From Anaerophilus nitritigenes (GTDB lineage Bacteria; Bacillota; Clostridia; Peptostreptococcales; Thermotaleaceae), in the NCBI RefSeq assembly GCF_004138215.1, contig NZ_RYYS01000042.1, forward strand, positions 1 to 64,000: a DNA stretch of 64,000 nucleotides, written 5' to 3'. Shown here in pieces: positions 1 through 64,000 of the stretch. The position numbers and the translations under genes are program-made. The notes under the pieces are model-generated. The model was given only the letters and a program-made list of their open reading frames with translations. It was not told where the DNA came from and ran no database searches. Numbering within the stretch: the first letter of the stretch is position 1; each line of letters starts with the position of its first letter.

Positions 1-37
1 TGATGTGTTATCAGTAAATAAATAGAATAAAGCAATC

Positions 38-65
38 AAGAACCTCCTAACTAGGAGGTTCTTTT
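38..65 (+). terminator. Rho-independent terminator of an upstream gene
   Basis: An 11-bp perfect stem (AAGAACCTCCT pairing with AGGAGGTTCTT) with a 4-nt loop is followed by a short T-run. It ends a transcription unit whose gene lies before the window. The 130 bases from here to the first gene contain only AT-rich DNA and an AGGAGG ribosome site; no clear promoter was identified. Confidence 0.8.
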
Positions 66-195
66 AATGAATTATTTTTTAAAATTCTAATGATAATTCA
101 GAAAGGACAATTATTAGAAGAAGTATATTTTATTAATATGTATAATTTCATGAAATGTGGAAACAATCCCTTCTAGATAGACTAGGAGGGATTTT

Positions 196-837
196 ATGTG
201 GAATAGAAGACGTAAAAGAAAAAGGAAAATTCTTTTATCATGTATAGTTTTGTTTTCAATAGCATTTTTATATGGATACAAAGACAGAGAACTTAATACT
301 ACTGAAGAAAATAGTCCTACTCAATGGGGAAATAATATTTTAGAACCATCAAAAGAGCAAGAAAAACAAGTAGTGAAAAAAAATGATGAAAAACCCCAAA
401 AGATTCCTATTGTAGAAAGTGAAAACAAACTTACAAAACAAACTCAAATTGTATTTAATACATATTATGAAAAGACTAGAGATACAATGACAAAGAAAAG
501 TAGTTTACCTAAGGAATGCATAGGAAAAAGTTTTGAAGAGGTTCAAAATTATTTACAAGAAAAATATACAGACTGGGAAATAAGACAATGTAATGAAGAT
601 ATGGTAGAATTATATAAAACAACAAATATAGTACCACCTAATTATTATATTGTAAAAGAATATAATGGATATATAGGTGTATATCAAGTAAATGAAAGTG
701 GAGAAAATATTTTATTAGAGCAAACTGAGATTCCTATGTCTTCTTTAAGTAATATGGATTTACAATATATGAAAGAAGGAATCGTCAAAAAAAGCAAAGA
801 AGAAATCAATCAAATTTTAGAAGATTATAGTAGCTAA
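196..837 (+). CDS. BofC-like C-terminal domain protein, membrane-anchored
   Basis: This 213-residue protein starts with a very basic stretch (residues 1-11) followed by one hydrophobic segment (about 11-28), so it is probably anchored by its N-terminus with the rest outside the cytoplasm. A charged linker leads to a C-terminal domain (about 103-213). The pattern there of NYYIVKEYNGYIGVYQV, then TEIPMSSL and KSKEEINQILEDY, resembles the C-terminal domain of BofC, the forespore protein that in Bacillus restrains SpoIVB signalling to sigma-K processing. The N-terminal half differs from Bacillus BofC. The ATG follows an AGGAGG site at good spacing. It lies just before ruvC but is separated from it by a terminator. 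A forespore role is inference from family likeness only. Confidence 0.62.
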   Translation: MWNRRRKRKRKILLSCIVLFSIAFLYGYKDRELNTTEENSPTQWGNNILEPSKEQEKQVVKKNDEKPQKIPIVESENKLTKQTQIVFNTYYEKTRDTMTKKSSLPKECIGKSFEEVQNYLQEKYTDWEIRQCNEDMVELYKTTNIVPPNYYIVKEYNGYIGVYQVNESGENILLEQTEIPMSSLSNMDLQYMKEGIVKKSKEEINQILEDYSS

Positions 838-864
838 AATGTACTCTTTTGAGTACATTTTTGT
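836..864 (+). terminator. Terminator after the BofC-like gene
   Basis: An 11-bp stem AAAATGTACTC/GAGTACATTTT with a TTTT loop and a trailing T-run overlaps the end of the BofC-like gene. It separates that gene from ruvCAB. Confidence 0.8.
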
Positions 865-921
865 TTGTGTATGATACAATATAAAAGATCGAATATTTGT
901 TTGTACAAGGGAGAGAAGTTT

Positions 922-1416
922 ATGATCATATTAGGGATTGATCCAGGAATTGCGATTGTAGGGTATGGTGTTATAGAATATAAAGGAAATCATATAAAAA
1001 CTTTAGGTTATGGGGCTATTATAACACACGCTAATGAAGAGATGCCTCAAAGACTCAAAAAAGTTTATGATGATTTAGAGATTTTGTTAGATCGATTTAA
1101 ACCAGATGTAGTAGCTATAGAAGAGCTGTTTTTCAATAAAAATGTTAAAACTGCTTTAATGGTTGGACATGCTCGAGGGGTATTAATCTTAGGAGCTGCC
1201 AATAGAGGTATAGATATTTATGAGTATACACCGCTACAAGTCAAGCAAGGTGTTGTAGGGTATGGAAGGGCAGATAAAAAGCAAGTACAACAAATGACTA
1301 AGACTCTTCTTAATCTACCCCAAATACCAAAGCCTGATGATGTAGCAGATGCATTAGCTGTAGCTATTTGTCATGCTCATTCAGGAGCATTTAAAGGGTT
1401 GTTTAAAATTAGATAA
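922..1416 (+). CDS. ruvC: Holliday junction resolvase RuvC
   Basis: RuvC is the endonuclease that cuts Holliday junctions symmetrically during recombinational repair, working with RuvAB. This protein has 164 residues, the usual family size. It opens with MIILGIDPG, which holds the first catalytic aspartate (D7). The other acidic residues are visible: E67 in VAIEELF, and D140 and D143 in [11 protein letters not shown] chose the ATG preceded by AAGGGAGAG; an in-frame ATG 57 bases upstream would add 19 residues of non-family sequence and has no good ribosome site. It is the first gene of a ruvC-ruvA-ruvB group with 13 to 18-base gaps, so the three are probably co-transcribed. Confidence 0.96.
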
Positions 1417-1429
1417 TGGGGGATAGTTT

Positions 1430-2026
1430 ATGCTAGAATACATAAAGGGAGACCTTATAGAAATAAAAGAAGAATATATTATAGTAGATCATAATGATAT
1501 AGGCTATAAAATCTATACAACTTCTTCATCTATAGTGAATTTTAAAGAGATTCATAAAAAAATAATAGTATATACACAACTTATAGTAAGAGAAGATGAT
1601 ATGAGTATTTTTGGATTTTCAACGAAAGATGAGTTGAAAATTTTTAGGCTTTTAACTACTGTAAATGGAATAGGACCAAAGGTAGCATTAGGGATACTAT
1701 CTTCTATTCCTTATAAAAGTTTGGTAGGAGTTATTATTTCAGAGGATCTCAATACTTTAATAAAAGCACAAGGAGTAGGAAAAAAAACAGGACAAAGAAT
1801 CATATTGGAGTTAAAAGACAAAGTAGATCATGATATGGCAATTTTTGAGTCTAATTTGCTTCAGGTTCAAATGAATAAATCAGATGATACACAAGAAGCC
1901 CTAGATGCATTGATAATTTTAGGATATACAAAAGCAGAAGCAAATAAAGCTATAGACGTTGTTAAAGATTCCTCTAAAAGTGTAGAGATGATGATTAAAA
2001 ATGCACTAAAGATATTATCAAGATAG
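1430..2026 (+). CDS. ruvA: Holliday junction DNA helicase subunit RuvA
   Basis: RuvA binds the four-way junction as a tetramer and loads the RuvB motor. The protein has 198 residues. The N-terminal part (about 1-65) is an OB-fold with the characteristic start MLEYIKGDLIEI. Two helix-hairpin-helix motifs follow: LLTTVNGIGPKVALGIL near residue 80 and IKAQGVGKKTGQRIILELKDK near residue 115. The C-terminal RuvB-binding domain (about 150-198) contains DALIILGYTKAEA. A GGGGG ribosome site precedes the ATG. It lies between ruvC and ruvB in the usual order. Confidence 0.96.
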   Translation: MLEYIKGDLIEIKEEYIIVDHNDIGYKIYTTSSSIVNFKEIHKKIIVYTQLIVREDDMSIFGFSTKDELKIFRLLTTVNGIGPKVALGILSSIPYKSLVGVIISEDLNTLIKAQGVGKKTGQRIILELKDKVDHDMAIFESNLLQVQMNKSDDTQEALDALIILGYTKAEANKAIDVVKDSSKSVEMMIKNALKILSR

Positions 2027-2044
2027 ATAAAAGGGGGTGGAAAT

Positions 2045-3058
2045 ATGATTCAAGATATGGATGAAGGAAGAATTATTACTACAGCACCTAGAGTAGAGGA
2101 TTATGAAGTGGAAAACAGCTTAAGGCCTAGAAAACTAGATGATTATATGGGACAAGATAAGGTCAAAGAAAAGCTTAAAATTTTTATAGATGCTGCAATG
2201 ATGAGAGATGAATCTTTAGATCATGTGCTTTTATATGGGCCTCCTGGTCTTGGAAAAACTACCTTATCAAATATTATTGCCAATGAGTTAGGGGTAAATA
2301 TTAGAGTGACTTCAGGGCCTGCTATAGAAAGACCTGGTGATTTGGCAGCTATTCTTACCAACTTAGCAGAAAATGATGTATTGTTTATTGATGAAATACA
2401 TAGGCTTAATAGAACTGTAGAAGAAATACTTTATCCTGCTATGGAAGACTATGCATTAGATATTATTATTGGAAAAGGACCAAGTGCAAGGTCTATTCGA
2501 TTAGATTTATCAAGATTTACATTAATAGGTGCTACTACAAGGGCAGGTCTTTTAACCTCTCCTCTTAGAGATCGATTTGGAGTTATATGTAAGCTTGAGC
2601 TTTATGAGATAGAAGATCTAACAAATATTGTAATTCGATCAGCAGCTATATTAGGAATAGAAATAGAACAAAAAGCTGCTATAGAGATTGCAAAAAGATC
2701 GAGAGGAACACCTCGTATTGCAAATAGATTATTAAAGAGAGTGAGAGATTTTGCACAAGTAAAGGGAGATGGACTTATTACATTAAAAATTGCAAAAGAT
2801 GGTTTGGCTCTTTTAGAAATAGATGAATTAGGATTAGATCAAGTAGATCGAAATATAATGTTTACAATTATACAAAAATTCAATGGAGGTCCGGTAGGAT
2901 TAGATACTTTATCAGCTTCAACTGGAGAAGAAAGAAATACTATTGAGGATGTATATGAACCGTATCTTCTTCAATTAGGGTTTATGCAAAGAACTCCTAA
3001 GGGAAGAACAATTACAAGCTTAGGGTATAAACATTTGGGTATTTCTAAAGAAGGATAA
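2045..3058 (+). CDS. ruvB: Holliday junction branch migration ATPase RuvB
   Basis: RuvB is the AAA+ hexameric motor that drives branch migration of Holliday junctions. The 337-residue protein has Walker A GPPGLGKT at 65-72, Walker B with DEIH at 116-119, and the sensor-1 region [10 protein letters not shown] ending near residue 170. The arginine-rich [18 protein letters not shown] segment and a C-terminal winged helix follow ([23 protein letters not shown]). All key motifs are intact. A GGGGGTGG site precedes the ATG. It closes the ruvCAB group. Confidence 0.97.
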
Positions 3059-3171
3059 AGATAGAAGGTAATTAACCGATACATAAAAATAGATTTGTAC
3101 TTATATAAAAAAAGGAATTTCTCTAGTTTTGTCGAATTTTAAAAAAAAACAATAATCAAGGGGAGAAATTT

Positions 3172-4779
3172 ATGAAAAATTTTTACAAAGTAATAATGAT
3201 TACAATATTGACCGTATCTTTTGCTTTTACTACTTTAGGGTCTGCTAATGTCTACCCCTCTTCTAATGATGTGAAAATAGGAATCCTATATGGAAGAAAT
3301 TGCCCGAATCAAGTAAAATTATCTGCTTCTAATGATATAGAGCTAGGATATTTTATGGGAAATGAATTTAGAATTGTAATGGATTTTTTTGAAAGAGAAA
3401 TAATTGTAAAAAAAGATAATGAAAATTCTATTTATATTCAAATTGGACAAGGATTTTTAAGCAATAATGAAGCTTATACTTTTCAAAATCAAATTTCTTC
3501 ATCCATAAACAATACTTTCATAGCCTATAAAAATGGAGTAAATATTTGGGTAGGACCTTATGAAAATTTTGCAGATGCACAAGTTTCATTAGAAAATATA
3601 AAATCAATTTTACCAGAATATAATGTTACGATGATTCCCCAAGTAGCAAGAGGCATTCAAGTTATCAATCAAAGAGGCAAGATTTTATTTGTATATGATA
3701 GCTTAGATGGAGAATATCATTTTAGAGAAAGTTTGCAAAAGGATACACAAGGAATCATGCAAGTAGATGGAAAAAAATATAGAGGTAGTATCATGATTAA
3801 AAGATATCCAGATAGTGATTTTACAGTGATTAATCAATTGGGACTAGAAGAATATCTATATGGTGTTTTGCCAAGAGAAATTTCAGGAGATTGGCCTATA
3901 GAAGCACAAAAAGCTCAAGCAGTTGCTGCAAGAAGTTATACCCTTGTCAATATGAATAAACATAAAGCGCATGGATTCGATTTATGTTCTAGTACAGATT
4001 GTCAAGTGTATGGAGGATACAGTAGTGAAAAACCAAGAAGCAATCAAGCAGTAGATCAAACTAGAGGAAAAGTAATGACATATGAGGGAAAAGCTGTTAC
4101 AGCCCTTTATCATTCCAATAGTGGAGGACATACAGAAGACAGTGAGAATATATGGTCAAATCCAATAGGATATTTAAGAGGAGTAGACGACCCTTATTCT
4201 ATAGGAGCACCAAATTCTGATTGGACCATTGTTTATACAAAGAAGCAAATAGAAGATATTTTAATGACTCAAAATATATATGTAGGAAATATACAAAATA
4301 CAACTATAGTAGAACGCTCTAAAAATGGAAGAGTTTTAAAGCTTTTGATTAAAGGATCAAATGGAGAAAAAATTTTACAAAAAGATGAGATTCGAAAGGT
4401 ATTTGGTTATAATAATATTAAGAGTACGTGGTTTGATATAATAGGAAATGATTTAAATAATAGTAATGATGGAGATGATTTATTTGTAAATTCTGATAAA
4501 AATTTGATACAAAAGCCCAAGAATTCTGCTTTGTATATTAGAAGTGGAGAAGAAATTAAAATAGCGAATGAAAAAACTTATATAACTAATGGAGAAAAAA
4601 TAAAGGCACTATATGAAACTACATCTAATTATTCTTCTTTAGATACTTATACTGTTTCTGGAAAAGGTTGGGGACATGGACTTGGAATGAGTCAATGGGG
4701 AGCTAAAAAAATGGCAGAGCAAGGGTTTTCTTATGAACAAATATTAAAGCACTATTATACAGGAATCCATATAGACTAA
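3172..4779 (+). CDS. SpoIID/LytB-type peptidoglycan-acting protein with SPOR-like region
   Basis: The protein has 535 residues and a signal peptide-like start (about 1-26), so it is probably exported. A segment near residues 100-145 (YTFQNQISSS... VWVGPYENFADAQVSL-like) resembles a SPOR peptidoglycan-binding domain. The SpoIID/LytB core follows from about residue 185. It shows YLYGVLPREISGDWP, then PIEAQKAQAVAARSY with the glutamate at 244 in the place of the SpoIID catalytic residue, DLCSSTDCQVYGG, and YHSNSGGHTEDSENIW. The core ends with GKGWGHGLGMSQWGA. SpoIID is a lytic transglycosylase for denuded glycan strands in engulfment. The length exceeds that of classical SpoIID (about 340), so this is a longer clostridial paralogue and may not be the engulfment enzyme itself. 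It ends 12 bases before queA. Confidence 0.85.
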   Translation: MKNFYKVIMITILTVSFAFTTLGSANVYPSSNDVKIGILYGRNCPNQVKLSASNDIELGYFMGNEFRIVMDFFEREIIVKKDNENSIYIQIGQGFLSNNEAYTFQNQISSSINNTFIAYKNGVNIWVGPYENFADAQVSLENIKSILPEYNVTMIPQVARGIQVINQRGKILFVYDSLDGEYHFRESLQKDTQGIMQVDGKKYRGSIMIKRYPDSDFTVINQLGLEEYLYGVLPREISGDWPIEAQKAQAVAARSYTLVNMNKHKAHGFDLCSSTDCQVYGGYSSEKPRSNQAVDQTRGKVMTYEGKAVTALYHSNSGGHTEDSENIWSNPIGYLRGVDDPYSIGAPNSDWTIVYTKKQIEDILMTQNIYVGNIQNTTIVERSKNGRVLKLLIKGSNGEKILQKDEIRKVFGYNNIKSTWFDIIGNDLNNSNDGDDLFVNSDKNLIQKPKNSALYIRSGEEIKIANEKTYITNGEKIKALYETTSNYSSLDTYTVSGKGWGHGLGMSQWGAKKMAEQGFSYEQILKHYYTGIHID

Positions 4780-4791
4780 GGAGTTTTAAAA

Positions 4792-5817
4792 ATGAAAACA
4801 AGTGATTTTAATTTTAATTTGCCAGAGGAGTTAATTGCACAAACTCCTCTGAAAAATAGAGATGAATCTAAGCTAATGATTTTAGATAAAAAAAATCAAC
4901 AAATCAATCATGGAGTATTTAAAGATGTAATAGATTATTTAAATCCTGGAGATTGCTTAGTTTTAAATGATACAAGAGTACTTCCTGCAAGACTTTTTGG
5001 AATCAAAGAAAATACAGGAGCAAAGGTAGAATTTTTACTTTTAAAAAGAACAGATGAAGATTCATGGGAGACTTTGGTAAAACCTGGGAAAAGAGCAAGA
5101 GTTGGAGATACTATTTCTTTTGGAGATGGAATATTAAAGGCTCGTATTGTAGATATGGGAGAAGAAGGCTCACGCATCGTAAAGTTTGAATATAAAGGAA
5201 TTTTTGAACAAATTCTAGATCAATTAGGAACTATGCCCCTTCCTCCTTATATAAGGGAGACTTTAAAAGATCAAAATAGATATCAAACTGTTTATGCAAA
5301 GCATGAAGGATCAGCAGCAGCACCTACAGCAGGACTTCATTTTACTCCTGATTTATTAGAAAAAATAAAACAAAAGGGTGTAAATATAGCCTATATTACT
5401 CTTCATGTAGGACTTGGAACTTTTAGACCTGTAAAGGTTGACGATGTATTAAACCATAAAATGCATTCAGAATTTTATATGGTAAGCAAAGAAACAGAAA
5501 AAATCATCAATGACACAAAACAAAATGGAAAAAAAGTAATAGCAGTAGGCACTACTTCTACAAGAACTTTAGAAAGTATTGGAAAGGAAAAAGGTAAGAT
5601 TAAAGAAGGAAATGGATGGACAGATATTTTTATTTATCCAGGATATGAATTTAAAATGATTGATGGACTCATTACAAATTTTCATCTTCCAGAATCTACT
5701 TTAATTATGCTTGTGAGTGCATTCTGTGGAAGAGAATTTACACTTAAAGCATATGAAGAAGCGATAAAAAACAGATACAGATTCTTTAGCTTTGGAGATG
5801 CTATGCTCATTATTTAA
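4792..5817 (+). CDS. queA: tRNA preQ1(34) S-adenosylmethionine ribosyltransferase-isomerase QueA
   Basis: QueA transfers and isomerises the ribosyl part of S-adenosylmethionine onto preQ1 at tRNA position 34 to give epoxyqueuosine. The 341-residue length is standard. Recognisable segments include the start [15 protein letters not shown], the [11 protein letters not shown] and [13 protein letters not shown] motifs, the central APTAGLHFT segment, [10 protein letters not shown], and [11 protein letters not shown] with [19 protein letters not shown] near the end. It is directly followed by tgt, which acts one step earlier in the same pathway, so the pair forms a queuosine operon module. Confidence 0.97.
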
Positions 5818-5837
5818 AATAGAAGGAGAAAATATAA

Positions 5838-6959
<1,122 letters not shown>

Positions 6960-7034
6960 AATTTTCTAAATATAAAAGGAGTTAATACTTTTATGTAGAA
7001 TACTAATGTATATCAGAAAAGGAGGCATTATAGT

Positions 7035-7316
7035 ATGAATCCGCAGATGTATTCACCTATTTTAATGACGGTCATATTTGTTGCTATATTTTATGTGCTT
7101 ATTATTAGACCGCAAAAGAAAAGAGAAAAGCAAGTTAGAGAAATGAGAGACAACTTAAAAGTGGGAGATCAAATTACAACCATAGGTGGTATATATGGTA
7201 AAATCTCAAAAATTAAAGATGACTTTATTATTATTGAAGTAGGTGCAGACAAAACGAAGCTTCAAATTGCTAGATGGGCAGTAGGAAATGTATTAAAAAC
7301 TGATGATGTAGCATAA
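7035..7316 (+). CDS. yajC: Preprotein translocase subunit YajC
   Basis: YajC is a small accessory membrane protein of the Sec translocase that associates with SecDF. The 93-residue protein has one membrane segment (about 7-25) ending in IIRPQKKREK, the hallmark family motif. A small soluble domain follows: NLKVGDQITTIGGIYGKI, and IIEVGADKTKLQIARWAV. It is preceded by AGGAGG and lies between tgt and, a few genes on, secD-secF. A terminator follows directly, so it ends the queA-tgt unit. Confidence 0.95.
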   Translation: MNPQMYSPILMTVIFVAIFYVLIIRPQKKREKQVREMRDNLKVGDQITTIGGIYGKISKIKDDFIIIEVGADKTKLQIARWAVGNVLKTDDVA

Positions 7317-7345
7317 AAGAAGATGACATAGGTCATCTTCTTTTA
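7315..7345 (+). terminator. Terminator after yajC
   Basis: A 13-bp perfect stem, AAAAGAAGATGAC pairing with GTCATCTTCTTTT, with a short loop. The A-rich left and T-rich right arms are typical of intrinsic terminators. It begins at the yajC stop codon. Confidence 0.85.
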
Positions 7346-7408
7346 TTAGTTCTATTTTAAATTTTTATACATAAACATTCTAAAAGAATGTTTTTGGAGG
7401 TGGAAAAG

Positions 7409-7786
7409 GTGAAAACGGAAAGTGAAAATAGGATTGCTACCTATGTAAAATCTATAATGGTTGCGTGTATTTTTTCATTATTTGTATTTGTGATTATTGC
7501 ACTACTCATTACTTATACAGATATTTCTGAATCTATTATTCCTATTCTTGCATCTATTGTTATGATACTGAGTGCTTTTACTAGTGGTATGTATGCAGGT
7601 GTAAAAATAAAAAGAAAAGGACTATTCAATGGACTTTTAGTAGGAGTTTTTTATATGATTGTGATTACTTGTATGAGTTTTTTGTTGATCAAGGATTTTA
7701 AATTTGAAATGTATGCATTTTATAAGATGATGATTGGAATCGTAGCAGGTGGAATTGGGGGAATGATTGGTGTGAATTTAAAATAA
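7409..7786 (+). CDS. TIGR04086-type four-helix membrane protein
   Basis: This 125-residue protein has four predicted membrane helices, including SIMVACIFSLFVFVIIALLI, IIPILASIVMILSAFTSGMYAG, LLVGVFYMIVITCMSFLL and MMIGIVAGGIGGMIG. The order and the glycine-rich last helix match the TIGR04086/YrzE-type family often found between yajC and scfA in Clostridia; its function is unknown. I chose GTG as start because GGAGGTGG lies six bases upstream. The ATG 21 bases earlier has no ribosome site. It precedes the SCIFF gene, which has its own promoter. Confidence 0.75.
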   Translation: MKTESENRIATYVKSIMVACIFSLFVFVIIALLITYTDISESIIPILASIVMILSAFTSGMYAGVKIKRKGLFNGLLVGVFYMIVITCMSFLLIKDFKFEMYAFYKMMIGIVAGGIGGMIGVNLK

Positions 7787-7791
7787 AAACT

Positions 7792-7819
7792 TTGACATCA
7801 TAATCGATTGTGTTATAAT
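7792..7819 (+). promoter_or_regulatory. Sigma-A promoter of the SCIFF gene
   Basis: A perfect -35 TTGACA and a perfect -10 TATAAT are separated by 16 bp. They lie just upstream of the SCIFF peptide gene and after the stop of the preceding membrane protein. A strong promoter suits a short, abundant precursor peptide. Confidence 0.85.
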
Positions 7820-7851
7820 TTAGTAGAAATTAAATTAGAGGAGGCATCAGG

Positions 7852-7992
7852 ATGAAGCATGTGAAAACTTTAACAAAAGCAACATTAAAAGAGAGTGCAG
7901 CAAAAGGCGGATGTGGAGAGTGCCAAACTTCATGCCAATCAGCATGTAAGACTTCTTGTACAGTTGCAAATCAAGAATGTGAAAATAGATAA
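7852..7992 (+). CDS. scfA: SCIFF ribosomal peptide precursor
   Basis: This 46-residue peptide starts MKHVKTLTKATLKESAAKGG and has six cysteines (C21, C24, C28, C32, C36, C43) in its C-terminal part. It therefore fits the six-cysteines-in-forty-five-residues (SCIFF) family that is nearly universal in Clostridia. The family is a RiPP precursor in which the adjacent radical-SAM enzyme links a cysteine sulfur to the alpha carbon of a neighbouring residue, here most likely the threonine in KTSCTVANQEC. AGGAGG precedes the ATG. It has its own strong promoter and terminator and lies 159 bases before its maturase. The biological role of the mature peptide is not established. Confidence 0.95.
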   Translation: MKHVKTLTKATLKESAAKGGCGECQTSCQSACKTSCTVANQECENR

Positions 7993-8001
7993 TACATATA
8001 T

Positions 8002-8034
8002 AAAAACAGTAATATTTTCATATTACTGTTTTTT
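8002..8034 (+). terminator. Terminator after the SCIFF gene
   Basis: A stem of AAAACAGTAATAT with ATATTACTGTTTT, a short loop and a T-run, just after the SCIFF stop. It probably ends most scfA transcripts and lets some read through into the maturase gene, which would give more peptide than enzyme. Confidence 0.8.
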
Positions 8035-8151
8035 ATATGAATCAGGAAATTATGCGTTTAATAAAATGATGGATAACTTTAGAAAAAAGTTTCTATAAAT
8101 TTTTTAAGCAATAAAAAGTTTAAAAAGTTTTACATTAAAGGAGGACAATCA

Positions 8152-9501
8152 ATGATACACAAGTTTATACAAGAAGATACAAGAATTGTTTTAGATGTAA
8201 ATAGTGGTGCAGTACATGTAATAGATGAAATTATATACGATGTATTAGATTACTATAAAGAAAAATCTGAAGATAAAATCATAGCTTTATTATCTGAGAA
8301 GTACAAAAAAGAAGATATAATAGAAGCAATAGATGAAATAAAGACTTTAGAATCAGAAGGGCTTTTATATGCAGAAGATGTTTATCAAAATCATCCAGCA
8401 TTTTTAAATAAAAAACCTTTTATTAAGGCTTTATGCTTGCATATTGCTCATGATTGTAACATTCGCTGTAAGTATTGTTTTGCATCTCAAGGAGATTTTA
8501 AAGGTCAAAGAAGTTTAATGGGTGAAGAAGTAGGAAAGAAAGCATTAGACTTTTTAATTGAGCACTCAGGAAGTAGAAGAAATCTTGAAGTAGATTTCTT
8601 TGGAGGAGAACCTCTTATGAATTTTGAAGTGGTCAAAAAATTAGTAGAATATGGAAGAAAAAGGGAAAAAGAAACTAATAAAAGATTTAGATTTACTATA
8701 ACTACAAACGGTGTATTGTTAAATGATGAAAAAATGAAATACATTAATGAAAATATGAACAATGTAGTACTTAGTATAGACGGAAGAAAAAACGTTAATG
8801 ATTATATGAGATACACTGTGGATGGATCTGGAACTTATGATATTATTATTCCTAAATTTTTAAAAATGGCTAAAATGAGAAATGGAAAAGATTATTTTGT
8901 AAGAGGAACTTTTACTAAAAATAATTTAGATTTTTCTAAAGATGTACTTCACTTAGCAGATTTAGGATTTGATAGTACTTCTATAGAACCTGTAGTAACA
9001 GATCCTAAAGAAGATTATGCACTATCAGAGGAAGATTTAAAAAAGATTTATGAAGAATATGATCTTTTAGCAAAAGAATATATCAAAAGAAAAAAGGAAG
9101 GAAAGGGATTTCATTTTTTCCACTTTATGATTGATTTAAATCAAGGACCTTGTGTAGTAAAAAGATTATCAGGATGTGGAGCAGGAACTGAATATTTAGC
9201 TGTAACCCCAGAGGGAGATCTTTATCCATGTCATCAGTTTGTAGGAAACGAAGAGTTTTGTCTAGGAAGTGTAGATAATGGTATTTCAAATCAAGAAATA
9301 AGAGAAAACTTTAAACATGCTCATGTATATAGCAAGGAAAAATGCAGGGATTGTTGGGCAAAATTCTATTGTAGTGGAGGCTGTCATGCGAATGCTTATA
9401 ATTTCAACCAAACTATTTACAAGCCTTATGAAATGGGATGTGAAATGGAGAAAAAAAGAATTGAGTGTGCGTTATTTATTCAAGCTAATTTATTAAAATA
9501 A
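8152..9501 (+). CDS. scfB: SCIFF radical-SAM maturase (thioether-forming)
   Basis: The 449-residue protein has three parts. Residues 1 to about 80 form a PqqD-like peptide-recognition region (HKFIQEDTRIVLDVNSGAVH). A radical-SAM core follows with C102, C106 and C109 in HDCNIRCKYCF, which bind the SAM-linked 4Fe-4S cluster. The C-terminal SPASM domain has many cysteines, including CVVKRLSGCGAG, DLYPCHQF, CRDCWAKFYCSGGCHA and GCEMEKKRIEC, for auxiliary clusters. The family introduces a thioether bond in the SCIFF peptide encoded just upstream. An AAAGGAGGA site precedes the ATG. All cluster ligands look intact. Confidence 0.95.
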   Translation: MIHKFIQEDTRIVLDVNSGAVHVIDEIIYDVLDYYKEKSEDKIIALLSEKYKKEDIIEAIDEIKTLESEGLLYAEDVYQNHPAFLNKKPFIKALCLHIAHDCNIRCKYCFASQGDFKGQRSLMGEEVGKKALDFLIEHSGSRRNLEVDFFGGEPLMNFEVVKKLVEYGRKREKETNKRFRFTITTNGVLLNDEKMKYINENMNNVVLSIDGRKNVNDYMRYTVDGSGTYDIIIPKFLKMAKMRNGKDYFVRGTFTKNNLDFSKDVLHLADLGFDSTSIEPVVTDPKEDYALSEEDLKKIYEEYDLLAKEYIKRKKEGKGFHFFHFMIDLNQGPCVVKRLSGCGAGTEYLAVTPEGDLYPCHQFVGNEEFCLGSVDNGISNQEIRENFKHAHVYSKEKCRDCWAKFYCSGGCHANAYNFNQTIYKPYEMGCEMEKKRIECALFIQANLLK

Positions 9502-9559
9502 GAGATCATACCATTATATCGGATACATTGATCATGATGTTTTCTAAAAAAAGTAAGCA

Positions 9560-9588
9560 TTGACCCTTATCCATACTCAGTATATAAT
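9560..9588 (+). promoter_or_regulatory. Sigma-A promoter of secD-secF
   Basis: TTGACC and TATAAT are separated by 17 bp, ending about 33 bases before the chosen secD start. This agrees with secDF being its own unit, separate from scfB. Confidence 0.75.
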
Positions 9589-9621
9589 ATTTTTATGAGC
9601 CAAAAAGGAGGAGTAGAGAAT

Positions 9622-10878
9622 ATGAAAACGAAAAATATAATGATCTTGTTATTAGTACTTGTCCTTGTTACAGTAGGAGTGTTTACAGGGATAAAAGGAT
9701 TTGAAGGTGCTCATATAAAGCCTATTAGAGATAGTATGAAACTTGGACTTGACTTAAAAGGTGGAGTATTTGTAGTACTTGAAGCACAAACAAATGCTAC
9801 AGGACAAGAACTTGACAAAATTATGACTCAAACAAAAGAAGTGATTGAACGAAGAGTAAATGCAATGGGCCTTACAGAGCCAAATGTAATGAGAGAAGGA
9901 AGCAATAGAATAAGAGTAGAGCTTCCAGGAGCTAAAAATGCTCAAGAAGCTGTAGAAGCAATCGGAAAAACAGCTCAGCTTCAATTTATCAATGCACAAG
10001 GTGAAATTATTTTAACAGGAAAAGAAGTAAAAAATGCAGAGGTAATATTTGACAAAGATAAAGGAAATGCTCCAGGAGTTTCATTGGAGTTTAATAAAGA
10101 AGGAGCAAAGGCTTTTCAAATCGCAACAAGAGAAGCAGCTTCTCAACCAGAAAATTCACCAGGAAGAATTATTGCAATTGTATTAGATGGACAAGCAATC
10201 TCTACACCAGGGGTACAAAATGAAATTCCAAATGGAAAAGGTTCTATTACAGGAAACTTTACAATGGAGGAAGCAGCTCAACTTGCAGCACTAATCAGAG
10301 GGGGAGCTTTGCCTGTTGAATTGATAGAAGTTCAAACTTCTGCTATAGGACCAACTCTTGGTATGGATTCATTAAACAAAAGTATTTTTGCAGCAGGAAT
10401 AGGAATTGGGTTGATATTCTTATTTATGTTACTTTATTATAAGGTACCTGGATTTATTGCAAGTATTGCTTTGATTCTTTATATTTTAATTGTTTTGTGG
10501 GTATTAATAGGATTTGGTGCAGTACTTACACTTCCTGGAATTGCAGGATTGATTTTATCTGTAGGTATGGCAGTAGATGCAAATGTTATTATATTTGAAA
10601 GAATCAAAGAAGAGATTAGAAATGGTAAAAGCCTTAGAGCTTCAGTAAATTCAGGATTTTCAAAGGCATTAGGAACAATACTAGATTCTAATGTGACTAC
10701 ATTAATTGCAGGAATTGTACTGTATCAATTTGGATCAGGGCCTATCAAAGGATTCGCAGTAACTTTAATGGTTGGGCTAGTGGCAAGTATGTTTACAGCA
10801 GTAGTAGTAACGAAAACATTATTAAAAACAATTATTGATATGAATATTTTCAAAAATACAAAATTCTACGGGGCATAG
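9622..10878 (+). CDS. secD: Protein translocase subunit SecD
   Basis: SecD works with SecF and YajC to pull exported proteins through SecYEG using the proton gradient. The 418-residue protein has an N-terminal membrane helix, then the GLDLKGGVFVVLEA motif near residue 40. The periplasmic-side P1-like domain follows (IERRVNAMGLTEPNV, IRVELPG). Five C-terminal helices include the conserved GLILSVGMAVDANVIIFERIKEE segment. I chose the ATG after AAAGGAGGA; an ATG 27 bases upstream lies before that site. secF starts 16 bases after it on a GTG. Confidence 0.96.
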   Translation: MKTKNIMILLLVLVLVTVGVFTGIKGFEGAHIKPIRDSMKLGLDLKGGVFVVLEAQTNATGQELDKIMTQTKEVIERRVNAMGLTEPNVMREGSNRIRVELPGAKNAQEAVEAIGKTAQLQFINAQGEIILTGKEVKNAEVIFDKDKGNAPGVSLEFNKEGAKAFQIATREAASQPENSPGRIIAIVLDGQAISTPGVQNEIPNGKGSITGNFTMEEAAQLAALIRGGALPVELIEVQTSAIGPTLGMDSLNKSIFAAGIGIGLIFLFMLLYYKVPGFIASIALILYILIVLWVLIGFGAVLTLPGIAGLILSVGMAVDANVIIFERIKEEIRNGKSLRASVNSGFSKALGTILDSNVTTLIAGIVLYQFGSGPIKGFAVTLMVGLVASMFTAVVVTKTLLKTIIDMNIFKNTKFYGA

Positions 10879-10894
10879 AAAGGAAGTGTAAGAA

Positions 10895-11755
10895 GTGAAG
10901 ATTGTTTCTAAAAAGAAGTTATGGTTTAGTCTTTCTATTGCCATTATTGTGATAGGATTAATAATGGGAATGTTTCGAGGATTCAATCTAGGAATAGATT
11001 TTACAGGCGGAACCATGATGCAAGTTTATTTAGGTAAAACAGTACCAGTAAATGAAGTAAAAGAAGTGATTGCAAAGTTTGATTTGGATGCAGAAATCCT
11101 TCATGCAGGAGATAAAAAAGAAGAGATTATTATAAAAACAAAAAAAGATTTAAATACAAATGAAAGACAAGAAGTGTTTGAATCATTAAAAGATAAATAT
11201 AATTTAAAAGATAATGAGCCTAGACAAGCAGAGCAATTTGGGCCTTCTATGGGAAGTGAAATACAAAGAAAAGCATTGATTTCAATAGGAATTGCAGCTT
11301 TAGGAATGCTTATTTATATTACTTTTCGTTTTGAAGTTAAATTTGGAGTATCAGCTATTTTAGCGTTGATTCATGATATTTTAATTGTACTTTCAGTATT
11401 TGCTATCTTTAGAATTCCTCTTAATAGTTCTTTTGTAGCAGCTATGCTTACGATTGTGGGATATTCTATAAATGATACAATTGTAGTTTTTGATAGAATC
11501 AGAGAAAATATGAGATATGTAAAAAAGAAAAATTACGAAGAAGTAGTAGATATGAGTATTAATCAAACTATTACTCGTACAATTAATACGTCTTTAACTA
11601 CATTGGTTATGATTGCAGTTTTATATATTTTTGGAGTAGAAGCTATTAAAACTTTTACACTTCCCTTGATTTTAGGAACTGCGGTAGGAACGTATTCTTC
11701 TATTTTTATCGCTAGTCCTATTTGGGCTACATTAAAAGAATTGGGAAATAATTAA
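10895..11755 (+). CDS. secF: Protein translocase subunit SecF
   Basis: The 286-residue partner of SecD has one N-terminal helix, the GFNLGIDFTGGTMMQVY motif near residue 30, and a small extracytoplasmic domain. Five helices follow, containing LIHDILIVLSVFAIF and the signature SINDTIVVFDRIRENMR. It starts on GTG with AAAGGAAG upstream. SecD and SecF are separate here rather than fused as in Bacillus subtilis. A long palindrome follows the stop. Confidence 0.96.
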   Translation: MKIVSKKKLWFSLSIAIIVIGLIMGMFRGFNLGIDFTGGTMMQVYLGKTVPVNEVKEVIAKFDLDAEILHAGDKKEEIIIKTKKDLNTNERQEVFESLKDKYNLKDNEPRQAEQFGPSMGSEIQRKALISIGIAALGMLIYITFRFEVKFGVSAILALIHDILIVLSVFAIFRIPLNSSFVAAMLTIVGYSINDTIVVFDRIRENMRYVKKKNYEEVVDMSINQTITRTINTSLTTLVMIAVLYIFGVEAIKTFTLPLILGTAVGTYSSIFIASPIWATLKELGNN

Positions 11756-11770
11756 AATGAATATAATCAT

Positions 11771-11806
11771 ATTTAAATAAGTGGCCTATTGGCCACTTAT
11801 TTAAAT
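11771..11806 (+). terminator. Palindromic terminator after secF
   Basis: A 16-bp perfect inverted repeat (left arm ATTTAAATAAGTGGCC) with a TATT loop lies 16 bases after secF. The distal stem is T-rich, so it probably acts as an intrinsic terminator, although there is no long T-run after the stem. Confidence 0.7.
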
Positions 11807-11937
11807 ATGTATGAAGTGAAGCAATAAAACAAATTATATTGAATAGAGACAATATATAGCATATAATAAGATGTATGCTTAAATAAAGAATATAAATTTT
11901 TTTAATTATAATCCTTATGAATAAGGGAGGAATTTTG

Positions 11938-12453
11938 ATGGATTTAAAGGAAAAAATAAGGGTTATTGAAGATTTTCCAGAAAAAGGAATAAGCTTTAAA
12001 GATATTACTACCCTTTTGAAGGATGGAGAAGCTTTTCAATATACTATTGACCAAATGGCTCATGAAATTAAAGATAAAGAATTTGATTTTATTGTAGGGC
12101 CAGAATCAAGAGGGTTTATTGTAGGAACTCCTCTTGCTTATGCAACAAAAAAGGGTTTTATTCCAGTAAGAAAGCCAGGAAAACTTCCAGGAGAAACGGT
12201 AAAATATACATATGATCTAGAATATGGTACTGATTCACTAGAGATGCATAAGGATGCTATCAAACCAGGACAAAAGATTATTATTGTAGATGATTTACTA
12301 GCTACTGGAGGGACTTTACTTTCAACTATTAAAATGATTGAAAGTTTAGGAGGTAAAGTGGTAGGAATTGTATGTTTAATTGAATTAACTTATTTAGGTG
12401 GAAGAGAATTATTAAAAGATTATGATGTGAAATCTTTAATTCAATATAATTAG
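11938..12453 (+). CDS. apt: Adenine phosphoribosyltransferase
   Basis: Apt salvages adenine by making AMP from adenine and PRPP. The 172-residue size is typical. The start [27 protein letters not shown] is diagnostic, and [15 protein letters not shown] and [14 protein letters not shown] follow. The PRPP-binding loop [13 protein letters not shown] lies near residues 116-128. I chose the ATG preceded by AGGGAGG; a start 21 bases upstream would include that site. Apt commonly precedes relA in Firmicutes, as here, though a terminator lies between them. Confidence 0.96.
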
Positions 12454-12484
12454 TGGTTGGATTTCCAACCACTCATTCTTTTTT
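12452..12484 (+). terminator. Terminator after apt
   Basis: A stem AGTGGTTGG/CCAACCACT around a short loop, followed after five bases by a T-run. It starts at the apt stop codon. Confidence 0.75.
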
Positions 12485-12512
12485 GACAAAACTCTAGATT
12501 GTATACTATGAT
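12483..12512 (+). promoter_or_regulatory. Possible sigma-A promoter of relA
   Basis: TTGACA and TATGAT are separated by 18 bp, about 85 bases before the relA start. The spacing is one base longer than ideal, and the -35 overlaps the T-run of the apt terminator. Confidence 0.5.
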
Positions 12513-12597
12513 TTTTATTTTATTTGTTATATAATGTATGTAATATTTTAATCATGCGTATAATCTTATTGTTATGACGTAGTAATAGGGTGATGAT

Positions 12598-14772
12598 ATG
12601 TTAGAAAATCTACTAGCACAAATACAACAGTATAATCCAAACAGTGATATGGGCTTTATTATTAAAGCCTATAATTTTGCAGAGGCTGCTCATGAAGGAC
12701 AGGTAAGAAAATCAGGAGAAAAATATTTTGTACATCCAGAGAAAGTAGCAAAAATATTAGCAGAATTAGAGATGGATGATGCAACTATTGTTGCAGGTCT
12801 TTTACATGATGTAATTGAGGATACAAAATATACCTATGAAGAAGTAAAACAAGAATTTGGTGAAGAAGTTGCTATTTTAGTGGAAGGAGTAACCAAATTA
12901 GGAAGATTTACTTATGAAACAAAAGAAGAAAGACAGGCTGAAAGTCTTAGAAAAATGTTTTTGGCTATGGCACAGGACATAAGAGTTATTATTATAAAAC
13001 TAGCTGATCGTCTTCATAATATGAGAACTTTAAAATATATGAATGAAGATAAAAAAAGAGAAAAAGCAGTAGAAACATTAGAAATTTATGCACCTATTGC
13101 TCATAGACTGGGAATATCAAAGATCAAATGGGAACTTGAAGATTTATCTCTTCGATATATCGATCCAGAAGGATATTATGACTTGGTAGATAAAGTATCT
13201 AAAAAGAAAAGAGAAAGAGAAGAATATATCAATCAAGTAATCAAAGAATTAGAAGATGCATTAAAAGATGTAAAGATAAAATGTGAAATTAACGGAAGAT
13301 CAAAACATTTTTACAGTATTTATAGGAAGATGGTCTATAGAAATAAGGCTTTTGAAGAGATTTTTGATTTAACAGCTATAAGGATACTTGTAGACAATGT
13401 AAAGGATTGTTATGGAGCACTAGGAATTGTACACACTATGTGGAGGCCGATTCCAGGAAGATTTAAAGACTATATTGCTATGCCTAAACCTAATATGTAC
13501 CAATCGTTGCATACTACAGTGATAGGTCCAGATGGAGAACCTTTTGAAATTCAAATCAGAACTTGGGATATGCATCGCATTGCAGAATATGGTATTGCAG
13601 CTCATTGGAAGTATAAGGAAGGCAAGACAGGAGAAACTAAAGAAAATTTAGATGATAAATTAAGATGGCTTAGACAATTATTAGAATGGCAAAGAGATAT
13701 GAATGATCCTAAAGAGTTTATGGAAAGTCTAAAAATTGACTTATTTACAAATGAAGTTTTTGTATTTACTCCAAAAGGAGATGTCATAGATCTTCCAGCA
13801 GGATCTACGCCTATTGACTTTGCTTATAAAATTCATTCCGCCATAGGAAATAGTTGTATTGGGGCAAAGGTAGATGGAAGAATTGTTCCTATTGATTATA
13901 AGCTGAAAAATGGAAATATTGTAGAAGTGCTTTCGTCAAAAAATAGCCATGGTCCTAGTAGAGATTGGTTAAAGTTTGTAAAAAGTACTCAAGCAAAAAA
14001 TAGAATTCGTCAATGGTTTAAAAAAGAAAGAAAAGAAGAAAATATTGAAAAAGGACGAGAAATGCTTGAGAAAGAAATTAAGCGTAACAATTATGAAGTG
14101 CATGAACTTTCTAAAACCCCATGGCTTAATGATATTGTAAAAAAACTTAGATTAAATAGTATAGAAGATTTATATGCTGCCATTGGATATGGAGGAATTT
14201 TATTAGGACAAGTGATTCCAAAGTTAAAGCAGTTTTACAAAGAATCTCAAAAGGAAGAAAAAACGCTTCAAGAAACAATTCCAATACAAAATAAAACAAA
14301 TAAATTTAAAAATGATAAAAAAGATACCCAAGGAATAAAAGTAAAAGGAATTGATAATATATTGGTTCGTTTTTCAAAGTGTTGCACACCGGTTCCTGGA
14401 GATGAAATTATAGGTTTTATTACAAGAGGAAGAGGAGTATCCATTCATAGAACAGATTGCGTGAATATTCTAAAAGAAAGAGAAAGCATTGATCGTTTTA
14501 TAGAAGTAGAATGGGATGCAGATAGACAAAAGGCGTATGAAACAGAAATACAAATTATTGCTTCTGATCGAAAAGGCTTATTATCAGAAGTAACCAATGT
14601 TTTATCAGATATTAAACTTTCTGTTACTGCTATTAATGCAAGAACTACAAAAGAACGAGTAGTTATTGTCAATCTAACTATAGAAATTACAAATATTGAG
14701 CAATTAGATAAATTAATTAAAAAAATAAAATCTATGCAAGGCGTCTTAGATGTATATAGGGTAACATCTTAA
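12598..14772 (+). CDS. relA: Bifunctional (p)ppGpp synthetase/hydrolase RelA/SpoT
   Basis: This 724-residue stringent-response enzyme makes and degrades (p)ppGpp. The HD hydrolase domain is complete, with [20 protein letters not shown] near residue 70 and [12 protein letters not shown] near residue 142. The synthetase domain has [13 protein letters not shown] and [20 protein letters not shown]. The RxKD motif at 288-291 marks the bifunctional Rel type rather than the hydrolase-dead RelA type, which has ExDD. A TGS domain (about 380-440, [26 protein letters not shown]) and a C-terminal ACT domain (about 648-724) complete it. It is followed closely by dtd, the usual Firmicute pairing. Confidence 0.96.
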
Positions 14773-14788
14773 GGGGAGGAATCATAAA

Positions 14789-15238
14789 ATGAGAGCAGTA
14801 ATTCAAAGAGTCAGTCAAGCAAATGTGGTAGTTGATGAAAATACTACAGGGAAAATCAAAAAAGGATTTGTAGTTTTATTAGGAGTAGAAGAAGATGATG
14901 ATGAGAAAGATGTAATATATATGGCAGAAAAAATTGTAAATTTAAGAATTTTTGAAGATGAGAATGAAAAAATGAATTTCTCTTTATTAGATATAAAAGG
15001 AGAAATACTTGTAGTTTCACAATTTACGCTTTTAGGAGATTGTCGAAAAGGAAGACGACCTAATTTTATGAATGCAGCTCATCCAGAAAAAGCCAATGAA
15101 CTTTATATAAAATTTGTAAAAAAATGCAAAGAGTTTAAATTAAATGTTCAAACAGGTGTTTTTCAAGCTGATATGAAAGTTAATTTATGTAATGATGGAC
15201 CAGTGACTATGATTATAGATAGTAAAAAGAATTTTTAG
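14789..15238 (+). CDS. dtd: D-aminoacyl-tRNA deacylase Dtd
   Basis: Dtd removes D-amino acids (and glycine mischarged on tRNA-Ala) from tRNAs. The 149-residue protein starts [13 protein letters not shown]. It contains the catalytic-site segment [19 protein letters not shown] near residues 75-94 and the invariant Gly-Pro segment GPVTMIIDS near the C-terminus, which gives chiral selection. It lies 16 bases after relA and 11 before the next hydrolase gene, so the three are probably one transcript. Confidence 0.96.
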
Positions 15239-15249
15239 GAGGGAAAAAA

Positions 15250-15873
15250 ATGATTATACACAAAATAGAAGCAGGAATTTATGCTGTAAACTGCTATATT
15301 TTAGCTTGTGAAGAAACAAAAAAAGCATGTATTATAGATCCTGGTGGAGATGGTGAAAGAATTTTAAAATATATTCATGACAATCATTTAATACCTCAAT
15401 TTATAATATTGACTCATGCTCATGGAGATCATATTGGAGGTATTCCTGCAATCAAAGAAAAGATAGATTTGCCTATTTATCTACATGAAGAAGATGAAGA
15501 GTTATTTGCGGATAGAAAAAAGAACTTATCTAGTATGATTGGTGGAGCAGCTATAGAGATGAAGCCAGATAAACATTTAAAAGATGGAGACATCATTTCA
15601 TTAGGAAAATTAAATCTTCATATTGTGCATACTCCAGGTCATACAAAAGGAGGAGTATCTATTCATGTGGAAAATGTAGTTTTTACAGGAGATACTTTAT
15701 TTGCAGGATCTATTGGGAGAACAGACTTTGAAGGAGGATCTTTTGAGTCTATTATCGAGTCTATTAAAAGCAAACTATTAAAATTAGATGATCAAGTCAA
15801 AGTATTGCCAGGGCATGGACCAAGCTCTACCATAGGTAGAGAAAAATTTTATAATCCTTTTTTAATAAACTAA
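15250..15873 (+). CDS. Metallo-beta-lactamase-fold hydrolase, glyoxalase II-like
   Basis: The 207-residue protein has the binuclear metal-site motifs of the MBL fold: THAHGDHIGG near residue 57, the histidine in VHTPGHTKGGVSIHV near 138, FTGDTLFAGSIGRTD near 152, and LPGHGPSST near 191. The size and the GSIGRTD motif fit the short hydroxyacylglutathione-hydrolase-like family that follows relA-dtd in many Firmicutes. The substrate is not known; methylglyoxal-derived thioesters or persulfides are possible. The ATG follows AGGAGGG. Confidence 0.88.
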   Translation: MIIHKIEAGIYAVNCYILACEETKKACIIDPGGDGERILKYIHDNHLIPQFIILTHAHGDHIGGIPAIKEKIDLPIYLHEEDEELFADRKKNLSSMIGGAAIEMKPDKHLKDGDIISLGKLNLHIVHTPGHTKGGVSIHVENVVFTGDTLFAGSIGRTDFEGGSFESIIESIKSKLLKLDDQVKVLPGHGPSSTIGREKFYNPFLIN

Positions 15874-15883
15874 GAAGTATATA

Positions 15884-15925
15884 CCTGAAGAATTGGGACA
15901 ATAATAGTAGTATCAATTCTTCAGG
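15884..15925 (+). repeat. 12-bp inverted repeat covering a ribosome site
   Basis: CCTGAAGAATTG and CAATTCTTCAGG are perfect inverse complements separated by 18 bases. The right arm ends inside the AGGAGG site of the following 60-residue HTH gene. It lacks a T-run directly after the right arm, so it does not look like a normal terminator. It could fold in mRNA and hide the ribosome site, or be a dimeric operator. Confidence 0.7.
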
Positions 15926-15934
15926 AGGTCTATT

Positions 15935-16117
15935 ATGAAAAAAAGTATAGGAAAATATATTATAAAAAAAAATCAAGAACTTCTTAGGGAAATTGATTTT
16001 CATGATTTCTTAAATATGGTTGAATCAGATTTATGTGATGAAGAAATTGCTAGTGAATTAGGTGTTCATAAGGAACATGTAAAAAGACTTAAAAATGAAA
16101 TAAAAAAGGACTTTTAA
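15935..16117 (+). CDS. Small helix-turn-helix protein of unknown function
   Basis: The 60-residue protein ends with a clear helix-turn-helix: CDEEIASELGVHKEHVKRLKNEIKK (written here only as landmarks, residues 34-58). The N-terminal half is basic and then acidic. I do not recognise a named family. It has a strong AGGAGG that is overlapped by an inverted repeat, and it ends 5-15 bases before hemZ, so the two are probably co-expressed. A DNA-binding role is inferred from the HTH alone; autoregulation through the inverted repeat is possible. Confidence 0.7.
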   Translation: MKKSIGKYIIKKNQELLREIDFHDFLNMVESDLCDEEIASELGVHKEHVKRLKNEIKKDF

Positions 16118-16131
16118 TGTAGGTGATAAAA

Positions 16132-17622
16132 TTGATCAATGTTTTACTAAAGGGACATAATTTTGAATATGAAGTAGGAGAGCTTTTAAAAATATTTATC
16201 CATAAAAAAGATTTTAAATTTGTACAGCAAAAAGCTTTGGAAGATAACCAAAGCTTTTTGCTAGTAAGTGAATATATAAAAGACCAAAATATTACCAAGG
16301 CTACTTTGCTTCAAAATGAAAAAGTACTTGGTGAAAAATTTATATATCATGAAAAAATAAATAATTCTTTAAAATTAAAAAAAATGATAAAAAGAAGTAT
16401 AAAAATTGTGATATATGATATTTTGAGAGAGTTTTATGATATAGCTCCTCCTTGGGGAATCCTTACAGGAATTAGACCTACAAAAATTGTACATGAATTA
16501 TTCCATGAAGGTTTAAATATAGAAAAAATTAAGAAAAGAGTAAAAGATGATTATAGAATGAGTGACGAAAAAATAGATTTAATCATTAATATTGCTCAGA
16601 TCGAAAAAAAATTCATTCATGGTGAAAAAGAAGATCAAGTTAGTGTATATATTAGTATTCCATTTTGTCCTACTAGATGTCTTTATTGTTCTTTTCCATC
16701 TCATCCTTATGAAGAAGAAAAAATAAAAGATTATCTAAATGCTTTATGTTATGAAATCAAAGAAATTGGAAATACTCTAAAAAAATTAAATAAAAAAGTA
16801 GAAACTCTTTACATAGGAGGAGGTACTCCTACTACGCTTACAGCAGAGCAGTTAGATACTTTACTAAAAACAATCCATCATTTTATAGATCTTAAATATG
16901 TGAAGGAAATGACTGTAGAAGCAGGAAGACCAGATACAATCACAAAAGAAAAATTAGAAGTATTAAAGAGAAATAAAATTAACCGTATTAGTATCAATCC
17001 TCAAACTATGAATGATGAAACACTCATAAAAATAGGAAGACATCATAAAGTACAAGATATTATAGATACTTATGAAATGGCAAAAGAAATAGGGTTTGAT
17101 TCTATAAATATGGATCTTATTATAGGGCTTCCTGGTGAGGATGAAAAAATGGTCGAGCATACTATGAAAGAAATTCAAAGATTAGATCCTAATAATTTAA
17201 CTGTACATACTCTGGCAATTAAAAGAACCTCTAGATTAAAAGAAAGTATTAAAGATTATGATTTAGCAAAAGAAGAACAAGTACAAAAAATGATTCATAT
17301 TACACAAGATTATGCAAAAAAAATGGGATTAATACCTTATTATATGTATAGGCAAAAGTATATGCTAGGAAATCTTGAAAATATAGGCTATTCAAAAGAG
17401 AATTATGAATGCATTTACAATATACAAATTATGGAAGAAAAACAAAGTATTATTGCTCTGGGAGCAGGAGGAGTTTCTAAATTCTTCTATCCTAAAGAAA
17501 ATCGATTAGAAAGAGTTCCAAATGTAACAAATGTAGATGAATACATAAAGAGAATTGATGAAATGATTGAAAGAAAAAGAAAAGAGTTTTTCATACAAAA
17601 TGGAAATAATATTGACAGATAA
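16132..17622 (+). CDS. hemZ: HemZ-type oxygen-independent coproporphyrinogen dehydrogenase
   Basis: The protein is a HemN-family radical-SAM enzyme of about 496 residues. The HemZ type has a long N-terminal extension before the radical-SAM core, and that is seen here: the cluster motif CPTRCLYCSF lies near residue 180. LYIGGGTPTTLT near 220, SINPQTMNDETL near 285 and MDLIIGLPGEDE near 327 are family landmarks. HemZ/HemN oxidise coproporphyrinogen III without oxygen, but some HemZ-like proteins may have other roles. I prefer the TTG start because AGGTGA lies five bases upstream and the protein then begins MINVLLKGH; a GTG nine bases earlier is the alternative. Confidence 0.88.
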   Translation: MINVLLKGHNFEYEVGELLKIFIHKKDFKFVQQKALEDNQSFLLVSEYIKDQNITKATLLQNEKVLGEKFIYHEKINNSLKLKKMIKRSIKIVIYDILREFYDIAPPWGILTGIRPTKIVHELFHEGLNIEKIKKRVKDDYRMSDEKIDLIINIAQIEKKFIHGEKEDQVSVYISIPFCPTRCLYCSFPSHPYEEEKIKDYLNALCYEIKEIGNTLKKLNKKVETLYIGGGTPTTLTAEQLDTLLKTIHHFIDLKYVKEMTVEAGRPDTITKEKLEVLKRNKINRISINPQTMNDETLIKIGRHHKVQDIIDTYEMAKEIGFDSINMDLIIGLPGEDEKMVEHTMKEIQRLDPNNLTVHTLAIKRTSRLKESIKDYDLAKEEQVQKMIHITQDYAKKMGLIPYYMYRQKYMLGNLENIGYSKENYECIYNIQIMEEKQSIIALGAGGVSKFFYPKENRLERVPNVTNVDEYIKRIDEMIERKRKEFFIQNGNNIDR

Positions 17623-17640
17623 AGGTCATTTCATTATAAT
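17612..17640 (+). promoter_or_regulatory. Consensus sigma-A promoter of the hisS-aspS operon
   Basis: Perfect TTGACA and TATAAT with 17-bp spacing. The -35 overlaps the last codons of hemZ. Transcription from here would run through the T-box leader. Confidence 0.88.
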
Positions 17641-17664
17641 AATAAACAATTGTATATAGTATTT

Positions 17665-17897
17665 GCAAGGAAGAGGAATAGTAAGTGTAATACTATTAAA
17701 AGCGAGTTGAGATTTGGTGGAAGCTCAATAATAAAGGTTATACTAAAGACACCTCAGAGCAAATGATCTGAAAAAAAGTAGGATTATTCGTATTTCGGCG
17801 TTAACGAATAAAAGTGGGATTTTCCAATGAGGGTGGTACCGCGGGATATAATACTTCTCGTCCCTAAATTTAATAGGGATATAGGAGTATTTTTTGT
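17665..17897 (+). promoter_or_regulatory. T-box tRNA-sensing leader of hisS-aspS
   Basis: This fills the 303-base gap before hisS. Stem I landmarks are visible: AGTAA (GA/K-turn region), GCGAGTTGAGA and the distal GGTGGAAGCTC. The specifier region reads GACAC at 17748-17752, followed by CTCAGAG. The conserved T-box antiterminator core GGGTGGTACCGCGG starts at 17831. The competing terminator has arms AATACTTCT and AGGAGTATT enclosing a second stem (TCCCTA/TAGGGA) and a T-run ending near 17896. T-boxes are read by uncharged tRNA: starvation for the cognate amino acid turns the operon on. GAC is an Asp codon and CAC a His codon, matching both downstream genes. Confidence 0.93.
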
Positions 17898-17925
17898 TTT
17901 TACTTTGTTTCAAGGAGGGTTATAA

Positions 17926-19185
17926 ATGTTGACAAAAGCACCTAGAGGAACAAAAGATGTTTTACCATCAGAAGTATATAAATGGATATATGTTGAGAAT
18001 TTATTTAGAGAAGTTTGTGATCACTTTGGTTACAGAGAAATAAGAACTCCAATATTTGAACATACTGAACTTTTCAAAAGAGGAGTAGGAGAAACTACAG
18101 ATATTGTACAAAAGGAAATGTATTCCTTTGAAGACAATGGGAAAAGAGAGATTACTCTAAAGCCAGAAGGAACAGCTCCTGTAGTTAGAGCTTTTATTGA
18201 AAATAAACTGTATGCAGATACTCAACCTACAAAGCTTTTTTATAGTACTCCATGCTTTAGATATGAAAGACCTCAAGCAGGAAGACTACGAGCTTTTCAT
18301 CAATTTGGAGTAGAAGCTTTTGGAAGTGATCATCCTTCTATAGATGCAGAAGTGATAGGAATTGCTATGGTATTTTTTGAAAGACTTGGCATAAAAAATT
18401 TAGAGCTTCGAATCAATAGTATAGGTTGTCCTCATTGTCGTAAAAAATATAATGATATTCTAAAAGACTATTTAAAAGAAAAACTTCCTAATTTATGCAA
18501 TACTTGTAAAGATAGATATGAAAGAAATCCAATGCGTATTATTGATTGTAAGGTAGAATCTTGTAAAAATGAACTTAACAATATACCTCTTATGTTAGAT
18601 TATTTGTGTGATGAATGTAAGAAAGATTTTGAAATATTAAAAGAAAGTCTTTCTGCAATGAAACTTGATTATGTAATAGACCCAAGCATTGTAAGAGGAT
18701 TAGATTACTATAGAAAAACTGCCTTTGAAATCATCTCTCATAATATAGGAGCTCAAGGAACTGTATGTGGAGGAGGACGTTATGATGGTCTTGTAGAGGA
18801 ATTAGGAGGACCACATACACCAGGAATTGGATTTGGAATGGGAATAGAAAGATTACTACTTACTTTAGAAAATAATGAAATAGCAATACCAAGTCCTAAG
18901 GGATTAGATATTTTTATTGTATCTATAGGAGAGAATGCAGAAAAAGAAGCTATAAAAATTCTTCAAAATTTAAGAAGAGAAGGTATTTCTGCTGATAAAG
19001 ATTATTTAAGTAGAAGTATTAAAGCTCAATTTAAATATGCAAATAAATGCAATGCTTCTTATACAATTGTATTAGGAGATGATGAATTAAATCAAGATAT
19101 GGTTTCTTTAAAAAATATGAATACAAGTGAACAAACGACTATTAAGCTTAGCAATTTATTAGAAGAATTAGAAAATAGATTATAG
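17926..19185 (+). CDS. hisS: Histidyl-tRNA synthetase
   Basis: HisRS charges tRNA-His. The 419-residue class II synthetase starts [16 protein letters not shown]. Motif 2 is present in [22 protein letters not shown] near residues 107-128. The histidine-binding segment [14 protein letters not shown] lies near 255, and motif 3 [11 protein letters not shown] near 305. The C-terminal anticodon-binding domain ends the protein. AGGAGGG precedes the ATG. It is controlled by the T-box leader immediately upstream and lies 13 bases before aspS. Confidence 0.97.
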
Positions 19186-19198
19186 GGAGGTAGATCAT

Positions 19199-20980
19199 AT
19201 GGCTGAAGCATTAGGAAATATGAAAAGAACACATATGTGTGGAACACTAAGAATGGATCACATTGACAAGGAAGTTGTTTTAATGGGATGGGTGCAAAAA
19301 AGAAGAGATTTAGGTGGACTTATATTTACTGATTTAAGAGATAAAACAGGAATTGTTCAAATTATATTTGATAAAGATATTTCAGAAGAAGCTTTTAAAA
19401 AAGCTGAGACAATAAGAGGAGAATATGTAATTGGAATCAAGGGTATTGTAAAACATAGACAATCTGTAAATAAAAATATACCAACGGGAGATATTGAAAT
19501 ATTTGCAAATGAGTTAAAAATATTTTCAGAAGCACAAACACCTCCTATTTACATAGAAGATGAAGATGAAGTTTCAGAAAATTTAAGATTAAAATATAGA
19601 TATCTTGATTTAAGAAAGCCTAAGATGCAAAAAAATCTTATGTTTAGACATAAATTATCAAAATTAACAAGAGACTTTTTGGATGAAAATGGATTTTTAG
19701 AAATAGAAACTCCAATGCTTGGAAAAACCACTCCAGAGGGAGCAAGAGATTATTTAGTTCCAAGTAGAGTAAATGAAGGGAAATTTTATGGTCTTCCTCA
19801 GTCCCCACAGCTTTTTAAACAGTTACTTATGGTATCTGGAATGGATAAATATTTTCAAATTGTAAAATGTTTTAGAGACGAAGATTTAAGAGCAGATAGA
19901 CAACCAGAATTTACACAAATCGATATAGAAATGTCTTTTGTAGAGGTAGAAGATGTATTGTCTATGAATGAAAAATTAATACAAAAGATGTTTAAAGACA
20001 TGTTAAATGTAGATGTTACATTACCTCTTAAAAGAATGCCATATCAAGAAGCTATGGAGAGATTTGGTTCAGACAAACCAGATATTCGATTTAGCTTTGA
20101 ATTAAAAGCTATGAATGATTTAGTAGAGAATTGTGGATTTAAAGTATTCTCAGATACTATAAAAAATGGTGGAGATGTACGAGGAATTAAAATTGACGGA
20201 GGAGAAAGTCAATTTAGCAGAAAACAAATTGCAAAGCTAGAAGACTATGCAAAAACATATGGTGCAAAAGGTCTTGCGTGGATCAAAATGACTTCTGAAG
20301 GTATCAATTCTCCTATTGCTAAATTCTTTAGCGAAGATGAATTACAAAATATAATAAAAAGATTTGAAGCAAAAACAGGAGATTTAATTTTAATAGTAGC
20401 AGACAAACCAAGTGTTGTATTTGATGCTTTAGGTCATTTAAGAGTAGAAATTGCAAAACAATTAAATATTTTAGATAAAAATGATTATAAATTATTATGG
20501 GTTACGGATTTTCCATTGTTTGAATATGATGAGGAAGAAAATAGATATGTAGCAAAACATCATCCATTTACTTGTCCAAGAGAAGAAGATCTTGATTTAT
20601 TAGAAACAGAGCCTAATAAAGTTAGAGCAAAAGCTTATGATATCGTACTGAATGGAGTAGAAATAGGTGGAGGAAGTATCAGAATTCATAAAAGTGATCT
20701 TCAACAAAGAATGTTTAAAGCATTAGGCTTTACAGAAGAAGAAGCATGGGAAAAATTTGGATTCTTATTAGAAGCATTTAAATATGGAACACCTCCTCAT
20801 GGAGGAATTGCATATGGATTAGATCGCCTTGTTATGCTTTTAACAGGAAATGATAGTATTCGAGAAGTTATTGCTTTTCCTAAAAATCAAAATGCAATAT
20901 GTCCTATGACAGAAGCTCCAAGTGTAGCAGATGAAAGTCAATTAGATGAACTTCATATTGCTTTAAAGAATGAAAAATAA
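19199..20980 (+). CDS. aspS: Aspartyl-tRNA synthetase, bacterial type
   Basis: AspRS charges tRNA-Asp. The 593-residue length reflects the bacterial type with a GAD insertion. The N-terminal OB anticodon domain contains [17 protein letters not shown]. Class II motifs follow: [19 protein letters not shown], then [35 protein letters not shown] near residue 220, and [16 protein letters not shown] near 530. GGGAGG precedes the ATG. Together with hisS it is downstream of the T-box; a terminator follows. Confidence 0.97.
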
Positions 20981-21010
20981 AGTAAAAAATATAATCTTTA
21001 TATGATAGAA

Positions 21011-21044
21011 GGCATTCAATTCCATTGGATTGAGTGCTTTTTGT
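21011..21044 (+). terminator. Terminator after aspS
   Basis: An imperfect stem (GGCATTCAAT... with ATTGAGTGC) with a short loop and a T-run, about 30 bases after aspS. It ends the conserved block and marks the left edge of the accessory operon. Confidence 0.7.
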
Positions 21045-21116
21045 TATGGGGAAATAAGTATTAGCTTTTACGAAGAAGAATACTTGATGATTCTGTATGG
21101 AAAAAAATACAATATA

Positions 21117-21125
21117 TGCTATAAT
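21117..21125 (+). promoter_or_regulatory. Extended -10 promoter of the defence-type operon
   Basis: TGCTATAAT matches an extended -10 element (TGn followed by TATAAT). No convincing -35 lies 17 bp upstream. The first gene starts 39 bases later. Confidence 0.5.
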
Positions 21126-21163
21126 AATTTGTAGATTATTGTATATATTTGGGAGGAGAATAG

Positions 21164-24100
21164 ATGCAATTTAAAATGCTTGATAATAAAAAATATGGTA
21201 AAGTTGGAGATGAACTTAAAGATAATATTGATAAAGGAAGTAAACTTTCGGTAATATCAGCATATTTTACGATTTTTGCATATAAAGAACTTCGCAAAGA
21301 ACTTAATAAGATAGATGAAATGAGATTTATTTTTACAGAACCTACTTTTGTAAAGAAAAAAGAAGAATTAAAAAGAGAATATTACATAGAAAGAGACAAT
21401 GAAAAGAAATTATCAGGAAATGAATTTGAAATCAAATTAAGAAATGAATTAAATCAAGCAAGTATAGCCAAAGAGTGTGCTGATTGGATTAGAGATAAAG
21501 TTAAAATCAAATCTTTTAAAAAGCCTAATCCAGCACAACAAAGATTAGTACATATTCAAAATAAGGATAATGACTTGTCAATAAATGGTACAGTGGATTT
21601 TACTACAGATGGACTAGGATTTTCACCATCAAGTAGATTAGATATGAATACATGTGTATATGGTAAAGAAGCTACTCAACATTTTTTGCAGATGTTTGAG
21701 GATATTTGGGAAAATGATACAGTTGTAGAAGATGTAAAAGATCAAGTACTTGAGCATATGCAAGTTATTTATAAAGAAAATACACCAGAATTTATTTATT
21801 TTATTACATTATATAATATATTTAAAGATTATCTTGATGAACTTACTGAGGACAAAATTGTAAAAACAAAAACAGGATTTAAGGATACAATTATATGGAA
21901 TAAACTATATAAATTTCAGAAGGATGGCGTTATTGGGGCTATAGATAAACTAGAAAAATACAATGGTTGTATAATAGCTGATTCTGTAGGTTTAGGGAAG
22001 ACATTTTCTGCTCTTGCAGTTATAAAATATTATGAACTTAGAAATGATAGGGTACTTGTTTTAGCTCCAAAGAAATTGAGAGAAAACTGGACTATCTATA
22101 CACAAAATGATAAACGTAATATATTGGTAGGGGATAGGTTTAATTATGATGTACTTAATCATACAGATTTAACTAGATATAATGGATATTCTGGGGAGAT
22201 TAATCTTGAAACTATAAATTGGAGCAATTATGATCTTGTTGTTATTGATGAATCTCATAATTTTAGAAACAATGATCCTCATAAAGACAAGGTTACTAGA
22301 TATGCAAGAATGCTAAATGATGTAATTAAAGCTGGTGTAAAGACGAAAGTACTTATGCTTTCAGCTACACCTGTAAATAACAAGATGAATGATATTAAGA
22401 ATCAAGTAGCTTTTATTACTGAAGGGAATGATAAAGCTTTTGAGTCTGAAGGAATTATTAGTATTGAACATACATTAAGAAAAGCACAGTTAGTTTTTAA
22501 TAAATGGTCTGAGCTAGAAGATCAAAAAAGAACTGTAGATACATTTATTGAAATGATGAATATGGATTATTTCAAGCTTTTAGATACAGTAACTATTGCT
22601 CGTTCAAGAAAACATATAGAAAAGTACTATAATGTTTCAGAAATAGGAAAATTTCCTATTAGAAGAAAACCAATTAATATTTATGCAGACATTGATACTA
22701 AAAATGAGTTTCCAGAACTTGAATATGTGAACAAGATGATTAAAAATCTCAATATGAGTGCATATGCACCTCTTAAATATGTATTATCAGAAAAGAGAGC
22801 AGAATATGCTGCAAAGTATGATAGTAAAGTTAAAAATGGAAAATCAGTATTAAAACAAACAGATAGAGAGCAATCTCTCGTTAATTTGATGCGTGTAAAC
22901 ATATTAAAAAGGATGGAAAGTTCAATTCATTCTTTTGGTATTACAATTTCAAAACTATTAATTCAGATAGACCATTTGTTGGACAAAATTGAAAAAAATC
23001 AATTTGAGTATGATAAGGATATTCATATTGAAGATATAGAAATGGATGATGCACAATTTGAAGATATACTCATTGGAAATAAAGTAAAAGTACTTATTCA
23101 AGATGTAGATTCTATTAAATGGAAACAAGATCTTGAAGAAGATAAAATAAAATTAGAAAAACTTTTAATTGAAACAGCTAAGATTATAAATAATCGTGAT
23201 TCAAAGATTAAAGAGTTAAAAATTTTGATTGAAAATAAAATAAATAATCCATTAAACGATGCAAACAAGAAAGTAATTATATTTACTGCATTTGCAGATA
23301 CAGCACAATACTTATATAAAAACATTTCAAAGTGGGCTATGGAAGAATTTAATGTTCATTCGGCTTTAGTTACAGGAGCAGGTGATAATAAATGTACTCT
23401 AAATGGAATAAATAAAAAAGATTTAAATGCAGTACTTATGAACTTTTCACCAAAATCTAAGGAAAGAGAAAAGATTTTTCCAGATATGAAAGAGGAAATA
23501 GATATACTAATAGCAACAGATTGTATATCAGAAGGACAAAACCTTCAAGATTGTGATTACCTAATAAATTATGATATACACTGGAATCCAGTTAGAATCA
23601 TTCAAAGGTTTGGAAGAATAGATAGATTAGGTTCAAAAAACAATAGCATACAACTAGTTAACTTTTGGCCTAATATTAAACTAGATGAATACATCAATCT
23701 TGAAGCTAGAGTGACTGGAAGAATGATGCTTTTAGATATTTCAGCAACAGGAGAGGAAAATATTATAGATCATAGTGAAAAATCTAAAATGAATGATCTA
23801 GAGTATAGGAAAAAACAACTAAAGCAACTACAAGATGAGGTTGTTGATTTGGAGGATATTTCAGGAGGAATATCTATTACAGACCTTACTATGAATGATT
23901 TTAAAATGGATTTAATGGAATATATGAAAAACCATGAAGAAGATTTAGAAAAAACACCATTAGGTATGTATGCAGTTTCAACTATTGAAGATGAAGAACT
24001 AAAAGAACAAATAAAGCCAGGGGTCATATTTACTTTAAAACAAGTAAATCACAATGTAAAACCAGAGGAGAGTAATTCTTTATATCCATATTATATGGTT

Positions 24101-24415
24101 TATGTTTATGCGGATGGAAATGTTAGATATAATTATATTCATACAAAGAAAATATTAGATTTTTATAGGAAGTTATGTTCAGGTAAAAATGAAGTATTAA
24201 AAGATATAGTTAAAACTTTTAATGATGAAACGAATAATGGTAAGGATATGAAAAAATATTCCAATTTTTTAGAAGATGCTATTGATAATATAATGGGTAA
24301 AAAAGAAGAAAAAGGGGTAGCCTCTTTATTTACAAAAGGAGGAACAACTATACAAAAGAGCTTGTTTAAAGGTATTGAAGATTTTGAACTAGTATCATTT
24401 TTGGTTATTAAATAG
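21164..24415 (+). CDS. SNF2-type helicase with PLD-like N-terminal region
   Basis: The protein has 1083 residues. The N-terminal region (about 15-190) resembles a phospholipase D-type nuclease fold, with LSVISAYFTIFAYKEL and later LSINGTVDFTTDGLG, but I see no clear HxK(x)4D catalytic motif; the nearest segment is LVHIQNKDND. A superfamily 2 helicase follows with Walker A DSVGLGKT at 273-280, DESH at 362-365, SATP at 400-403 and motif VI QRFGRIDR at 814-821. About 400 residues lie between motifs III and VI, including charged helical sequence. PLD-helicase fusions of this kind occur in restriction and defence operons. It is the first of five closely packed genes, nine bases before the next, and probably acts on invading DNA. 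Confidence 0.85.
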   Translation: MQFKMLDNKKYGKVGDELKDNIDKGSKLSVISAYFTIFAYKELRKELNKIDEMRFIFTEPTFVKKKEELKREYYIERDNEKKLSGNEFEIKLRNELNQASIAKECADWIRDKVKIKSFKKPNPAQQRLVHIQNKDNDLSINGTVDFTTDGLGFSPSSRLDMNTCVYGKEATQHFLQMFEDIWENDTVVEDVKDQVLEHMQVIYKENTPEFIYFITLYNIFKDYLDELTEDKIVKTKTGFKDTIIWNKLYKFQKDGVIGAIDKLEKYNGCIIADSVGLGKTFSALAVIKYYELRNDRVLVLAPKKLRENWTIYTQNDKRNILVGDRFNYDVLNHTDLTRYNGYSGEINLETINWSNYDLVVIDESHNFRNNDPHKDKVTRYARMLNDVIKAGVKTKVLMLSATPVNNKMNDIKNQVAFITEGNDKAFESEGIISIEHTLRKAQLVFNKWSELEDQKRTVDTFIEMMNMDYFKLLDTVTIARSRKHIEKYYNVSEIGKFPIRRKPINIYADIDTKNEFPELEYVNKMIKNLNMSAYAPLKYVLSEKRAEYAAKYDSKVKNGKSVLKQTDREQSLVNLMRVNILKRMESSIHSFGITISKLLIQIDHLLDKIEKNQFEYDKDIHIEDIEMDDAQFEDILIGNKVKVLIQDVDSIKWKQDLEEDKIKLEKLLIETAKIINNRDSKIKELKILIENKINNPLNDANKKVIIFTAFADTAQYLYKNISKWAMEEFNVHSALVTGAGDNKCTLNGINKKDLNAVLMNFSPKSKEREKIFPDMKEEIDILIATDCISEGQNLQDCDYLINYDIHWNPVRIIQRFGRIDRLGSKNNSIQLVNFWPNIKLDEYINLEARVTGRMMLLDISATGEENIIDHSEKSKMNDLEYRKKQLKQLQDEVVDLEDISGGISITDLTMNDFKMDLMEYMKNHEEDLEKTPLGMYAVSTIEDEELKEQIKPGVIFTLKQVNHNVKPEESNSLYPYYMVYVYADGNVRYNYIHTKKILDFYRKLCSGKNEVLKDIVKTFNDETNNGKDMKKYSNFLEDAIDNIMGKKEEKGVASLFTKGGTTIQKSLFKGIEDFELVSFLVIK

Positions 24416-24424
24416 GGGGAAACT

Positions 24425-25183
24425 ATGACACATAAATTATATGAAAAAATGAATATACCAAAAGAATGTGAAGTAGGAAATACTATATTTAAAAAATTAT
24501 TTTATGAAAATTCCAATATGAGCAGCAATGATAAGGATATATTTACAAATCACATTGATAAGATACTTTGGAAATATTCCTTTAAAGAAGAAAACCTAAA
24601 TATAAAAGCATATAAAACAGATGAATTAGATTATGAAGAAATAGCTGTTATTGAAGTATTATTAAATGATGAAAAAAAGTATAAAAGAATATCTGAGATT
24701 ATACAAAATACTATACCCTATCCTTTAATATTGATATTTGTTAAACAAGATAAAATTCTTTTAAATGGGGCTTATAAAAGAGTTAATAAAGTAGATGTTA
24801 GCAAAAATACAGTAGAGGATTATATCTATAGCTCATGGATCAATCTTTCAAATTTAAAGGATAATGAGGAAAAATTCTTAGAATCATTAAATATAAAAGA
24901 GTGTTCTTTTATAAATATATATAAATTTTATTGCAGCTTTGTAGATCAAATTAATATTTTTAATGCATCAAATATTACAGGGGACTTTGATAATTTAAAA
25001 AATAAAGATATAGAAGAGATAAATACTTTAAATGCAGAAATAGAAAACTTAAATATAAAAGTTGAAAAGTTAAGAGGAGATTTAAAGAAAGAACAGCATT
25101 TTAATAAAAGGTTAGATATAAATATAAAAATAAAAAAGATAGAATCTAAAAGAAACAATTTAATTGAAAAATTAAAAGCATAA
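24425..25183 (+). CDS. DUF4391-type protein with C-terminal coiled coil
   Basis: The 252-residue protein has the layout of the DUF4391 family: an N-terminal IPKECEVGNTIFKKLFYENSNM segment, then an ILWKYSF / YEEIAVIEVLL region and IPYPLILIFVKQDKILLNGAYKR near residues 97-120. Its last third (about 195-252) is a highly charged coiled coil. The function of the family is not known to me, but members sit beside type III restriction genes and helicases, as here. Spacing is nine bases after the helicase gene and 17 before the methyltransferase. It may be a scaffold or adaptor joining the helicase to the Mod-Res complex; that is inference. Confidence 0.75.
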   Translation: MTHKLYEKMNIPKECEVGNTIFKKLFYENSNMSSNDKDIFTNHIDKILWKYSFKEENLNIKAYKTDELDYEEIAVIEVLLNDEKKYKRISEIIQNTIPYPLILIFVKQDKILLNGAYKRVNKVDVSKNTVEDYIYSSWINLSNLKDNEEKFLESLNIKECSFINIYKFYCSFVDQINIFNASNITGDFDNLKNKDIEEINTLNAEIENLNIKVEKLRGDLKKEQHFNKRLDINIKIKKIESKRNNLIEKLKA

Positions 25184-25200
25184 GTTTGGGGGAATACATA

Positions 25201-27030
25201 ATGGAAAAGATGAATGGATATAGCCTAAATATAGTTAAAGAAAATATAGGGAAACTAAAAGAAATATTCCCAGAAGTATTTTGTGAGGATAAAGTTGACT
25301 TTGAAAGATTACAAGAAGTTTTAGGAGAATATATAGAAGATAAAGAAGAAAGATATAATTTTTCATGGCATGGAAAATCAAAGGCCATAAGAATGGCTCA
25401 AACACCATCAAGAGGAACACTAAGACCATGCAAAGAAGAAAGTAAAAACTGGGATACTACAGAGAACTTATATATAGAAGGAGATAACCTAGAGGTTTTA
25501 AAACTACTTCAAAAGAGCTATCAAAACAAAATAAAAATGATATATATAGACCCACCTTATAACACAGGTAATGATTTTGTATATAAAGATGATTACAAAG
25601 ATAATCTTAAAAATTATTTAGAAATAACAGGACAAGTTGATGAAGAGGGAAATAAAACATCCACAAATTCAGATGCTGGAGGAAGATATCATACTAATTG
25701 GTTAAATATGATGTATCCAAGATTAAGATTGGCTAGGAATTTACTTAAAGATGATGGGGTAATATTTATTAGTATTGATGATAACGAAGTTCATAATTTA
25801 AGAAAAGTATGTGATGAAATTTTTGGTGAAAATAATTTTATATGTAATATTTGTCATAAAGCCAGAGCGTCTATTTCAAATGATAAAATTATATCAAGTA
25901 ACCATAATATAATATTACTATATGCAAAAGATCATGATGTAATATTTGATAAAAGAAAAAGTATAGGGTTAGACCCGGATTTATCAGGGTTTGATAATCC
26001 AGATAATGACAAAAGGGGTCCATATAGGTTAACTCCCGTTGATGGACCTGGTGGGGCTAAAAAGGGAAATCCTTATTATGAATTCATGGGAGTTGAGGGA
26101 TATTTTAGATATTCAAAAGAAACAATGCAGAAAAAATACGAGGATGGATTAATTGTTAAAACAGCTAATGGATTACAACAAAAGTATTATTTAGAAAAAG
26201 CAAGGGAAAGTAGAAAGACTGATACAACATGGTGGGATGATGCAGGGCTAACATCAAATGGAACAAGATATTTAATTGACTTAATGGGAGAGAAGACATT
26301 TGATACTCCTAAACCAGTTTCTTTAATAAATAGAATGTTGAAGTTATTTACTACCTTTGATAAAAATGAAATAATATTAGATTTTTTTGGGGGTTCATCC
26401 ACAACTGCTCACTCAGTTATTGAATCTAACTTAGAAGATTGTGGAAAAAGAAAATTTATACTTGTACAATTACCAGAGAAGATTAACGAAAAGTCTGATG
26501 CGTATAAGTCTGAATACAGTAACATTTGTGAAATAGGTAAAGAGCGTATAAGACGTGCTGGCGATAAAATTGTTGAGGAAAACAAAGATAAAGAAGGTAT
26601 TGAGGATTTAGATATTGGATTTAAGGTGTTTAAGCTGGATTCTTCTAATATTAAGCCTTGGAATCCAAGTTTTAAAGATATAGCAAATAGATTAGATGAA
26701 GTGGTTGATAATTTTGTACCAGGTAGAACAGAAGAAGATGTAGTTTATGAAATAATGCTTAAGTATGGTATTGATTTAACCTATCCTATTGAAGTAAAAG
26801 AAATTAATGGAAAGAAAGCATTTAGTATTGGACTTGGAGCTTTAATTATTTGTTTGGATAATGAAATTACTTTAGATGCTATTAATGGTATTGTAGATTT
26901 AAAAAATGAATTAAATCCTGAAACTACTAGAGTAGTATTTAAGGATAATGGATTTCAAAATGATTCTGTAAAAACTAATGCTATAGAAATATTAAAGAGA
27001 AATAACATAAATGAAATAATGAGCATATAG
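25201..27030 (+). CDS. Type III Mod-like DNA methyltransferase, beta class
   Basis: This 609-residue protein has the N6-adenine/N4-cytosine methyltransferase catalytic motif DPPY at 117-120 (YIDPPYNTGNDFVYKDDY). The SAM-binding motif DFFGGSS lies later, at 394-400. The order DPPY first and FGG second is the beta class of type III Mod subunits. Between them are VFISIDDNEVHNLR and a probable target-recognition region. It presumably marks host DNA and gives sequence specificity to the Res partner encoded 14 bases downstream. The ATG follows GGGGGA at good spacing; a TTG 15 bases upstream overlaps that site and is less likely. Confidence 0.92.
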   Translation: MEKMNGYSLNIVKENIGKLKEIFPEVFCEDKVDFERLQEVLGEYIEDKEERYNFSWHGKSKAIRMAQTPSRGTLRPCKEESKNWDTTENLYIEGDNLEVLKLLQKSYQNKIKMIYIDPPYNTGNDFVYKDDYKDNLKNYLEITGQVDEEGNKTSTNSDAGGRYHTNWLNMMYPRLRLARNLLKDDGVIFISIDDNEVHNLRKVCDEIFGENNFICNICHKARASISNDKIISSNHNIILLYAKDHDVIFDKRKSIGLDPDLSGFDNPDNDKRGPYRLTPVDGPGGAKKGNPYYEFMGVEGYFRYSKETMQKKYEDGLIVKTANGLQQKYYLEKARESRKTDTTWWDDAGLTSNGTRYLIDLMGEKTFDTPKPVSLINRMLKLFTTFDKNEIILDFFGGSSTTAHSVIESNLEDCGKRKFILVQLPEKINEKSDAYKSEYSNICEIGKERIRRAGDKIVEENKDKEGIEDLDIGFKVFKLDSSNIKPWNPSFKDIANRLDEVVDNFVPGRTEEDVVYEIMLKYGIDLTYPIEVKEINGKKAFSIGLGALIICLDNEITLDAINGIVDLKNELNPETTRVVFKDNGFQNDSVKTNAIEILKRNNINEIMSI

Positions 27031-27044
27031 GAGGGAAACTTAGA

Positions 27045-29993
27045 ATGAAGTTAAAATTCAATCCAGATTTAGACTATCAAAAGGAAAGTATCTCTTCTAT
27101 AGTTAATATTTTTAAAGGGCAAACCCCAGCCCAAACAAACTTTACAGTATCAGCTTTAACGGATAAAGTAGGTACTGAAGGTAAGCTGATAACAGATTTG
27201 GGTATAGGAAATAAATTAGAGCTTGATGAAGAAGATATTTTAAAAAATATAAGAGAGATTCAACTTGAAAATGGACTTAACACTTCAAATTTAAAGGATT
27301 TAGGTAAAAATAACTACAAATTTACAGTGGAGATGGAAACAGGTACAGGAAAGACCTATGTCTATTTAAGAACCATATTTGAGCTGAATGCTAAATATGG
27401 CTTTACAAAATTTGTTATAGTAGTTCCCTCTGTTGCTATTAAAGAGGGTGTTGTTAAGTCTATAGATATTATGACAGAGCATTTTAAAGGGCTTTATAAT
27501 AATGTAATATTTAAAGCTTATGAATATAAATCCCAAAAGCTAGACATTATAAGAGATTTTGCAACTAGTGATCATATAAGAATAATGGTTATGACTATTC
27601 AATCCTTTAACAAAGATAGTAATGTAATTAATATAGATAATGAAAAAACGAATGGGGTTAAGCCTATTGAGTTTATAAAAGAAACGAATCCTATTGTAAT
27701 TATAGATGAACCTCAAAGTTCAGCCAGTACAGAAAAAGCTATGGATGCAATTAATTCATTAAATCCATTATGTACTGTAGGATACTCGGCTACCCATAAA
27801 CATAAACACAATTTAATGTTTAGACTAGATGCAGTAGATGCCTATGAAAGAAAATTAGTAAAACAAATAGAAGTTGCCAGTGTTATTTCAAAGGATCATA
27901 ATAATACAGCTTATATAAAGCTTGTAAGTGTAAATAATAAAAAGTCACCTATTAAAGCCAAAATTGAAATAGATATTTGGGATGATAAAAAAGGAACCAT
28001 AGTAAGAAAATCAAAAGAATATAAAGTAGAAGATGATTTGTACGAATTATCTGGAAGAAGAGAGATATATAAAGGATACCAAATTACAGAAATAAATGCC
28101 AAAGAGGGAGATGAATATGTTTCCTTTGTAGGACATGAAACTATAAGATTAGGAGAAGTTCATGGTGAAATTGATGATGATATAATCAAAAGAACTCAAA
28201 TAAGGAAAACCATTGAAGAGCATTTAAATAAAGAGGTTAAACTTAAAAAAGAAGGAATAAAGGTACTTAGTTTATTCTTTATAGATAAAGTTGCAAATTA
28301 TAGAATTATAGACAAAGAAGGTAATCCACAAAAAGGGAAATATGCCCTTTGGTTTGAAGAAGAATACAAAAAAGCTATACAAAACCCTAAGTATAACACT
28401 CTTTTTAATGATGTAGATATAGAAACAGAGGCAGAATGTGTTCATAATGGATATTTTGCTCAAGATAAAAAAGGGGGATTTAAAGATACAAAGGGTAATA
28501 CCTTAGCAGATGAAGATGCTTATAGCTTAATAATGAAGGATAAAGAAAAATTATTGAGTTTTGATACAAAATTAAAGTTTATATTCTCTCATTCAGCCTT
28601 AAAAGAAGGTTGGGACAACCCAAATGTATTTCAAATATGTACTTTAAACGAAACAAAATCAGAATCAAAAAAGAGACAAGAAATAGGTAGAGGACTTAGA
28701 CTAGCAGTAAATCAAGATGGTGAAAGAGTGTATGGTTTTAATGTAAATACTTTAACTATAATGGCTAATGAAAGCTATGAAGATTTTGCAAGAAAACTGC
28801 AAAATGAATATGAAGAAGATGAAGGTATTAGATTTGGTATAGTTGAAAAGCATAATTTTGCTAATATTATAATATCAAAAGATGGTGAAAACACTTATTT
28901 AGAACAAGAAGCATCTGAAAAAATATTTAATCATTTAAAAGAAATGAAATATATAGATAATAAAGGTAAAATAACGGATAAGCTAAAAACAGCCTTAAAA
29001 GAGCAAAAAGTAGAGATACCACAAGAGTTTAAAGAGATAGAGAATCAAATAGTGAATAACCTTAAAAAAATAGCTGGTAATTTAAATGTAAAAAATGCAG
29101 AAGATAAAAAGCTTGTAAAATTAAATAAAATGAGATATTTAAGTTCAGAATTTAAGGAGCTATGGGATAGGATAAAATATAAAACCACATATTCAGTTCA
29201 TTTTGATTCTGATGATCTTATAAATCAATGCGTAGAGGAAATAAAAAATAATCTTAGTATTAATAAAGCTAAATTAGTTTATTCAAAGGCTGACATAGAT
29301 ATAACCAAAGCTGGAACCATAGCAGAAGAAAATAATAGATATAGTATGGATGTAGATGTGTCTAATTTTGTATTGCCTGATATAATAACATTTTTGCAAA
29401 ATCAAACAAACCTAACAAGAAGAACCTTAGTAGAGATATTAAAAAAATCACAAAGGTTAGAGGATTTTAAAAACAATCCTCAAAAATTCATGGATGAAGC
29501 ATCTAAAATCATTAAAAGAAAAATGAGATTGATGATAGTAGATGGTATTAAGTATGAAAAAATAGGAGATGAAGCTTATTATTCTCAGGAGTTATTTGAA
29601 ACAAAAGAGTTAAGTGGATATTTATCAAAAAATATGATAGCTAGTGACAAGTCTGTTTATGATTATGTTATTTATGATTCAGATAAAGAAGCTGAATTTG
29701 CAAAGAAATTTGAAAAAAATGAAAGTATAAAAATGTATATAAAATTACCAAATTGGTTTAAAATAGAAACACCACTAGGAACTTATAATCCAGACTGGGC
29801 AGTATTAATAGAAAAAGAGCATACAGAAAAATTATATTTTGTAGTTGAAACAAAGGGAAGTGTTTTATCAGAAGATTTAAGAGAAAAAGAAATTAAGAAG
29901 GTTAAGTGTGGAGAAAAGCATTTTGCTGCTTTGGGTAACAATATTATATTTGAAAAAAGAGATAACTTTAATGAATTTATTGAAAATGTATAA
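27045..29993 (+). CDS. Type III restriction Res-like helicase-endonuclease
   Basis: The 982-residue protein has superfamily 2 motor motifs: Walker A GTGKT at 100-104, DEPQ at 221-224, SATH at 248-251 and QEIGRGLRL at 545-553. The C-terminal domain carries a PD-(D/E)xK nuclease site, with PDW at 916-918 and ETK at 935-937 inside strand-like sequence (LYFVVETKGSV). This is the layout of type III Res subunits, which translocate or slide on DNA with Mod and cut unmodified invading DNA. All visible catalytic residues are intact. It follows the Mod-like gene by 14 bases, so the pair should form one complex. Confidence 0.93.
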   Translation: MKLKFNPDLDYQKESISSIVNIFKGQTPAQTNFTVSALTDKVGTEGKLITDLGIGNKLELDEEDILKNIREIQLENGLNTSNLKDLGKNNYKFTVEMETGTGKTYVYLRTIFELNAKYGFTKFVIVVPSVAIKEGVVKSIDIMTEHFKGLYNNVIFKAYEYKSQKLDIIRDFATSDHIRIMVMTIQSFNKDSNVINIDNEKTNGVKPIEFIKETNPIVIIDEPQSSASTEKAMDAINSLNPLCTVGYSATHKHKHNLMFRLDAVDAYERKLVKQIEVASVISKDHNNTAYIKLVSVNNKKSPIKAKIEIDIWDDKKGTIVRKSKEYKVEDDLYELSGRREIYKGYQITEINAKEGDEYVSFVGHETIRLGEVHGEIDDDIIKRTQIRKTIEEHLNKEVKLKKEGIKVLSLFFIDKVANYRIIDKEGNPQKGKYALWFEEEYKKAIQNPKYNTLFNDVDIETEAECVHNGYFAQDKKGGFKDTKGNTLADEDAYSLIMKDKEKLLSFDTKLKFIFSHSALKEGWDNPNVFQICTLNETKSESKKRQEIGRGLRLAVNQDGERVYGFNVNTLTIMANESYEDFARKLQNEYEEDEGIRFGIVEKHNFANIIISKDGENTYLEQEASEKIFNHLKEMKYIDNKGKITDKLKTALKEQKVEIPQEFKEIENQIVNNLKKIAGNLNVKNAEDKKLVKLNKMRYLSSEFKELWDRIKYKTTYSVHFDSDDLINQCVEEIKNNLSINKAKLVYSKADIDITKAGTIAEENNRYSMDVDVSNFVLPDIITFLQNQTNLTRRTLVEILKKSQRLEDFKNNPQKFMDEASKIIKRKMRLMIVDGIKYEKIGDEAYYSQELFETKELSGYLSKNMIASDKSVYDYVIYDSDKEAEFAKKFEKNESIKMYIKLPNWFKIETPLGTYNPDWAVLIEKEHTEKLYFVVETKGSVLSEDLREKEIKKVKCGEKHFAALGNNIIFEKRDNFNEFIENV

Positions 29994-30011
29994 AAGAAAG
30001 GGTGTAGATTT

Positions 30012-30233
30012 ATGGCAGAGATTAAATATGAAATAGTAGAAAAAATAGGAAGTTTATCAGAATCATCAAAAGGATGGACAAAAGAATTAAATCTAGTTTC
30101 TTGGAATGGAAGAGATCCCAAATATGATTTAAGGGATTGGGCTCCTGAGAATGAAAAGATGGGTAAAGGACTTACTTTATCGGCTGAGGAATTAAAGAAG
30201 TTAAGGGATATATTGAATGGCATGGAGTTATAG
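30012..30233 (+). CDS. YdbC/PC4-like ssDNA-binding protein
   Basis: The 73-residue protein resembles the YdbC family, bacterial homologues of the eukaryotic coactivator PC4 that bind single-stranded DNA as dimers. The pattern KIGSLSESSKGWTKELNLVSWNG, then YDLRDWAPENEKMGKGLTL and EELKKLRDIL, fits the four-strand-plus-helix PC4 fold. It starts 18 bases after the Res-like gene with an AAAGGG site, and a terminator follows, so it is the last gene of the operon. A job protecting or sensing ssDNA made by the two helicases is plausible, but YdbC also occurs as a stand-alone gene. Confidence 0.8.
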   Translation: MAEIKYEIVEKIGSLSESSKGWTKELNLVSWNGRDPKYDLRDWAPENEKMGKGLTLSAEELKKLRDILNGMEL

Positions 30234-30237
30234 AATG

Positions 30238-30275
30238 ATCAAAAAGAATCGACGTATTTGTTGGTTCTTTTTGAT
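30238..30275 (+). terminator. Terminator closing the defence-type operon
   Basis: A 13-bp stem from ATCAAAAAGAATC with GGTTCTTTTTGAT, having one G-T pair, and a 12-base loop. It lies directly after the YdbC-like gene and its right arm ends just before the ribosome site of the next gene. Confidence 0.7.
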
Positions 30276-30292
30276 TCTAGGAGGATAGATAT

Positions 30293-30640
30293 ATGCTTTA
30301 TACCAATGGAAATTTTTATATTGAAAGTGATTTTGAAGTAAGAGTACTTAGAGAAGTTGGAGAAGATGTAGATTTGTTGATTCCTATAGAGGATAGAACA
30401 CTGAATTTATATATGGATCATCTACCTATTTATTTAAGTAAAAAAATACAGTTTCCTATGATCAAAAACATATTGGTTCGATTTTGTACATTGAAAAACA
30501 ACTCTATTTGTACCATTCACTTTTTAAGAAATATTGATATTCAGTCTGCTATTGTTAATTTTGAAATGGATTATAGCAATCATTTTTTACACATACAAAA
30601 TAAAGAATATGCTGTAGAACTAGAATTTAAAAAACTGTGA
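30293..30640 (+). CDS. Hypothetical protein, 115 residues
   Basis: I do not recognise this family. The protein is soluble-looking, with alternating hydrophobic residues that suggest beta strands. Landmarks are YIESDFEVRVLREVGEDVDLLIPIEDRT-like acidic sequence near the start and FEMDYSNHFLHIQNKEYAVELEFKKL-like strands at the end. There are two cysteines in the middle and no membrane segment. AGGAGG precedes the ATG. It lies between the defence-type operon and the RseC-like gene and has no clear functional partner nearby. Confidence 0.65.
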   Translation: MLYTNGNFYIESDFEVRVLREVGEDVDLLIPIEDRTLNLYMDHLPIYLSKKIQFPMIKNILVRFCTLKNNSICTIHFLRNIDIQSAIVNFEMDYSNHFLHIQNKEYAVELEFKKL

Positions 30641-30689
30641 TGTGTTTTTGTTGTGGTTAAATTATGGAATAATAGTACGAAATTATACT

Positions 30690-30717
30690 TTGATATTGTA
30701 TAAAAAATGGTTATAAT
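30690..30717 (+). promoter_or_regulatory. Sigma-A promoter of the RseC-like gene
   Basis: TTGATA and TATAAT are separated by 16 bp. The -10 lies only 18 bases before the start codon, so the leader would be very short but would still contain the AAAGAGGTGA ribosome site. Confidence 0.65.
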
Positions 30718-30735
30718 AAAAAAGAGGTGAGTCAT

Positions 30736-31173
30736 ATGAATCAAGTAGGAAAAGTAATAGAGGTTTTAGAAGATCATAGAGCTCAGGTTTTAATGAGAAA
30801 ACATTCTGCATGTGGAGAATGTGGAGCTTGTCAGTATGGACAAGAAAATATGAAGATAAAAATTATAGCAATGAATCAAGTAGATGCCAAAGAAGGAGAT
30901 ACCGTAGAGGTAAACCTAGAGACACAAAATGTACTGGGAGCAGCTTTTATTGCTTATGTAATACCACTTATAGCTCTTTTGATAGGGATAATTGGAACAA
31001 GTTATTTACTCCCTAAAATAGGCTTTACTGGAAATATAGAAGTATATTCTATAGTAGTTGGATTTATTTTAACTGTCATTGTTTTTGGATTTATTAAATT
31101 AAATGAATCTTCATTTAAAAAACAAGATAAATATGTACCTGTTATATCAAAAGTTATAGAAGATGAAAAATAG
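30736..31173 (+). CDS. RseC/MucC-like SoxR-reducing system protein
   Basis: The 145-residue protein starts MNQVGKVIEVLEDHRAQVLM and has a cysteine cluster at C26, C29 and C32 (HSACGECGACQYG), the N-terminal hallmark of the RseC family. Two membrane helices follow (about 63-85 and 94-114). RseC-like proteins are linked to Rnf-type electron transport and to keeping SoxR reduced in some bacteria; in Clostridia the role is unclear. No rnf genes are in the window. The ATG is chosen because GAGGTGA lies seven bases upstream; a GTG within that region is less likely. It has its own promoter and ends at a bidirectional hairpin. Confidence 0.85.
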   Translation: MNQVGKVIEVLEDHRAQVLMRKHSACGECGACQYGQENMKIKIIAMNQVDAKEGDTVEVNLETQNVLGAAFIAYVIPLIALLIGIIGTSYLLPKIGFTGNIEVYSIVVGFILTVIVFGFIKLNESSFKKQDKYVPVISKVIEDEK

Positions 31174-31192
31174 AGATCATTGATCTCTATTT
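31171..31192. terminator. Bidirectional terminator between converging genes
   Basis: The inverted repeat TAGAGATC...GATCTCTA is flanked by an A-run on the left and a T-run on the right, so it can end both the RseC-like gene and the minus-strand exporter genes. It overlaps the stop codons of both. Confidence 0.75.
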
Positions 31193-31623
31193 TTTCTTGA
31201 TTTTTTAAACTCAAAAAACATTTTTGCAATAGAAGAAACGAGTAAAATAGCAGCTGCTATGCCTCCTGCCATAAAAAGGGTTTCACTTCCTACTATAGCA
31301 AATTTACTAAAATCTTTTTCCATAGCGGCAAGCATTGCATAATACATTCCAGCTCCTGGAACAAGAGGGATAATACCAGGAATTACAAATACAGTGACAG
31401 TTTCTTTGAATTTTCTAGCAAAAATTTCACTGATGATCGCTACAACAGAGGCACCTACAAAAGAAGCTGCAATCAAAGAACCAAAACTTTCTCTCCAGTA
31501 TACAAAAGCAATCCAGCCACATCCTCCAACAAAGGAAGCTTTGATGATAGATTTTTGAGGGATATTAAAAAGAATAGAAAAACCTAGAGTAGCTAAAAAA
31601 GAAAATATAAATTGTAGATACAT
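31177..31623 (-). CDS. ThrE-type exporter, C-terminal half-protein
   Basis: This 148-residue integral membrane protein has about four to five helices. Landmarks are SFLATLGFSILFNIPQKS, GGCGWIAFVYW, the AASFVGASVVAIISEIFARK segment and the loop FVIPGIIPLVPGAGMYYAM. The last, with its VPG motif, is typical of the small subunit of the split threonine/serine exporter (ThrE_2, PF12821 type). The ATG lies after GGAGGT, which is itself inside the last codons of the upstream partner gene. The two genes are thus translationally linked and probably form one transporter. The substrate is inferred from family only. Confidence 0.87.
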   Translation of the reverse strand: MYLQFIFSFLATLGFSILFNIPQKSIIKASFVGGCGWIAFVYWRESFGSLIAASFVGASVVAIISEIFARKFKETVTVFVIPGIIPLVPGAGMYYAMLAAMEKDFSKFAIVGSETLFMAGGIAAAILLVSSIAKMFFEFKKSRKNRDQ

Positions 31624-31625
31624 TA

Positions 31626-32405
31626 TCAAATACCTCCAAAAATATAAATCCAAGTATTCATAACAGCTCCAGCCCCAACTGCAATAGCAATCGCTACAAT
31701 AAAAGCTTCAGCAGTTCTTGCGGCACCTGATAATAAATCCCCAGAAATATAATCTCTTACAGCATTAGTAATTGCAACACCAGGAACCAATATCATAATA
31801 GAACTGATGATAATTTTATCAAGATGTATACCTACTCCAATATGAATAGATAATATGGCTATAAAAGCTGCAATTGCTCCACCGAATAGATTTTGAATAA
31901 AAAAATTAGAATTTAATTTTTCAGTAAAAGATATCGATATATAAATACATATGGACGTTATTAAAACACTAATAAAATCACTATAGGTAGCACCTAACAT
32001 AACTCCAAAAAAAGAAGATGCAGTAGCTGCTCCAAATATTTTAAGAAATTTTGGATATTTAGGAAGATGATCAATTTTTTTTAAAATTTCTAATGCTTCC
32101 TCAATAGATAAAAAAGAACTAGAGACTTTACGAGAAAAGTCATTTACCTTTGAAATTTTGTTTAAATCAATAGTTCTCTCAACGATTCTTTTTATAAATG
32201 TAAGTACATCTCCACCATTTTCTCTACAATCTACGGAAACAAATATCCCAGTAGGTGTTACAAAAGATTCTACATAAGAAATTTTATAAGCTTTGCAAAT
32301 TCTCATCACTGTATCTTCCACTCTATAGGTTTCTGCTCCATTTTTAAGCATGATTTCTCCTGCATAAAGAGCCATAACTAAAACATCTTTTTCTCTAGAG
32401 TTCAT
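31626..32405 (-). CDS. ThrE-type exporter, N-terminal half-protein
   Basis: This 259-residue protein is the larger partner of the split exporter (PF06738 type). The cytoplasmic N-terminal domain (about 1-120) contains LYAGEIMLKNGAETYRVEDTVMRICKAY and SFVTPTGIFVS, which are strong family landmarks. About five membrane helices follow, including the LVPGVAITNAVRDYISGDLLSG loop. The family exports threonine and serine in Corynebacterium; in Clostridia the substrate is untested. It is divergent from metY, with a 405-base gap between them that carries a SAM riboswitch for metY. Confidence 0.88.
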   Translation of the reverse strand: MNSREKDVLVMALYAGEIMLKNGAETYRVEDTVMRICKAYKISYVESFVTPTGIFVSVDCRENGGDVLTFIKRIVERTIDLNKISKVNDFSRKVSSSFLSIEEALEILKKIDHLPKYPKFLKIFGAATASSFFGVMLGATYSDFISVLITSICIYISISFTEKLNSNFFIQNLFGGAIAAFIAILSIHIGVGIHLDKIIISSIMILVPGVAITNAVRDYISGDLLSGAARTAEAFIVAIAIAVGAGAVMNTWIYIFGGI

Positions 32406-32538
32406 TTTTTCACTCCTTTATTCTTATAGCACATTATATCAAAATGGAAATAAGGTTACAACATAGTATAAAAGCATGAAATAAATTTAATTTAAAATAT
32501 TTATTATATGCATGATTTTTTTAAATTTAAAAAAAAGT

Positions 32539-32567
32539 TTGCATATTTTAAAAAACTGTAGTATTAT
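32539..32567 (+). promoter_or_regulatory. Sigma-A promoter of metY-metA
   Basis: TTGCAT and TATTAT with 17-bp spacing, about 50 bases before the SAM-I riboswitch. The rest of the left part of this intergenic region (32406-32538) is AT-rich and I see nothing else in it. Confidence 0.6.
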
Positions 32568-32616
32568 ATAAAAAATAGTATTGAATTGAAAGACAATTGA
32601 ATAACATAAGCGTACA

Positions 32617-32762
32617 ACTTATCAAGAGTGGTGGAGGGACTGGCCCTGTGAAACCCGGCAAATGCAAAAGCTAGTGCTAATTCCAGCAGACATATGTCTG
32701 AGAGATAAGTGTTGAGTTATAGATTGAAATCATAACCACACTTATTAGAGTGTGGTTTTTTA
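32617..32762 (+). promoter_or_regulatory. SAM-I (S-box) riboswitch with terminator
   Basis: The aptamer is closed by ACTTATC (32617-32623) and GATAAGT (32704-32710). Inside are the S-box landmarks AAGAGTGGTGGAGGGACTGGCCC, split by position as 32623-32645, then GAAACCCGGCAA and GTGCTAATTCCAGCAG and CTGAGAGATAAG. The expression platform is a 9-bp terminator, AACCACACT/AGTGTGGTT, followed by a T-run (32734-32762). When SAM is plentiful the aptamer forms and transcription ends; when SAM is scarce metY and metA are read. Confidence 0.96.
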
Positions 32763-32810
32763 ATACCACAATCAAATTCAAAAAATTAATTAAGAAAGAG
32801 GTATTAAATT

Positions 32811-34085
32811 ATGAAAAAATATTCACAAGAAACATTATGTGTACAAGCAGGTTATGAACCCAAAAATGGAGAAGCAAGAATATTACCTATAATTCAATCT
32901 ACAACTTATAAGTATGATGATGCAGATGAAGTAGGTAAGCTGTTTGACCTAGAAGCACAGGGGCATATGTATTCAAGAATAAGCAATCCCACGGTAGCAG
33001 CACTTGAAGATAAAATTACATCCTTAGAGGGAGGAGTAGGAGCGCTTGCAACATCTTCAGGTCAGTCAGCTAATCTAATTGCAATACTTACAATTTGTAA
33101 TGCAAATGAGCATGTGGTTGCAATGTCAAATCTTTATGGCGGAACTTTTACATTATTCACATCTACATTAAAAAAGATGGGAATAGAAGTAACTTTTGTA
33201 GACCATAAAGCTACAGAATCAGAAATACAATCGCATATAAAATCCAATACAAAACTTATTTTTGCAGAAACTATCGGAAATCCAGGGGTTGATGTTTTAG
33301 ATATACAGACTGTTTCAAACGTAGCACATGAGAATAATATACCACTTGTAATAGATAATACTTTTGCTACACCATATCTTTGCAGACCTTTTGAATTTGG
33401 AGCCGATATAGTAACTCATTCTACTACAAAATATTTAGATGGACATGCAACAAGTGTAGGAGGCATAATTGTAGACAGTGGAAAATTTGATTGGGAAAAA
33501 AGCGGAAAGTTTCCACATCTTACTGAGCCAGACCCAAGCTATCATGGACTTAGCTATACGAAGCAGTTTAAGGAGGCGGCATATATAGTAAAAGCAAGAG
33601 TAGCTTTTTTAAGAGACATGGGAAATACAATGAGTCCATTCAACGCATTTTTAACTAACTTAGGAGCAGAAACCCTTGCTCTTAGAATGGAAAGACACAG
33701 TGAAAATGCGCTTAAAATTGCAAAATTCTTAGAAAATCATCCTAATGTAGCTTGGATAAATTATCCGCTTTTAGAATCAAGTGAAAGCTACGAGCTTGCA
33801 AAGAGATATCTTCCAAAAGGAGCAAGTGGAATAATTTCTTTTGGAGTAAAAGGCGGTGCTGAGAGTGGCAAAAAATTTATCAATTCTCTTGAGCTTGCAA
33901 GTCTTGTAGTTCATGTAGGAGATATAAGAACCCATGTACTTCATCCAGCGAGCATGACACACAGACAGCTTTCTGAGGAAGCTCAAGTAAAAGCTGGCAT
34001 AAAGCCAGATATGATAAGACTATCTGTAGGGATTGAAAATGCAGAAGATATAATCAAGGACTTAGATAAGGCACTTAGAGATTAA
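32811..34085 (+). CDS. metY: O-acetylhomoserine sulfhydrylase (MetY type)
   Basis: The enzyme uses PLP to make homocysteine from O-acetylhomoserine and sulfide (or methionine from methanethiol). The 424-residue length is typical of MetY and longer than MetB/MetC. Landmarks are SQETLCVQAGYEP, YSRISNPTVAALE, the PLP-lysine region HSTTKYLDGHATSVGG with K207, and HVGDIRTHVLHPASMTHRQL near the end, which is diagnostic of the sulfhydrylase branch. A SAM-I riboswitch lies upstream and metA 18 bases downstream, so the two genes make homocysteine together. Codon use (more CTT and GGC) looks somewhat different from the neighbours. Confidence 0.95.
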   Translation: MKKYSQETLCVQAGYEPKNGEARILPIIQSTTYKYDDADEVGKLFDLEAQGHMYSRISNPTVAALEDKITSLEGGVGALATSSGQSANLIAILTICNANEHVVAMSNLYGGTFTLFTSTLKKMGIEVTFVDHKATESEIQSHIKSNTKLIFAETIGNPGVDVLDIQTVSNVAHENNIPLVIDNTFATPYLCRPFEFGADIVTHSTTKYLDGHATSVGGIIVDSGKFDWEKSGKFPHLTEPDPSYHGLSYTKQFKEAAYIVKARVAFLRDMGNTMSPFNAFLTNLGAETLALRMERHSENALKIAKFLENHPNVAWINYPLLESSESYELAKRYLPKGASGIISFGVKGGAESGKKFINSLELASLVVHVGDIRTHVLHPASMTHRQLSEEAQVKAGIKPDMIRLSVGIENAEDIIKDLDKALRD

Positions 34086-34103
34086 TTAGAAGAGGTGAAG
34101 AAT

Positions 34104-35066
34104 ATGCCAGTAATAATACCATATGACCTTCCGGCAAAAGAAATATTAACGCATGAAAATATTTTTGTAATTAATGAGACTAGAGCGCAGACACAGGATA
34201 TAAGACCACTTAAACTAGCGATAATAAACCTTATGCCAACTAAAATAGAAACAGAAACACAGCTTCTTAGAATGCTTTCAAATACAGCACTTCAGGTAAA
34301 TGTAGACCTTATAAGAACTACATCACATCAGAGTAAAAATACAAGTAAAGAACATTTGGAAAAATTTTATAAAACATTTAAAGATATAAAAAACACTAAA
34401 TATGATGCTATGATAGTAACGGGAGCGCCTGTTGAGAAGATGCACTATACAGAAGTTAGCTACTGGAAAGAATTAAAAGAAATAATGGATTATGCAAGAG
34501 AGAATGTTTACTCCACTATGTTTATTTGCTGGGCATCACAAGCTGCACTTTATCATTATTATGGCATAGGAAAATACAAGTTTGAAAACAAACTCTCAGG
34601 TATATTTGAAAACGAATTGGTAGGAGAAAGTGTTCTGACAAGAGGTTTTGATAAATATTTTTATGCACCTCAATCTAGATACACATATTGTAAGGAGAAA
34701 GATTTAAAAAATATAGAAGATATTGAGATTATAGCAAAATCTGATGAAGCAGGAGTTCATATTGCAACTACAAAAGATAATCGACTCATATTTATATCGG
34801 GACATAGTGAATATGATGAAGATACTTTGGATAAGGAATATAAAAGAGATTTAGATCAAGGGCTTAAAGCCCAAATACCTAAAAATTATTATAGAGACAA
34901 TGATCCTAATAAAGATATAATTGTAAGATGGAAAGCTCATGGAAACTTATTGTTTAGCAACTGGTTAAACTACTGTGTATATCAACAAACTCCTTATGAT
35001 ATAGAGAAAATAACCAAAAAAGTAGTAGACAAATTTGAAGGAAGATCACTTTCAGATGCAACGTAG
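34104..35066 (+). CDS. metA: Homoserine O-acetyltransferase, MetA family
   Basis: The 320-residue protein belongs to the MetA acyltransferase family: start MPVIIPYDLPAKEIL, catalytic cysteine C142 in FICWASQAALYHYYG, and IFISGHSEYDEDTL near residue 230. Residue 111 is glutamate (GAPVEKMHY). In characterised members glutamate here favours acetyl-CoA while glycine favours succinyl-CoA, so acetylation is predicted. That agrees with MetY, which uses O-acetylhomoserine. I chose the ATG after AGAGGTGA; a GTG within that site would add three residues. It shares the SAM-I riboswitch with metY. Confidence 0.95.
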   Translation: MPVIIPYDLPAKEILTHENIFVINETRAQTQDIRPLKLAIINLMPTKIETETQLLRMLSNTALQVNVDLIRTTSHQSKNTSKEHLEKFYKTFKDIKNTKYDAMIVTGAPVEKMHYTEVSYWKELKEIMDYARENVYSTMFICWASQAALYHYYGIGKYKFENKLSGIFENELVGESVLTRGFDKYFYAPQSRYTYCKEKDLKNIEDIEIIAKSDEAGVHIATTKDNRLIFISGHSEYDEDTLDKEYKRDLDQGLKAQIPKNYYRDNDPNKDIIVRWKAHGNLLFSNWLNYCVYQQTPYDIEKITKKVVDKFEGRSLSDAT

Positions 35067-35113
35067 AATATATTGTGAGTAAAGATTTATATTTTATATA
35101 ATTTATACAAAAC

Positions 35114-35142
35114 TTGTAAAATTACTGAATTAAACTTATAAT
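35114..35142 (+). promoter_or_regulatory. Sigma-A promoter of glyA
   Basis: TTGTAA and a perfect TATAAT are separated by 17 bp, about 55 bases before the glyA start. I saw no terminator between metA and this promoter, so some read-through from the methionine genes is possible. Confidence 0.65.
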
Positions 35143-35195
35143 AAGAATAGATGAAATTTTTAAAATAAAAGATACATAGGAAGGAGAATAAAATT

Positions 35196-36428
35196 ATGAA
35201 TTTTGAAAATTTGAAACAAACAGATTCAGAAATATTAGAGGCTATTGAAAAAGAAATAGAAAGACAAAGAAATAAAATTGAGCTCATTGCATCAGAAAAT
35301 TTTGTTACAGAAGCAGTAATGGAGGCTATGGGAAGTCAATTAACAAATAAATATGCAGAAGGATATCCTCATAAAAGATATTATGGAGGGTGTGAGTATG
35401 TAGATATTGTAGAGGATTTAGCAAGAGAAAGATTAAAAAAATTATTTAATGCAGAGCATGTAAACGTTCAGCCACATTCAGGAGCAAATGCAAACTTAGG
35501 GGTATATTTTGCTATGATTGAGCCTGGAGATACAGTTTTAGGTATGAATCTTTCTCATGGAGGACACTTAACTCATGGGAGTCCTGTAAACATATCAGGA
35601 AATTATTTTAAATTTATAGAGTATGGAGTAGATCAAGAGTCTGAAGTTATAGATTATGATGAAGTATTAAAAGTTGCAAAAAAAGCAAAGCCAAAATTAA
35701 TTGTGGCAGGAGCTAGTGCATATCCAAGAAGCATAGATTTTAAAAAGTTTAGAGAAATTGCAGATGAAGTAGGAGCATATTTAATGGTGGATATGGCTCA
35801 TATAGCAGGATTAGTAGCAGCTGGACTTCATCAAAATCCATGTGAGTATGCACATTTTGTAACTACTACTACTCATAAGACACTAAGAGGACCTAGAGGA
35901 GGAGCTATCCTTTGTAAAGAGGAATTTGCAAAAAAAATAGATAAAGCAATTTTTCCTGGAATACAAGGGGGACCACTAATGCATGTTATTGCAGCAAAGG
36001 CGGTAAGTTTTAAAGAAGCTTTAACAGATGAATTTAAAACTTATCAAGAACAAATCATAAAAAATGCAAAAAGATTATCAGAAGAATTAATCAAAAGAGG
36101 TTTTAGACTTGTTTCAGGAGGAACAGATAATCACTTACTTTTATTAGACTTAAGAAATAAAAATATAACAGGAAAAGAAGCAGAAAAGCTTTTAGATGAA
36201 GCAGGTGTTACAGTTAATAAAAATACTATTCCATTTGATCCTCAAAGTCCTTTTGTAACAAGTGGTATAAGAATTGGTACTCCAGCTGTTACAACAAGAG
36301 GAATGAAAGAAGAGGATATGGCAGATATTGCAGAAATTATGGGTATGATTATTGATTCTCCAGATAAGATAGAAGAAGCAAAAAAACTAGTTGAAAAATT
36401 ATGTGATAGATTTCCATTATATAAATAA
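35196..36428 (+). CDS. glyA: Serine hydroxymethyltransferase
   Basis: GlyA interconverts serine and glycine with tetrahydrofolate, feeding one-carbon metabolism and, through methyl-THF, methionine synthesis. The 410-residue protein has [46 protein letters not shown] and [16 protein letters not shown]. The PLP lysine is K228 in [20 protein letters not shown] precedes the ATG. It may act with the met genes upstream, since both concern one-carbon and methionine supply, but it has its own promoter. Confidence 0.97.
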
Positions 36429-36456
36429 AACATGACTTTTGTCATGTTTTATTTAT
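36421..36456 (+). terminator. Terminator after glyA
   Basis: A 16-bp perfect stem, left arm ATAAATAAAACATGAC, with a TTTT loop. It includes the glyA stop codon and ends 22 bases before the next start. The right arm is T-rich. Confidence 0.85.
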
Positions 36457-36477
36457 ATAGATGAGAGGAAGAATTTT

Positions 36478-37872
36478 ATGAAAGATTTTACAAAAGAGAT
36501 ATTAGAAATATTATTAGAGTATATTGATGAAGGAATTCATGTTATTGATCAAGATGGAAAGACCATTTTATATAATAAAACTATGGAAAAACTAGAAGGT
36601 ATGAAAAAACAAGATGTATTAAAAAAGCAATTATTAGATGTATTTCCTACCTTAAATAAAAATAGTAGTACTCTTTTAAAGGTATTGGGGACAGGACAAA
36701 AGATAATAGATAATCCTCAAACTTATTTTAATCATCATGATAAAGAAATTACTACCATAAACACTACGATCCCTATATTTTTAGACGATGAAAAAGTAGG
36801 AGCTTTGGAAATTTCAAAAAATATTACAAAATTAAAGGAATTATCAGAGCAAATTATGGCGTTACAAGAACAATTGACTCAACCGGAAAAACAGATAAAG
36901 ATAAAAAAAAGATTTACTTTTTCAAGTATTATCGGTGAAAATGAAAATTTTAAAAAAGCAATTGATTATGCAAAGAAAGCTTCTAAATTTTCTTCAAGTG
37001 TACTTATATATGGAGAGACGGGAACAGGTAAAGAATTAGTAGCTCAAAGTATTCACCATGAAAGTTTAAGAGCAAGTAAGCCATTTTTAGCACAAAATTG
37101 TGCAGCTATACCAGAAACTCTATTAGAAGGCATGTTGTTTGGAACCATAAAGGGTGGATTTACAGGAGCTGTGGATCGACCAGGATTGTTTGAACAAGCA
37201 AATGGAGGAACACTATTTTTAGATGAGCTCAATTCTATGGGAATACAATTACAATCTAAACTTTTAAGAGTTTTACAAGAAGGTATGATCAGAAGAATAG
37301 GAGGAGTAAAAGATATTCCTATAGATGTAAGAGTTATTGCTAGTACCAACGAGGAACCTTATGAGGCAATTGAAAGGGGTCAATTAAGAAAAGATTTATT
37401 TTATCGTATTAATGTAATACCTATTACCTTACCTCCTTTAAGAGAAAGAAAAGAAGACATTAAAGTATTAACAAATTATTTTATACAAAAGTACAATAAA
37501 CAGCTTAAAAAGGAAATACAAGGAGTAGAAGAATCCGTATTAGATTCATTTCAAAGATACAGATGGCCTGGAAATGTAAGAGAGCTTGAGAATGTCATAG
37601 AGGGAGCTATGAATATTATTGAAGAGGAACGAATATTAAAACAAGATCATTTTTCTCCACAAGCAAATGCAAAAATATTTGCATTCACTTATCCTATAGA
37701 ATATAAATTTAAAAAAGATTTACCTACTACCATAGCTGAAATCGAAAAAAATATGATTCGAAAAGTACTTATATCTTGTAAAGATAATATTACAAAAGCT
37801 TCAGAGCAGCTAGGAGTAAAAAGACAAACACTTCAACATAAGATGAAAAAATATAATATTTCTACAAAATAA
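36478..37872 (+). CDS. Sigma-54-dependent activator of the ornithine operon (RocR-like)
   Basis: The 464-residue protein has a PAS-type sensor (about 1-120; YIDEGIHVIDQDGKTILYNKTME), a sigma-54 AAA+ domain with GETGTGKE at 179-186 and FLDELNSM in motif B, and a C-terminal Fis-type helix-turn-helix (NITKASEQLGVKRQTLQHKMKKY). The layout and the phrase DRPGLFEQANGGTLFLDELNS resemble RocR, the arginine/ornithine-responsive activator. The sigma-54 contact loop reads GGFTGA at 226-231 instead of the usual GAFTGA. The ATG follows GAGAGGAAG. A -24/-12 promoter lies about 160 bases after its stop and drives ornithine genes, so it very likely controls them, perhaps sensing ornithine through the PAS domain. 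Confidence 0.9.
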   Translation: MKDFTKEILEILLEYIDEGIHVIDQDGKTILYNKTMEKLEGMKKQDVLKKQLLDVFPTLNKNSSTLLKVLGTGQKIIDNPQTYFNHHDKEITTINTTIPIFLDDEKVGALEISKNITKLKELSEQIMALQEQLTQPEKQIKIKKRFTFSSIIGENENFKKAIDYAKKASKFSSSVLIYGETGTGKELVAQSIHHESLRASKPFLAQNCAAIPETLLEGMLFGTIKGGFTGAVDRPGLFEQANGGTLFLDELNSMGIQLQSKLLRVLQEGMIRRIGGVKDIPIDVRVIASTNEEPYEAIERGQLRKDLFYRINVIPITLPPLRERKEDIKVLTNYFIQKYNKQLKKEIQGVEESVLDSFQRYRWPGNVRELENVIEGAMNIIEEERILKQDHFSPQANAKIFAFTYPIEYKFKKDLPTTIAEIEKNMIRKVLISCKDNITKASEQLGVKRQTLQHKMKKYNISTK

Positions 37873-37917
37873 GACTGCAAAAACATTTGCGAAAGACTGC
37901 AAAAATATTTGCAGTCT
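37872..37917. promoter_or_regulatory. Tandem palindromic repeats: terminator and candidate activator sites
   Basis: Two copies of AGACTGCAAAAA(C/T)ATTTGC start at 37872 and 37894, a 22-bp offset close to two helical turns. Each has a TGCAAA...TTTGC core, and the second is a full palindrome (TGCAAAAATATTTGCA) within a 10-bp stem. The pair begins immediately at the regulator's stop and lies about 120-160 bp upstream of the sigma-54 promoter, a usual distance for enhancer-type sites. The second copy could also serve as a hairpin ending the regulator transcript, although its T-run is weak. Confidence 0.6.
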
Positions 37918-38032
37918 TGTTTATTGTTCTGAAAATTCAAACCATAAAGCTAGAATAATATTTAAATATTAGAATAAATATGCAAAATACCATAAAAAAA
38001 GACATAAATTTATCAATTTTTTATATTAAAAC

Positions 38033-38050
38033 TTGGCATAGAAGTTGCTT
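38033..38050 (+). promoter_or_regulatory. Sigma-54 (-24/-12) promoter of the ord-ort-ora operon
   Basis: TGGCATA, four bases, then TTGCT matches the sigma-54 consensus TGGCACG-N4-TTGCW, with the GG and GC doublets ten bases apart. It lies about 47 bases before the first gene and just downstream of a sigma-54 activator gene. Confidence 0.9.
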
Positions 38051-38096
38051 TTATAAATATCAAATACAAATTATTTAATTTATGGGAGGGATACAT

Positions 38097-39140
38097 ATGG
38101 AAAATATTAAAGTGATTATTTGGGGACTTGGTGCAATGGGAAAAGGAATGGCAGAAATGCTTTTAAAAAAGAAAGGTGTAGATATAGTAGGAGTAGTAGG
38201 AAGAGGTAAAAAAATAGGAACAAGTATGTATGATTATTTATCTGTTGAAAGAGAAGATAGAAAAGATCTTTTATTAGGAGCTTATGATGAGGTCATTACA
38301 GAAAAAGCAGCAGATGTAGTTTTAATTTGCACAGATTCTTTTACAAAAAATGCGTTTGAAAAAATTAAATTTTGTTTAGAAAAGAAAATCAATGTAATTT
38401 CAAGTGCAGAAGAAATGTCTTATCCAATGGCACAAGAGCCAGAGCTTACAAAAGAGATGGATAAAATTGCAAAAGAAAATGGAGTATCTGTATTGGGAAC
38501 TGGAATTAATCCAGGTCTGATTATGGACTTATTAGTAGTAACATTAACAGGTGCATGTGAATCAGTAGATCATGTTGTGGCAAGAAGAGTAAATAGTTTA
38601 TCTCCTTTTGGACCTGCTGTAATGGAAGAACAAGGAATAGGGATAACAGTAGAAGCATTTAAAAAAGGTGTAGAAGAAGGAACTTTAGCAGGACATGTAG
38701 GTTTTGCTGAATCAGTTTCTATGATTGCAGATGCTATTGGCTGGAAATTAAGTGACAAAGTAAAGCAAAGTATGGAGCCTATAGTTTCAAATGTATACAG
38801 AAAATCACCATATGCACAAGTACAACCAGGAGAAGTAGCAGGATGCGCTATGAAAGGCTTTGGATATGTAGATGGAGAGTTAAAAATTGAAATGGATCAT
38901 CCACAACAAATTGAACCTGAAACAGAAGGAACTCATACAGGAGATTATATAGAAATTAAAGGAGTACCAAATATCAATATGGCTATTAATCCAGAGGTTC
39001 CTGGAGGAATTGGAACGATTGCTATGTGTGTAAATATGATTCCTCATATTATTAATGCAAGACCTGGAGTAAAAACTATGATAGATCTTCCTGTACCAAG
39101 AGCAATTATGGGAGATATGAGAGATATGATAGAAAGGTAG
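38097..39140 (+). CDS. ord: 2,4-diaminopentanoate dehydrogenase
   Basis: Ord oxidatively deaminates 2,4-diaminopentanoate, the product of ornithine aminomutase, to 2-amino-4-oxopentanoate with NAD(P)+. The 347-residue protein starts with a Rossmann nucleotide-binding motif IIWGLGAMGKGMAEML. It contains GINPGLIMDLLVVTL near residue 140 and MCVNMIPHIINARPG near the end, as in dihydrodipicolinate-reductase-related dehydrogenases. The ATG is chosen after GGGAGGG; a start 15 bases upstream would include that site. It is the first gene of the operon behind the sigma-54 promoter. Confidence 0.92.
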   Translation: MENIKVIIWGLGAMGKGMAEMLLKKKGVDIVGVVGRGKKIGTSMYDYLSVEREDRKDLLLGAYDEVITEKAADVVLICTDSFTKNAFEKIKFCLEKKINVISSAEEMSYPMAQEPELTKEMDKIAKENGVSVLGTGINPGLIMDLLVVTLTGACESVDHVVARRVNSLSPFGPAVMEEQGIGITVEAFKKGVEEGTLAGHVGFAESVSMIADAIGWKLSDKVKQSMEPIVSNVYRKSPYAQVQPGEVAGCAMKGFGYVDGELKIEMDHPQQIEPETEGTHTGDYIEIKGVPNINMAINPEVPGGIGTIAMCVNMIPHIINARPGVKTMIDLPVPRAIMGDMRDMIER

Positions 39141-39149
39141 GGATAAAAA

Positions 39150-39458
39150 ATGAAAATTAAAAAAGGAGATTGGGTACTTACATATCATGTTGTATTAACT
39201 CCAGATGAGAGGGCACCACAGGTTCCAGATGATACAAAGAAAGTTCCACTTGAATCATGGGTAAAGGGCTTTTTACAAGAAGATGCAGAAATAGGTGATG
39301 AAGTAACAGTAAAAACAATTACAGGAAGAATGGCAAAAGGAAAATTATTAGAGGTAAATCCAGCTTATCAACATAATTTTGGGAATTTTGTTCCAGAGCT
39401 TCTTCAAGTAGGAATACAACTAAAGTCTATTCTTTGGGGAGGGGAACAAAATGAATAA
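39150..39458 (+). CDS. ortA: 2-amino-4-oxopentanoate thiolase, small subunit OrtA
   Basis: OrtA is the small subunit of the thiolase that cleaves 2-amino-4-oxopentanoate with CoA to alanine and acetyl-CoA. The 102-residue protein has GDWVLTYHVVLTPDERAPQVPDDTKKVPLESWVKG and GMLEVNPAYQHNFGNFVPELLQVG-like sequences that fit the family. It starts nine bases after ord, and its last eight bases overlap the start of ortB, indicating tight translational coupling of the two subunits. Confidence 0.92.
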   Translation: MKIKKGDWVLTYHVVLTPDERAPQVPDDTKKVPLESWVKGFLQEDAEIGDEVTVKTITGRMAKGKLLEVNPAYQHNFGNFVPELLQVGIQLKSILWGGEQNE

Positions 39459-40872
39459 TACAAGTTATGAAAGTGTAATGGGAAGAAAAAATGAAATCAT
39501 GAAAAAAGCAGTAGGAATTGATTATAATGTTTTTGAATCAGGAGATATAAGGTTTGATTATGAAAAAATGATGAGAGATACAGGATATAGTCTTGATGAG
39601 ATTCAAAAAATACAACTAGCTACAGGTGTTGGAAATACTCCATTATTAGAACTGAAAAATTTAACCAAACTAGCAAGAAAAGTGGCACCTAAAGGAATGG
39701 GTGCAAGAATCTTTATAAAGGATGAAGCGTCTAACCCATCTGGAAGTTTTAAAGCAAGAAGAGCAGCTACTGCTGTATACCATGCAAAAAGATTAGGATA
39801 CAAAGGAGTTATTGCAGCAACTAGTGGAAATTATGGTGCGGCTGTAGCGTCACAAGCAGCAATGCAAGGACTAAAATGTATTATTGTTCAAGAATGTTAT
39901 GATAGTAAAGGAATAGGACAGCCTGAAATCATAGAAAAGGCTAGAAAATGTGAAGCTTATGGTGCTGAAGTCATACAACTTACTGTAGGGCCAGAACTGT
40001 TTTATACTTTCTTAAGACTTTTAGAAGAAACAGGATATTTTAATGCTTCTTTGTATACTCCTTTTGGAATTGCAGGGGTAGAAACATTAGGATATGAAAT
40101 TGCTATGCAGTTTAGAGAAAGAGAAGGGAAAGACCCAGATGTAGTAGTTTGTACGAACGCTGGTGGAGGAAACTTAACTGGAACAGCTAGAGGAATGATA
40201 AAAGCTGGTGCAGATCAAACTCAAATAATTGCAGCAAGTGTAAATTTAAGTGGACTTCATATGGCAAGTGATATTCAGTTTAATAAAAAATCTTTTACTA
40301 CAGGACATACAGGATTTGGAATGCCTTTTTCTACAGGACCAGACCGTTCAGATGTGCCAAGATCTGCTGCAAGACCACTTAGATATATGCATCGATATGT
40401 AACTGTAGCTCAAGGAGAAGTTTTTTATATGACAGAAACTTTGGCTCAAATTGAAGGATTAGAAAGAGGACCAGCAGGAAATACATCACTAGTGGCTGCT
40501 TTTAGCCTTGCTCAACAATTAGATGAAGACAAAATTATTGTAGTACAAGAAACAGAATATACAGGAGCAGGAAAACATGTACAGCCGCAGCTTTCTTTTG
40601 CTAGAGATAATGGAATTGATATAAAATTTGGAAATCCAAGGGATGAAGTTCCAGGACAAAATATTATATTACCAGAACATCCAAGACTCATTCAAGCACA
40701 AGAAGTAGATTTAAACAAACTAAGAAGATCTTACATCAATCATTGTATTGATGATTATGGACAAAAAGAAATTTCTAATGAAGATTTAGATTTCTTAGTA
40801 CAAGAGACAAAATCTAGTATAGAGTTTGTAAAAGAAATAATTAAAGAGAAAGATATAAAAATTTCTGAATAA
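39451..40872 (+). CDS. ortB: 2-amino-4-oxopentanoate thiolase, PLP subunit OrtB
   Basis: OrtB is the catalytic PLP subunit of the thiolase. The 473-residue protein is related to threonine synthase and other fold-type II enzymes. The PLP lysine is K101 in NPSGSFKARRAA, and the phosphate-binding loop is CTNAGGGNLTGTARG near residue 235. Other landmarks are AATSGNYGAAVASQAAMQGL and VVQETEYTGAGKHVQPQL. The start codon lies inside the end of ortA. An 84-base gap with two hairpins separates it from oraS. Confidence 0.93.
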   Translation: MNNTSYESVMGRKNEIMKKAVGIDYNVFESGDIRFDYEKMMRDTGYSLDEIQKIQLATGVGNTPLLELKNLTKLARKVAPKGMGARIFIKDEASNPSGSFKARRAATAVYHAKRLGYKGVIAATSGNYGAAVASQAAMQGLKCIIVQECYDSKGIGQPEIIEKARKCEAYGAEVIQLTVGPELFYTFLRLLEETGYFNASLYTPFGIAGVETLGYEIAMQFREREGKDPDVVVCTNAGGGNLTGTARGMIKAGADQTQIIAASVNLSGLHMASDIQFNKKSFTTGHTGFGMPFSTGPDRSDVPRSAARPLRYMHRYVTVAQGEVFYMTETLAQIEGLERGPAGNTSLVAAFSLAQQLDEDKIIVVQETEYTGAGKHVQPQLSFARDNGIDIKFGNPRDEVPGQNIILPEHPRLIQAQEVDLNKLRRSYINHCIDDYGQKEISNEDLDFLVQETKSSIEFVKEIIKEKDIKISE

Positions 40873-40879
40873 AAATTTT

Positions 40880-40925
40880 ATAATGCTTTTGCATTATTTG
40901 TTTGGCATACATATGTATGCCAAAC
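40880..40925. repeat. Two adjacent hairpins between ortB and oraS
   Basis: The first is ATAATGC-TTTT-GCATTAT. The second, starting at 40900, is a 26-bp perfect palindrome with 13-bp arms (left arm GTTTGGCATACAT). Together they fill most of the ortB-oraS gap. They lack a long T-run. Possible roles are partial termination, RNA stabilisation to set aminomutase levels against the upstream genes, or a DNA operator. Confidence 0.75.
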
Positions 40926-40956
40926 TTCTCTCAAAATATAGAATCGGGGTGACAAA

Positions 40957-41331
40957 ATGAAAAGAGCGGATGATTTTGAAAAACGAAGAGACCATTTGAA
41001 AAATTTAACAGATGAAGAATTAAAACAAAGATTTTGGGAATTGGCAAATCAACTAGTAGATCCTCTTTTGGATCTTGCATATAAAAATACTTCACCATCT
41101 ATTGAAAGATCGATCCTTCTTCGTATGGGATTTTCAAGCATGGAAGCAAAAGCTATCGTAGAAGGTGTAAGGGATAGAGGCCTTATGGGAAAAGGGGCAG
41201 GACATGTAGTTTATAAGCTTGCAAAGACAAAGAATATAGATATTAGAGATGCAGGAGTTGCTCTTTCTAATGGAGAGTACTGGGATGAAGTAATAGATTT
41301 ATTCAAAGGAGGTGTGCAAAGTGAAGCTTGA
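40957..41331 (+). CDS. oraS: D-ornithine 4,5-aminomutase, small subunit OraS
   Basis: OraS is the small subunit of the adenosylcobalamin- and PLP-dependent enzyme that moves the terminal amino group of D-ornithine to form 2,4-diaminopentanoate. The 124-residue protein is typical: MKRADDFEKRRDHLKNLTDEELKQRFWELA, then RSILLRMGFSSMEAKAIVEG and GLMGKGAGHVVYKLA. GGGGTG precedes the ATG. Its end overlaps the start of oraE by 11 bases. Confidence 0.95.
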   Translation: MKRADDFEKRRDHLKNLTDEELKQRFWELANQLVDPLLDLAYKNTSPSIERSILLRMGFSSMEAKAIVEGVRDRGLMGKGAGHVVYKLAKTKNIDIRDAGVALSNGEYWDEVIDLFKGGVQSEA

Positions 41332-43531
41332 TAAAAATGAAAAATTAGAAATTAAAGAAATTTTAAAGGATCTTAATACTTATGTACCCAAAAGAAGAGG
41401 TTGGGTTTGGAGAGAGAAAAAAAATGATTTACAGATGGGACCTTTTACTTATCAAAATTGTTCAGAGCCTCTTACACAAAGTGTTCCTTTGCCATCTGCA
41501 AAATATTTTGGAGATATTGACCCACAACCTGAGTACTCTATTACTACAGAAATTGCATCAGGTAGATTTGAAGATGATATAAGAAGAATGAGAATGGCTG
41601 CATGGCATGGAGCAGATCATATCATGGTTATTAGAACAGCAGGACAATCTCATTTTGATGGACTTATAGAGGGAACACCACAAGGAATAGGTGGTATTCC
41701 TGTTACAAGAAAGCAAGTTCGTGCTCAAAGAAAAGCACTTGATTTTATAGAAGAAGAAGTGGGAAGACCAATTAATTATCATTCTTATGTTAGTGGTGTG
41801 GCAGGACCTGAAATTGCAGTTATGTTTGCAGAAGAAGGGGTAAATGGAGCCCATCAAGACCCACAATATAATGTTTTGTATAGAAATATTAATATGATTC
41901 GTTCTTTTGTAGACGCAGCAGAATCTAAAACTATCATGAAATGGGCAGATATTGCTCAAATTGATGGAGCTCATAATGCAAATGCTACAGCAAGAGAAGC
42001 ATGGAAGGTAATGCCAGAGCTTATGGTTCAGCATTCACTTAACTCAATTTTTTCTGTAAGAGTAGGGATGAAAAAATCTAATATTTGTTTATCAACGGTA
42101 CCACCAACAGCTCCACCTGCACCATGTCTTCATATTGACCTTCCTTATGCAGTAGCTTTAAGAGATTTATTCTCTGAATATAGAATGAGAGCTCAAATGA
42201 ATACAAAATATATGGAATCTTCTACAAGAGAAGCTACTGTTACCCATGTAATCAATCTACTCATTTCTAGACTTACAAGTGCAGATATTCAATCTACCAT
42301 CACTCCAGATGAAGGAAGAAATGTACCATGGCATATTTATAATATAGAAGCTTGTGATACTGCAAAACAAGCATTAATAGGAATGGATAATATACTAGAT
42401 TTAGTAGAGCTTAAAAGGCATGGCTATCTTCCAGAAAAGGTTCGAGAATTAAAAGAAAGAGCTATCTTATTTATGGAAGAGATGATTAGAGTAGGAGGAT
42501 ATTTTAAAGCCATAGAAGAAGGCTTCTTTATAGACTCTGGCTGTTATCCTGAAAGAAATGGAGATGGAATTCCAAGAAAGAGTGATGGAGGAGTAGGTGT
42601 AGGGACTGTTTATGAAAGAGATGAGGACTACTTTGCTCCAGTTACAGCACATTTTGGATACAACAATGTAGCACAATATGACGCTACTCTTATAGATAAT
42701 CCTGCAGAATTCATTGGAGGTTGCACTTTTGAAAAACCAGAAAAAATTGTTTATATAGATGAATTAGATGAAACAGATAATGTAAATGTACGATTAGAAG
42801 AAACAAAAGCATTAAGAGAATCAAGTCAAATAAAGCCAGAAGTAGAGTGGTTAGGAGACGGTATTATTCAACTAGATTTATTTTTACCTACAAGTAGAAG
42901 AGTTGCAGAAGTAGCAGCAGTAGAGATTGGAAAGAAAATGGGACTGATAGATCCTGAAGTAATTCACAAAGAAATTATGCATCCATCTGAAGGAACTAGG
43001 ATACAATTAAAAGGTAAAATAGATTTTAGTATAGATGTGGATCGATTAGTCATTCCTCCAGAGCCTGAGATTATGTCTGATGAGGAAATTCGTCAAGATA
43101 TTGAAGAAAATCCAATGAAGATTGTTGCTGCAACAGTAGGAGAAGATGAACACTCTGTAGGTTTAAGGGAAATCATTGATATTAAGCATGGTGGGATAGA
43201 AAGATATGGTATTGAATGTCATTATCTAGGTACCTCTGTTCCTGTAGAAAAATTAGTAGATGCAGCTATAGAATTAAATGCAAATGCAATACTAGCTTCT
43301 ACAATTATTAGCCATGATGATATCCATTATAAAAATATGAAGAGAATTCATGAATTATGTGTAGAAAAAGGTATAAGAGATAAAATTATGATTGCTTGTG
43401 GAGGAACACAAGTTACACCTAAAATAGCAGTCAAACAAGGTGTAGATGCAGGATTTGGAAGAGGAAGTAAAGGAGTTCATATGGCCACTTTCTTAGTGAA
43501 AAAAAGAAGGGAAATGCAAAATGAAAATTGA
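41321..43531 (+). CDS. oraE: D-ornithine 4,5-aminomutase, catalytic subunit OraE
   Basis: OraE carries the TIM-barrel, the PLP site and the cobalamin-binding domain. The 736-residue protein begins LDKNEKLEIKEILKDL and has YVSGVAGPEIAVMFAEEGVNGAHQDPQY in the barrel. Near the C-terminus, DEHSVG is the DxHxxG cobalamin motif with H611. K622, eleven residues on, matches the known spacing of the PLP lysine from the cobalamin histidine in this enzyme. The GTG start is chosen because AAAGGAGG lies eight bases upstream; a GTG nine bases earlier overlaps that site. It overlaps oraS at its start and glmL at its end. Confidence 0.95.
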   Translation: MKLDKNEKLEIKEILKDLNTYVPKRRGWVWREKKNDLQMGPFTYQNCSEPLTQSVPLPSAKYFGDIDPQPEYSITTEIASGRFEDDIRRMRMAAWHGADHIMVIRTAGQSHFDGLIEGTPQGIGGIPVTRKQVRAQRKALDFIEEEVGRPINYHSYVSGVAGPEIAVMFAEEGVNGAHQDPQYNVLYRNINMIRSFVDAAESKTIMKWADIAQIDGAHNANATAREAWKVMPELMVQHSLNSIFSVRVGMKKSNICLSTVPPTAPPAPCLHIDLPYAVALRDLFSEYRMRAQMNTKYMESSTREATVTHVINLLISRLTSADIQSTITPDEGRNVPWHIYNIEACDTAKQALIGMDNILDLVELKRHGYLPEKVRELKERAILFMEEMIRVGGYFKAIEEGFFIDSGCYPERNGDGIPRKSDGGVGVGTVYERDEDYFAPVTAHFGYNNVAQYDATLIDNPAEFIGGCTFEKPEKIVYIDELDETDNVNVRLEETKALRESSQIKPEVEWLGDGIIQLDLFLPTSRRVAEVAAVEIGKKMGLIDPEVIHKEIMHPSEGTRIQLKGKIDFSIDVDRLVIPPEPEIMSDEEIRQDIEENPMKIVAATVGEDEHSVGLREIIDIKHGGIERYGIECHYLGTSVPVEKLVDAAIELNANAILASTIISHDDIHYKNMKRIHELCVEKGIRDKIMIACGGTQVTPKIAVKQGVDAGFGRGSKGVHMATFLVKKRREMQNEN

Positions 43532-44879
43532 TTTATTAGTAGCCGAGATTGGAAGTACTACTACTGTGGTGAATGCCTTTTTAGGCATTCACACTGCTGA
43601 TCCCAAATTTTTAGGGCAGGGCCAAGCCCCTACTAGTGTATTAGAGGGAGATGTAACGATAGGTCTTGAAGGAGCTATTGAGGATTTAAGAAAAAATTTA
43701 AACTTATCTAGTATTGATTATGAAGAGATGCTTGCTACAAGTAGTGCAGCAGGAGGACTAAAAATGAGTGTCCATGGACTTGTATATGATATGACAGTTC
43801 GTGCTGCAAAGGAAGCTGCACTCGGTGCAGGAGCAATTATTCATCAAGTAACAGGAGGTAAGTTAAGAAGAACAGATATAAAAAAGATAAAAGAAATTGG
43901 TCCAAATCTTATATTGATTGCTGGTGGAGTAGATTATGGAGAAAGAGACACAGCCCTTTTGAATGCAGAAATGATTGCTGACTCAGGAATTAAAGCACCA
44001 ATTATTTATGCAGGGAATATTGAAAATCAAGAAGAGATTCGTGAAATATTTAAAGATAAAGAAAATAAGTTATATATTGTAGAAAACGTATATCCAAAAA
44101 TAGATGAGTTAAATATTGAACCTACTAGAAAAGTAATTCAAGAAGCTTTTGAGGAGCATATTATTCATGCACCAGGAATGAGCAAGGTAAGGGATCTTAT
44201 TACAGGTCCAATTATTCCTACTCCTGGTGCAGTTATGGAAGCATCAAAGGTATTAAAAGAAGAAATAGGAGATTTAATGACTCTAGATGTAGGAGGAGCA
44301 ACAACAGATATCCATTCTGTTACAGAAGGAAGTGAAGAAATCAGTAGGATTTTAATTAGTCCTGAGCCTACAGCAAAAAGAACAGTAGAAGGAGATTTAG
44401 GGGTTTATGTGAATATGAAAAATATAGTAGATCGAATAGGCAAAGATGTTTTGACACAAAAGCTAAATTGTGATGTAGAAGAATTAATCAATCAACATAA
44501 ACCTATTCCAGATACAGATAAATTAAAAGAGTTTGTAGAATTATTAACCAAAGAAGCAGTATTAACTTCTGTATATCGTCATGGAGGGAAATTAAGAAAT
44601 CTATATGGTCCCGCAGGAAAGAAGACATTTGCAGAAGGAAAAGACCTTACTAGTCTAAAATGGATTATTGGAACAGGAGGGGCACTCACTCGGCTTCCTC
44701 ATAGAGTAGAGATATTAAAAGAAATAGCAAAGAGCAACAAAGGAGATTATTTGCTTCCCAATAAAGAAGTAAAAATACTCATTGATAATGATTATATTAT
44801 GGCATCTTTGGGCGTTTTATCTAAAAAATATAAAGAGGCTGCTTTAATATTAATGAAGAAGAGTTTGGGATTACTTTAG
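43521..44879 (+). CDS. glmL: GlmL/MutL-type protein associated with the aminomutase
   Basis: The 452-residue protein belongs to the GlmL family often annotated MutL, found with glutamate mutase and other cobalamin-dependent mutases. It is not the mismatch repair MutL. Landmarks of the ASKHA-type ATPase fold are LLVAEIGSTTTVVNAF at the start, ILIAGGVDYGERDTALLNAE near residue 130, and LDVGGATTDIHSV near residue 255. The family is thought to help reactivate or load the cobalamin enzyme. It overlaps oraE by 11 bases, so it is made with the aminomutase. Confidence 0.9.
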   Translation: MKIDLLVAEIGSTTTVVNAFLGIHTADPKFLGQGQAPTSVLEGDVTIGLEGAIEDLRKNLNLSSIDYEEMLATSSAAGGLKMSVHGLVYDMTVRAAKEAALGAGAIIHQVTGGKLRRTDIKKIKEIGPNLILIAGGVDYGERDTALLNAEMIADSGIKAPIIYAGNIENQEEIREIFKDKENKLYIVENVYPKIDELNIEPTRKVIQEAFEEHIIHAPGMSKVRDLITGPIIPTPGAVMEASKVLKEEIGDLMTLDVGGATTDIHSVTEGSEEISRILISPEPTAKRTVEGDLGVYVNMKNIVDRIGKDVLTQKLNCDVEELINQHKPIPDTDKLKEFVELLTKEAVLTSVYRHGGKLRNLYGPAGKKTFAEGKDLTSLKWIIGTGGALTRLPHRVEILKEIAKSNKGDYLLPNKEVKILIDNDYIMASLGVLSKKYKEAALILMKKSLGLL

Positions 44880-44904
44880 CAAATTTTTACCTTTTATAGA
44901 ATAG

Positions 44905-44948
44905 GCACAAAGAACCTTCGTTTTATTGATCACGAAGGTTTTTTGTGC
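44905..44948 (+). terminator. Terminator closing the ornithine operon
   Basis: A long stem: GCACAAAGAACCTTCG pairs with CGAAGGTTTTTTGTGC apart from one G-T pair, with a short loop and embedded T-run. It lies 25 bases after glmL. Confidence 0.85.
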
Positions 44949-45080
44949 TTGTAATTTTTAAGTTCGATACCTAAAAATTATCCATTTTAAAAAGTAAAGA
45001 TGCTATTGTATAAAAATATAGATGTTATAAAATATATTACAAAGGATAATCATTAACTAAAATATAAAGGAGTTATTTCG

Positions 45081-46877
45081 ATGATTAGGATTGAACAAAA
45101 TGCAGATAATTCTTTATTGGATATACGATTTAACTACAATGATGAGTATATACGAAAAATCAAAAAAATTCCTCAAGCTTTTTTTGATCCAAATGAAAAG
45201 AAATGGATTATTGATAAGTCATACATATATATTCTTGAAAAGTTATTTGAAGGAGAGTTTATGTATATTACCCCTAGATGGATTTTGCTAGATGAATCTG
45301 TACCAAATTATACTGAAATGTATAAAGAAATTCCAATTTTAAAAGTTGCATTAAAAAAGCCATATAAACCTCATAAATTTCAGATGTTTGGAATTAATTT
45401 TATTCACAAAAAAATAATAGAATATGGTTTTGCTTGCTTGTTTGATGACATGGGGTTAGGAAAAACATTACAGGCTATAGGAGTTACTAGACTGTTGTCT
45501 AAAAATATTTTAAATTTTAATAAAAAATATGATATTCCTTTTTTGATTGTTTGCAAGGCAGGGCTAAAATATCAATGGAAGGAAGAGGGCGTTGAAAAAT
45601 TTACTAAACTTTCTTCTGTAATTATAGAAGGAACTGCTAAAAAAAGAAAAAGTCTCTATGAAAATGCAATTAAGAAACATATCCCTTATATAATCACTAA
45701 CTATGAATCTTTAAGAAAAGATATTGAATTTATCAGAGAATTTAAGGTAGGTTGCTTAATTTGCGATGAAGCACATAAGATAAGAAATAGAGAAACAGTA
45801 TCACATAAGGCAGTTAAGAAAGTTCAGAAGGAATACGCTTTATTTATGACAGGTTCTCCTATTAACAAAGACCCTTGTGGTATTTTTTCTTTATGCGAAA
45901 TAGGAAATGAAGATTTTATTGGTAATCATGAAGAATATGAAAAAAGATATGTAACAAAAATATATGGTTTATATGGAGTTGAAAAGTTTTACAAAAACTT
46001 AGAAGAGTTTAGACTTAAAATAGAACAGATTGCATTAAGAAGGACAGAAAGAGAAGTAGCTATTGAAATGCCAAAGATAATCGAACAAGATATTTATATT
46101 GATATGACTAAAAATCAGAGGGAAATAGATCATTATCTTGCAGTTGAGATGAGTCTTGCTGTAAATGAATTAGCTAAGATAGTTAAAGTTATAAGAAGCG
46201 AAAAATATGTTTTTATGGCTCCAGAAGAAATTGAAGAAATAGAACAACAGAGAAAAAATTTAGATAGTAAAGTAAGAATGTTTTTAACTTTTAGGTTGCA
46301 ATGTTCTGATAGCCCAGAACTATTCAAAATGTCAGAATCAGATTATGTACATAAAAACATTGTTTCTTTAATTAAAAGCAATAACTCAGGAAAGCTAAAT
46401 TATTTGGTGGAGCATGTGGAAGAATTAATCGAAAGTGGTCATAAAGTAGTTGTTTTTTCTCAATATGCAAGAATGGTTAAACTTATTTCAATAGCATTGA
46501 AGAAGCATAAAACAGTTGTTTTTACTGGTAAGATGTCGGCAGCTCAAAAGAATGAAGCTGTAAACGCATTCAAGAAAAATCCACAGGTAAAATGCTTTAT
46601 TTCTACTAATGCTGGAGCGGAAGGGTTAAATTTGCAAAATGCTAAATATCTCATTAATTATGATATTGATAGAGATATATCTATAAATGATCAAAGAAAT
46701 AAAAGGATAAGAAGGGTTGATAGCATGTTTGAAAAAGTATTTGTTTATAACTATATCTCTAAAGATTCAATAGATGAAAATATAGTTGAAGCAAATAAAG
46801 ACAAAAAGCAGGTTTTTGATTATTTAATAGAAAATAACCTTGAAAAATCAGAGGCTTTAAAGGAATTAAGTTTATAA
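45081..46877 (+). CDS. Solitary SNF2-family helicase with HARP-like N-terminus
   Basis: This 598-residue protein is an SNF2/SMARCAL1-like ATPase. The N-terminal region (about 1-75; IRKIKKIPQAFFDPNEKKWIID) resembles a HARP-type DNA annealing domain. The motor has DDMGLGKT at 122-129, DEAH at 229-232, GSPIN near 255, and a C-terminal lobe with VVVFSQYARMVKLI, STNAGAEGLNLQ and QRNKRIRRVD near 546. AAAGGAG precedes the ATG. It has no partner gene nearby, sits right after the ornithine operon and is different from the helicase in the defence-type operon. It may be phage-derived or a repair helicase. Confidence 0.85.
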   Translation: MIRIEQNADNSLLDIRFNYNDEYIRKIKKIPQAFFDPNEKKWIIDKSYIYILEKLFEGEFMYITPRWILLDESVPNYTEMYKEIPILKVALKKPYKPHKFQMFGINFIHKKIIEYGFACLFDDMGLGKTLQAIGVTRLLSKNILNFNKKYDIPFLIVCKAGLKYQWKEEGVEKFTKLSSVIIEGTAKKRKSLYENAIKKHIPYIITNYESLRKDIEFIREFKVGCLICDEAHKIRNRETVSHKAVKKVQKEYALFMTGSPINKDPCGIFSLCEIGNEDFIGNHEEYEKRYVTKIYGLYGVEKFYKNLEEFRLKIEQIALRRTEREVAIEMPKIIEQDIYIDMTKNQREIDHYLAVEMSLAVNELAKIVKVIRSEKYVFMAPEEIEEIEQQRKNLDSKVRMFLTFRLQCSDSPELFKMSESDYVHKNIVSLIKSNNSGKLNYLVEHVEELIESGHKVVVFSQYARMVKLISIALKKHKTVVFTGKMSAAQKNEAVNAFKKNPQVKCFISTNAGAEGLNLQNAKYLINYDIDRDISINDQRNKRIRRVDSMFEKVFVYNYISKDSIDENIVEANKDKKQVFDYLIENNLEKSEALKELSL

Positions 46878-46978
46878 AAATTATATACATTGATTCTTTG
46901 ACGGATAAGATACTTTAAAATATCATTTTAGTCATGTCTAGAATATAATATTAAAAAAAGTATTTGGAGCTGATGTGT

Positions 46979-47260
46979 ATGATGTATGAGAAGGAAAAGT
47001 ATCTTATTGTATTTACATCTAACTATCATGGATATTATATGGAGGAGCTATTTAGAAGAAACAATATTAAAAATACTTTTAGAAAGGCTCCAAGAGCTGT
47101 TGGACAGTCTTGTCATACAGCTATTTATATACAAGAAAAAGATTTAGAATTAGCAATAAAGCTTATTTTAAAATGTAAAATATTGCCTCAAGGGATTTAT
47201 GAAATTATTTCTAGAGGAAGTTTATTAGATTATAAAAAATTAGAGATTCAATATAAATAG
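46979..47260 (+). CDS. DUF3343 (putative Se/S carrier-like) protein
   Basis: This small 93-residue protein looks like the DUF3343 family (PF11823 type): YLIVFTSNYHGYYMEELFRRNNI, KAPRAVGQSCHTAIYIQEKDLELAIKLI. The single conserved cysteine in the GQSC segment corresponds to the proposed sulfur or selenium carrier residue. The family often lies near selenium metabolism genes, but none are here. I chose the ATG nine bases after GGAG; an ATG six bases earlier is too close to that site. It lies 14 bases before the repeat protein gene, so they may be co-transcribed. Confidence 0.75.
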   Translation: MMYEKEKYLIVFTSNYHGYYMEELFRRNNIKNTFRKAPRAVGQSCHTAIYIQEKDLELAIKLILKCKILPQGIYEIISRGSLLDYKKLEIQYK

Positions 47261-47274
47261 GAAGGAGAAGTAAT

Positions 47275-48642
47275 TTGGATAGACAAGTTAGAAGGAAGAA
47301 ATCCTACCCAGAAAGAGAAAATAGAAAAGCACAAGATCAAAGGTTTCATGTAGAAGGAGCTTCTACACAGGCAAATGGCCCTTATTCTCATGCAGAAGGG
47401 ATACAGTCGATTGCAAATGGAGATGGATCTCATGCACAAGGGATTCTAACAAAAGCAGATGGAGCAGCATCACATGCGGAAGGATTTTGTACCAATGCAA
47501 GTGGAGAAGGAGCTCATATAGAAGGTCAATTTGGAATGGCCAATGGAAAGGCTTCCCATGGAGAGGGGCAATCAAGTATAGCTTATGGAGAAGCCTCCCA
47601 TGCAGAAGGATGTTCAACAAAAGCAAACGGAGCTGCATCTCATTCAGAGGGAAGTAAAACAAAGGCAGATGGAGATAGTGCTCATGCACAGGGTTGGGAA
47701 ACACAGGCAAATGGTTTTGCATCTCATGCAGAGGGTATTGAAACCGTAGGGCAAGGAGATGCATCTCATGCACAGGGTTGGGAAACAAAAGCTATAGGAA
47801 TATGTTCTCATGCTCAAGGCATGAAGACAAGTGCAGAGGGAAGATATGCTCATGCTCAAGGAGATCATACAATAGCTAAAGGATTTTGTTCCCATGCTCA
47901 AGGATGTAAAACTATAGCAAGTGGTATGTATTCTCATGCTCAAGGAAAAGGTACCAACACAAATTATTTTCCTGGGACACATATTATGGGAAAAAATGGT
48001 AATGCAGATGCACCGTATTCTTGGTATATAGCTAATGGAATCAGTGAAAAAGTAAAGGGTATTGCTGGGAAATTAGTAGGGCAAACAGGGAATATGGATA
48101 TTGATGGAACATATGGAAGTTTCTATAATGGGTATGGAGAAATGTTTGAAACAATAGATGGAAAAGGTATAGATCCAGGATATTTTGTAACTTTATCAGG
48201 AAGGAAAATAAGAAAAGCCAATCATAAAGATGATTATATTTTAGGAGTTACTACAGAAAATATAGGAATGATGGGAGGAAGTAAAGAATTAAGATGGAAA
48301 AATAAGTATACTAGCAATGAATGGGGTGATGTGGAATATAAGAATATATTAGCTACACCAACACAAGATCAAGAAGGAAAAAATTTATATGAACCTTATC
48401 ATGAAACAGTACCCGTATTAAATCCAGATTGGGATGGAAGTAAGATGTATATACCAAGAAGAAATAGAGAAGAATGGATTTGTGTAGGTTTAGTGGGTCA
48501 AATTCTCGTAAGAGATGATGGAAATTGTAAAGTTAATGGATATTGCAAAGTAAATCATGATGGAATTGCAACAAATGCTTCTGTAGGATATAGAGTGTTA
48601 GAAAGGATTTCGCTGAATCAAATATTAATATTGCTAAGATAG
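47275..48642 (+). CDS. 14-residue head-repeat protein with peptidase G2 autocleavage-type domain
   Basis: The 455-residue protein has three parts: a basic N-terminus (1-23), a repeat region (24-224), and a C-terminal domain. The repeats keep an exact 14-residue period with an SHAEG/SHAQG core and an A-x-G turn, as in YadA-like trimeric head repeats, which form left-handed beta rolls. The C-terminal part (about 295-455; YFVTLSGRKIRKANHKDDYILGV, ILVRDDGNCKVNGYCKV) resembles the peptidase G2 intramolecular cleavage domain of phage appendages. There is no signal peptide or membrane anchor, so secretion is unlikely to be Sec-dependent; assembly in the mother cell onto the spore is plausible. The start is TTG after AAGGAG. 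Confidence 0.85.
   Translation: MDRQVRRKKSYPERENRKAQDQRFHVEGASTQANGPYSHAEGIQSIANGDGSHAQGILTKADGAASHAEGFCTNASGEGAHIEGQFGMANGKASHGEGQSSIAYGEASHAEGCSTKANGAASHSEGSKTKADGDSAHAQGWETQANGFASHAEGIETVGQGDASHAQGWETKAIGICSHAQGMKTSAEGRYAHAQGDHTIAKGFCSHAQGCKTIASGMYSHAQGKGTNTNYFPGTHIMGKNGNADAPYSWYIANGISEKVKGIAGKLVGQTGNMDIDGTYGSFYNGYGEMFETIDGKGIDPGYFVTLSGRKIRKANHKDDYILGVTTENIGMMGGSKELRWKNKYTSNEWGDVEYKNILATPTQDQEGKNLYEPYHETVPVLNPDWDGSKMYIPRRNREEWICVGLVGQILVRDDGNCKVNGYCKVNHDGIATNASVGYRVLERISLNQILILLR
47344..47946 (+). repeat. 42-bp coding repeats (15 units)
   Basis: Fifteen units encode 14 residues each, with no insertions or deletions between the first core (FHVEG at residue 24) and the last (SHAQG at residue 220). 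DNA similarity between units is partial, concentrated at TCTCATGCA(G/C)A. A degenerate further unit (THIMG) follows one residue out of register. Confidence 0.9.
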
Positions 48643-48671
48643 AAAAGGTCTTATTATAGACCTTTTCTTTT
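48641..48671 (+). terminator. Terminator after the repeat protein gene
   Basis: AGAAAAGGTCT pairs with AGACCTTTTCT around a short loop, followed by a T-run, directly at the stop codon. Confidence 0.85.
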
Positions 48672-48729
48672 GGAATAACTATTGCTACACTATCATATAA
48701 TGAATGGAAAAAGAATGAGGGGTGATGAG

Positions 48730-49635
48730 ATGAAGGAAAGAAGGTTATCTTCTATTTTAGAGATGGATGAAAATATAAAAGTATATAAAGATGGAAATTA
48801 CAACAGTTTAGGTTTTATTAAGGAACATGAAAAAGAGAGATTGTTAGTATTTTTAAATGATGAAAAGTATTTATCTGATTTGGAAAAGAATCCTAATATT
48901 AGCTGTGTAATTTGTTCTGAAAATATTTTAGAAAAAATAAAAAATAAAGATATAGGTATATGTATAGCAAATGATCCAAAGATTACCTTTTATAGATTGC
49001 ATAATTATTTAGCAAAAAATACAGAGTTTTATGGAAAAAATTTCAGTAGTCAAATTAGTAAAACAGCACACATTCATCCAACAGCATATGTATCTGATCA
49101 AAACGTAATTATAAAAGATGGAGTAAAAATAGGACCCAATGTGACTATATTAGATAATGTATATATTGGAGAGGATACGATCATAAGAGCAGGATGTGTG
49201 ATAGGGACAGAGGGATTTCAGTTTGCAAGAATAGAAGACGATATTTTACCTATAGTTCATGCAGGAAAAGTAATCATTCATGATCATATAGAATTTCAAG
49301 CCAATTGTTGCGTGTCCAAAGGAATTTTTGGTGAGGCTACAGAAATAGGACAAAAATGCAAATTTGATAATTTAGTTCATATTGCTCATGGAGTACGTAT
49401 GGGAAAAAGATGTTTGGTTGCAGCAAATGCTATGATTGCAGGATATACAACTATTGGGGATGATGTATGGATAGGACCATCTGCAAGCATTAGCAATATG
49501 ATTTATATAGGAGATGGAGCCAATATAACAATAGGTGCAGTTGTAACAAAAAATGTAGGGGATAGACAATCTGTCAGTGGAAATTTTGCCATTGACCATG
49601 ATAGATTTATTTCTTTTTTAAAATCTATTCGATGA
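48730..49635 (+). CDS. LpxD-like left-handed beta-helix acyltransferase
   Basis: The 301-residue protein has an N-terminal uridine-binding-like domain (about 1-95) and hexapeptide repeats (about 100-280), such as TAHIHPTAYVSDQNVIIKDGVKIGPNVTI. LVHIAHGVRMG contains H217 and H220, matching the LpxD catalytic-histidine region, and the IGTEGFQFA segment is also LpxD-like. LpxD N-acylates UDP-3-O-acyl-glucosamine in lipid A synthesis, which Gram-positives normally lack. Here it probably N- or O-acylates an amino sugar made by the dehydrogenase and aminotransferase encoded nearby. The ATG follows AGGGGTGA. Confidence 0.82.
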   Translation: MKERRLSSILEMDENIKVYKDGNYNSLGFIKEHEKERLLVFLNDEKYLSDLEKNPNISCVICSENILEKIKNKDIGICIANDPKITFYRLHNYLAKNTEFYGKNFSSQISKTAHIHPTAYVSDQNVIIKDGVKIGPNVTILDNVYIGEDTIIRAGCVIGTEGFQFARIEDDILPIVHAGKVIIHDHIEFQANCCVSKGIFGEATEIGQKCKFDNLVHIAHGVRMGKRCLVAANAMIAGYTTIGDDVWIGPSASISNMIYIGDGANITIGAVVTKNVGDRQSVSGNFAIDHDRFISFLKSIR

Positions 49636-49650
49636 ATCAATGGCAAAATA

Positions 49651-50637
49651 TTATAGGATACCTTCCTTTTTTAAAGTATCTAACATATAAAGTACTCTAT
49701 TTTCATAGGAATGTTGTGATGCAATAGCATGACCTTGTGATTGTATTTTTTTTCGTTCTTCTGGATGACTTTTATAATAATGAATATAGCTAATTGTTTC
49801 TTCAGGAGATGAAGAAGCAATTAAATCATATCCTGGTTTGAAAATTTTTCTTACTACTAATGTATCAGAGGTAATTAAAAATCCTCCACATCCTAATATT
49901 TCGTAAGTTCTTTGAGTCAATTGTGTATGTTTATTTTGAAGACCTAAGATGATATCAGCAGAAGAATATACTTTGTTTGCATCTAAATAGTGTAGATATC
50001 CATGTATCCAATCTTTTGGAATTTCAATACCCATAATATTTTTCATCAATTCCCAATCATTCCCCCAAAAGTCAACCCGTATATTTTCTTTAATTAGTGG
50101 AGTAATTAAATTTTTGATGGATTGATGACGATAAAGATAAGGATATTGATTCAATATACTAGGATAAGGATTTGCAATCACAGCAATAGAACACTTATAT
50201 TTAGGATCAGGATCTGTTTTATAATGAATATTAGGAAGATATCCATAGTCCATATGAGCAGATTTAAATCCTAATTTTTTAAAATATTCTACTCTTTCTT
50301 TACATATAGTAAATACAAAATGAGGACGAACAGTTCTTATATAAGGAAGGACTACTGTATCTGTATGATCAGGATCTTCTAAGGACCAATAAATATGAGG
50401 AATATTTGTCTTTGGAATATGTTTTGCAATCCAATGATAATATTGAGGAGTCTGATAAATTCCCCATCCCATAGAGATAATAAGATCAGGATGAAATTCA
50501 TGGATCATTTGAGGAATATGATGTTCTGCTTGTAGGCCTTTTATTCCAGAAATTTTTACTTCGTGTCCTAGATTTTTAAAGGCTTGAGGTAGTAGATATT
50601 CCCATACCACACTATACTCAATAAAAAATATACGCAA
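49651..50637 (-). CDS. CgeB-like glycosyltransferase
   Basis: The 328-residue protein resembles CgeB, a spore-surface glycosyltransferase family with a GT-B fold. The N-terminal domain (IFFIEYSVVWEYLLPQAFKNLGHEV, DLIISMGWG, HIYWSLEDPDHTD) and the C-terminal domain (VYSSADIILGLQNKHTQLTQRTYEILGCGGFLITS) both fit. The second is the sugar-nucleotide binding region with the conserved glutamate. In Bacillus, CgeB is made late in sporulation and acts on the outer spore layer. It is first to last in a minus-strand set with a dehydrogenase and an aminotransferase. The ATG follows GGAGGTGC. Confidence 0.85.
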   Translation of the reverse strand: MRIFFIEYSVVWEYLLPQAFKNLGHEVKISGIKGLQAEHHIPQMIHEFHPDLIISMGWGIYQTPQYYHWIAKHIPKTNIPHIYWSLEDPDHTDTVVLPYIRTVRPHFVFTICKERVEYFKKLGFKSAHMDYGYLPNIHYKTDPDPKYKCSIAVIANPYPSILNQYPYLYRHQSIKNLITPLIKENIRVDFWGNDWELMKNIMGIEIPKDWIHGYLHYLDANKVYSSADIILGLQNKHTQLTQRTYEILGCGGFLITSDTLVVRKIFKPGYDLIASSSPEETISYIHYYKSHPEERKKIQSQGHAIASQHSYENRVLYMLDTLKKEGIL

Positions 50638-50678
50638 TATAGCACCTCCTTCTCATGGATCAATTTGGTATAGCATAA

Positions 50679-50719
50679 TGTAAAATCTCTATCACAAGAT
50701 AGAGATTTTACATTTTTTT
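50679..50719. terminator. Strong hairpin after the Gfo/Idh gene
   Basis: A 15-bp perfect stem (TGTAAAATCTCTATC with its complement) and a 4-nt loop, followed on the plus strand by seven Ts. It contains the stop codon region of the minus-strand dehydrogenase gene. The T-run faces plus-strand transcription, while minus-strand transcripts leave through TTATGC, so the expected direction is unclear. Confidence 0.65.
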
Positions 50720-51658
50720 AATTTTTGTTAAAATCCTATTTGCAGTGACTAAATTTTTAAAACCATCATATCCATCTACAAAAGGAGTTTTATTCATTTG
50801 TATATTTCTTATAAAGGAAAGGATCTCATTTTTTAAAGGATTTGTATTAGGAATATATATTTTTTTAAAGATTTGATCTAAAGAATATTTTCTTTGAATA
50901 TCTATATGAGAACATCTTGAAATGGTTATAGATTTTTTTAGAAAGTCTACATCGATATAGGCATTTTTTGCATGAATGATAAGTTTTCTTACCCTTTCTT
51001 CTGTGATACGACTAGCAGTAAGACTGACTAAAATATCATTTTCATATTCAATAAGGGCTTGGGCATAATCTATGGATTCATGGCTATAAACAGATTTTCC
51101 TTGTGATAAAATATTTTTGATAGAGGAACCTAAAAGATAATGCATAATATCTATATCATGAATCATAAGATCGTGAATGACATCAGTATCATATATTCTA
51201 TTGGTATAAGGACTAAGGCGTTTAAATTCTAAAGAGATAATTTCTTCATCCTTTAGAATTTCTAAAAGCTTATCTACGACTGGATTAAATCTTTCAATGT
51301 GACCAACTTGTAAAATGACTTTATTTTCTTTACATACTTCTATTAATTTTTTAGCTTCTTTAGGAGTGTTACAAATAGGTTTCTCCACTAAAATATGTTT
51401 TTTTTCTTTTCCACATAATACACCGTAATAAAAGTGTAAAGAGGTAGGAACACAAATAATAACAGCATCTACTTTCTTTAATAAATCATCTATTTCTGAA
51501 AAAAAAAGGATATTGTATTGACTAGATGCTTTTTCTCCTTGTATAGGATCAATATCAAAAAAACCTATTAAGTTTAAATTTTTAATTTCTTGACATACTT
51601 GTATATGCTTTTGTCCCATGTTTCCTGCTCCTATAACCCCTATATTTAAATTATTCAT
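50708..51658 (-). CDS. Gfo/Idh/MocA-type sugar-nucleotide dehydrogenase
   Basis: The 316-residue NAD(P)-dependent oxidoreductase has the Rossmann motif IGVIGAGNMGQKHIQ at its start, the catalytic EKPICNTPKEA motif with lysine near residue 92, and DLMIHDIDIMHYLLG with the paired histidines near 175. Members that work with DegT aminotransferases, such as GnnA or WlbA, oxidise the 3-hydroxyl of a UDP-sugar. Its start overlaps the end of the aminotransferase gene by eight bases (ATG preceded by TTGAGG), so the two are coupled. I infer UDP-3-keto-sugar formation; the exact substrate is unknown. Confidence 0.85.
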   Translation of the reverse strand: MNNLNIGVIGAGNMGQKHIQVCQEIKNLNLIGFFDIDPIQGEKASSQYNILFFSEIDDLLKKVDAVIICVPTSLHFYYGVLCGKEKKHILVEKPICNTPKEAKKLIEVCKENKVILQVGHIERFNPVVDKLLEILKDEEIISLEFKRLSPYTNRIYDTDVIHDLMIHDIDIMHYLLGSSIKNILSQGKSVYSHESIDYAQALIEYENDILVSLTASRITEERVRKLIIHAKNAYIDVDFLKKSITISRCSHIDIQRKYSLDQIFKKIYIPNTNPLKNEILSFIRNIQMNKTPFVDGYDGFKNLVTANRILTKIKKM

Positions 51659-52733
51659 AAAGATTGATGACCTCAACAACTTTTAAAAGTTCGTCTTTAG
51701 ACAAAAGAGGGTGTACAGGGATGGATACAACTTCTTGACTGACTTTAAGAGTTATAGGAGTAGTGTTAGGGTCATATCCAAGTTCTTTATAATAAGGCTG
51801 AGCATTGAGTGGGGTAGGATAATAAATACCATATCCAACATTATTTTTTTCTAAATGTTTTATGAATTGAGCACGATCTTTTACTTTTAGTGTATATTGA
51901 TGATACACAGGATCACACTTAGAAGGTACAACAGGAAGTTTGACTTGATTATTTTTTATATGGTTATTATAAAATTTTGCATTTTCTTTTCTTTTGTTAT
52001 TAAAATCATTTAATTTATTTAATTGTTCAATTCCTAAAGCTGCCGCAATATTTGTCATTCTAAAGTTATAACCAAGCTGTGTATGAATATATCTTTCTTT
52101 TTGACCATGACTGATGAGTCTTTGTAAATTTTCATAAATGCTTTTATTTTTTGTAAGAATCATTCCACCTTCTCCAGTAGTCATATTTTTAGTTGGATAA
52201 AAGCTATAAGCAGATGTAGTGCCAAAAGTTCCTACGTATTGATCATTATATTTTGCCTCATGGGCTTGGGCACAATCTTCTATAAGAAGTAAATTGTATT
52301 TTTTTACAAGCTTCATAATCCTTTCCATATTACAAGGAAGTCCAAACAAGTGTACAATTAATATTCCTTTAATATCGTTATGAATTTTTAAAAGTTCTTC
52401 TACATGATTTACATCTATATTGAAGGTATCAGGATCAATATCAGCAAAAACGGGAATGGCTCCTTCAAATAATAAACTGTTGGCAGTAGCTGCAAAGGTA
52501 AAAGGGGTGGTGATAATCTTGTCTCCTTTCTTAATATTACATGCAATGATTGCTGCATGGAGAGCTGTTGTTCCAGAGGATGTAGCTACTCCATAAGGCA
52601 TATGAAAATAGGTTGCAAAATTATTTTCAAAATCTGAAACAGTTTGACCAGATGCTATATTTCCACTTTTTAAGATTTGTTGCACATGAAATATTTCTTC
52701 AGTTCCAATACTGGGTTTTGCAATTGGAATCAT
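51651..52733 (-). CDS. DegT/DnrJ/EryC1-type sugar aminotransferase
   Basis: The 360-residue PLP enzyme transfers an amino group to a keto sugar nucleotide. Landmarks are MIPIAKPSIGTEE, TSSGTTALHAAIIA near residue 51, LLIEDCAQAHEA near 149, and the PLP lysine K182 in SFYPTKNMTTGEGG, and the sugar-binding NFRMTNIAAALG follows. Its coupling to a Gfo/Idh dehydrogenase resembles GnnB or WlbE pairs that make 3-amino sugars. A CDP-4-keto-6-deoxyglucose substrate from the RfbF/RfbG pair nearby is an alternative. The ATG is chosen after AAAGGAG. Confidence 0.9.
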   Translation of the reverse strand: MIPIAKPSIGTEEIFHVQQILKSGNIASGQTVSDFENNFATYFHMPYGVATSSGTTALHAAIIACNIKKGDKIITTPFTFAATANSLLFEGAIPVFADIDPDTFNIDVNHVEELLKIHNDIKGILIVHLFGLPCNMERIMKLVKKYNLLLIEDCAQAHEAKYNDQYVGTFGTTSAYSFYPTKNMTTGEGGMILTKNKSIYENLQRLISHGQKERYIHTQLGYNFRMTNIAAALGIEQLNKLNDFNNKRKENAKFYNNHIKNNQVKLPVVPSKCDPVYHQYTLKVKDRAQFIKHLEKNNVGYGIYYPTPLNAQPYYKELGYDPNTTPITLKVSQEVVSIPVHPLLSKDELLKVVEVINLYE

Positions 52734-52853
52734 TGAATCTACTCCTTTATATATAAATTTGAACAAACATGTCTTCTTGATTTATCATATACTTAGAGTG
52801 TTTTTTTTGTGTCATAATTTTCTCTGTAATTAAAATAAATAGGCATAAAATGC

Positions 52854-54194
52854 CTATCCCAAAATTTTTTGAATCCAGTTTTTATTTTTATGATCTTCTA
52901 ATTCTTTTTTTAAATTATTATTTTCTTTTTTATATTCTTCTAAAAGAAAAGATAATTCTTCATATTCCTTTGAGAGTTGATTGATTTTTTCTTGATAGAT
53001 TTCACTATTTTTTCTTATTCTATCTACATATTCTTTATTTTGTATTTCAAGGCGATTGATTTCTTCTTTCAAGTAATTAATATTTCCTTGTAATGCCTGT
53101 AAGAGTTTAGTTTTATTTTCTAGTTCATTATTTTTTTTGTATAATTCTCCTTTTAAGTTGTTAGATGGTTTCTTATTATTCAAACTTATAAAAGAAGGAG
53201 TATGAATAGGAATAATGTCATATGAAGCTTTTGATAATAGATAATTTCCTTCATAAGGAATCAAAAAAGAGTGATTACTTTTAATGAATTTAATGATAAA
53301 GATATCATCAGAAGAAGTATCTATAGTAGATGGTTTGCTCCAAACACTAGATATATTTGTGAATGGTTTAGAAGAATAATAAATAGTATTATCTATTATT
53401 CCATAAGAAGTAATAAGGTTTTTTTGTAACAAAAGAATGCAATTTATAAAGGGTGTAGGATTACTTATAATGACTTGTGGATCATCAGAAGGATATTGAT
53501 TTTGTTTAATAGATATATATTTTATACAATATGATTTTTTTTCTTTATCTGTAAACACAATATGAATGGTATTTTTATCATCTATGAGAGCATCAAGTAA
53601 AAAATTTTTTAAAAATATACAATGACATAAGAAAAAAGGGTCTTCCCAATCGTCATTTTCAATAGAAAGCTTTGTAAGCATTAAATCATAAATCATATTT
53701 TGTTTTTTTAAGTAAATACAATAAAGATTATTATAAATATCTTTTATTAGAATATAGGGTTTGATTTCTTCTTTTAAATAAAGACGATGAATGACTTCTT
53801 TTTTCCATAATTCATCTTGTCGGTAGTAAGAAAGAATAGACCATTCAAAAGGAGAAGAAAGATTATGCCAAGAAAATAAGATATAAGGGCAATCCCCAAA
53901 AAGTTTAATACTAACATATTTAAACTCTTCTAATTCAAAATTTACCTCGTATAACAAATAAAAAGACCATTCATTGTTTTTTTCATACATATAAAAGAGC
54001 TTTCCTTTTTCATCTAAAATTACAATTCCTATATGATCACTTTTATTGATATCCACATCAAATTCAAGTATTTTTTTTTCATATAAGATAATATCTTCTT
54101 CTTGATAATGATAATGAAGAAGATTTTGATCATCCATATAAAACCGTACCGTCTCTTTATTAATATTTAAAATAATATTTTTAGAAAAGGACAT
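52854..54194 (-). CDS. Hypothetical beta-rich protein with C-terminal coiled coil (paralogue 1)
   Basis: I do not recognise a named family. The 446-residue protein has a long N-terminal region (about 1-330) of repeated aromatic-rich strands, in phrases such as LFYMYEKNNEWSFYLLYEV and TIHIVFTDKEKKSYCIKYI. These suggest a beta-propeller, with each blade near 45-50 residues. The C-terminal 100 residues are a coiled coil (LQGNINYLKEEINRLEIQ, LEEYKKENNNLKKELEDH) ending KNWIQKILG. No signal peptide is present. It is related in layout to the gene at 55230-56561. The ATG is chosen about seven bases after AGGTAGGTG. The upstream DNA contains a sigma-K/E-like -10 (CATAATGTA on the minus strand). Confidence 0.65.
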   Translation of the reverse strand: MSFSKNIILNINKETVRFYMDDQNLLHYHYQEEDIILYEKKILEFDVDINKSDHIGIVILDEKGKLFYMYEKNNEWSFYLLYEVNFELEEFKYVSIKLFGDCPYILFSWHNLSSPFEWSILSYYRQDELWKKEVIHRLYLKEEIKPYILIKDIYNNLYCIYLKKQNMIYDLMLTKLSIENDDWEDPFFLCHCIFLKNFLLDALIDDKNTIHIVFTDKEKKSYCIKYISIKQNQYPSDDPQVIISNPTPFINCILLLQKNLITSYGIIDNTIYYSSKPFTNISSVWSKPSTIDTSSDDIFIIKFIKSNHSFLIPYEGNYLLSKASYDIIPIHTPSFISLNNKKPSNNLKGELYKKNNELENKTKLLQALQGNINYLKEEINRLEIQNKEYVDRIRKNSEIYQEKINQLSKEYEELSFLLEEYKKENNNLKKELEDHKNKNWIQKILG

Positions 54195-54278
54195 GATCAT
54201 CACCTACCTATTTTAAATATATTAATAATGAAACTACATTATGAAAAAGATTTTATAAAGAATTTATGAATTTGAATC

Positions 54279-54306
54279 ACCAAAAGAAGTTTAGATACAT
54301 AATATA
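54279..54306 (+). promoter_or_regulatory. Candidate sigma-K-type promoter
   Basis: AC at 54279-54280 and CATAATATA at 54298-54306 are 17 bases apart and match the mother-cell sigma-K pattern AC-N16/17-CATAnnnTA. It lies about 65 bases before the start of the cysteine-motif protein gene. In AT-rich DNA chance matches are common. Confidence 0.4.
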
Positions 54307-54370
54307 CAAGTAAAGAAACATGATTCATACCTACTTAAAAAGTATTTTATGGGTAGAAGGGGGAAAATAT

Positions 54371-55192
54371 ATGTATAAGTCAACATCTTGTGGAACGAGC
54401 ATATACACTCCTGGTGTAATTCCAGAAGAATTAAGAGAACAATTTGGAAATGCATGTGAATTAGTATGTGTTCAAATTCCAAAAGTTTATGATTCCTGTT
54501 TATTAAGAGTATGTTTAGTAGGGAATGATAGAAAATCAAAATCAAAAGAAGGTATTTTATTTGATCCAGATCTTAAAGTAAGAATTGATTGTAGTGCAGA
54601 TGGTATTGTAAATCCAAGAGTAGTTGGAATTGTACCAGGATCTTTTAAAGTATTGGATAAAAAAAGTATGTCATCAGATCCAGATAGAAAGTTTATTACT
54701 TTCACTTATCAATTAAGAATTTTATATGATATTGTATTTGATGATGGAACTATTTCTAGGGATAATGAGCTTTTATTAAGAAGAAGTGAAACAGTAGGGC
54801 CTCTATATTGCCCAGAATCATTAGCTATTATTAGAGAGAGCAAGGTAGATCAATCAGGAATTGTTCATCCACCTGAAGATGTAGATGATAATATTGTAAA
54901 ACTAGAGATTATAGCAAAAGTTTTAGATGCACAAATTATAAGGGATGATTGTAAGACACCTTGTGATCCTTATGATGATCAATGCTTTGCAGTATTTACA
55001 GTAGGGATTTATCATATTATAAAATGCGAATTGATTGTACAATTAGTAATACCAGCATTTGGATTCTGTCCACCACCTGCTCCATGTGAAAGAATGGGAG
55101 AGCCTTGTGAGATATTCAATCAAGAGTTACCACCAGATTTCTTCCCACCACAATTAGATAATTTTATTACAGGACCTGGAATAGATTGCTAA
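54371..55192 (+). CDS. Hypothetical cysteine-motif protein, possible spore-surface component (1)
   Basis: The 273-residue protein is unnamed. Residues 32-48 carry VCVQIPKVYDSCLLRVC, the pattern VCx4KVYx5RxC shared with the protein at 56760-57467. The middle (about 60-200) looks like all-beta sequence, with FDPDLKVRIDCSADG and FTYQLRILYDIVFDDGT. The C-terminal part is cysteine- and proline-rich (CKTPCDPYDDQCF, FGFCPPPAPCERMGEPCEIF). The KVYD motif resembles DUF3794/SPOCS-type spore proteins, at low confidence. I chose the ATG after GAAGGGGGA. It has no signal peptide, faces two minus-strand paralogues and is followed by a bidirectional terminator. Confidence 0.6.
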   Translation: MYKSTSCGTSIYTPGVIPEELREQFGNACELVCVQIPKVYDSCLLRVCLVGNDRKSKSKEGILFDPDLKVRIDCSADGIVNPRVVGIVPGSFKVLDKKSMSSDPDRKFITFTYQLRILYDIVFDDGTISRDNELLLRRSETVGPLYCPESLAIIRESKVDQSGIVHPPEDVDDNIVKLEIIAKVLDAQIIRDDCKTPCDPYDDQCFAVFTVGIYHIIKCELIVQLVIPAFGFCPPPAPCERMGEPCEIFNQELPPDFFPPQLDNFITGPGIDC

Positions 55193-55199
55193 ATCAAAT

Positions 55200-55232
55200 A
55201 AAAATGCACTGAATACTTTCAGTGCATTTTTA
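55200..55232. terminator. Bidirectional terminator between converging genes
   Basis: A 13-bp perfect stem AAAAATGCACTGA/TCAGTGCATTTTT with a short loop. It lies between the plus-strand cysteine-motif gene and the minus-strand paralogue and can serve both. Confidence 0.88.
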
Positions 55233-56561
55233 TTTAAATAAATTTTTAAGTTTATTGCGAAAATTATCTGGATTGTTTTCTAAAAAGGCATGAAGCTTGG
55301 AATACAGTTGAAACAACTCATCCATTCTTTTGTTGTGTAAAATTTGTTGTTCATATAGAGTATAAAAATTTTCTTTGAGTTCTTTTTGCATTATTTTGAT
55401 GTTTTTTATTTCTTCTATGATTTTTAAGAAATGATCTTCTTGAAGAGATAACTGATTTGTATCACTCGATAAATCCACCTCTAAATCTTTTGTATCATCA
55501 GAGTTATTTCCTTGTGAAGAGAATGATGGAAGAGGATCATCTACTCCTATAAGAAAGATTTTATTTTCAAAGAATAATCCATAACTACTTAAAACTTTTA
55601 CTTTTTCTAAAGACTTATATTGATTTCCTAATAAAGAAATACAAAAAGGTTTATGATCATTTTCTACATGTATTTCACAAGAGGGACTCCATAATTGTTC
55701 GTAAATATTTTTACGAGTAACAAAATAATAGTTACCTTCTTTCCATATCATATGAATTTCATTATCTATTTGAAGCAAAATAGGATGTGTGCTATTTGTA
55801 TTCACATTAGACAAACATATAGGTTGACTCCAATCATTTTTTGGATGATTTAATTGTTCTTGATACATATAAAAGATAGCAAGATTATTATCATAAAAGC
55901 TAGACCATATAATATGAATCGCTCCTAAAGAATCGCAAAGGATAAAAGGATGAGAATGATCATCAAAAGAACTATTGATTTTTACCGGGATACTCCATGA
56001 ATCATAAAAAATATGATATTTACAATAATATAGTTGATATTGTTTGTCGTAAGATGATTTAAATATAATATGGATATGTCCATCAGGATCTGTATCTGAA
56101 CAAAAGGGGACATCATATTTTTCTGTAACCATATCACATACTTTTCTATTACTCCAAGAGGAGCCATTCCAATAGTGATGCTTAAGTATCCATAATTCTG
56201 GATGAATAATATTAGAGATAGCCATGAGAATATGAATATGATCATCCATTATAAATAGTTTTAAGTTTTTAAATACAAAAGATTTTGAATCATACTTTGT
56301 GAGATAGCGATATTCCCATTTATGATCTTGATAAATACAATATTTTAAGTCTCCATAAGAAGAAATACTTACAAGATGAAATACTCCAAAAGAGTCTATG
56401 GTAACACAATAATCAATAATATTTTCGCTAATTTTTAAAGTCCCATAGATTGTATTATCTTTTAAAGTTTTCATATAAAGATGGTCTTCTTCCATATAAA
56501 AATAATAGGTAAAGCCTGATAAGTTATAAGATATGTATTGAGAAGTACAAGGTATATTCAT
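55230..56561 (-). CDS. Hypothetical beta-rich protein with C-terminal coiled coil (paralogue 2)
   Basis: The 443-residue protein has the same plan as the one at 52854-54194. An N-terminal region of about 340 residues has repeated propeller-like blades (DGHIHIIFKSSYDKQYQLYYCKY, GAIHIIWSSFYDNNLAIFYMY, EIHMIWKEGNYYFVTR). A linker and a C-terminal coiled coil follow (EDHFLKIIEEIKNIKIMQKEL), ending NKLKNLFK. The HIIW/HIVF motifs recur about every 45-50 residues. It has no signal peptide. AGGAGGT precedes the ATG, and CATACATTA, a sigma-E/K-like -10, lies upstream (56595-56603 read on the minus strand). A structural or glycan-binding role on the spore is a guess. Confidence 0.65.
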   Translation of the reverse strand: MNIPCTSQYISYNLSGFTYYFYMEEDHLYMKTLKDNTIYGTLKISENIIDYCVTIDSFGVFHLVSISSYGDLKYCIYQDHKWEYRYLTKYDSKSFVFKNLKLFIMDDHIHILMAISNIIHPELWILKHHYWNGSSWSNRKVCDMVTEKYDVPFCSDTDPDGHIHIIFKSSYDKQYQLYYCKYHIFYDSWSIPVKINSSFDDHSHPFILCDSLGAIHIIWSSFYDNNLAIFYMYQEQLNHPKNDWSQPICLSNVNTNSTHPILLQIDNEIHMIWKEGNYYFVTRKNIYEQLWSPSCEIHVENDHKPFCISLLGNQYKSLEKVKVLSSYGLFFENKIFLIGVDDPLPSFSSQGNNSDDTKDLEVDLSSDTNQLSLQEDHFLKIIEEIKNIKIMQKELKENFYTLYEQQILHNKRMDELFQLYSKLHAFLENNPDNFRNKLKNLFK

Positions 56562-56759
56562 TCTTTTATACCTCCTATAAAATTTTTAATATTATAATGT
56601 ATGTGTATTGTAATTTACACAAAATTATAACTATTTTCCAATAAATCAACAGACTTTAATGTAATCATAGATTTAAGTTTCAAAACTATACAAACTTTAA
56701 AAGAAGTAATAATGAAAATGGAATATGATTCATATGATTATAAAAAGGAGGGCTAAGAA

Positions 56760-57467
56760 ATGATAAAAAATTCACCTTATCAAAAAACAATGGAGCCTTC
56801 TCCATATGCAACAGCTAATGATGCAAAATTAAAAAAGCAATCCAATACTATAAAAGATTTAGAACCTGTATGCATATTAGCTGATAAAGTATATTCTTAT
56901 GGTCAACAAAGAGATTGCTTTCCAAATTTTAAAGTAGAGATAAAGCATAAAGGAGAACAATTTCAGTTTATGGGAATTTATTTTCAGGAAGGATACATAT
57001 GTGAAGAAACTTTACAAGTGACTCCTTTAGGTGCAAAGAGACCCAATTTTTCTAGAATTCAATTTCATTTAAAAATACCTTTTACAGTACAATTAAGAAA
57101 TATTTTATCAGGAGAAATTATACAGATCAATGGATGTTTACCAGAGTTGATCAAGGATGTTGTCATGTACATGCCTCAAGCAAGAAATGAATTTAATTTT
57201 AAAATTGTAGTAGAAACTCGTTCAGAAGTTTTAGCTCCTGTAGAGCTATTTAAAGGCTATATTATAATTCCAACAGGAGTACTTTCTGTAATTCGAGTTG
57301 TAGGGAGAATTGAGCTTTTGGTTGCAGCATATTCTTTAAATTCTGAGCCACCTGAAGTAGAAAATTTTGAAGAATGTGAAAAAAAGATGTATGAAGAATT
57401 TGAAAAAAGAGTTTTTCCATATGATTTTTTTCCAACGGAATTTGAAGATAAAGATATGGGTTTTTAA
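56760..57467 (+). CDS. Hypothetical cysteine-motif protein, possible spore-surface component (2)
   Basis: The 235-residue protein shares VCILADKVYSYGQQRDC (residues 37-53) with the protein at 54371-55192: both match VCx4KVYx5RxC. The rest is predicted beta sheet (FSRIQFHLKIPFTVQLRN, GVLSVIRVVGRIELLVAA) with an acidic C-terminus. There is no signal peptide. AAGGAGG precedes the ATG. It is directly followed, after 17 bases, by a glycosyltransferase gene, so the two may be co-expressed and the protein could be a glycosylation target. That link is inference. Confidence 0.6.
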   Translation: MIKNSPYQKTMEPSPYATANDAKLKKQSNTIKDLEPVCILADKVYSYGQQRDCFPNFKVEIKHKGEQFQFMGIYFQEGYICEETLQVTPLGAKRPNFSRIQFHLKIPFTVQLRNILSGEIIQINGCLPELIKDVVMYMPQARNEFNFKIVVETRSEVLAPVELFKGYIIIPTGVLSVIRVVGRIELLVAAYSLNSEPPEVENFEECEKKMYEEFEKRVFPYDFFPTEFEDKDMGF

Positions 57468-57484
57468 AAATAAAGGAGAAAAAT

Positions 57485-58483
57485 ATGAAAGTATTGTTTC
57501 AAATTAGAAAAGATTATTTAAATAATCCAGCTGGTGATACGATAATTTTTAATAATTTAAGAAAAAACTTAATTCAGTTAGGTGTAAAAGTAGATATATG
57601 TACAGATTGTAATATTAATTTACAAAAATATGATGTCATTCATATTTTTAATACCATAAGAGTACTAGAAACTTATGAATTTATGAAACACGCTAAAAAA
57701 AATGAAAAAAAAATTATACTTACTCCTATATATTGGGATTTAAAAGAATATTTTAAAGTAACAGGACAAAGTGAAAAAATAAAATTTTGGGAAATGAGTG
57801 AAAGAAAAAGAGAATTTATTTTTAAAAATTGTGATATATATTTACCACATTGTAGAGAAGAAGCAGAAAGTATTACAAAGAAATATCATTGCAACACACC
57901 TTATAAAGTAATTCCTTATGGGACAGATAAAAACTTTAGTAAGGGACAGAATCATTATTTAAAACAAAAATATGGAATAGATGATTATATCTTATGTGTA
58001 GGAAGAATTCATATTCAAAAAAATCAATTGGGTCTTATCAAAGCTTTTCAAAGAGAAAAAGTCCCTATTGTACTCGTAGGAGGAGTCAATGATGATCAAT
58101 ATTTAAGAAGATGTATGAAAGAAGCAGGCGAAAATATATATTTTATAAAAAATACTCATAGAAATGATCTGCCTTCTATTTATAAGAGTGCAAAGGTTCA
58201 TGTGCTTCCCAGTTTTTTAGAATACCCAGGATTAGTAAACCTAGAGGCAGCAGTTGCAGGATGTAATATAGTCACTACTCAGATAGGAACTGCAAAATCC
58301 GTTTTAAGGGACTTTGCAGTCTATTGTAATCCTTATGAAAAAAAATCTATTTATGAACAAACTATGAAAGCTTATGAAAAAAAGAAGGATCATCTACTAC
58401 AAGAATTTATAAAAGAGCATTATACATGGGATAAAATAGGATTAGCTATAAAGAAAGTTTATGAGATGATTGTATCTACATAA
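57485..58483 (+). CDS. Glycosyltransferase family 4-type
   Basis: The 332-residue GT-B enzyme has an N-terminal acceptor domain and a C-terminal GT4 donor domain: YILCVGRIHIQKNQLGLIKAF near residue 160, VPIVLVGG, DLPSIYKSAKVHVLPSFLEYPGLVNLEAAVAGCNIVTT near 225-262 with the E-x7-E type motif. The start MKVLFQIRKDYLNNPAGDT also fits. No membrane segment is seen. It presumably transfers a sugar from a nucleotide donor to a cell- or spore-surface glycan. It follows a cysteine-motif gene by 17 bases and is ended by a terminator. Confidence 0.88.
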   Translation: MKVLFQIRKDYLNNPAGDTIIFNNLRKNLIQLGVKVDICTDCNINLQKYDVIHIFNTIRVLETYEFMKHAKKNEKKIILTPIYWDLKEYFKVTGQSEKIKFWEMSERKREFIFKNCDIYLPHCREEAESITKKYHCNTPYKVIPYGTDKNFSKGQNHYLKQKYGIDDYILCVGRIHIQKNQLGLIKAFQREKVPIVLVGGVNDDQYLRRCMKEAGENIYFIKNTHRNDLPSIYKSAKVHVLPSFLEYPGLVNLEAAVAGCNIVTTQIGTAKSVLRDFAVYCNPYEKKSIYEQTMKAYEKKKDHLLQEFIKEHYTWDKIGLAIKKVYEMIVST

Positions 58484-58614
58484 AATATACTAACTCTGAT
58501 TTACCCTCTTTCTATTGATTTTTTAAAAAGTACTTCAAGATTATTTTAATAGTATTGAATGCATTTTTCAAATTTATTTTTATGTCTTTGCTAAAATATA
58601 GTTTGTTTTTAGTC

Positions 58615-58646
58615 AGAGCTAACCATATAGGATAGCTCTTTTTTTT
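58615..58646 (+). terminator. Terminator before the RfbF-like gene
   Basis: AGAGCTA pairs with TAGCTCT around an 11-base loop, followed by eight Ts. It lies in the 295-base gap between the GT4 gene and the nucleotidyltransferase gene. The rest of the gap is AT-rich, with no clear further element. Confidence 0.75.
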
Positions 58647-58778
58647 GTGCTAATTTTAGTACAAAAAATAGGCGGAACCATTTCTAAAAATAATACATAG
58701 GTTAAATTGAGTAGATAAACTAAGGCAACTATTCGAATGATTTATATAACATCAAGAAATATAGAATGGAGGAGGAAA

Positions 58779-59564
58779 ATGAAAGTTGTTATTTTATGTG
58801 GGGGAAAAGGTCTAAGAATGAAAGATAAATATGATTTACCCAAACCTCTGCAAAAGATAGGTGACAAACCTATATTATGGCATATTATGAAAACTTATAT
58901 GTATTATGGCGTTGATGAATTTATTTTACTTTTAGGATATGAAGGAGAAAAAATTAAGGAATATTTTATGAACGATTATTGGAAAAACAATAATTTTATA
59001 TTAGATAGAAAAGAAAATAAAATTTATCTTATAGAAGAATATGAAAAATGGAAAATAACTTTTGTAGATACAGGAAAAGACACTATGACAGGTGGAAGGA
59101 TTAAACAAATTGAAAATTTGATTGAAGATGAAACATTCATGCTTACCTATGGAGATGGACTTTCAGATGTTCATATTAAAAATCTATTAGATTTTCATAA
59201 TAAACATAAAAGAATTGCAACACTCACAGGTATTCAAAAGAATAGCTCTTATGGGAGGTTGATTGTAAAGGATCATATAGCTAAGTCTTTTGAAGAGAAA
59301 CCTTCTACTGAGGAAATTATCAACGGTGGATTCTTTGTATTGAATAAAAAAATATTTGATTATATTTCAGATGAAAAAAATTGTATATTTGAACAAGAAC
59401 CTTTGATGAATCTTGCAAAAGATGGACAATTGGCAGTTTATCCTCACAAAGGATTTTGGATAGGCATAGATACTTATAAAGAGTTAGTAACTGTCAATGA
59501 AATGTATGCTCAAAAAAAAGCCCCATGGGAGGTTTGGAAAAATGAAGAATCATTGGGAAAATAA
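58779..59564 (+). CDS. Glucose-1-phosphate cytidylyltransferase-like (RfbF)
   Basis: The 261-residue nucleotidyltransferase starts [38 protein letters not shown]. The signature GGKGxR...PKPL is that of sugar-1-phosphate nucleotidyltransferases, and [22 protein letters not shown] and [12 protein letters not shown] favour the RfbF type that makes CDP-glucose. [14 protein letters not shown] and [29 protein letters not shown] also fit RfbF. The partner dehydratase overlaps its end by 23 bases. The ATG is chosen after GGAGGAGG; an upstream ATG adds 14 residues and lacks a site. Confidence 0.87.
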
Positions 59565-60510
59565 AAATGTATTGATTACAGGGGCTACAGGTTTTTTAGG
59601 AGGATATTTGACAAATAGACTAATAGAAAAAGGAGCAAATGTAATTGCTTTATTTAGAGATCATATCAAAAATATAAAATTTAATAAAAATGTGAATTGG
59701 ATAAAAGGAGATCTAACAGATAGATATTTATTAGAAAGAATATTAGGAGAATATGAAATTGATACAGTATTTCATTTAGCTGCTCAAGCTATTGTAGGTA
59801 TTGCCAATAAAAATCCCATATCTACCTTTGAATCAAATATATTAGGAACATGGAATGTACTTGAAGCTTGTAGAAGAAGTCCTTTGGTTAAAAATATTAT
59901 TGTAGCTTCTAGTGATAAAGCGTATGGAGAACAAGATCTACCTTACAAAGAAGAGATGGCTCTTATGGGAAAACATCCTTATGATGTATCAAAAAGCTGT
60001 GCCGATTTAATTAGTATGTCTTATTATCATACTTATAAACTTCCTGTTTGTATTACAAGATGTGGAAATTTATATGGAGGAGGAGACATGAATTTTAATC
60101 GAATCATTCCTCAAACTATTGAGTCTATTTTAAATCAAAACTCTCCAATTATTAGAAGTGATGGAACTTTTGTTAGAGATTATTTTTATGTAGAAGATGC
60201 AGTAGAAGCTTATTTATTGTTAGGAGAAAAAATGAGTGAGCTTAAATTGTATGGAGAGGCATTTAATTTTGGTAGCGAAGGATATTTATCTGTAATAGAG
60301 CTTGTAAAGTTAATATTAAAATTAATGGACAGTCATTTAGAACCTATTGTTTTGAACGAAGGAAATCATGAGATCAAAAATCAATATCTTTCTATAGAAA
60401 AATCAAAAAAAATATTAAAATGGAAGCCTCATTTTACTTTAGAAGAGGGGATAAAAAAGACTATTGATTGGTATAGGAAATACGCTCAAGGAGAGGTAAA
60501 ATATGGATAA
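59542..60510 (+). CDS. CDP-glucose 4,6-dehydratase-like (RfbG)
   Basis: The 322-residue short-chain dehydrogenase-type enzyme has the NAD motif [14 protein letters not shown] at 10-23 and the catalytic Y147xxxK151 in [43 protein letters not shown] and [21 protein letters not shown] are close to RfbG, which converts CDP-glucose to CDP-4-keto-6-deoxyglucose. It starts inside the RfbF-like gene, with GGGAGG upstream of the ATG, and ends overlapping the first DxD glycosyltransferase gene by eight bases. No RfbH-type dehydrase is in the window. Confidence 0.87.
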
Positions 60511-61420
60511 TGGTTTTTGTATTGTTGTATCTAAATATAGGGTATATCAAGGAATCGTGCTCATAGAGTCATTGTGTGAAAATATAGAAAATCCTCAAAT
60601 ATTTGTGTTGTGTATGGATCATGAAGGATATGAAATTTTATCTCGATATAACAAAAATAATATAAAAGTTATTTCAATTTACGAGCTAGAAGATGAAATA
60701 CTTCTTTCTAAAAAAAGAGAAAGAAGCTTTACTGCATATTGCTGGACGCTTAAACCTATATTTTTAGAACATATAATCAATCATTTTTCAAATCTAAAAA
60801 GGGTAACTTATTTAGATGCTGATATTTATTTTTTAAATGATGTAAAATCAATTTTCAAAGAAAATATAAATTCTTCTGTTCTATTATCAAATCACAATTA
60901 TACAAAGAGTTTAAAAAAATATGAAGCTATATGTGGGAAATATAATTCAGGATTTATTAGCTTTAAAAGAGATGAAAAGGGACTAAATGCATTAAAATGG
61001 TGGAAAGACAAGTGTTTGTCGTGGTGTAGTGAAGTGATTGAAAAAGAAAGATTTGGAGACCAAAAATATTTAGATGAAATGATTCTTTTATGGGATGGAG
61101 TAGAAGAAATTCAAACTATAGGAACAAACATTGGATTTTGGAATCATGGCAGATATAAAACAAGTATCATAGAGGATAAGGTATATATTAATAATGTTCC
61201 TTTAATTTTTTATCATTTTGCAGGATTTAGAATTTTAAATGAACAAGAATTTGCATTTACAATTGGATTTAGAAATGAATTTGTAAATCATGTATATCTT
61301 CCCTATATGAAAAAAATTCAGGAGTCTATTAAAAGAGTAAAGGATATTTTTCCAAATTTCCCACAATATTTTTATGATAGAAATCAGCTAAAAGGAGCAA
61401 CTATTTATACCATTTCTTAA
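60503..61420 (+). CDS. DxD glycosyltransferase, tandem copy 1
   Basis: The 305-residue protein has a GT-A type metal-binding D105-A-D107 in [28 protein letters not shown] comes before it, and [30 protein letters not shown] and [10 protein letters not shown] after it. [14 protein letters not shown] is near the C-terminus. The pattern resembles GT8-like surface glycosyltransferases. It is about the same length as, and clearly paralogous to, the next protein. It overlaps the RfbG-like gene by eight bases, so it is probably coupled to synthesis of the deoxy-sugar. Confidence 0.82.
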
Positions 61421-61435
61421 ATAGGGAGGGAGGAT

Positions 61436-62365
61436 ATGGATAGGTTTCATTTTTCTACGGTGATCTCTAATGGGTATTTATACAAGGTACTTGCCATGTA
61501 CCAAAGTCTCAAGAAATATTGTAATAATTTTAGATTATATATATTGTGTATAGATCAAAGTGCATATGACATTTTATATGACTTAAAACTTTCATATGTA
61601 GTTCCTATTCATTTATCTAATATAGAAGATAGGCATTTGAAAAAAATAAAGTATACTCGTACTAAGGGAGAATATGCATGGACTCTAAAGCCTGTCATGA
61701 TGCATTATGTGATGAAACATTTTAAAGATGCAAAGTATTTTGCTCATTTAGATGGAGATCTCTATTTTTATGAAAATATAGAAAAAATATTTAATGAAAA
61801 TCAAGAAGCCTCGCTTTATTTAACTGATCATAACAATTCAAAAAGATTTTTAGATACTTATAATATAACAGGAAAATATAATACTGGATTTGTAGGATGT
61901 AAGAATGATGAAATTGGTTATGATGCAGTAAATTGGTGGAAAGATCAATGTATTCTTTGGTGTTATAAAGATGCAGATCAAAAAAATAAAAGATTTGGGG
62001 ATCAAAGATATGTAGAAATGTGGGAAGAAAAATTTTCAAATGTACATGTAATAAAAACGATAGGAGCCAATGTAGCCATCTGGAATATAGATAATTATCG
62101 AGTATCCTCTAAAGAAGATAAGATATATGTAGAGGATGAAAAAATGATTTTTTATCATTTCTCAGGACTTAGTATATATAATGATCAAGAGTTCAATCTT
62201 TGTTGGTTTGAAGGGTTATCAGATCAAGTCGTAAAATATATTTATATACCTTATTTAAAAGAATTAAGTGATATGATTCAATATATAAAAAAAAGATATC
62301 CTAAATTTGAAAGTGGATGGATCAAAAGAGGAAGCGTCAGAGATGTTCATTACTTTCATTTATAA
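61436..62365 (+). CDS. DxD glycosyltransferase, tandem copy 2
   Basis: The 309-residue paralogue of the previous gene keeps the same landmarks: D106-G-D108 in HLDGDLYFYE, EYAWTLKPVMMHYVMKHF, KYNTGFVGCKNDEIGYDAVNWWKDQCILWC, FGDQRYVEMW and KMIFYHFSGLSIY. The metal motif is DGD rather than DAD. GGGAGG precedes the ATG and 15 bases separate it from copy 1. The two enzymes may add successive sugars in one chain. A long hairpin ends the operon. Confidence 0.82.
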   Translation: MDRFHFSTVISNGYLYKVLAMYQSLKKYCNNFRLYILCIDQSAYDILYDLKLSYVVPIHLSNIEDRHLKKIKYTRTKGEYAWTLKPVMMHYVMKHFKDAKYFAHLDGDLYFYENIEKIFNENQEASLYLTDHNNSKRFLDTYNITGKYNTGFVGCKNDEIGYDAVNWWKDQCILWCYKDADQKNKRFGDQRYVEMWEEKFSNVHVIKTIGANVAIWNIDNYRVSSKEDKIYVEDEKMIFYHFSGLSIYNDQEFNLCWFEGLSDQVVKYIYIPYLKELSDMIQYIKKRYPKFESGWIKRGSVRDVHYFHL

Positions 62366-62404
62366 AATGATAAGCAAAGACTTTAGTCTTTGCTTATCAT
62401 TTTT
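62364..62404. terminator. Bidirectional terminator between the glycosyltransferase and ATPase genes
   Basis: A 19-bp perfect inverted repeat (left arm AAAATGATAAGCAAAGACT) separated by two bases lies between the converging genes, with an A-run on the left and a T-run on the right. Confidence 0.9.
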
Positions 62405-62408
62405 ATAT

Positions 62409-64000
62409 TTAAATATTTGTTTTGACTTCTTCTCGTGCATAAGAAGTTTCTTTTTTTGTAAATAGTTTTTTTCTTATCATATTTAAAGGAATGATAAAGA
62501 AAGATAAACCTATTATAATCATCCATTCATGCATATTTAAAGGTGCAGTACGAAGTATCTTTCCACCTACAAAAGTAAGCATGATTTGAACAAATATAAT
62601 AAATAATACAACTTTTGAAAAACCAGGGTTTTTTCTGATATTGTCAAATATATTTGCTTTTTCTGTTCTGGCATTAAACATATTAAATACATTTAAAAAT
62701 ATAAAGAATGAGAAAAAGCCTGTTAAAAATACTATGTCTCCTTGAGAAGATCTAAAAGCTTTATGAATCATATCAGAAGAAAGAAATAGTATACTTGCTA
62801 TTGCTACAAAAATTCCATTAAATAAAATCGAATTCCACATAGATTTAGAGACAATGCCCTCTGTTCTAGTTTTTGGTTTTTCCAGCATATATCTTAAAAG
62901 TGCAGGTTCTCCACCAAAAGCTAGAGCAGCTAAAGTATCCATTACAAGGTTTACCCAAAGCATCTGAGTCATAGTGAGAGGAAGTCCTCCTGCAAGTCCT
63001 AAAAAAGGACCCATAAAAGCTACGAGTACAGCAGCTACGTTGATGGTTAATTGAAATATAATAAATTTTCGTATACTATTAAAAATTGTTCTTCCATAAA
63101 GAATAGACTTTGTGATAGATAAGAAGTTGTCATCTAATACGACAATATCTCCAGCTTCTTTGGCTACTTCTGTACCTGAGCCCATAGCAAAGCCTACATC
63201 AGCTCTTTTAAGAGCAGGAGAGTCATTGACACCATCTCCTGTCATACCTACTACCAATCCTAATTCTTGAGAAATCTTTACAAGTCTAGATTTATCACTA
63301 GGAAGTGCACGGCTTATGACACGAATATGAGTAAGAACTTTTTTTAGTTCATCATCTGTCATGTTATTAATTTCTTCTGAAGTAAAAGCTAAGTCTTGAT
63401 CATTTTTTAAAAGTCCTGTTTCTTTTGCAATAGCTACTGCTGTTTCTTTACGATCTCCTGTAATCATTACCACTTGAATCCCTGCATTTTGAGCTTCTTT
63501 GATGGCTTTTATAGATTCTAATCTAATTTCATCTCTGATTCCTACAATTCCTACAAGAGTATGATCTCCTGTAACTTGGTCATTTGAAATTTCCCCATTA
63601 GAAGTAACAAAAGCGAGTAATCTCATAGAACGATTAGCTAAAATCTCCATTTGCTTATCTAAATTAGTATAAAGCTCTTTTGAGAAATTTTGTTTATTTC
63701 CCTCTACATCATAATAGTGTGTACATTTGTCTAATAATTTTTCAGGAGCTCCTTTCATTAAGACTCCATTAAAATCACCACTTAATTGACTAGCTGAGAA
63801 TTTTCTATTGCTACTAAATTCAATTTCGCCTATTTTATTAAATGTATTTGTAGAATCAAATGAAAAATCTACAAAATTCATTAAAGCTCGATCGGTAGCA
63901 TTTCCTCCTACTACTTGAGGATGATTTGTATGAGTATCACTAATGACTGCTGCTGTGTTGTATTGTATAGAAGTTTTCATAAGTTTCTTAAAAGGAATAG
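62409..64000 (-). CDS. Cation-transporting P-type ATPase, C-terminal part (5' end outside window)
   Basis: About 530 residues are visible, and the reading frame stays open to the window edge, with IPFKKL before the first internal methionine, so the gene starts beyond it. The nucleotide-binding region has the KGAPEKLLDKC motif. The phosphorylation domain has VMITGDRKETAVAIAKETG and GMTGDGVNDSPALKRADVGFAMG. The C-terminal half has about six membrane helices (PLTMTQMLWVNLVMDTLAALAFG). This is the layout of P2-type Ca2+ ATPases. The DKTGT phosphorylation site is outside the window. Calcium is the likely substrate by family. It is convergent with the surface glycan operon. Confidence 0.9.
   Translation of the reverse strand, partial: IPFKKLMKTSIQYNTAAVISDTHTNHPQVVGGNATDRALMNFVDFSFDSTNTFNKIGEIEFSSNRKFSASQLSGDFNGVLMKGAPEKLLDKCTHYYDVEGNKQNFSKELYTNLDKQMEILANRSMRLLAFVTSNGEISNDQVTGDHTLVGIVGIRDEIRLESIKAIKEAQNAGIQVVMITGDRKETAVAIAKETGLLKNDQDLAFTSEEINNMTDDELKKVLTHIRVISRALPSDKSRLVKISQELGLVVGMTGDGVNDSPALKRADVGFAMGSGTEVAKEAGDIVVLDDNFLSITKSILYGRTIFNSIRKFIIFQLTINVAAVLVAFMGPFLGLAGGLPLTMTQMLWVNLVMDTLAALAFGGEPALLRYMLEKPKTRTEGIVSKSMWNSILFNGIFVAIASILFLSSDMIHKAFRSSQGDIVFLTGFFSFFIFLNVFNMFNARTEKANIFDNIRKNPGFSKVVLFIIFVQIMLTFVGGKILRTAPLNMHEWMIIIGLSFFIIPLNMIRKKLFTKKETSYAREEVKTNI

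Follow-up and report, generated by a model that had tools for sequence, protein, structure and literature searches.

An LpxD-like acyltransferase gene beside a GnnA/GnnB-type gene pair in the spore-former Anaerophilus nitritigenes, with a possible role in acylating an amino sugar

The presence of LpxD is usually taken to indicate both lipid A and an outer membrane. GnnA and GnnB, described from Acidithiobacillus and Leptospira, serve lipid A synthesis with LpxA and other lipid A genes as partners. On spores, the exosporium of Bacillus anthracis carries anthrose, a 4-amino-6-deoxy sugar with a 3-hydroxyacyl group. WbpA, WbpB and WbpE form a known 3-amino sugar pathway. The known product of a WbpA/WbpB/WbpE cluster is di-N-acetylated (PMC7468200). 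In the window, the whole analysed stretch of 64,000 nucleotides from contig NZ_RYYS01000042.1 of Anaerophilus nitritigenes, an LpxD-like fold and a GnnA-type dehydrogenase occur together in a spore-forming monoderm (Table 1); relatives have, in addition, genes of their own for acyl carriers and for building acyl chains.

Table 1. Genes and sequence elements at the LpxD-like locus (positions in the window).
Feature	Position	Strand	Remarks
Fibre-like protein	47275..48642	+	SHAEG head-type repeats; C-terminal Peptidase_G2 (self-cleaving chaperone)
Inverted repeat AAAAGGTCTTATTATAGACCTTTT, terminator-like	48643..48666	+	Read from the sequence; between the fibre-like and LpxD-like genes
Promoter-like motif ATA-N16-CATATAAT, sigma-E type	48675..48701	+	Four of four genomes
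LpxD-like N-acyltransferase (predicted), 301 aa	48730..49635	+	UDP-binding-type N-terminal domain and left-handed beta-helix
CgeB-like glycosyltransferase	49651..50637	-	PF13524 (E 1.1e-23), PF12996 (E 2.8e-10)
GnnA-like UDP-GlcNAc 3-dehydrogenase (Gfo/Idh)	50708..51658	-	ATG start; alternative TTG at 51679
GnnB-type DegT aminotransferase	51651..52733	-	ATG start; alternative TTG at 52766

In profile searches the LpxD-like protein scored below the cut-offs of the curated models NF002060 (E 1.8e-52, 178.6 bits, cut-off 207), TIGR01853 (151.1 bits, cut-off 242.5) and PF04613 (16.1 bits, cut-off 30.8), and its identity with E. coli LpxD is 25%. Its AF2 model (pLDDT 92.4) matched LpxD over the full length in all of the best 25 Foldseek matches, and in the VIA table the first ten entries were LpxD as well (Z 28.2–28.6). 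The overall rmsd to the LpxD structures was about 18 Å across both domains, so the relative placement of the domains differs from that in LpxD. The two-domain fold is complete and, as originally predicted, the histidine region is intact: H236 aligns with His239 of E. coli LpxD, and all but one of 54 aligned sequences (53/54) have this histidine. F57 is kept in 44 of the 54, and Y63 is Y or F in 48; this aromatic pair aligns with the uracil-stacking residues of LpxD known from the Chlamydia structure. A GNFAIDH motif stands in place of the lipid A LpxD C-terminus and may reflect a different recognition of the donor, a point against the explanation preferred below. Since the TTG start at 48682 in the list of open reading frames falls within the promoter-like motif, the ATG at 48730 is the better start. 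Membership of the protein in lipid A synthesis was rejected on its curated LpxD scores and on the absence of LpxC. In the genome collection 521 related stretches were found, archaea included; a quick tree of the family, with a single lipid A LpxD, placed the G005 sequence on a long branch where its position is unsafe.

For the Gfo/Idh protein the best curated model was NF040723 (E 4.4e-67, 226.7 bits), below its cut-off of 450; as the model describes archaeal sequences, this shortfall bears little on a bacterial GnnA. Among solved structures GnnA (7bvj) was closest by sequence (E 8.4e-36) and also to the predicted model (Z 40.4, rmsd 1.5 over 298 residues), followed by a structure with Z 36.5; WlbA (3q2k), a UDP-GlcNAcA enzyme, reached Z 34.9. 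Judged on the predicted model, its nearest relative is GnnA and not WlbA or the inositol dehydrogenases. The DegT protein (PF01041, E 2.2e-113) has an intact PLP-lysine motif, SFYPTKN. Its nearest solved chains include the C3-aminotransferase QdtB (3frk) and 5u1z, and its best curated model is PseC, a C4 enzyme. Both genes overlap by 8 bp, as they do in G012, G009 and G005, together four genera. The overlap and the GnnA/GnnB likeness had been proposed earlier and are borne out, as is a CgeB-like glycosyltransferase near the LpxD-like gene. The glycosyltransferase, whose gene forms an operon with those of the DegT and Gfo/Idh proteins, has Glyco_trans_1_2 and DUF3880 domains, both above cut-off, and orthologues in G001, G012 and G005. 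A UDP-GlcNAcA (WbpA) route at the locus was rejected, with WbpA-like genes present only elsewhere in the window genome (G000:C21) and WlbA the poorer structural match. As the window locus has no WbpA, a uronic acid is an improbable product.

The gene arrangement is conserved in five genomes and is not due to chance. In a set of 394 genomes from the order, each of the five strongest homologues of GnnA (5/5) has an LpxD-like gene and a DegT gene no more than about 7 kb away, and a Clostridiales MAG (L118) likewise has DegT, LpxD-like and GnnA genes next to one another. All five genomes contain spoIVA and none matched LpxC (PF03331), while the positive controls worked, in agreement with the Gram-positive host of the original prediction. 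G001, G009 and G012 have a second LpxD-like enzyme, for which the window genome gave weak matches only. Some relatives also have a neighbouring gene for a putative deacetylase, so called from an LRHDVD motif read by eye; its product had no Pfam match, and a search against solved structures gave nothing similar.

The best explanation of this gene set, to which we give a probability of roughly 55%, is the N-acylation of a UDP-3-amino sugar, probably with a 3-hydroxyacyl group, for a glycan of the spore surface. In part the set resembles the opening steps of lipid A synthesis, and the group that it adds, akin to a fatty acid, would probably be short. The GnnA-like dehydrogenase would oxidise UDP-GlcNAc at C3 and the DegT aminotransferase would convert the 3-keto group to an amine, yielding UDP-GlcNAc3N. 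The LpxD-fold enzyme would then bind the UDP-sugar and acylate the amine just formed, with an acyl thioester as the donor and H236 as the putative general base. Because the window genome contains two PHA-type operons, the simplest 3-hydroxyacyl donor group there would be (R)-3-hydroxybutyryl. The CgeB-like glycosyltransferase would add the acylated sugar to a glycan that the mother cell builds, under a sigma-E-type promoter, for the spore surface. The gene order and its conservation, the predicted fold, the catalytic residue, the nearest relatives, the donor genes of relatives and the conserved promoter motif are observations; we infer the substrates, the acyl group, the order of steps and the destination of the sugar. 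The fibre-like protein (PF11962, E 6.5e-38; phrog_4775 pre-neck appendage), whose gene is adjacent or close to that of the LpxD-like protein in G001, G012 and G005 as well, is a possible carrier of the glycan.

The LpxD-like protein could instead be a plain acetyl-CoA N-acetyltransferase in the role of WbpD, giving a 2,3-diacetamido sugar and echoing lipid A in its fold only; this is the most serious competitor, at clearly lower odds. In many of 80 related loci the family lies beside WbpA/WbpB/WbpE, which speaks for a 3-amino sugar in the preferred explanation too; there its members occupy the place expected for WbpD. Archaeal relatives exist as well, and archaea are not known to have a bacterial fatty-acid synthase; nor does the window locus contain an acyl-donor gene. 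Against this, acyl-ACP or 3-hydroxyacyl-CoA genes, of which an acetyl-CoA enzyme needs none, recur beside the LpxD-like gene in several lineages. In G012 these are an ACP, two KASIII, two FabG-like SDR, a ligase and AcpS, and in G005 an ACP, a ligase and an SDR. Related loci have a MaoC hydratase (L071, L095), a thiolase with a 3-hydroxyacyl-CoA dehydrogenase (L053, L127) or an ACP and a ligase with FkbH or KASIII (L125, L119, L070, L111). Donor genes were enriched near the family (27/677 near versus 3/453 far, p 4.5e-4), a figure biased upwards by seeds taken partly from the same loci. These dedicated neighbours speak for the acylation step of the earlier proposal. The WbpD-type 8e62, moreover, is a short single-domain beta-helix protein of about 180 aa that aligns only to residues 145–301; the window protein has an extra N-terminal domain.

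As to where the sugar ends up, family relatives occur in ordinary surface-polysaccharide clusters, as they would if the glycan were a capsule, S-layer or wall polymer of the vegetative cell. Such a destination appears improbable in view of the CgeB-like glycosyltransferase, the sigma-K-like box of a nearby gene (54320) and the motif upstream of the LpxD-like gene. The motif sits 49–60 bp before the start in G000, G001, G012 and G009, whose spacers have diverged, and is expected by chance about 3e-4 times per 130 bp. It fits the sigma-E boxes of C. difficile, a -35 ATA and a CATA-type -10 about 16–17 bp apart (PMC3789822), and its conservation favours, at the level of sequence, expression of the LpxD-like gene during sporulation. 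Genome-wide the exact motif was hardly enriched (15 versus 11 for the reversed control). As a calibration, the 160 bp upstream of spoIVA were searched and lacked the exact motif, so the sigma-E assignment relies on the published consensus; a conserved CATATATATATA stretch was found there in four of the five genomes. The regions upstream of the DegT operon and the fibre-like gene yielded no shared motif, and comparison of the window proteins with curated families identified no spore protein. The terminator-like repeat also occurs in G001. An acylated amino sugar on a spore or cell-surface glycan, as first suggested, is supported, and the conserved sigma-E-type motif favours the spore.

It is very unlikely that the DegT and Gfo/Idh pair serves a CDP-glucose pathway whose product, an amino-dideoxy sugar, would have nothing to do with the LpxD-like enzyme. 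The rfbF- and rfbG-like genes on which this would depend lie 6–8 kb downstream (58737–60510; TIGR02623 and TIGR02622, both below cut-off). In G005 the DegT, Gfo/Idh, CgeB-like and LpxD-like genes are complete, and the region examined contained no rfbF or rfbG homologue, which also makes the aminotransferase acting on CDP-4-keto-6-deoxyglucose, named beforehand as a refuting case, unlikely. The Gfo/Idh model is nearest to a UDP-GlcNAc 3-dehydrogenase, an enzyme for which a 4-keto-6-deoxy pathway has no use. The CDP-glucose pathway was rejected as the home of the pair because it is not conserved with it. Least probable of all is a membrane glycolipid, a lipid A-like sugar with long acyl chains in a monoderm, which the LpxD fold and the ACP and condensing enzymes of G012 would suit but which is opposed by the absence of LpxC from the five genomes and of a PF04613 match from the window genome, and by KASIII-type enzymes in a cluster without an elongating FabF, which would point to short chains.

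One may venture further, tentatively and with the odds somewhat against it, that a widespread LpxD-fold family outside lipid A transfers acyl groups, mostly 3-hydroxyacyl, to 3-amino sugar nucleotides from a variety of thioesters that each gene cluster encodes for itself. In spore-formers the product would be a previously undescribed 3-hydroxyacylated diamino sugar on the spore surface, and relatives with the putative deacetylase and the second LpxD-like enzyme would run an order parallel to LpxA, LpxC and LpxD. If true, a large family of sugar acyltransferases would be added outside lipid A synthesis, new acyl-amino sugars would be predicted on spores and on archaeal or bacterial surfaces, and hydrophobic sugars would reach spore coats by a second route, unlike that of anthrose. 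Since relatives outside lipid A synthesis abound, it also becomes possible to test where the lipid A acyltransferases came from. Among the papers searched, none joined LpxD with clostridial spores or described the LpxD-like family.

The gene set consists of known enzyme types. With LpxD of lipid A the window protein has in common the two-domain fold and the His239 equivalent, and probably the N-acylation of a UDP-amino sugar; it differs in its scores below the curated cut-offs, its low identity, its C-terminus, its monoderm host without LpxC and an amine that is probably at C3. The GnnA/GnnB system is matched by the GnnA-nearest dehydrogenase and the overlapping aminotransferase, here accompanied by an LpxD-fold enzyme and a glycosyltransferase instead of LpxA and lipid A genes. 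NF040723 extends the likeness (226.7 bits against a cut-off of 450) to the UDP-GlcNAc 3-dehydrogenase set that serves the archaellin glycan of Methanococcus maripaludis; the acyltransferase of that glycan is not known to be LpxD-like. The Wbp pathway (WbpA-B-E-D) likewise makes a 3-amino sugar nucleotide by oxidation, transamination and N-acylation, often with LpxD-like relatives in the position of WbpD, and Wbp/Vim (VimE, VimA) resembles the present set in its logic of deacetylation and reacylation; the window locus differs in lacking WbpA and in an acyltransferase of a different, two-domain family. Anthrose, likewise an N-acylated amino sugar of the spore surface, is set apart by description from the pathway proposed here, being made by other genes (antABCD).

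The genes on which the original prediction had based an acylated amino sugar for a spore or cell-surface glycan (LpxD-like, Gfo/Idh-DegT and CgeB-like) were all found at 48730-52733 and form a real set, listed below with its surroundings. The stretch is part of contig C51 of a 3.06 Mb genome (99.5% complete), with relatives including Marinisporobacter (Thermotaleaceae) and Anaerosolibacter. The prediction is supported in its main points. Judged from sequence and structure models, the product is most likely a UDP-3-amino sugar, N-acylated with a 3-hydroxyacyl group, for a spore-surface glycan.

Features of the LpxD-like locus and its surroundings (window positions)
Feature	Position	Strand	Remarks
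SNF2-type helicase gene	45081-46877		adjoined by ornithine-degradation genes; racemase-like and MaoC hydratase genes at the same place in relative G001
Fibre-like protein	47275-48642	+	SHAEG repeats, Peptidase_G2 end; resembles phage pre-neck appendages (phrog_4775)
Hairpin	between fibre-like and LpxD-like genes
LpxD-like gene	48730-49635	+
CgeB-like gene	49651-50637	-
Gfo/Idh gene	50708-51658	-
DegT gene	51651-52733	-
Gene pair	52854-54203, 55230-56561		weakly similar (22% identity), without Pfam family; with the next row, probably unknown spore surface proteins
Two genes interleaved with this pair	54320-55192, 56760-57467
Two neighbouring similar genes	60503-62365		family unknown; after the CDP-glucose genes; ~36% identity (cross-comparison with G001); probably glycosyltransferases

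The curated family nearest to the LpxD-like protein is LpxD, yet the scores remain below its cut-offs (TIGR01853, 151.1 versus 242.5; PF04613, 16.1 versus 30.8). A structure model built from 54 sequences (pLDDT 92.4) matched LpxD over its full length; the best 25 Foldseek matches were all LpxD, as were the top ten of a second structure comparison (Z 28.2-28.6). Superposition over both domains gave an rmsd of ~18 Å, so the relative domain placement in the model differs from LpxD, and the beta-helix region alone fitted 3pmo at 2.6 Å. The histidine predicted to be intact is H236, aligned to E. coli His239 and conserved in 53 of the 54 sequences. F57 (F in 44/54) and Y63 (Y or F in 48/54) align with the residues that stack on uracil in LpxD, as seen in the Chlamydia structure. 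With this fold and these residues conserved, the modelled protein should act as an acyltransferase that binds a UDP-sugar.

The predicted GnnA/GnnB-type pair was supported. For the Gfo/Idh protein, both the sequence search (E 8.4e-36) and the predicted structure (Z 40.4, rmsd 1.5 Å over 298 residues) gave 7bvj, GnnA of Acidithiobacillus ferrooxidans, as nearest entry; the next structure reached Z 36.5 and WlbA 34.9. In the DegT protein the PLP-lysine motif (SFYPTKN) is intact, and QdtB is among the closest solved relatives of this protein. The Gfo/Idh and DegT genes share an 8-bp overlap in the window and in three relatives (G012, G009, G005). Strong GnnA homologues (E 1e-99 or better) occur in five of 394 genomes of the order, all five with LpxD-like and DegT genes within ~7 kb; as these genomes belong to one family, the linkage was kept over divergence and does not represent five independent events. 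Outside this set, a Clostridiales MAG (L118) has adjacent DegT, LpxD-like and GnnA-like genes.

A scan of the genome collection with the LpxD-like family yielded 521 related stretches, of which 80 loci were kept, from Bacillota, Chloroflexota, Bacteroidota, Pseudomonadota, Acidobacteriota, archaea and others. Many adjoin WbpA, WbpB and WbpE, at the place expected for WbpD. The product of these three enzymes is UDP-2-acetamido-3-amino-glucuronic acid, which supports action of the family on a 3-amino sugar nucleotide. One record (L049, JADPRS010000027.1) is titled Lutibacter sp. B2 (Bacteroidota), yet its genome has spoIVA and clostridial relatives; the name looks wrong.

The main rival is a plain acetyl donor for the LpxD-like enzyme, and no acyl-donor gene was found at the window locus itself. 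In several relatives such genes directly adjoin the LpxD-like gene. In Marinisporobacter (G012, L025) the fibre gene is separated from the LpxD-like pair by genes for an ACP, two KASIII, two FabG-like reductases, an AMP ligase and AcpS; G005 (L027) has an ACP, a ligase and an SDR. A MaoC-type hydratase is present in Proteocatella (L029/L071) and L095, thiolase and 3-hydroxyacyl-CoA dehydrogenase in Methanosarcina spelaei (L053) and an actinomycete MAG (L127), and ACP-like genes, a ligase, FkbH or KASIII in L125, L119, L070 and L111; in L070 and L125 the ACP-like proteins lack a Pfam match and were called by phmmer and a serine motif. Several of these sets would, judging by their enzyme families, yield a 3-hydroxyacyl thioester. 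Donor genes made up 27/677 at distances of up to five genes from the LpxD-like gene versus 3/453 further out; the seeds were drawn partly from the same loci, so the p-value cannot be read literally. Elsewhere the window genome has two operons with a PhaJ-like hydratase (L149, L150), judged by eye to be of PHA type, through which (R)-3-hydroxybutyryl-CoA should be available for the favoured 3-hydroxyacyl transfer.

Among these loci, the archaeon (L053:10878-13134) and the actinomycete (L127:12187-14461) share the same thiolase downstream of the LpxD-like gene, and their 3-hydroxyacyl-CoA dehydrogenases, likewise downstream, have a zinc-ribbon-like start. At L070:3861-6029 the adjoining ACP-like gene and FkbH form a possible glyceryl-ACP donor, and at L119:12057-15079 the LpxD-like gene has a ligase gene next to it, together with a gene that fuses ACP-like and PEP mutase parts.

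All five compared genomes (G000, the window genome, and G001, G012, G009, G005) contain spoIVA, and LpxC was found in none of them. The motif ATA-N16-CATATAAT lies 49-60 bp 5' of the LpxD-like start in G000, G001, G012 and G009, with differing spacers; a chance occurrence in 130 bp of DNA of this kind has a probability of ~3e-4. Across the whole genome, exact copies are about as frequent as in the control; what speaks for a link to sporulation is therefore the conserved position of the motif and not its rarity. In C. difficile the -10 boxes of sigma-E and sigma-K are very similar and a -35 ATA or AC distinguishes them, a CATATAAT box being reported for a sigma-K promoter (PMC3789822). The gene at 54320 has boxes of sigma-K type, AC and CATAATATA. 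Four genomes retain the fibre-like gene close to the LpxD-like gene, and the fibre-like protein is possibly a spore appendage bearing the glycan.

The G009 and G012 loci encode an additional LpxD-like protein and an LRHDVD protein, and in G001 another LpxD-like gene, away from the main locus, adjoins a PIG-L-like gene; no close counterpart of this second enzyme occurs in the window genome. Second LpxD-like and/or deacetylase-like genes (LRHDVD or PIG-L) that adjoin LpxD-like genes at L025:8072-10969, L026:2530-4252, L033:8184-9792 and L127:9119-9820 suggest a deacetylate-and-reacylate step. This resembles the acylate, deacetylate, acylate order of LpxA-LpxC-LpxD, and also the VimE/VimA steps that follow on from the Wbp pathway (PMC7468200). 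On spores, the proposed product has its nearest precedent in anthrose (operon antABCD, PMC10050317), the genes of which differ from the present set.
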